A stretch of DNA of 20,654 nt from a virus. The position numbers were made by a program, and so were the translations under genes. A model generated the notes under the pieces. It ran no database searches. It was not told the origin of the DNA and saw only the letters and a list, made by a program, of their open reading frames with translations. The stretch is from positions 1-20,654 of IMG/VR virus record IMGVR_UViG_3300005663_001384; one strand, given 5' to 3'. This document shows positions 1-20,654 of this stretch, one piece after another. Every line of letters begins with the position of its first letter. Position 1 is the first letter of the stretch.

Positions 1-438
1 AGTCCCGCCTGTAGTTCCTATTGTTAAAGTGACTGCAAAATCCCCAACGCCATTTTTACCCGCCCTATTTTCAATACTAATAGATGAAGTTGCTAATATT
101 ACAGTTTGTCCGTCCACTGTCACTGCATTTACAAGAATTAAATATTCATTTCCCCGAGCGAAAAATCCTGTATCGGTATCATCACTTAAATCAATAGACA
201 CCCCATGAAATCCGGTCGCTCCATCTAAATCTGTACCATCCGCATCTAAAAGAGTATAACCACTATCCGATGATCTTTGAGTCATGCCCCCATTTTTATA
301 TATCTCAATATCAGTTGCAAGCAACCCCGTCATAGTCACAGAAGCATTACTCGAATCAAAGGTATTCCAATAAATGTAAACAGTACCATCTACGGAAAAA
401 TCCCCGAGATACATAGGATAAACTATAGGAGCAGGCAT
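1..438 (-). CDS. Hypothetical beta-rich phage structural protein, 3' end cut by the window edge
   Basis: The first 146 codons are present and the gene runs off the left end. The start is ATG (MPAPIVYPMYLGDFSVDG) with a GAGGT Shine-Dalgarno at 446-450 that lies inside the end of the preceding small gene, so the two are probably translationally coupled. The visible part is rich in Thr, Ser, Gly and Asp, has no membrane segment or cysteine cluster, and reads as alternating beta strands (TVDGQTVILATSSISIENR). I recall similar unnamed proteins in the tail or appendage region of environmental phages, but I cannot assign a family. Its position after the LamG and beta-helix genes suggests a virion surface or fibre component; this is inference. 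The frame is convincing, the function is not. Confidence 0.75.
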   Translation of the reverse strand, partial: MPAPIVYPMYLGDFSVDGTVYIYWNTFDSSNASVTMTGLLATDIEIYKNGGMTQRSSDSGYTLLDADGTDLDGATGFHGVSIDLSDDTDTGFFARGNEYLILVNAVTVDGQTVILATSSISIENRAGKNGVGDFAVTLTIGTTGGT

Positions 439-448
439 TTATATTACC

Positions 449-604
449 TCATCTAAACCAACTTACAATAATGGCGGCGACTGCACTAACAAAATACCAG
501 ACATATTTAGCATGTATCTTTTTATGCTCTATAGTCCAGGCTTTGATCCATTTGACATCGTTAGCCGTTTCAATGATTGTCTTATCTCGTTCTTCATCAG
601 TCAT
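449..604 (-). CDS. Small single-pass membrane protein, XhlA/holin-like
   Basis: This 51-residue gene has an ATG start, MTDEERDKTIIETANDVKWI. The N-terminal two thirds are charged and helical, with a DVKWIKAWTIEHKKIH segment. The last 15 or so residues form one hydrophobic helix (YFVSAVAAIIVSWF) ending in Arg. A charged soluble helix followed by one C-terminal membrane segment resembles the XhlA/hemolysin-type accessory lysis proteins of phages. That family assignment is by architecture only. It begins 5 nt after the protease stop, and its TGA overlaps the Shine-Dalgarno of the next gene, so it sits in a tightly coupled string. It could be a holin or accessory lysis protein, or simply a membrane anchor protein. 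No endolysin is visible nearby to support a lysis cassette. Confidence 0.7.
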   Translation of the reverse strand: MTDEERDKTIIETANDVKWIKAWTIEHKKIHAKYVWYFVSAVAAIIVSWFR

Positions 605-609
605 AGAAC

Positions 610-1404
610 TCAATCGCCTAAGTAGTAATCTTTTGTTTTACAAGGTTCAATCTCTATAGGTCGTCCGTACCAATCTTCCGGTCCATATATCTTTTCTTGC
701 TCAACCTTATACTTCTCTTGAGCAAAAAGTAATTTAATAACCTCGATGTCGCCAAGAAACAAATCGGAAGGCATACTACAATTAAGTACAGGGCTAAAGC
801 CGCCCACAAGCAAGCCTCTAACGACCCCATCCATGCTGAATACAGGCCCACCACTATTACCAGGATGAGCACCAGAGTCTGTAGTAAACGCAATTTTCCA
901 GCCATAAGGTTCCTCCCAAGATAAACTATCCCAATCTCTATCAAGTCCACTGATGATACCGAGTGTCACATTGTTAAAATTAATTTTACCAAACGGACTA
1001 CCAATAATAAATATAGATTGTCCTAATACACAATCTTTAATACTTCCGAACTTGGCGGGGGTCAATACGCCATCAAGGTCTAACTTTATGAACCCAATAT
1101 CATAATCCTTATGGGAGATAGCCTGACTCGCCATGTACCCTTCGCCATTATTTAATGTCACCGTATAACTAATACCATCAACAACATGACGTGCAGTAGC
1201 TATAATATCCGGCGTTATAGCTACACCTGAGCCTTGCCACCTATCACACATAATATGTACGACACTTGGCATGACATCTTGTATAGTATTTGGAAATTTT
1301 GTAGTTACAGCAGGTCTATTAACAGCAAGGCCAAAAATCAATGCTACTATAAACAATGCAACTACAATTGTAACAATGAATGAGGCTGTAATTTCTTTTT
1401 TCAT
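610..1404 (-). CDS. Membrane-anchored trypsin-like serine protease (S1 fold, HtrA-like, no PDZ)
   Basis: A 264-residue serine endopeptidase. Residues 1-29 (MKKEITASFIVTIVVALFIV onwards) form a signal anchor, so the catalytic part should lie outside the membrane. The triad is visible: His73 in the TARHVV motif, Asp102 in YDIGFIKLD, and Ser184 in the PGNSGGPVF oxyanion motif. The GSGVAI segment before the His and the DIGFIKLD motif are typical of the S1C/DegP branch. The protein ends soon after the protease fold, so the PDZ domains of HtrA proteins are missing. A GAGGAG Shine-Dalgarno precedes the ATG, and the upstream gene ends 1 nt earlier. Phage maturation proteases normally sit between portal and capsid genes; this one is far downstream and membrane-anchored, so envelope remodelling or superinfection control is as plausible as virion maturation. 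Enzyme class is firm, role is unknown. Confidence 0.9.
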   Translation of the reverse strand: MKKEITASFIVTIVVALFIVALIFGLAVNRPAVTTKFPNTIQDVMPSVVHIMCDRWQGSGVAITPDIIATARHVVDGISYTVTLNNGEGYMASQAISHKDYDIGFIKLDLDGVLTPAKFGSIKDCVLGQSIFIIGSPFGKINFNNVTLGIISGLDRDWDSLSWEEPYGWKIAFTTDSGAHPGNSGGPVFSMDGVVRGLLVGGFSPVLNCSMPSDLFLGDIEVIKLLFAQEKYKVEQEKIYGPEDWYGRPIEIEPCKTKDYYLGD

Positions 1405-1405
1405 A

Positions 1406-1795
1406 CTACTCTCCTCGGGCTACAAGTTCTTGTCGTTCTGTTTCAATAGAATCTTCTTCTTGTAAGTTACTATAATAGTCTCTATCAGTCTGGGTCATAC
1501 TTCTCTTAGTTTCCTCTGAACCAATAGGATTAAATAGCCGGTTTCGCAATTCCCGAGCCTCCGCAGAAGTGAAGTTTCCAAGGGATTTGCCTATATTAAG
1601 GACATCTACGAAAACATCTTTTGGCTTCCCTAACCATTCGGCGATTACATAAACTTCGAGTTCATTATACCGAACGAGGAACAACTTACCCTTTCGCTCC
1701 CGATCATCCGCAACAAGCCGATTAAGCCACAACGATAGTTCCCCCCCAACTATCGTATGTTCATCCGATTTATAATTACTCACAAGACCTAACAT
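1406..1795 (-). CDS. Hypothetical protein, 129 aa
   Basis: I do not recognise this family. The protein is soluble and mixed: a hydrophobic strand-rich centre (KLFLVRYNELEVYVIAEWLG), a helical stretch with SAEARELRNRLFNP, and a strongly acidic, Gln/Glu-rich C-terminus (SNLQEEDSIETERQELVARG). The ATG overlaps the 3' end of the upstream 79-residue gene by 7 nt in another frame, and GGGGAAG upstream gives a Shine-Dalgarno. The stop lies 1 nt before the protease start, so translation is probably coupled on both sides. The SAEA codons at 1558-1566 contain one copy of the recurring CTGCGGAGG motif. Tail-region accessory protein is the best contextual guess. Confidence 0.75.
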   Translation of the reverse strand: MLGLVSNYKSDEHTIVGGELSLWLNRLVADDRERKGKLFLVRYNELEVYVIAEWLGKPKDVFVDVLNIGKSLGNFTSAEARELRNRLFNPIGSEETKRSMTQTDRDYYSNLQEEDSIETERQELVARGE

Positions 1796-2028
1796 TTTAC
1801 TTCCCCCTCGGGTTCTTTTGGTGTAGAAGGTAAAGGAGATGCTTGAGATTCAACCCTCTGCGGAGGTGTATTTATAACTCTGATAACAGAATTAACCGTA
1901 TTGAGAGATGCGAGTCCCCCACCCTTCATCGCATAATCCAAAAGAGTATTGATTAAAGTCGAACCGGATTGATTTACAATAATCTGCGGTACTTGGGCTA
2001 CTTGAGCCATTTGTGCTTCTATTGACAT
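1789..2028 (-). CDS. Hypothetical protein, 79 aa
   Basis: A small protein with a good AAGGAAG Shine-Dalgarno before MSIEAQMAQVAQVPQIIVNQ. The middle (TLINTLLDYAMKGGGLASLN) could form one amphipathic helix with a glycine-rich turn. The C-terminal third is proline-rich (TPPQRVESQASPLPSTPKEP) and probably disordered. Its TPPQ codons contain a copy of the CTGCGGAGG motif at 1858-1866, read here as CCT CCG CAG. The gene overlaps the next by 7 nt. I do not recognise a family. Confidence 0.7.
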   Translation of the reverse strand: MSIEAQMAQVAQVPQIIVNQSGSTLINTLLDYAMKGGGLASLNTVNSVIRVINTPPQRVESQASPLPSTPKEPEGEVKC

Positions 2029-2051
2029 TTTCTTCCTTTCAAAAAATGTTA

Positions 2052-2258
2052 TTAACCTTTTCCACGAAAACTTCTTATATCTTCGTCACTAAGCCCCGCT
2101 TTCTTTAGACGAGATTCCATACTCTCTCGGGTATTACCTTTGAAATAAACATTTTCCTTGCCCTTCATCTTATTCTTCTTTTTATCCGCCAGATATTTCT
2201 TACCGGCAGGACTATGTTTCATACCCATTAATGCTCTTATAATTCTATATTTAGGCAT
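2052..2258 (-). CDS. Small basic protein, 68 aa
   Basis: A short, very lysine-rich protein (MPKYRIIRALMGMKHSPAGK, then KYLADKKKNKMKGKENVYF) with a C-terminal helical segment of the form ESRLKKAGLSDEDIRSF. The charge pattern suggests nucleic-acid binding or a structural plug, but no named domain is visible. ATG at 2258 is 2 nt after the stop of the LamG gene, whose final codons supply the GGGG Shine-Dalgarno. It is probably coupled to that gene. Confidence 0.7.
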   Translation of the reverse strand: MPKYRIIRALMGMKHSPAGKKYLADKKKNKMKGKENVYFKGNTRESMESRLKKAGLSDEDIRSFRGKG

Positions 2259-2260
2259 AA

Positions 2261-3355
2261 TTATACATCCCCTGTAAATCCAAATAATATCAAACTAAAG
2301 GCTCCATCCGTTTCCAAAATTCGGACTGGATTACTACGTCCGATTTTAATAGCTTGTGGGAAAGTCGCCATAACCGGCTGCAAAACACCAGTCGCAGTTT
2401 CTACCGCCGTTGCAAATAATCCTACAGATGGAAGCGGATTAATAGCATCATCCTCATGTTTTTTATAGAATGGAGGGCCACATTTATTAATAGCCGCCAC
2501 AGCCCCCGACTGCTTACTTGGAGACCAAGCCGTTCCACTTACCGTCGATTTATAACCGTCCTCATTGGTAATCTCATAACAAAGAGTTCCAGTCCCCTCA
2601 TCATTGTTCCAGGCTAAAGACAATCCTGTTTCACTGCCGTCATACTTTCGACCTAAACCCTCGTTATAATTAGCGAGAACAGTTGCCGCAGACAAAACTG
2701 CATTAGCTCCTGTATAAAACCCTATGGGGCCAACAAACAAATCATCGTTACTTTCCCCGGTACATATCATAGCACCCGCCGCATCAATAGCCCCCGTCAT
2801 AGCAACAGTGGTAACAGCAGTCGCATCGGATACCCCGTCAATATACAAATTTAATCCTGTTGCAGAGGCTCGTTCTCCTACAACTGTAATCAAATGCCAT
2901 CCCGCAAATACAGATGTGCCTCCGGTAATAGTAATCGAAACCGAGCTATCCTTAATTGTAAATTTGGCTAATCCTGCGGCAGTAATTTCGAGAGTATAGC
3001 CCTCTGTCCCAACCGCTGCCCGAGTAAGTAATCCTGCAACAGCCCCTGTAGCAGTAGGAACATTAACCCACATTTCAAAAGCAAAATGTCCATTCGCTCC
3101 AGCGGCTATATCCAGAAGTGACCCGCCATCAGCCGCCGTCCAGGTATCATTTGTATCAAAATAAAGACAAGACCTCCGCAGAAGCCAGAAGCCATCATCT
3201 TTGACTAATGCCCCGTCGAGTTGATAGCCGGTTATCCAATGACTGCTTGTGCCACCGGAACCATTCTTTAGAGTTGTGGATTTAGCAGTTCCGCCATTTA
3301 AGTGAACTATAGGCCACCCCGTTTCACTTTTCATAGGTCTTGTCTCTTGTGGCAT
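2261..3355 (-). CDS. LamG/concanavalin-like lectin-domain protein, probable virion surface or receptor-binding protein
   Basis: A 364-residue protein containing a LamG_3-type jelly-roll domain at roughly residues 55-260. Diagnostic stretches are the strand FAFEMWVNVPTAT, the GYTLEITAAGLAKFTI strand pair, AGWHLITVVGERASATGLNL and NLYIDGVSDATAV, followed by DLFVGPIGFY; W-H-I-V-N-L-Y-I-D-G is the family signature. Such domains bind carbohydrates or serve as spacer domains in phage tail fibres and capsid decorations. The C-terminal 80 residues are a separate small domain without a match I know. AAGGATATTAAA precedes the ATG. The location among beta-helix proteins supports a host-attachment role; the ligand cannot be inferred. 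Confidence 0.8.
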   Translation of the reverse strand: MPQETRPMKSETGWPIVHLNGGTAKSTTLKNGSGGTSSHWITGYQLDGALVKDDGFWLLRRSCLYFDTNDTWTAADGGSLLDIAAGANGHFAFEMWVNVPTATGAVAGLLTRAAVGTEGYTLEITAAGLAKFTIKDSSVSITITGGTSVFAGWHLITVVGERASATGLNLYIDGVSDATAVTTVAMTGAIDAAGAMICTGESNDDLFVGPIGFYTGANAVLSAATVLANYNEGLGRKYDGSETGLSLAWNNDEGTGTLCYEITNEDGYKSTVSGTAWSPSKQSGAVAAINKCGPPFYKKHEDDAINPLPSVGLFATAVETATGVLQPVMATFPQAIKIGRSNPVRILETDGAFSLILFGFTGDV

Positions 3356-3365
3356 TTTAATATCC

Positions 3366-3641
3366 TTACGTTATTAAATTAACAATTTCAAAAAGTTTTG
3401 TTGCCCCGTTTTCTTTCACCACTAATCCATATCTTTCTATTCTTTCATTAGATTTTTGTGTATAAGGAAAAAAAACCGAGTATATTCCATCACCTAATTC
3501 CTCGAATGTCTGTACATCGGATTTCGTCAAATCTGAATAAATCAAATATCCCGTTACTGTCAATCCTTCTTGGAAATTTTTGGCAGCATAGAATAATTGA
3601 AGTGTATTCTCGTGATACCGAAGTGTAATATTTACAGACAT
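3366..3641 (-). CDS. Small beta-rich hypothetical protein, 91 aa
   Basis: A compact, strand-rich protein (MSVNITLRYHENTLQLFYAA, later GLTVTGYLIYSDLTKSDVQTF, GDGIYSVFFPYTQ). The pattern of a short strand, a GLTVTG turn and a GDGIYSVFF strand resembles an Ig-like or jelly-roll adaptor. The protein just upstream shares a similar layout (GETVTMEIFDE and IYDGSFTPDVQGEWLIL), so the two may be distant paralogues acting as linkers or chaperones for the neighbouring fibre proteins; that is inference. The Shine-Dalgarno is weak, so expression may depend on coupling. Confidence 0.7.
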   Translation of the reverse strand: MSVNITLRYHENTLQLFYAAKNFQEGLTVTGYLIYSDLTKSDVQTFEELGDGIYSVFFPYTQKSNERIERYGLVVKENGATKLFEIVNLIT

Positions 3642-3652
3642 TCATTCTATTA

Positions 3653-4018
3653 TTATCCAATCTTTGCTGGACTGTCAATCCCCGCTGTTTGAGTTTCAAT
3701 GTTGCCGACTGTTTGTCCGATACTATCCAGATTGTATCCTCCGACAGAGTATTTCTGTATCACTTTCCCCTTGCCCGAACCATAGGAACACAGAATCAAC
3801 CATTCTCCTTGAACATCGGGAGTAAAAGAACCATCGTAGATAGGAGCATCTGTTCTTTCTAACATAGTTACATCGGGAAAGGTTGCTATATCTTTGGCAA
3901 GAGTCTCGTCAAAGATTTCCATAGTGACAGTTTCCCCGGACTTGAAACCATCAGTATTATACTCAACATTGATTGCTACGCCTACTTCATAATCTTTTTG
4001 TCCCATCTTTATTCCCAT
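3653..4018 (-). CDS. Small beta-rich hypothetical protein, 121 aa
   Basis: A soluble protein with strand-rich features: VAINVEYNTDGFKSGETVTM, IYDGSFTPDVQGEWLILCSY, and a C-terminal helical tail SIGQTVGNIETQTAG that could mediate oligomerisation. It lies directly after the terminator-like hairpin that follows the large beta-helix gene. Two start codons are possible, ATG at 4018 (MGIKMGQ) or at 4006 (MGQKDYE); neither has a strong Shine-Dalgarno and the homology needed to choose is unavailable. It may be an adaptor or decoration protein given its neighbours; the family is unknown. Confidence 0.72.
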   Translation of the reverse strand: MGIKMGQKDYEVGVAINVEYNTDGFKSGETVTMEIFDETLAKDIATFPDVTMLERTDAPIYDGSFTPDVQGEWLILCSYGSGKGKVIQKYSVGGYNLDSIGQTVGNIETQTAGIDSPAKIG

Positions 4019-4022
4019 TCAA

Positions 4023-4059
4023 GGAAAAAGCCGCCCCTCTCCATATCCTCAGAGAGGGA
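4023..4059 (-). terminator. Probable rho-independent terminator after the large beta-helix gene
   Basis: On the minus strand, CCCTCTC (4058-4052) pairs with GAGAGGG (4041-4035) across a 10-nt loop. It is followed by GCGGC and a run of five T (4027-4023). It sits 20 nt after the beta-helix stop. The stem is only 7 bp, so termination may be partial and let some transcription reach the small genes downstream. Confidence 0.55.
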
Positions 4060-4078
4060 CGCAATTAGATATTCAATT

Positions 4079-6790
4079 TTAACCGTCAGCAGTTTCAGTT
4101 ACAGAAGCAGCAGCGACATACCTATGGTCACATTTAGCTCCACCAACATCATCATCTGCAATCATATAATTGTTCATACTCCAACAATTACCTATATCCA
4201 GGTCTGCGGCAAATGTTACAGCACCAACCACTATTCGGTTATCTCGAACAAAACCAGTTGATGCGGCCACGAGATTGAAAGTATCCTGACCACCGGATGT
4301 AGCGATTCTGTTATTGTATATATCACAATCGGTAATAGCGGCTCCAGAGCCAAGAATAGGAGGTCCACTATATGCACCTGTTACCCAATTATCGTGCATA
4401 TTTAAGAAAGCATTAGCCCCGGTAAGTTTTATTGCTGTGACACCGGCTTGTGCTCCAGCATGGAACTGACAACCCGAAATCTCAGTAAAATCACAAACAG
4501 CATTTACCTGTAGGGCTATTGCAAATTCATCTGTTCCGGCTTCTGGCTCGCCAAATTCACAATCAATAATTCTACAGTGGTTGAATCCCGCCAGAATATC
4601 AACTCCAACAGCTACTCCATCCACAGATGCTCGGAATAAGAAGTTTTTAATGGTAACACTCGCTGCTCCTACGTCAACGACTGCACTGGCATGGTCAAAA
4701 GTAACCATAGGTTTATCTTCGCCATTGCCGTAACCAATAACAGTTACTCCAGCAGAGTCAAAGTCTAAGAAAAGACTATCGGAAATAGTCTCTTCATGTC
4801 CCGGACCAACATGAATAACATCGTTGTTGTTGGCAGTCACTACGTTGGCATTGGCATACTCGATTTTCGCCAGTGGAAAATCCCATGAAGTTCCATGAGC
4901 GGCATCATCAACTGCCTGGGCATGAGCCGAATTCACATAGACATTCTGGCCGGGTGTAGTAAGGTCGCCACCTTCCAGTAGGACCGGACGAACACTTCCA
5001 CCTACAGCCATCCAAACATTGCCGTAACAATTAGTAATATTGGGCTGTAAAGCAGCAGCACGGGAAGTTGAAACCAATATATTGTCGGCAATAATTCCCG
5101 TCACAGTTAATGCAGTCTGTTCGATTTCGATACAATGAATACCTGATTGTTCATTGATGATTGTGTTTCCAGTTATCCGAATATCCTGACTGGCATTTCC
5201 GCCTGCCGGAAACTCGATAACAGCCTCATCAGAATTGACAAGGATATAGTTATTCTTAATCACAAGTCCTGCCATATCAAAGAGAACTTCAACGGCATTA
5301 TCCTGATTGCCGTCAGTAGGCATATAGAATCGACAACCTTCAATTAGGACATTATCAGCTTGGCCGTCGCCGCCCCCCAGCATAATACAAGTGAGGGGAG
5401 TTGCCCCACCTTCAAGGAATTCACAGTTCCTAATTACAGTATCATCTGCGGAGGAGCTTAATTTAATCATATTCTCTTGACTTGCTATATTACACTTGAA
5501 GATGAGATTTTCAAGTACACAATCTGCAACTGTAACATCCACAAGGCCATTGGTAGCATCGGTAGTAAAGGTAAAGGTAGGTCTTGCATCACCGGAACCT
5601 TCTCCTATGATAGTGACCCCTATTACATCCACATCAAAGATTTGACCGGCAGTACCATCCATATCAGCTTCGGCATGACCCGCTGCAACATGAACAATAT
5701 CTCCATTGCTACCCGTACACTTACCAATAGCATCGTCCACCAAAGAAAGAGGAGTTGCCCAACTGAGACCATCATTAGTTGCGACACCTGTCCCAGAATC
5801 CACATAAAAATGTTTCATCAGACTTGATCCGCCAGCCCCTCCTGATCCCAATATGGGCTGGGTATCAACTCCTTCATTCGGAGACCACCAATTATCAGAT
5901 ACCAAAACTGCCGCTGCGGTAATAGGAACCTGAGAACCCCCCGCAGGACAATGTATATGATTGCCTTTAACTACACCTGTGGTTGAACCATGAAGATCAA
6001 TTACAGAAGTAACAACCGCATCCAACTGATTAAACAGATTATCTACAACTTCCGTGTCCGTAGAAACGGCTGCATCCAAGTCAATAACCGGAGCCTGCCA
6101 ATCACCTCGGAAAAGGTTGTCGTAAATCTTCAATCTGGCTGTAGCACCGATGGAAAATACACAAGCTGTATTACCATCGTTTGCGGCGGTATTGAAGAAC
6201 CGACAACCACGAATGGTAATATCATCAGCAGCCGTAGCCAAATTGATTTGAAGTACACATTCGAGGGCTGCACCACTATCTCGGAACTCACAGTTTTCAA
6301 GAATCAAACCATCAGCAAGGGCATTAACTTGAACCATCGCTACAGTATTAGCAAGATTATTAACAATAAGCAAATTCCTCAGAGTCACGTCTCCCGCCCT
6401 AACTTCTACAGTCGCATCCGTAGCACCAGAAAGGGTGATAGTGGGACGATTAGTTCCTGTCCCCATACCTACAATAGTGACTCCAGTTTTATCCACACAG
6501 AGTTCATCTGTCACTGTACCACTTTGATTAAGCGGGGAAGTGTCCTGAATAGCCTCTGTATGTCCGGGAGCGACATATATAATGTCTCCGGCATCGTTTG
6601 AACATCTTGAGACTGCATAGTTAATCGTCGCAAAAGGCAAGTCCCAGCTTTCACCAACGCCTGTGTCGGCTGTGTTACCGGCACTCCCATGATTGCCGTT
6701 CACGAACCATACTTGGCCGTTGGTCTGAGCGGTACTGCCTTCTGTCTGATGGCCCCGCAATCCCTGGTTATCATATTTATTAATATCCAT
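4079..6790 (-). CDS. Three-module right-handed parallel beta-helix protein (pectate-lyase-like), probable tail spike or fibre
   Basis: This 903-residue protein is built of three tandem modules of about 290 residues, near residues 27-323, 324-613 and 614-903. Each begins with a short strand (VWFVNGNHG, KHFYVDSG, QNVYVNSAH), then a SWDLPFATI-like loop, then a GDIIYVAPGHTEAI or NDVIHVGPGHEETI motif. Next come beta-helix coils of the form VTIVGMG, DVTLRNLLIV, DGLILENCEFRD, ITIRGCRFF and LKIYDNLFRG. Stacked ladders such as N-C-E-F and G-C-R-F are typical of Pectate_lyase_3/beta-helix folds. No lyase catalytic residues can be identified, so enzymatic polysaccharide cleavage is possible but unproven. 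The next gene upstream is a one-module paralogue with the same 26-bp leader. It directly follows the capsid region, suggesting an abundant exterior protein or receptor-binding spike. Confidence 0.85.
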   Translation of the reverse strand: MDINKYDNQGLRGHQTEGSTAQTNGQVWFVNGNHGSAGNTADTGVGESWDLPFATINYAVSRCSNDAGDIIYVAPGHTEAIQDTSPLNQSGTVTDELCVDKTGVTIVGMGTGTNRPTITLSGATDATVEVRAGDVTLRNLLIVNNLANTVAMVQVNALADGLILENCEFRDSGAALECVLQINLATAADDITIRGCRFFNTAANDGNTACVFSIGATARLKIYDNLFRGDWQAPVIDLDAAVSTDTEVVDNLFNQLDAVVTSVIDLHGSTTGVVKGNHIHCPAGGSQVPITAAAVLVSDNWWSPNEGVDTQPILGSGGAGGSSLMKHFYVDSGTGVATNDGLSWATPLSLVDDAIGKCTGSNGDIVHVAAGHAEADMDGTAGQIFDVDVIGVTIIGEGSGDARPTFTFTTDATNGLVDVTVADCVLENLIFKCNIASQENMIKLSSSADDTVIRNCEFLEGGATPLTCIMLGGGDGQADNVLIEGCRFYMPTDGNQDNAVEVLFDMAGLVIKNNYILVNSDEAVIEFPAGGNASQDIRITGNTIINEQSGIHCIEIEQTALTVTGIIADNILVSTSRAAALQPNITNCYGNVWMAVGGSVRPVLLEGGDLTTPGQNVYVNSAHAQAVDDAAHGTSWDFPLAKIEYANANVVTANNNDVIHVGPGHEETISDSLFLDFDSAGVTVIGYGNGEDKPMVTFDHASAVVDVGAASVTIKNFLFRASVDGVAVGVDILAGFNHCRIIDCEFGEPEAGTDEFAIALQVNAVCDFTEISGCQFHAGAQAGVTAIKLTGANAFLNMHDNWVTGAYSGPPILGSGAAITDCDIYNNRIATSGGQDTFNLVAASTGFVRDNRIVVGAVTFAADLDIGNCWSMNNYMIADDDVGGAKCDHRYVAAASVTETADG

Positions 6791-6798
6791 TTTGGTAG

Positions 6799-6824
6799 TC
6801 TCCTAAACTTAATCTAAACTATTT
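6799..6824 (-). repeat. 26-bp leader repeat, copy 2 (upstream of the large beta-helix gene)
   Basis: This stretch is identical over 26 bp to 7823-7848. On the minus strand it reads from AAATAGTTTAG through TTTAGGAGA and so contains the AGGAGA Shine-Dalgarno of the following gene. It begins immediately after the stop of the single-module paralogue. The same leader before both genes shows that the duplication included the translation-initiation region. Confidence 0.85.
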
Positions 6825-7814
6825 TTAACTGTCGTCTGTGGTTCCCTGTAATGCGGCTCTTGCACCTTCCGCATTAGTGTACCAATTATCGATCGGAACG
6901 ACTCCTGCTATTGTATAAGGATTAACCCCATCATTAGCCGCATGACTGGTATTATGACCTACAAAACCAGTTGTACTACCATGTAACACAAGGGTCTTTC
7001 CCGTTGCAGCATCGAGGTTATCAAGAACATTGTTAGCAATATAGATGTCGGAACCTGCTCCACCGGAACCATCAATCATACCGTCTGTATTAACATCGCC
7101 TCTAAACCAACAATTTGTAATTGTTAGTCTGGCAACTGTAGTAGCAACCTCTATGTTTGAGAGGGTACTCGTACCTCCACTTGTAGTGAAGAATCGGCAG
7201 TTGTTAATAGTCACTCTATCAGCACCGGTGGCAAGATTAATCTGGTGAACAGTTTCAAGTACATTAGTGCCACCATCTCGGAACTCACAATTATCCAGAG
7301 TAAGTCCATCCGAAGTTCCATCGACGGTCATTAAATTAGCAATATCTTCCAAACCTCCGGCGAAGATAATATTACTAATTGTTATATCTTGTGCCGCTGT
7401 AATAACACAAGCCGCATCTGTCGCACCATTAAATGTGAAAGTCGGTCTTGCACTATTCTTACCGATACCTATAATAGTAATACCTGCTACGTCAATAACC
7501 AATTCGTCTGTAGCAGTTCCAGATGCACTACCCGTATCCGCAATAGTCTCGGTATGATTTGGGGCCACCAAAATAACATCTCCGGCATTTGCAGTACACA
7601 AACTAATTGCATAGTTAAGGGTAGCAAGAGGTTTTACAAAGGAATGTCCATGTTCCCCATCATCTGCGTTCAATGCGTTTGTATGATTTCCATCTACAAA
7701 CAAAATCTGGGATTCTGATAATACATTAACCCCTAAATTTGAAAGATAAACCATAATGTCCCAACCATATTTGTGAATAAGGTCGGAAACTTTAAGTGGA
7801 TTTACTGCTGCCAT
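6825..7814 (-). CDS. Single-module right-handed beta-helix protein, paralogue of the 903-residue protein
   Basis: A 329-residue protein. An N-terminal 35-residue part (MAAVNPLKVSDLIHKYGWDI) is followed by one beta-helix module that matches the modules of the downstream gene almost feature for feature. Shared elements are ILFVDGNHTNA, KPLATLNYAISLC, GDVILVAPNHTETIADT, GITIIGIG, ARPTFTFNGATDA, DGLTLDNCEFRDGG, VTINNCRFF and LHGSTTGFVGHN. The N-terminal extension has no counterpart in the larger protein and could be a virion attachment segment. AGGAGA with an 8-nt spacer precedes the ATG. It probably forms part of the same spike or fibre, or is a short form produced independently; catalytic activity cannot be judged. 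Confidence 0.85.
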   Translation of the reverse strand: MAAVNPLKVSDLIHKYGWDIMVYLSNLGVNVLSESQILFVDGNHTNALNADDGEHGHSFVKPLATLNYAISLCTANAGDVILVAPNHTETIADTGSASGTATDELVIDVAGITIIGIGKNSARPTFTFNGATDAACVITAAQDITISNIIFAGGLEDIANLMTVDGTSDGLTLDNCEFRDGGTNVLETVHQINLATGADRVTINNCRFFTTSGGTSTLSNIEVATTVARLTITNCWFRGDVNTDGMIDGSGGAGSDIYIANNVLDNLDAATGKTLVLHGSTTGFVGHNTSHAANDGVNPYTIAGVVPIDNWYTNAEGARAALQGTTDDS

Positions 7815-7822
7815 TGTAATAT

Positions 7823-7848
7823 TCTCCTAAACTTAATCTAAACTATTT
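7823..7848 (-). repeat. 26-bp leader repeat, copy 1 (upstream of the single-module beta-helix gene)
   Basis: Identical to 6799-6824; it includes the Shine-Dalgarno of the 329-residue beta-helix gene. On the other side is the hairpin that follows the capsid gene. Only the leader, not this hairpin, is shared by the two copies. Confidence 0.85.
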
Positions 7849-7851
7849 CAA

Positions 7852-7925
7852 AAATAATTCGGAGAAGGCTCAGCTTAAAACAAACCAACAGAGAGAAAGG
7901 AAAGAAAATGACACCTTCTCCGAAT
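7852..7925 (-). terminator. Hairpin with long loop after the capsid gene, terminator candidate
   Basis: A perfect 12-bp inverted repeat: ATTCGGAGAAGG (minus, 7925-7914) pairs with CCTTCTCCGAAT (minus, 7868-7857) around a 45-nt pyrimidine-rich loop. It is followed on the minus strand by TATTTT. The intergenic stretch 7815-7947 holds no gene; besides this hairpin it contains only the leader repeat. It may terminate or attenuate capsid transcripts or protect their 3' ends. The long loop is atypical of a simple intrinsic terminator. Confidence 0.55.
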
Positions 7926-7947
7926 ATTAACTTTTTCAAAGAACCTG

Positions 7948-9495
7948 TTACAGCATTGTCGCCTCGGTCAAATCGGTAAATTTTACTCCACGTGGGTCTG
8001 TCGGAGCAATCAAGCAGTAATACCAGAACGGAGATTCCAGTAAATCCATCGGAGCACCGCCCGAAGAATGAGCCACTGAAAATACACCTGTAAGACCGCC
8101 AAGCGGATTGAGAAATTCAATCTCCTGGCCCATTGTAGCTTCGAGTCCACCAAGTCTCGGAGGACTATATCGTTTGATATTGTCTCCACCAAACTTACAT
8201 GCGTAGAGCGTATTACTGAGACACATCGGACTCATAATCCACTCATAGGTTCGCCCACCAAACTCGTAAGAAATCTGAGACCAACCCCCCTTCATTGACA
8301 GGGCTTTTCCGGTTCGCTCATAATTCATTCTGTTATTATACAAACCGGGCTGTTCGAGCCATTTCAACTGAACACCCTGAGTTGTAATAACAGTATCCAG
8401 AGTCTCGCCCGGGTAAGCGTCCAAATATCCACCGATGTAACCATTGATTACATTATCAGTGAGGGGACCATTAATGGCTTTAACCTGAGACTTGAACTGA
8501 GGATAAACATCTAAATCAAGAGCCGCAGCCCCAGATGTTCCGCCCATAATAGTACCGGACGATTTAATCCAATCATTTATTCCCCAACTAAACTGAGGTC
8601 TGGTAGCAGTCGTATACCGAGTTGTCTTGGCGAATACAATCCAATCATCCGCAGCCGGGTCTTGGGTATAATCCCCAAATCCGGTCAAAGAACCATCAGA
8701 TGAATCTATAGGTCTGACAGTTATCTTCTTACCAAGATAATCAACCGCCGAAATAATCATGTGAATATAATTGGCACTTTCATAATTTCGGACATCGGTT
8801 CCATCTGTAGCCGTACCGTCCTGCAATACTCCAGCACTATCGGCAACAAAATCAATCCGCATACTCTGACGGAAATTACTAATACGACCCTTAGTCTCAT
8901 CAATAACAATATCCAAATAACCAGTGTTAGTTGAATTATCCGCTACCGAAGAAATTCTACCGATAACCTGATTCTCATTGCCCGAATCATTGGTTACAAT
9001 ATGAGAGAAGAAACTGGAAGCCTCATAAATAGCTTTCAATTTCGCTACGGCTTTCATATCCCGCACGACCTTCTTAATCTGAGCCGCATTCAACAAATCA
9101 GCCTGCTTCCAGGCAACGGGAATGCTAAAGTTTCCAACTACTTTATGAAGTACAAGTTCCCGCTTAATATCGCCCATGTGAGGAGATTCCACCGCACTCG
9201 GGAAAATAGACAAATTACTTGCGGCTGTTCCCTGAGCAAGCATCTCTGCCATAGTACCGGCGAAAGTGGTCATTTCCGGACCGAGAGGATCACCAGACTC
9301 AATCAGACCGGCTACTCCTGTTTCATAGAGATGTATTACTTTATAACCCCGACCAAGACCCTGCTGGCTCTTAACACCAAAAGCCGTCCTCTTAATCTTA
9401 TCGAACACAGGAGCAATAACCGGTCCTATGTCGTGGATAATCATCGGCAATTCCTCACGAACTAAATTATCAAGGCTACTAATTGCTTCACTCAT
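7948..9495 (-). CDS. Major capsid protein (HK97-type fold inferred)
   Basis: A 515-residue protein, in the usual place for the capsid gene after the scaffold-like gene. It has the features of large phage capsid proteins: a helical N-terminus (SLDNLVREELPMIIHDIGPV), a long E-loop-like region around residues 45-110 with GRGYKVIHLYETG, a spine-like helix near QIKKVVRDMKAVAKLKAIYE, a large inserted beta domain at roughly 185-320, and a C-terminal P-domain-like end (FSVAHSSGGAPMDLLESPFW). There is no strong motif, so the call rests on size, composition and synteny. AAGGAGT with an 8-nt spacer is a strong Shine-Dalgarno, and the ATG overlaps the stop of the upstream endonuclease gene as ATGA. High expression is expected. 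The hairpin at 7852-7925 follows it. Confidence 0.75.
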   Translation of the reverse strand: MSEAISSLDNLVREELPMIIHDIGPVIAPVFDKIKRTAFGVKSQQGLGRGYKVIHLYETGVAGLIESGDPLGPEMTTFAGTMAEMLAQGTAASNLSIFPSAVESPHMGDIKRELVLHKVVGNFSIPVAWKQADLLNAAQIKKVVRDMKAVAKLKAIYEASSFFSHIVTNDSGNENQVIGRISSVADNSTNTGYLDIVIDETKGRISNFRQSMRIDFVADSAGVLQDGTATDGTDVRNYESANYIHMIISAVDYLGKKITVRPIDSSDGSLTGFGDYTQDPAADDWIVFAKTTRYTTATRPQFSWGINDWIKSSGTIMGGTSGAAALDLDVYPQFKSQVKAINGPLTDNVINGYIGGYLDAYPGETLDTVITTQGVQLKWLEQPGLYNNRMNYERTGKALSMKGGWSQISYEFGGRTYEWIMSPMCLSNTLYACKFGGDNIKRYSPPRLGGLEATMGQEIEFLNPLGGLTGVFSVAHSSGGAPMDLLESPFWYYCLIAPTDPRGVKFTDLTEATML

Positions 9496-10034
9496 AATTT
9501 TTTACTCCTTAAAATAGTGAATTTTGGAGTTTCATGTATTTTATTTTCATACTTATTAAACACATCAGTCCCCAAATATTCTCGTATTAAGTCAAGGGAT
9601 GAAACCTTATCAAACCATGCAATCATAGCATTGCAGGGTTTACAAATAAGACCTCGAATGACTCCTGTTTTATGGTCATGGTCAACGCACAACTTATGAG
9701 GTAAAACAGATTGACTTACCTCGCAAATAGCACAATTACCATTTTGAAACTCAAAAAGTTGTTCATACTCTTTTGTAGCCAAATGAATCCCATAAGACCT
9801 CCAATGGTATTCTTGTTGTCTGGTTGGAGAAGAACAAATACAAGCAGAACCGTCCGTTCTATGCCGCCCACAAACACTATGTTCCCAATAATAAACGGAA
9901 CCATCAGAATGATACCGTTTTAACAATTGTCGAAGATGCCCGCAATCATCTATTGAACAATTACGTCTCCGATGGACAATTCCATCTGAATCATGAAAAT
10001 AACTCTTTTTGATTCCAGTCCAAGTAGAAATCAC
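9492..10034 (-). CDS. Endonuclease VII-type HNH nuclease, probable free-standing homing endonuclease
   Basis: A 180-residue protein. The C-terminal half carries the Endonuclease_7 (PF02945) signature: CAIC at 101-104, VDHDHKTG at 117-124 with the catalytic DHDH, then RGLICKPCN at 127-135, giving a four-cysteine zinc site around a beta-beta-alpha-metal nuclease. The N-terminal half has further Cys/His residues (C26, C31, C55, H58, C65, C67) that probably form a second zinc-binding DNA-recognition module. Its position between scaffold and capsid genes, interrupting a normally tight pair, suggests a mobile homing gene; a Holliday-junction resolvase role, as in T4 gp49, is the alternative. The start is uncertain: AAGGAG at 10040-10045 is only 4 nt from the GTG at 10034 but 7 nt from the next codon, ATT. 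The first ATG after it (ATGTGA) is a dead end. Confidence 0.85.
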   Translation of the reverse strand: MISTWTGIKKSYFHDSDGIVHRRRNCSIDDCGHLRQLLKRYHSDGSVYYWEHSVCGRHRTDGSACICSSPTRQQEYHWRSYGIHLATKEYEQLFEFQNGNCAICEVSQSVLPHKLCVDHDHKTGVIRGLICKPCNAMIAWFDKVSSLDLIREYLGTDVFNKYENKIHETPKFTILRSKKL

Positions 10035-10064
10035 ATAACTCCTTAACTATACAGTTTCAGTTAC

Positions 10065-10080
10065 GTTGAATAAATTCAAC
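10065..10080. repeat. 16-bp perfect palindrome upstream of the endonuclease gene
   Basis: GTTGAAT and ATTCAAC face each other across 2 bp in the 85-bp gap between the scaffold stop and the endonuclease start. The 2-nt centre is too tight for a full hairpin; a 6-bp stem with a 4-nt loop or a dimeric-protein operator is possible. No other gene or promoter is visible in the gap. Confidence 0.4.
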
Positions 10081-10119
10081 ACGCTATATAGTCTGAGTTT
10101 CCAATCATCAGATTTCCGG

Positions 10120-10998
10120 TTATCGCATTTGCCGAGCTTCTTTAACAGCTTTCTGTAAATACCTATCGACAACATTTTGCTCATCAGTATCCTTATCGGC
10201 GGAAACTCGCTTGATTGGTTCATCGGCTTGGATTGCAGCGGAGAATCCTTCACTCGGTCCCAGGCCCAAAAAGGGGTGCTGGGTGAGTTTCTTTGGGATA
10301 CCTAATTTAGTCAATCGAGCACGCACCATCTGTACGACCCCACTAACCAATTCGGCTCCAAACGGAACTCCATCTTGAATCTTCCTAAGAACATCCTCAG
10401 CTACCATATCTTTAACAGCGACGAGAACATCTTTCTCGTCCTTACCTACTATCATTTTACCAATAATCTCATCTTTGTCAACCGCTAAGTCCGATATTTC
10501 TCTAATTTCTTTCCTCGCATCGGCCACATGCCTATTTTGACTATGTTCTAAAACAGCTTTGACCTCCGCAGGGTTAGTTCCAAATACTTCCTTAAATTGA
10601 GTGCTGAAATCCGCAGTGGAATTTTTTGCCTCTTTTTCTTGCTCGGCAGGTTCCTCTTTGAGATACTGCATAAACTCAGCCGGATCAACTTCCAACAAAC
10701 CAGCCAATTCTTTAACATCAGCTTCGGAAGGTTTATCCGCCGCATTTATAGTTTTCATAAGGGATTCCACCCGAACCCCACGTTCTGCGGTTTTAGTGGC
10801 AGTTGCAGCCTCCTGGAAACGCTTATCTGCCCCAGCCGATTTAGTCGCAAGTGTTTTCAACTCATCAATGGTTAAATTCCGCTCCTCACCATCCACTGTA
10901 ATAGCATGAGTCGTAACTTTTGGCTCTGTTTTTGGTTCGGTCTTAGGTTCAGTTTTCGGCTCTATAACCGGCTCTGTTTTAGGTTCTGTTTCTGCCAT
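10120..10998 (-). CDS. Capsid scaffolding-like protein
   Basis: A 292-residue, highly charged, mostly helical protein between portal and capsid genes, the classical position of the scaffold. Residues 3-27 are a TEPK tetrapeptide repeat. Residues 30-45 contain a short strand segment, ITVDGEERNLTIDELKTLAT, of a type common at the N-terminus of phage scaffolds. Residues 60-220 are Glu/Lys/Ala-rich with coiled-coil potential. The C-terminus is basic (YLQKAVKEARQMR), as expected for the capsid-binding end of a scaffold. It contains no protease motif and no cysteine. AAGGGA precedes the ATG. Assignment is from composition and synteny rather than a conserved motif. Confidence 0.7.
   Translation of the reverse strand: MAETEPKTEPVIEPKTEPKTEPKTEPKVTTHAITVDGEERNLTIDELKTLATKSAGADKRFQEAATATKTAERGVRVESLMKTINAADKPSEADVKELAGLLEVDPAEFMQYLKEEPAEQEKEAKNSTADFSTQFKEVFGTNPAEVKAVLEHSQNRHVADARKEIREISDLAVDKDEIIGKMIVGKDEKDVLVAVKDMVAEDVLRKIQDGVPFGAELVSGVVQMVRARLTKLGIPKKLTQHPFLGLGPSEGFSAAIQADEPIKRVSADKDTDEQNVVDRYLQKAVKEARQMR
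10918..10992 (-). repeat. Imperfect 12-bp tandem repeat coding for TEPK
   Basis: About six degenerate 12-bp units encode TEPK TEPV IEPK TEPK TEPK TEPK near the N-terminus of the scaffold-like protein. Third-position differences between units show that the array is old and kept at protein level. Length variation between related phages would be expected. Confidence 0.75.
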
Positions 10999-11015
10999 AT
11001 TTTTTTCCCTTCAAA

Positions 11016-13046
11016 TTAGTATTGTGGTGTTTCTCCTCCACCCTGCGGAGGTTGCATTTCAAGCTCTGCGGCATCTTCCGGTTGGAGCATTTCTTCTGGT
11101 AATTCCCCCAACCCTACTTTATGTTCTTCATAATGTTCTATAAAAGCATCCCTAACTTCCTGAGAGGCAGCGTAGAACTCAGGCCGAGCCATAAAAGCAT
11201 CGAGAACACTTAAATGAACTAAGTGCATATCTCTCTCTGCTACAATGACTTTACCTGGTTTTTCCCCATCGCCGAACAGAGATAGGTTTTCAAGTTTAGA
11301 CCGGCGATAATTCTGCCAAGCCACTTCATTTCCAACTGCGGAATCTAACCCTAATTCCCGCACCTTGAAACTATATTCATCAAGTGTAATTCGACCTTTA
11401 TCAAGAGCTTCTTTTAATTCCAACTTCTGTTGCTCTTTTGATATAGGAACTTCGGATGCTATATTTATATTAACCTCATCCGGAGATGGAATTGCATTTT
11501 GGGCTAAACTAATTTCACCTGTTGAAGAATCCAAGACTATTCCCGCCAAAGAATCATCGAGATTATTAATGCTAACTACCTTACTGGCAGGCCAAATAGC
11601 CTTACTGATACCGAGCATAGCCCGATAAACCCCAGATACAGCAACCGCAACATTTTTAGCGGTAGGTGACAAAGGAATATTACTTGTCTCATATAGGAAT
11701 CCCAATCCAGAAGCCGAATCAACTCTACCAGGAGCACCTCCCTTTAACATTTCCGTAGGTTGATTAGCACTATCATTCATTATACTAATTGCCAATGTAG
11801 CCGCCTCAATTTGAGGTTTTGTCAATCTCGCAGGTTCTATATTAAAAGGCTTCAATTCCGGAGTTGTATAATCAGGCTCATAAGTTATCCGCTTAACACC
11901 ATCCTGCCCCCTATGAGCATCAGGCGGAGTACCAAGAGAAGCAGGCCACATCATCAACCCATACAAATCATAATCCGATATTGTCTGGAAAAGACTACTA
12001 AGACTGTATTCTGCCTCAGTATTTAAGGGCAACAACTGATCTACAAAAGACCTACCATAAAAACCACCTACAGTAACATCTCTCGCCACCCGTATAGGCA
12101 TGTGGAACCGTTCATTGGAGTGGTCATAACGATGCAGTTGCCTCAACCTATTATAAGACCCTGCCAAAATAAGATATTCAGCTAAATACCCATCCGAAGT
12201 CTCGGTCCAAACTTCAACCAATAATGTCACATCCGTTTGTGTTTTATCTTTTTTGTTTTTTCTCCCCGCCCATTGAGTCTCTACCTGACTATTACTGGTT
12301 GCACTTCTAACAAAGAATCCCCCCCCAACAGTAGTCAAGGAAGCCGTCCCCTGAAATTTAGATGTTGCATCCGCAGGTAAATCCCCAAACGGAACCTTAA
12401 AATCATCCATCCCTTTATAAACTTTTTTACCGGCACCGGGAGTTATTGTTAAACTTTTAACCCAATCAGTCGGTACATATCTTACCCTAATCAATCCCCG
12501 CACATCAGTAGGAGCGGAAACATCAATCGGAATAGGAATCAATTCCCAAGGAGGAATAGTCTCAATTCCAACACTATCTGGCCCTTCAACCCATAACCCA
12601 AATCCAATAGTCCCATACTGTAGCAACATCGGAAAAGCATTCAACGCTAATGAAGCTACTTTCTCCTGTGGAAACATCGAATCCAGTACAACCTGGGCCG
12701 TACTCGCCTTTCTCAAACCATCAAGACTTTGCCCCCTCCTCGATACAGCAGGGGCCATATTAATAGAAAGTAATCTCCCCAACTGAGATTGATACTTTGC
12801 AATAATCCCCTCATACCTGAATTTAAGCACCCCAGCCTCATTCAAATAAGAGGCATTCAATGTCCCATCCCCGTAGTTAATATTAGTAAAATTCCTAAGC
12901 CCTCGCATATAGAAATGATTAATATACCAATTTATACTAATCGGATTCATCCTTGAACGCCCCGAGGTTACGAGATATTGAAATATCTCCTCCACTTGAG
13001 GTTTATTAGCCGGGGTATCTTTTGGTAATACGAATTTATAGGCGAT
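11016..13046 (-). CDS. Portal protein
   Basis: Head-tail portal, inferred from size (about 676 residues), position between TerL and scaffold, and pattern. The N-terminal half has GLRNFTNINY, a long helix with LKFRYEGIIAKYQSQLGRLL, and YGTIGFGLWVEG followed by ETIPPWELIPIP, typical of portal wing regions. Then come FHMPIRVARDVTVGGFYGRSF and an Ala/Ser helix with TLAISIMNDSANQPTEMLKG. The C-terminus is acidic and Gln/Gly-rich. Start: the first canonical codon is GTG at 12995, which has no Shine-Dalgarno. The frame stays open upstream for 17 codons that read as a natural N-terminus (AYKFVLPKDTPANKPQVEE). A perfect GGAGGT at 13055-13060 lies 8 nt before an ATC codon at 13046, so I place the start there as a near-cognate initiator. 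If this is wrong, use 12995. Confidence 0.8.
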   Translation of the reverse strand: MAYKFVLPKDTPANKPQVEEIFQYLVTSGRSRMNPISINWYINHFYMRGLRNFTNINYGDGTLNASYLNEAGVLKFRYEGIIAKYQSQLGRLLSINMAPAVSRRGQSLDGLRKASTAQVVLDSMFPQEKVASLALNAFPMLLQYGTIGFGLWVEGPDSVGIETIPPWELIPIPIDVSAPTDVRGLIRVRYVPTDWVKSLTITPGAGKKVYKGMDDFKVPFGDLPADATSKFQGTASLTTVGGGFFVRSATSNSQVETQWAGRKNKKDKTQTDVTLLVEVWTETSDGYLAEYLILAGSYNRLRQLHRYDHSNERFHMPIRVARDVTVGGFYGRSFVDQLLPLNTEAEYSLSSLFQTISDYDLYGLMMWPASLGTPPDAHRGQDGVKRITYEPDYTTPELKPFNIEPARLTKPQIEAATLAISIMNDSANQPTEMLKGGAPGRVDSASGLGFLYETSNIPLSPTAKNVAVAVSGVYRAMLGISKAIWPASKVVSINNLDDSLAGIVLDSSTGEISLAQNAIPSPDEVNINIASEVPISKEQQKLELKEALDKGRITLDEYSFKVRELGLDSAVGNEVAWQNYRRSKLENLSLFGDGEKPGKVIVAERDMHLVHLSVLDAFMARPEFYAASQEVRDAFIEHYEEHKVGLGELPEEMLQPEDAAELEMQPPQGGGETPQY

Positions 13047-13048
13047 GG

Positions 13049-13333
13049 TTAATTACCTCCAACTTCGAGGGTGTAATTACTATTTGCAGGTTTTTTATCT
13101 TTTTTCTTACCAGATGCAATGCCTTTAAGATTCTTCTGCGGAGGTTTCTGACTTGCAACCAAAGCTCGTAGTAGTTCTGGTTTAGCACTCTTTTCTCCGG
13201 CTACAAGTATCATAAGTTGCTTATTGGTTTCGGTAATTCTCGTAACGGATAAAAGGATAACCATTAAAAGGACAACTACAAAAAGTATGAGCAATCCAGT
13301 AAAAATACTAAAAAATAAAATTATTGGATTCAT
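13049..13333 (-). CDS. Small N-terminally anchored membrane protein, 94 aa
   Basis: Residues 1-30 form a strong hydrophobic segment (MNPIILFFSIFTGLLILFVV onwards). Next is a short helical region with KQLMILVAGEKSAKPELLRAL, then a very basic, lysine-rich tail (KKKDKKPANS). The topology is probably a single-pass anchor with a cytoplasmic basic tail. It is the first gene after the promoter at 13360-13387, with AAAGGAAG as Shine-Dalgarno, so it leads a transcription unit into the portal gene. Its last codons supply the portal Shine-Dalgarno. It could be a membrane tether for assembly or a holin-like protein; the family is not recognised. Confidence 0.75.
   Translation of the reverse strand: MNPIILFFSIFTGLLILFVVVLLMVILLSVTRITETNKQLMILVAGEKSAKPELLRALVASQKPPQKNLKGIASGKKKDKKPANSNYTLEVGGN
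13136..13144 (+). repeat. CTGCGGAGG motif, representative of 12 dispersed copies
   Basis: Exact copies of CTGCGGAGG on the plus strand start at 1858, 5446, 11043, 13136, 16477 and 16612. Exact copies on the minus strand (CCTCCGCAG on plus) start at 1558, 3173, 10563, 14126, 16191 and 20310. One-mismatch copies start at 16285 and 20484. The base before CTGCGGAGG is a pyrimidine in 11 of 12 copies. The copies fall inside genes in different frames. None occurs between 5455 and 10562 or between 16621 and 20309. Confidence 0.85.
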
Positions 13334-13359
13334 ATTCTTCCTTTCTTCATATTATCTTA

Positions 13360-13387
13360 ATTATACCACAGAATCAATTCTTGTCAA
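13360..13387 (-). promoter_or_regulatory. Sigma70-type promoter upstream of the membrane protein and portal genes
   Basis: TTGACA (13387-13382) and TATAAT (13365-13360) are perfect consensus boxes separated by 16 bp. TGG directly before the -10 makes an extended -10. A palindrome, AGAATTGATTCT (13381-13370), fills most of the spacer and could be an operator. The promoter lies over the end of the degenerate homing-endonuclease remnant, whose TAA stop is inside the -10 box. It would drive the 94-residue membrane protein, portal, scaffold and capsid genes. Confidence 0.85.
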
Positions 13388-13483
13388 TGGAAAATTCAAA
13401 TAGGCAAAATCGCCATATTCTTCCGTAGCGGCTTCATCATAAGCTAAAGCATATTGTCCTTGAGTAAGTTTAATCTTTTTCAG
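13361..13483 (-). pseudogene. Internally deleted remnant of an HNH/AP2-type homing endonuclease
   Basis: An open frame of 40 codons without a canonical start; it can begin at CTG 13483. The first 11 residues, LKKIKLTQGQY, match the usual N-terminus of phage HNH/AP2 homing endonucleases (consensus like KxIxLTQGQYALVDDED). The remaining part, ALAYDEAATEEYGDFAYLNF, matches the usual end of their AP2 DNA-binding domain (like AAxAYDEAAxxYFGEFAxLNFP). The whole middle, including HNH catalysis, is missing, as if a deletion joined two places that both read A-L. Family consensus sequences are from memory. The frame overlaps the end of the upstream gene and ends in the -10 box of the promoter. A short functional peptide cannot be excluded but decay is the simpler reading. 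Confidence 0.65.
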
Positions 13484-13718
13484 CTTTTTTTACCTTTTTA
13501 ACATAAAAATCAATGCCCCATTTGAATCCAGCATCCTCCAAATCCTGCTTAAAGCTCATCATATCTCCAACTGTAAATTTTCGACCAGACCGCAACCAAG
13601 CTCCAATCAAATCATTATAATCCAACTCTCCATTTTCCAGATTACCTGTTTTCTGAAAAGCCTCAAAGCATTCCCCGGTTTTATCCACGAAAAGATAATA
13701 TTGTTCATTTTCCATCAT
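13470..13718 (-). CDS. Hypothetical protein, 82 aa
   Basis: A soluble, acidic, aromatic-rich small protein: MMENEQYYLFVDKTGECFEA, then LENGELDYNDLIGAWLRSGR, FTVGDMMSFKQDLEDAGFKW and a lysine-rich tail VKKVKKAEKD. It may be an all-alpha-plus-beta adaptor; no family is recognised. Two adjacent ATG codons are possible starts; the second (13715) is better spaced from the GGGG Shine-Dalgarno. It sits between TerL and portal together with another unknown, a position often used for accessory or early genes. Its 3' end overlaps the homing-endonuclease remnant. Confidence 0.72.
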   Translation of the reverse strand: MMENEQYYLFVDKTGECFEAFQKTGNLENGELDYNDLIGAWLRSGRKFTVGDMMSFKQDLEDAGFKWGIDFYVKKVKKAEKD

Positions 13719-13784
13719 TTCCCCTTTTTAATTTCCCACTATACCGAATATCCTATGTAGGAAACTTATTGTTTTCCTTTCTAA

Positions 13785-14009
13785 TCAACTATGTTGCACC
13801 TCTAACTCTTTTTTTGGGACTAAGATTCTATCCTTTCCGTCATAATAGGGAGTAGAAGTCTTAACACGAGTAACAAACGCAGTATCTGCATTTGTATTAT
13901 GCACGAATCTATAAAATTCCCCTCCAAGTAGCCTCGGTTTTTTAATCCCACACATAACATCCTCGTATTTACCATGAGGTTTAACGAAAACAATATTCCC
14001 TTTTTTCAT
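13785..14009 (-). CDS. Hypothetical protein, 74 aa
   Basis: A small basic protein beginning MKKGNIVFVKPHGKYEDVMC, with alternating strands (FYRFVHNTNADTAFVTRVK) and a C-terminal KDRILVPKKELEV. The pattern, KKGNIVFVKPHGKYEDV through DRILVPKKEL, looks like a small SH3-like or KOW-type barrel; this is only a fold guess. It lies 12 nt after the TerL stop with an AAAGGATG Shine-Dalgarno. After its stop there are 66 bp without a gene, containing a 12-bp palindrome TCCTATGTAGGA at 13751-13762. Confidence 0.72.
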   Translation of the reverse strand: MKKGNIVFVKPHGKYEDVMCGIKKPRLLGGEFYRFVHNTNADTAFVTRVKTSTPYYDGKDRILVPKKELEVQHS

Positions 14010-14021
14010 TTTTCATCCTTT

Positions 14022-15869
14022 CTATCCTACTATATTTCTGTTGCCCCGCACTATGCGGCGATCATTTGGATTAATAATTGATTTACGACTTCTATGGCTC
14101 AAGATGTCGAGCATTTCACCAGTCACCTCCGCAGTATTAACTCCAGATAAAAGGGGCATCCCTCGAACTAAAGGTAAGTTCTTGCGAATCCGTTCCAACA
14201 ATCCGGGCTTACCGGTTTCCCGAGTAAATTTCCCCCCTCGATTCTTAACCACATACTGACACATGGATAGCGTGTCGATAACATCATCATGAGGTAATAA
14301 GGCCAAGTCCGGGGTGAAATCCTCAGTCTGATTATATAGTTGGTCAAAAGGCCACTTCCCCGCAAGGTGAGCGGGATATTTAATTCTGCCGGGGCGGTAT
14401 CGCCATTCTAACCCACATATACGTTGCCCCTTAGTAACCTTAGATGGGTAGGTAATTGGGAATACTCTGGCTCTCCAGGGATGAGATGTTTTATTCTCCA
14501 TCTCCTCAATATATTCCTGAACAGCTTCGGCAAAACTCATCTGAATACTCACTGCTTCTATTCCGAGAACTCTCGGTCGCCAAGCCAAGCCTTTTTCATA
14601 TATCAACCGAAGCAAGGTAGCATCTTTAGCCCGTCCAAGCCATACATCTAAAATCCACAGGGTATTGTTTGTATCAAATCCAAGAATGGCTATGCAGGAA
14701 TAATCGTTATATTGTGATAGTCCCTGCCCATAATCAAAGAGCAAGATTCGATACATAGGAGCGACAAGTTCATTATATGGTTTTTCAAAATCCTTATATA
14801 CTCGCCGCCCAGGTTCCATAAACCGCTCAGACCATTTTATAAGGCCGGTATGAACTAATGGATTATTCCAATCAAATTCCCCCTCTACAGTATATTCATT
14901 CTTGCGAGGATCAATAACTAAAATTCGTTCCTGATCTGAAACAGGCTCATTACAATATTCAGATGCAAAAGCCGAAGGTCCAATTTCCCCCCTACGAGCT
15001 TCGAGAACTTCCTGTGACCATTTCTCCGGCCACAACACATAAACCTTTTTGGAATCCTCTTTATCGTAGGCTATAGCCTTCAAAACTTTACGATTCCAAT
15101 AATCAAATCGAGGGTCGTCCCCAGTAGTCGCATGGTATAGAAAAGACCTTCTATTAATAAGTGTCCCCACCCAGTAAATAGAGGAACCGGACTCAAGCAT
15201 AGGAATAATCTGCCGGAAAAGAATCACCTCAAATTTCTCTACGACAGCTTGAGCGGCGGCCTGCGACTCGGAATCCGGATCATTTTCAGGATCATCAAGG
15301 AGATATAATTGAGGGCGGCCTCCTCTTTTTTTTCCCATCACACTTTGCCCACTTATAACAGCCCCATTTCGCAAAGTAAGATGGTGATGATTCCAAATAG
15401 CCCTACCCCTCTTTGGTTTTACTACCCCAAAATCTTTAAGGATTAATTCATTTTCTATAAGTTGTGGGATTAATTTATCAAACCGGATTTCAACTTGCCT
15501 ATCAGTGGATAATCCGAGAGCTATTTCATAATGAGGCCGAGTCAAGGATAATAAAAGAGGAATCTCAAGACCAATAACAGTAGATTTCGCAGACCCCCTC
15601 GGAGCAGCGGTGGCATTTCTCGCATGTTCCCCGAGGTCATAAACCATATCAGCATGGAACTCCGGACTTTCTTCAAAACCATTTTTATAAAAGAGTTTCC
15701 CTGCCCCCCCTAAATACACTCTGCGGAAGAAATCCCAAGCCACCACCAAATCATAAGCAGTTGTCTGATTATGAAGCACAGCCAACCTCGCCTGCTTCTG
15801 TCCATCCTCAGAAAGTTCATTATAGTCGGATGGGAGGGGCCAAATATCATAAGGTCTTTGTATCTTCGT
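14022..15869 (-). CDS. terL: Terminase large subunit (ATPase plus nuclease)
   Basis: The DNA-packaging motor. Positions are counted from the leucine codon at 15785. The Walker A variant APRGSAKST is at 61-69; Walker B YLLDDPEND at 161-169 has the two Asp and catalytic Glu; coupling motif WVGT is at 215-218. The RNase H-like nuclease begins RILLFDYGQG with Asp351 and ends near residue 527 with LLPHDDVIDTL. Start: TTG 15785 is the only in-frame canonical start but lies downstream of 28 open codons that read as a typical TerL N-terminus (YDIWPLPSDYNELSEDGQKQ, then ARLAVLHNQ). AAAGGA at 15878-15883 lies 8 nt before an ACG codon at 15869, which I take as a near-cognate start. The alternative is the ATG that overlaps the previous stop in a different frame, plus a frameshift. 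The gene overlaps the upstream one by 23 nt. Confidence 0.9.
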   Translation of the reverse strand, partial: TKIQRPYDIWPLPSDYNELSEDGQKQARLAVLHNQTTAYDLVVAWDFFRRVYLGGAGKLFYKNGFEESPEFHADMVYDLGEHARNATAAPRGSAKSTVIGLEIPLLLSLTRPHYEIALGLSTDRQVEIRFDKLIPQLIENELILKDFGVVKPKRGRAIWNHHHLTLRNGAVISGQSVMGKKRGGRPQLYLLDDPENDPDSESQAAAQAVVEKFEVILFRQIIPMLESGSSIYWVGTLINRRSFLYHATTGDDPRFDYWNRKVLKAIAYDKEDSKKVYVLWPEKWSQEVLEARRGEIGPSAFASEYCNEPVSDQERILVIDPRKNEYTVEGEFDWNNPLVHTGLIKWSERFMEPGRRVYKDFEKPYNELVAPMYRILLFDYGQGLSQYNDYSCIAILGFDTNNTLWILDVWLGRAKDATLLRLIYEKGLAWRPRVLGIEAVSIQMSFAEAVQEYIEEMENKTSHPWRARVFPITYPSKVTKGQRICGLEWRYRPGRIKYPAHLAGKWPFDQLYNQTEDFTPDLALLPHDDVIDTLSMCQYVVKNRGGKFTRETGKPGLLERIRKNLPLVRGMPLLSGVNTAEVTGEMLDILSHRSRKSIINPNDRRIVRGNRNIVG

Positions 15870-16923
15870 TTTTCAATTCCTTTAATGTTGGGAGAGTTCG
15901 GATGCAATCGAAAAAGGCGATGGTAGTTGCTATTGAAGCACACCAAGCGGGATTGCCTACATTCGTTCCCATAATAATTTTCAGACTCGGCCAGATTCCT
16001 TCAAGATACCCCAGTGTTTTAAGAATAGCAAAAACCATATCGGGAACATTAGCCCTATCCTTAAAATCCCAAGTGGTCGTAGATGGCGTGACTAATGGCT
16101 GAGAACATAACATAACAATGTGCATCGCTACAGCCGAGGGTACAAACCCATTCGACAAGACATACTCCTTGAGGGCTACGAGGTCTTTATCCTCCGCAGG
16201 TTTAGAGGTACATATACCACAATCAGGACAGTCTATGGAGTGGTCTTTGATATGTTTAGCAAGGGCAATCATATCAACCTTTTTCTGCGGAGTTTCTATT
16301 TTTGGGATGCCGAGTTTGTCGGCAGTCTCGTTGTAGCGTTCGATATGATTAACAGAACGTGCGGCGACAGATATACACATTGCACATCTTTTATTATCAT
16401 CTAACGCATCCTTGTTCCCATAAAAAGTACCACAACTTATACAAGTATAATCAGATTTTGGAGGATTATCCTTCTCCTGCGGAGGAGATTCTGCTTCTTT
16501 AATTAAATTGTCAATTTCAACCTTATCTTCTGGAGTAGGACAGATGTGACCTATAAGCTCCGTTTTGTACCTAAAATTAATTTCACACTGACTGCACCGA
16601 TAATTAACTTTCTGCGGAGGAGATTCCTGGGAAGAGGTCTCGGTCGCAGGTGGGAGGTCTGGTTTTGATACAGGGGTTTTCACCTGTTGTGTTTGAGGAA
16701 CTATCGTGTTTCCTATTATCGTCGGTTCCATCGGTTCGCTGTCCAGAAGTCTCTCCTCCGTCTGCTGGTTCAGAGCCTCCAAGTCCTGCGGAATCGACAG
16801 GTCTCGGAGTTCCTGCTTGCTCTGTTCCGACATCTTCGACGGGGAAAGCTTCTCGGGTGTCTGTGTTCTGTCGCCTATCGCATTCTCTATTGGATTCGTT
16901 TTTTTCTTTTTCGATTTGCTCAT
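15847..16923 (-). CDS. Zinc-finger protein of unknown function upstream of TerL
   Basis: A 358-residue protein in two halves. Residues 1-105 are basic, then Pro/Gln/Ser-rich and likely disordered. The middle carries three metal-site candidates: C110-x2-C113 with H126/C128; C161-x2-C164 with C180-x2-C183; and H228 with C232, C235 and C238. Residues 255-345 form a hydrophobic helical domain (FVPSAVAMHIVMLCSQPLVT, then DMVFAILKTLGYLEGIWPSL). The inter-finger linkers ESPPQ, ESPPQ and ETPQ carry three copies of the CTGCGGAGG-type motif. AAGGA precedes the ATG. The first 320 nt overlap the upstream gene in another frame. DNA binding is likely; it may be a packaging or terminase accessory factor by position. 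No family is recognised. Confidence 0.75.
   Translation of the reverse strand: MSKSKKKKTNPIENAIGDRTQTPEKLSPSKMSEQSKQELRDLSIPQDLEALNQQTEERLLDSEPMEPTIIGNTIVPQTQQVKTPVSKPDLPPATETSSQESPPQKVNYRCSQCEINFRYKTELIGHICPTPEDKVEIDNLIKEAESPPQEKDNPPKSDYTCISCGTFYGNKDALDDNKRCAMCISVAARSVNHIERYNETADKLGIPKIETPQKKVDMIALAKHIKDHSIDCPDCGICTSKPAEDKDLVALKEYVLSNGFVPSAVAMHIVMLCSQPLVTPSTTTWDFKDRANVPDMVFAILKTLGYLEGIWPSLKIIMGTNVGNPAWCASIATTIAFFDCIRTLPTLKELKNEDTKTL
16477..16626 (-). repeat. 15-bp direct repeat pair with the CTGCGGAGG core
   Basis: CTGCGGAGGAGATTC occurs identically at 16477-16491 and 16612-16626. Both encode ESPPQ just ahead of a zinc-finger motif. A related third copy lacking the final bases is at 16285 and encodes ETPQ. 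This is consistent with a duplicated linker-plus-finger unit or with selection on the DNA motif itself. Confidence 0.8.
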
Positions 16924-17293
16924 CTTGTGCTTCCTTAATTTCAGTGGATTCTATTTTCTTAACGGGATTAAGCATCCCAGCTATACGTTTTGCATGGAAG
17001 GTTGTCTGACCCCCCATTTGATTAGGAACTGTTTGAGAGACATTCGCTATATATCCGGATGTCTCGGCAGCTTCTCGGAGTAGCTCTCTCAAATGTTTTA
17101 TTGCCTTGAATTTAATTGAAAGATTGGCATTTTGGCGAGCCATAGCCACTGTTTCGCTTATTTCAAGACTATATGACCACCCAAGACTTTTGAATAAATT
17201 TACGATTATAGCTGGGTCATTAAAACTTGTTATGGCAGCAAGTATATCATCAGGATTAGATTTTTCTGATTTTGTTATGTCAGAATTGCTCAT
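16604..17293 (-). CDS. terS: Hypothetical protein, small-terminase-subunit candidate
   Basis: A 229-residue protein from ATG 17293 (MSNSDITKSEKSNPDDILAA). ATG 17305 is in frame but lies inside the previous gene and I prefer 17293, whose ATGA overlaps the previous stop. The first 100 residues look folded and helical (NDPAIIVNLFKSLGWSYSLE, AMARQNANLSIKFKAIKHLR). The region starting at residue 120 is low-complexity, acidic and Gly/Ser/Thr/Asp-rich, and lies in the 320-nt overlap with the zinc-finger gene. A helical N-terminus plus disordered tail two genes before TerL fits a small terminase, but there is no specific motif, so the symbol is tentative. If the overlap frame is not translated to its end, the real protein could be shorter or fused to the zinc-finger frame by slippage. 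Confidence 0.6.
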   Translation of the reverse strand: MSNSDITKSEKSNPDDILAAITSFNDPAIIVNLFKSLGWSYSLEISETVAMARQNANLSIKFKAIKHLRELLREAAETSGYIANVSQTVPNQMGGQTTFHAKRIAGMLNPVKKIESTEIKEAQDEQIEKEKNESNRECDRRQNTDTREAFPVEDVGTEQAGTPRPVDSAGLGGSEPADGGETSGQRTDGTDDNRKHDSSSNTTGENPCIKTRPPTCDRDLFPGISSAES

Positions 17294-17802
17294 ACATGTC
17301 CCCACGTTTTACCTTTTATAATTTTACAAATAGTGGACGGGTCAACGTCAAACTGCCAAGCAATATCTTTCAACGAAAACTTTGCAACATTCCGTAAATA
17401 TCGAATTACTTTAATTTTATAATTGGTTAATTTAGACATTCCACATTTTTCACCTTGGGTATCTACTCGTGTTCCATGTCGAATAGTATCAAATGCGTTC
17501 TCACTACGAGTACCCCAACAAAGATTATCTAATCGATTGGCTGTTCGGATACCATCCAAGTGCCGACATTCCATACCTTCTGGACATGGCCCGACGTAGG
17601 TTTCTAATACGAGTCGGTGAACACTACAAGTATGCCTACAAGAGTCAACCGTTAAAACAACATTACAATACCCATGATTATTAATAGCATGTTTTAGCCA
17701 AAAGCCCCGTCGTTTACGTCCCAAAGAGTTTTTTCTCGGGATACTCCAAATCCGCCCGTCTTTAGTAATAAAGTAGTTAGGAAATCCCGGGATAGGTTTC
17801 AT
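17290..17802 (-). CDS. NUMOD4/HNH homing endonuclease
   Basis: A 170-residue protein. Residues 1-50 are a NUMOD4-like DNA-binding module (PGFPNYFITKDGRIWSIPRK). Residues 60-103 are an HNH_3 nuclease: VHRLVLETYVGPCPEGMECR, then HLDG and the NRLDNLCWGTRSEN end motif. The C-terminal 55 residues form a helix-turn-helix: GMSKLTNYKIKVIRYLRN, then LKDIAWQFDVDPSTICKIIK. All three parts are typical of free-standing phage homing endonucleases, which cut related genomes and so spread. AAAGGAACC precedes the ATG. Its start overlaps the previous stop as ATGA, and its stop overlaps the next start as ATGA, so it is inserted into the operon without disturbing either neighbour. It probably targets an adjacent packaging-region sequence in relatives. 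Confidence 0.92.
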   Translation of the reverse strand: MKPIPGFPNYFITKDGRIWSIPRKNSLGRKRRGFWLKHAINNHGYCNVVLTVDSCRHTCSVHRLVLETYVGPCPEGMECRHLDGIRTANRLDNLCWGTRSENAFDTIRHGTRVDTQGEKCGMSKLTNYKIKVIRYLRNVAKFSLKDIAWQFDVDPSTICKIIKGKTWGHV

Positions 17803-18221
17803 TTTGGTTCCTTTCGGGATTTAGCATTATCGGCGGAGATGAGCTTTTTTATCATACTATTATCTCTGCCGCTGGCAGCCGCCATTTCAGCAAGTATTTG
17901 AGGAGTAGAAGCCTCTTTAAGAATATCCTCAGTGACTTCTACAAGGTAATTTTCATCTTCACGCAAATCATCTCGCTTTTTACCTTTTGACCCGGGGAAA
18001 AGGAATCCCGGAGAGCCGGGGCGGGACAGGACGAACATAATGCGGTTGAAAGTCTGGAGACTGAAAAATATATCATTTCCAATGTGCATAGGTTTAATAT
18101 GAAGAACATGAAGATATTTCAATGCAACACGGTGAGATATACCGAAAGTGGTTTCGAGATGTTTTATCTCAACAAGTTCGGTCCCACCAAAATCAAAAGT
18201 TTTAGGTAAATCAAGACCCAT
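17799..18221 (-). CDS. Putative helix-turn-helix DNA-binding protein
   Basis: A 140-residue protein. The frame opens at 18278, but ATG 18221 has a clear AGGA Shine-Dalgarno and only a 4-codon overlap with the upstream methyltransferase, so I prefer it. The N-terminal region TELVEIKHLETTFGISHRVA, followed by LKYLHVLHIKPMHIGNDIFF, is a winged-helix or MerR-like pattern (helix, turn, recognition helix, beta wing). The C-terminal half is charged and helical and ends in a basic tail. It could be a transcription regulator or a small-terminase-type DNA-binding subunit; the position two genes upstream of the packaging genes is compatible with either. No cofactor residues are visible. Confidence 0.7.
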   Translation of the reverse strand: MGLDLPKTFDFGGTELVEIKHLETTFGISHRVALKYLHVLHIKPMHIGNDIFFSLQTFNRIMFVLSRPGSPGFLFPGSKGKKRDDLREDENYLVEVTEDILKEASTPQILAEMAAASGRDNSMIKKLISADNAKSRKEPK

Positions 18222-18756
18222 TTTGTTTTTTCCTAAAATAAATTGCAACTCTTGGCAGATGGTAAGGTCGATTGCCAATAAAAACCCGCTTCTCTACGAA
18301 ATATTTTTCCGGGTTTGGATTTGGCATTACAAATTTATGATATACAATTAATAATCCATTTTCACTTAATAGTTTATCACATTCCGCAGTCCAAATTTTA
18401 TATTTAAGAGGGGGAGTATCATATAAATCTTTTGCCTCTTGTGAAGAATAGGGTGGGTCGGCAAGAATGACTTCAAATTGTTGGTGTACGGAATCTGCCA
18501 ATTTATGAGCATCACAGATACAATCTGGATTTACCTCAGAATTTATATCAACTCGAAATCCTTGTTTATTTGTCCCACAGAATAAATTAAGTATTTTAAT
18601 ATCATCCTTACCTAACAAATCTCTTGCTAACCCTAATAACCATTCTTCACAATATAATGGCATACTACCTTTATAGTAAGGAGGTTTCGGACGAGGTAAA
18701 AACCAAGCTAAATTCTTTTGCTGTGTTTCAGATTCCCAAGGCTTTTTATTTTTCAT
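18211..18756 (-). CDS. DNA amino-methyltransferase (DPPY type, adenine-N6 or cytosine-N4)
   Basis: A 181-residue class I SAM-dependent methyltransferase. SAM-binding motif I is ILNLFCGTNKQG around residues 55-66, with acidic motif II FRVDIN soon after. Catalytic motif IV is LADPPYSS with D100-P-P-Y103. DPPY favours N6-adenine methylation. A GLLIVYH strand at 135-140 follows the expected fold. It is short, with no separable target-recognition domain, so it is a minimal solitary methylase. No restriction endonuclease is adjacent, suggesting protection against host restriction or modified-base hypermethylation rather than a full R-M system. It begins 11 nt inside the 3' end of the zinc-ribbon gene, with AAGGA as Shine-Dalgarno. 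Confidence 0.85.
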   Translation of the reverse strand: MKNKKPWESETQQKNLAWFLPRPKPPYYKGSMPLYCEEWLLGLARDLLGKDDIKILNLFCGTNKQGFRVDINSEVNPDCICDAHKLADSVHQQFEVILADPPYSSQEAKDLYDTPPLKYKIWTAECDKLLSENGLLIVYHKFVMPNPNPEKYFVEKRVFIGNRPYHLPRVAIYFRKKQNGS

Positions 18757-18886
18757 TTTTAGATTTCCTTACTATCGAGGGATAATAGAAACCACATTTA
18801 GGACATGGTACTACAACAGAAGCTCGAACACCGCTCCAACCACATTTACATTTGACTTTATATTTTGGTCGCCAATTTCTACCCAT
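18746..18886 (-). CDS. Small zinc-ribbon protein, 46 aa
   Basis: A basic 46-residue protein: MGRNWRPKYKVKCKCGWSGV, then CPKCGFYYPSIVRKSK. Cys13-Lys-Cys15-Gly and Cys28-Pro-Lys-Cys31-Gly form a four-cysteine zinc ribbon like those of small nucleic-acid or RNA-polymerase-binding proteins. AGGA, 7 nt before the ATG, is the Shine-Dalgarno. The stop overlaps the methyltransferase start by 11 nt. Role unknown; coupling suggests a link with methylation or with early transcription. Confidence 0.72.
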   Translation of the reverse strand: MGRNWRPKYKVKCKCGWSGVRASVVVPCPKCGFYYPSIVRKSKNEK

Positions 18887-18895
18887 TAGTATGTC

Positions 18896-19042
18896 CTATC
18901 TTTGGTTTTTTGGAATCCTTTTTATGCGAGCATCTTGTTCGAGACGGTGTAAATCACATAGTACCTCAGCAACATTGACATATTCACTATATTTAGAGAT
19001 TTCTCTATATTTGGATTCTAATTTTTTTATTTCTGTAATCAT
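18896..19042 (-). CDS. Small helical protein, 48 aa
   Basis: A charged, helical 48-residue protein (MITEIKKLESKYREISKYSE, then YVNVAEVLCDLHRLEQDAR). Heptad-like spacing suggests a short coiled coil. It is the first gene after the promoter at 19069-19097 and has a strong AAAGGAACC Shine-Dalgarno, so it is likely to be expressed. No family is recognised. Confidence 0.7.
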   Translation of the reverse strand: MITEIKKLESKYREISKYSEYVNVAEVLCDLHRLEQDARIKRIPKNQR

Positions 19043-19068
19043 ACGGTTCCTTTCTATCTGCAATCTTT

Positions 19069-19097
19069 ATTATACCATAGTGCCATAGTTGAGTCAA
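19069..19097 (-). promoter_or_regulatory. Sigma70-type promoter after the cytosine methyltransferase gene
   Basis: TTGACT (19097-19092) and TATAAT (19074-19069) are separated by exactly 17 bp, with TGG before the -10 (extended -10). The -35 box contains the TGA stop of the methyltransferase gene. It shares TGGTATAAT, followed by similar AT-rich bases, with the promoter at 13360-13387. It should drive the 48-residue gene, zinc ribbon, amino-methyltransferase and, by read-through, the packaging genes. Confidence 0.85.
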
Positions 19098-20251
19098 GGG
19101 CTTTTTGTAGTATTTTCAATTATTTTTTCGGTGATAGCTTCAATCACATTAACTGTTACGGCGTTTCCAAGGCACTTGTATCGTTGGGTATCAGAGATTC
19201 CTTCTGTCCATCCATCCGGGAATCCCTGGAGTCGTTCACATTCTGTTGGAGTGAGTCGGCGAATATTGTCTCCGATTTTATAACTATCCCAATTTTGCCG
19301 ACTACTATATGGCGAACCTATACCACCTGAACGCACTGTTTTTGATATTTCGTATAATCCTGTTTTACCACCTTGTCCACCAGCATTACCAGCCAATGTT
19401 TGACTTATGCCTTCTGTGGAATAAATCCTTTGTCCCTGCGAGAAATTTCTACTATATGATTTACCATTGTCTAACCATTTTTCTCTGGCTGAAATAACTC
19501 CCCCACAGTATTTAAGATTGCCTTGACTGCCTTCCCCGATAGGAAATACTTGGAGGCGACTTGTTCCTCTAAGATGTCCGATAATGAACACTCGTTCCCG
19601 GTTCTGGGGGACACCGAAGTTTTTACTGTTAAGCACTTGCCACTGGAGGTCATACCCAAGTTCATCCAACGTATTGAGGATAGTTCCGAAGGTTCGGCCT
19701 TTGTCGTGAGATAAAAGCCCCTTAACGTTTTCAAGAAATAGAAGGCGTGGCTGTTTTTCCTGTGCAGCCCTAACGATTTCAAAAAAGAGTGTGCCTCTGG
19801 TATCTGAGAAGCCACCTCGCTTTCCGGCAATAGAAAAGGATTGGCAAGGAAACCCTCCACAAAGTATTTCAAAATCCGAGACATCTGACCATTTGATATT
19901 TGAGACATTTCCATACTCCTTATGTTTTGGGAAGTGTTTTTTGTAGATTTGGATGGCATACTTGTCGATTTCGGAGAAACCAACACAAAATGGTTCTGGT
20001 GAAAATTCTGGTCGCTCAGGGTTGGACATATTTTTGAGAATCCCCCTTTGTTGTACCCCCTCGGGCGATGAACCATCACAAGTCGAGGATGATTGTCCAC
20101 TATGTCGCAAGTTCCTTCTGGTTTCATTATTGAATATCCTTGAATCTCCGACTTCTTTTTGTCGTTCCGATGTGCTCGGAATTTGTTTGGAAGCTCTTTG
20201 TATTCCATGTTCAAATCCTCCTATTCCACTGAATAAAGAAAAATATTTCAT
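19094..20251 (-). CDS. dcm: C5-cytosine DNA methyltransferase with an unusual N-terminal insertion
   Basis: A 385-residue enzyme that methylates cytosine C5 in DNA. Motif I is SLFSGIGGFE (residues 5-14), motif II VGFSEIDKYA (90-99), motif IV GGFPCQSFS (132-140) with catalytic Cys136, motif VI ENV (174-176), motif VIII QNRER (216-220), then RLTPTECERLQGFPDGW and CLGNAV (370-375). Target recognition lies roughly at 235-335. Residues 19-88 are an extra, polar segment between motifs I and II, where most relatives continue within a few residues. In the +1 frame that segment encodes a methyltransferase-like peptide. Whether the insertion is tolerated or harmful is unknown; all core motifs are intact. 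The ATG overlaps the previous stop as ATGA, with AAGGA upstream. Likely role: protection from host restriction; no partner nuclease is seen. Confidence 0.92.
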   Translation of the reverse strand: MKYFSLFSGIGGFEHGIQRASKQIPSTSERQKEVGDSRIFNNETRRNLRHSGQSSSTCDGSSPEGVQQRGILKNMSNPERPEFSPEPFCVGFSEIDKYAIQIYKKHFPKHKEYGNVSNIKWSDVSDFEILCGGFPCQSFSIAGKRGGFSDTRGTLFFEIVRAAQEKQPRLLFLENVKGLLSHDKGRTFGTILNTLDELGYDLQWQVLNSKNFGVPQNRERVFIIGHLRGTSRLQVFPIGEGSQGNLKYCGGVISAREKWLDNGKSYSRNFSQGQRIYSTEGISQTLAGNAGGQGGKTGLYEISKTVRSGGIGSPYSSRQNWDSYKIGDNIRRLTPTECERLQGFPDGWTEGISDTQRYKCLGNAVTVNVIEAITEKIIENTTKSP

Positions 20252-20421
20252 TTTTTAGTTCCTTCGATAAATTCTATTAGTTTTTTTATTTCGGATTCAA
20301 TGTGGCGAACCTCCGCAGGGGTTGGGTTTAAGGTGGCGATTTCGGAGATGATGATTTTATCCTTACAGATGAAATCACTAAAGTCGATAACCTTAAAATC
20401 AGATGGTTTGTGGGTTGCAAT
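20248..20421 (-). CDS. Hypothetical protein, 57 aa, near-cognate start
   Basis: A small, charged protein: ATHKPSDFKVIDFSDFICKD, KIIISEIATLNPTPAEVRHI, then a C-terminal helix ESEIKKLIEFIEGTKK. The only canonical start in frame is TTG 20454, but its first 11 codons overlap the 19-residue ORF and it has no Shine-Dalgarno. GGGAG at 20429-20433 is 7 nt before an ATT at 20421, giving a natural-looking N-terminus, so I use that position as inference. The gene is coupled to the methyltransferase by an ATGA overlap. It carries a CTGCGGAGG motif in its PAEV codons. Confidence 0.6.
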   Translation of the reverse strand: MATHKPSDFKVIDFSDFICKDKIIISEIATLNPTPAEVRHIESEIKKLIEFIEGTKK

Positions 20422-20422
20422 T

Positions 20423-20482
20423 TTATTTCTCCCGCAATTCTGGGTCAATTCCAAAGTTTATGAGGTGGTTGTATTTTTTCAT
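20423..20482 (-). CDS. 19-residue coupled peptide ORF
   Basis: MKKYNHLINFGIDPELREK starts with an ATG that overlaps the stop of the upstream gene as ATGA, ends with TAA, and the next gene begins 1 nt later. The arrangement and gene-like composition suggest a translated coupled peptide, or a translational bridge between its neighbours. It has no Shine-Dalgarno of its own and could be fortuitous. Confidence 0.4.
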   Translation of the reverse strand: MKKYNHLINFGIDPELREK

Positions 20483-20654
20483 CTTGCGGAGGTTCCTTTC
20501 TTTGATAATAGAGGGCTGTTGGTTAGTAGGGTTAATAGGAGGGATTGGGGAAATTCGTGGATTGTGAGATGGTAGGTGAGGCGGGAGTTTCCCCGGTAGA
20601 GGTAGATTTGGGTTGTGTCGTGGGAAATGAGCAGGATGTCGCCAAACTCTATGG
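20479..20654 (-). CDS. Hypothetical protein, C-terminal part only (5' end beyond the window)
   Basis: An open frame enters from the right edge and ends with TGA at 20479-20481. The visible part reads EFGDILLISHDTTQIYLYRG, then LTYHLTIHEFPQSLLLTLLT and a short polar tail ending GTSAR. Strands followed by an amphipathic helix indicate a folded domain end. No stop interrupts the 57 or so visible codons. It carries a near-copy of the CTGCGGAGG motif (TTGCGGAGG, 20484-20492). Family not recognised. Confidence 0.6.
   Translation of the reverse strand, partial: IEFGDILLISHDTTQIYLYRGNSRLTYHLTIHEFPQSLLLTLLTNSPLLSKKGTSAR

Follow-up and report, generated by a model that had tools for sequence, protein, structure and literature searches.

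A probable AUC start codon in the portal gene of an uncultured tailed phage

Introduction

Where does translation of a portal gene begin when no ATG, GTG or TTG is available at its conserved N-terminus? Bacteria hardly ever use ATC or ACG as start codons, and gene finders presume ATG, GTG or TTG starts, so that genes with other starts would be annotated too short. The question is raised by a 20.7-kb virus record (the whole stretch of DNA analysed here, called the window), for which an earlier note had proposed that the portal gene starts at ATC. The analysis indicates that in this uncultured tailed phage translation of the portal very probably does begin at AUC, and a second gene of the packaging motor, that of the large terminase subunit, appears to have an equally uncommon start.

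Results

The gene on the minus strand at 11016..13046 (676 codons) is well supported as the portal gene of a tailed phage by family matches of its relatives and by a structural model. PHROG 156 ('portal protein') was matched by 14 of 46 relatives (best E 2.2e-5), while the portal protein of the window alone had no match to a PHROG portal family above the threshold. An AlphaFold model built from 46 sequences reached a mean pLDDT of 74 and a pTM of 0.69 (an earlier model from 17 close relatives, with a pLDDT of 36, was set aside), and its best PDB matches in Foldseek were the portals of SU10, Pan3, P22 and N4 (E down to 8e-13), with those of T7, PaP3 and other podophages further down the list; the match probability was 1.00 for SU10, Pan3, P22, N4 and T7. 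Thus, the portal identity assumed in the earlier note is borne out. The gene order has the large terminase upstream of the portal; downstream of it lie a putative scaffold or protease gene, named from its position alone, and then an intact gene of 515 aa, the putative major capsid gene by position, without a family match.

The minus strand at 13060-13041 reads GGAGGTAATTAACCATCGCC and holds the Shine-Dalgarno (SD) motif GGAGGT (13060-13055), an 8-nt spacer (AATTAACC) and the ATC (13046-13044), from which the frame runs through 676 codons without interruption to the stop at 11016. The computed duplex of GGAGGU with the anti-SD sequence has an energy of -10.6 kcal/mol, the second strongest value for the starts of the window genes that were checked; the motif is among the strongest in the family as well. 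Followed upstream from the ATC, the frame passes through ACC and TTA to a stop, TAA (13055-13053), so that no longer, NTG-initiated N-terminus is possible. Downstream, the first canonical in-frame codons are GTG at 12995-12993 (codon 18) and ATG at 12950-12948 (codon 33); the GTG is preceded by CTAATAAACCTCAA, which contains no SD motif. These features had all been described correctly at the outset, namely the ATC with a perfect GGAGGT at 8 nt and an open frame, the lack of an SD motif before the GTG, and the stop closely upstream. It was also right that a start at the GTG would lose 17 residues, but the N-terminal peptide quoted for them has 19.

The homologues bear directly on this site, and comparing their N-termini was the test that the earlier note had named. 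Portal relatives were taken from IMG/VR, and codons were tallied in the non-redundant sequences aligned at that very codon: 33 have ATG and two have GTG where the window has ATC (35 of 35). In the more diverged portals, ATG, GTG or TTG lies at most a few codons away from the aligned start, and no portal relative with a visible N-terminus lacked such a codon nearby. The ATC is confined to the lineage of the window (two contigs). The typical N-terminus of the family is M-[AGS]-[YF]-K-F-x-L-P, compared with I-A-Y-K-F-V-L-P in the window, and F5, P8, N14 and Q17 are unchanged across 17 aligned portals. Between the window and its nearest relative (L011), codons 2-17 contain eight synonymous and two non-synonymous codon differences; the change to ATC is perhaps recent, which limits the power of this conservation as evidence. 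Homologues that lack the 17 residues would have spoken against the proposed start site, and here, too, the outcome was in its favour. As far as can be judged from aligned sequences, the homologues fix the portal start at the ATC position.

Initiation further downstream, at the GTG (codon 18) or the ATG (codon 33), would yield a shortened portal and leave the ATC region untranslated. These two codons are the nearest canonical ones in the frame, but apart from its lack of an SD motif the GTG (12993..12995, minus strand) is aligned with GTT, GTC, GTA or ATA in relatives, and the ATG is not conserved, being replaced by codons for R or I in some of them. In addition, codons 2-17 are still conserved, and the first helix predicted in the AlphaFold model comprises residues 15-47, so that a protein begun at codon 18 would lack the first part of this helix. 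The GTG was rejected as an ordinary Val codon inside this helix, and a downstream start is regarded as improbable.

The probable AUC start would be an artefact if an error in sequencing or assembly concealed an ATG, or if the contig carried a minority allele. The contigs are metagenomic and the relatives all have ATG or GTG; however, a sibling contig, IMGVR_UViG_3300005253_002562 (L002/L010), which belongs to a separately labelled IMG/VR data set (both samples may stem from one site), likewise has ATC at the portal start. It differs from the window at seven of 10,699 positions; six of these differences are synonymous, and the portal gene contains three synonymous ones and zero amino-acid changes. 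An ATC shared by a contig that differs at other sites makes a simple assembly error unlikely, and no broken frames were found in the genes checked. Together with the ATG or GTG in 35 of 35 relatives, the sibling makes the ATC more than a chance observation. A hidden ATG, which would gain some plausibility from the fact that the ACG of the terminase gene (see below) comes from one contig, is therefore extremely unlikely. The mostly synonymous differences and the unchanged portal protein suggest that the window and its sibling represent two genuine strains in which the portal gene, with its shared ATC, is functional, and make a dead gene unlikely.

The portal ATC is closely preceded by a gene for a protein of 94 aa with an N-terminal hydrophobic stretch (13049..13333, minus strand), which is conserved in relatives. 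Its TAA (13051-13049) lies inside the spacer between the SD motif and the ATC, 2 nt before the latter, and in relatives the stop often overlaps the portal ATG. It is likely, as inferred from this arrangement, that the portal is translationally coupled to the upstream gene. Readthrough or a frameshift that would carry ribosomes from the upstream gene into the portal was considered and rejected: the distance between the end of that gene and the portal start varies among relatives, so there is no conserved fusion of the two. Also rejected was an RNA hairpin over the SD motif, which is predicted in the window and in L011 and is not preserved in the leaders of other relatives (alignment by eye).

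In a second case, which the earlier note had overlooked, the large subunit of the terminase (14022..15869, minus strand; 615 codons; PHROG 38, E 2.6e-57) has ACG (15869-15867) at its conserved start, where the aligned codon is ATG in 25 relatives and GTG in one. The frame opens after a TGA with AAA ACG AAG ATA CAA AGA CCT TAT, and an AAAGGA motif (15883-15878) precedes the ACG with an 8-nt spacer; its computed duplex (-5.6 kcal/mol) is average and like that of most genes in the window. The next in-frame NTG, a TTG at 15785, would cost 28 residues, part of the conserved QKQARLAVL region among them, so that in this gene, too, the alignment with relatives reveals no usable ATG, GTG or TTG at the conserved N-terminus. 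Most likely ACG serves as the start of the terminase just as AUC serves as that of the portal; the ACG was seen on one contig, the sibling beginning within the terminase gene. The gene upstream of the terminase (15847-16923, minus strand) overlaps it by about 23 nt in another frame; in a relative (L023) the corresponding gene stops just before the terminase ATG, and the gene in the window lacks that stop.

Two lost start codons might also be the sign of a decaying, non-functional provirus. Two conserved starts are indeed altered in one lineage, with no further case among about 50 portal and about 35 terminase relatives, which suggests a lineage-specific cause. Yet the frames of the terminase, the portal, the putative capsid and other late genes are intact, the differences from the sibling are mostly synonymous, and a search of GTDB genomes for a host or prophage with portal and terminase profiles found no relative; decay is thus very unlikely. 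INPHARED phages contained no relatives of the portal or capsid, and cultured phages are related through the terminase only, at about 23% identity; the phage group is seen solely in metagenomes. No tRNA genes were found in the window.

Two further genes of the window have candidate non-NTG starts. A gene of the endonuclease VII type (9492..10034, minus strand; Pfam Endonuclease_7, E 3.5e-19) separates the putative capsid gene from its putative leader, and its candidate starts are GTG at 10034 or ATT at 10031. The endonuclease region spans 9492-10046 in the window (minus strand), 9904-10437 in L018 and 9059-9598 in L023. In relatives that lack the endonuclease, a leader (TTAAGGAG or similar) stands immediately before the putative capsid ATG. 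The endonuclease gene follows this leader, and in the window it ends in its own TTAAGGAG, which has become the leader of the capsid gene. At the place aligned with the start, two other lineages offer no candidate but ATT: in L018 and L021/L023 no NTG is found before the first Cys residue(s), and ATT is the aligned candidate. Judged from these sequences, the gene is possibly a free-standing homing endonuclease with an AUU start. A small ORF (20251-20454, minus strand), for which no homologue was found in the fetched loci, has weak TTG candidates and an in-frame ATT, preceded at 7 nt by GGGAG, which could be another non-NTG start. A C-5 cytosine DNA methylase gene (19097-20251, minus strand; Pfam E 1.3e-83) contains about 65 residues, possibly an insertion, between its start motif FSGIGG and the remaining domain.

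Discussion

The following scheme is proposed for the portal gene. The ancestral start of the family would have been ATG, sometimes GTG, and would have changed to ATC in the lineage of the window, with the frame kept intact. The initiator fMet-tRNA would pair with the first two bases of AUC and be mismatched at the third position. The GGAGGU 8 nt away would offset the weak codon, so that initiation probably occurs at reduced efficiency, and ribosomes that terminate on the upstream gene, 2 nt from the ATC, would be placed at the site and might thereby aid initiation. IF3 normally discriminates against AUC starts, and it would do so here without abolishing initiation. AUC initiation, coupling, lower yield and IF3 sensitivity are thus what we infer for the portal start.

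Low expression of the portal and the terminase from their weak starts is likely, judging from the codons, and the output of the DNA-packaging machinery would probably be lowered. The idea of the earlier note that the ATC could hold portal levels below those of the capsid, a tuning of dosage, is plausible; drift that was tolerated thanks to the strong SD motif would fit the ATC equally well. The weak codon occurs in the lineage of the window only, with ATG or GTG in the relatives; since it is not conserved, unlike those of infC or ccpN, selection for weakness is unproven. Across the family, the portals with non-ATG starts (ATC, GTG and GTG) have stronger SD motifs than those with ATG (rank test, p = 0.013, n = 3 versus 15), which is suggestive only, as the sequences are few and related and the nearest relative with ATG, L011, has an equally strong motif. 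A more far-reaching proposal, that portal AUC and terminase ACG, both as IF3-sensitive starts, co-regulate the packaging motor and hold it low versus the capsid by host initiation fidelity, as a translational switch for the timing of packaging, is rather doubtful.

If the starts are as proposed, the portal and the terminase would offer a natural test of whether the stoichiometry of the packaging motor is governed by how strong the start codons are. That a single phage should have non-NTG starts in two genes of its packaging motor is the unusual feature of this case, and an ACG at a conserved start would be especially unusual. Gene finders would annotate the portal short by 17 residues and the terminase by 28.

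Several systems with non-canonical starts are known, and the IF3-sensitive ones of bacteria (infC, sigR, ccpN) mostly come with a strong SD motif. The infC gene, which starts with ATT in E. coli and ATC in Streptomyces and is repressed by IF3 (PMC5472188), resembles the portal gene in its near-cognate AUN codon mismatched at the third position (PMC5472188, PMC13009471); however, infC is a host regulatory gene in an IF3 feedback loop, whereas the portal is a phage structural gene with a lineage-specific, nonconserved change. The sigR gene of Streptomyces, with a GTC start that is also repressed by IF3, can be likened to the phage portal, as its weak start sets the protein ratio versus a partner with a canonical start (PMC5472188). 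The sigR start is regulatory and experimentally proven, while that of the portal is proposed here from sequence comparison.

In S. aureus, infC (AUA), ccpN (AUA) and cvfC1 (AUU) all have extended SD motifs, and expression from AUU and AUA reporters was about 10% of that from AUG and in one medium as much as 30% (PMC13009471). Like the portal gene, ccpN and cvfC1 combine a weak start with a strong SD motif at proper spacing; their starts are kept across Staphylococci or shared with B. subtilis (PMC13009471), in contrast to AUC and ACG, which are found in one phage lineage. In a randomised start library in E. coli, ATC is listed with the codons at 19-44% and also with those at 0.01-6.5% of ATG for a GFP reporter, and ACG gave 0.1-1.5% with an RFP reporter (PMC6925171), and thus the efficiency of AUC in this reporter library is very context-dependent. 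Among phages, ORF35 of the Ralstonia phage RsoM1USA is likewise annotated with a non-canonical start, GTC; there the start is an annotation only, and the passage on it describes no homologue-based test (PMC6389784). In the open-access literature, no report of non-NTG starts for phage portal or terminase genes was found. An AUC start as such is therefore already known, and what is unusual is its location in a portal gene, together with the parallel ACG of the terminase.
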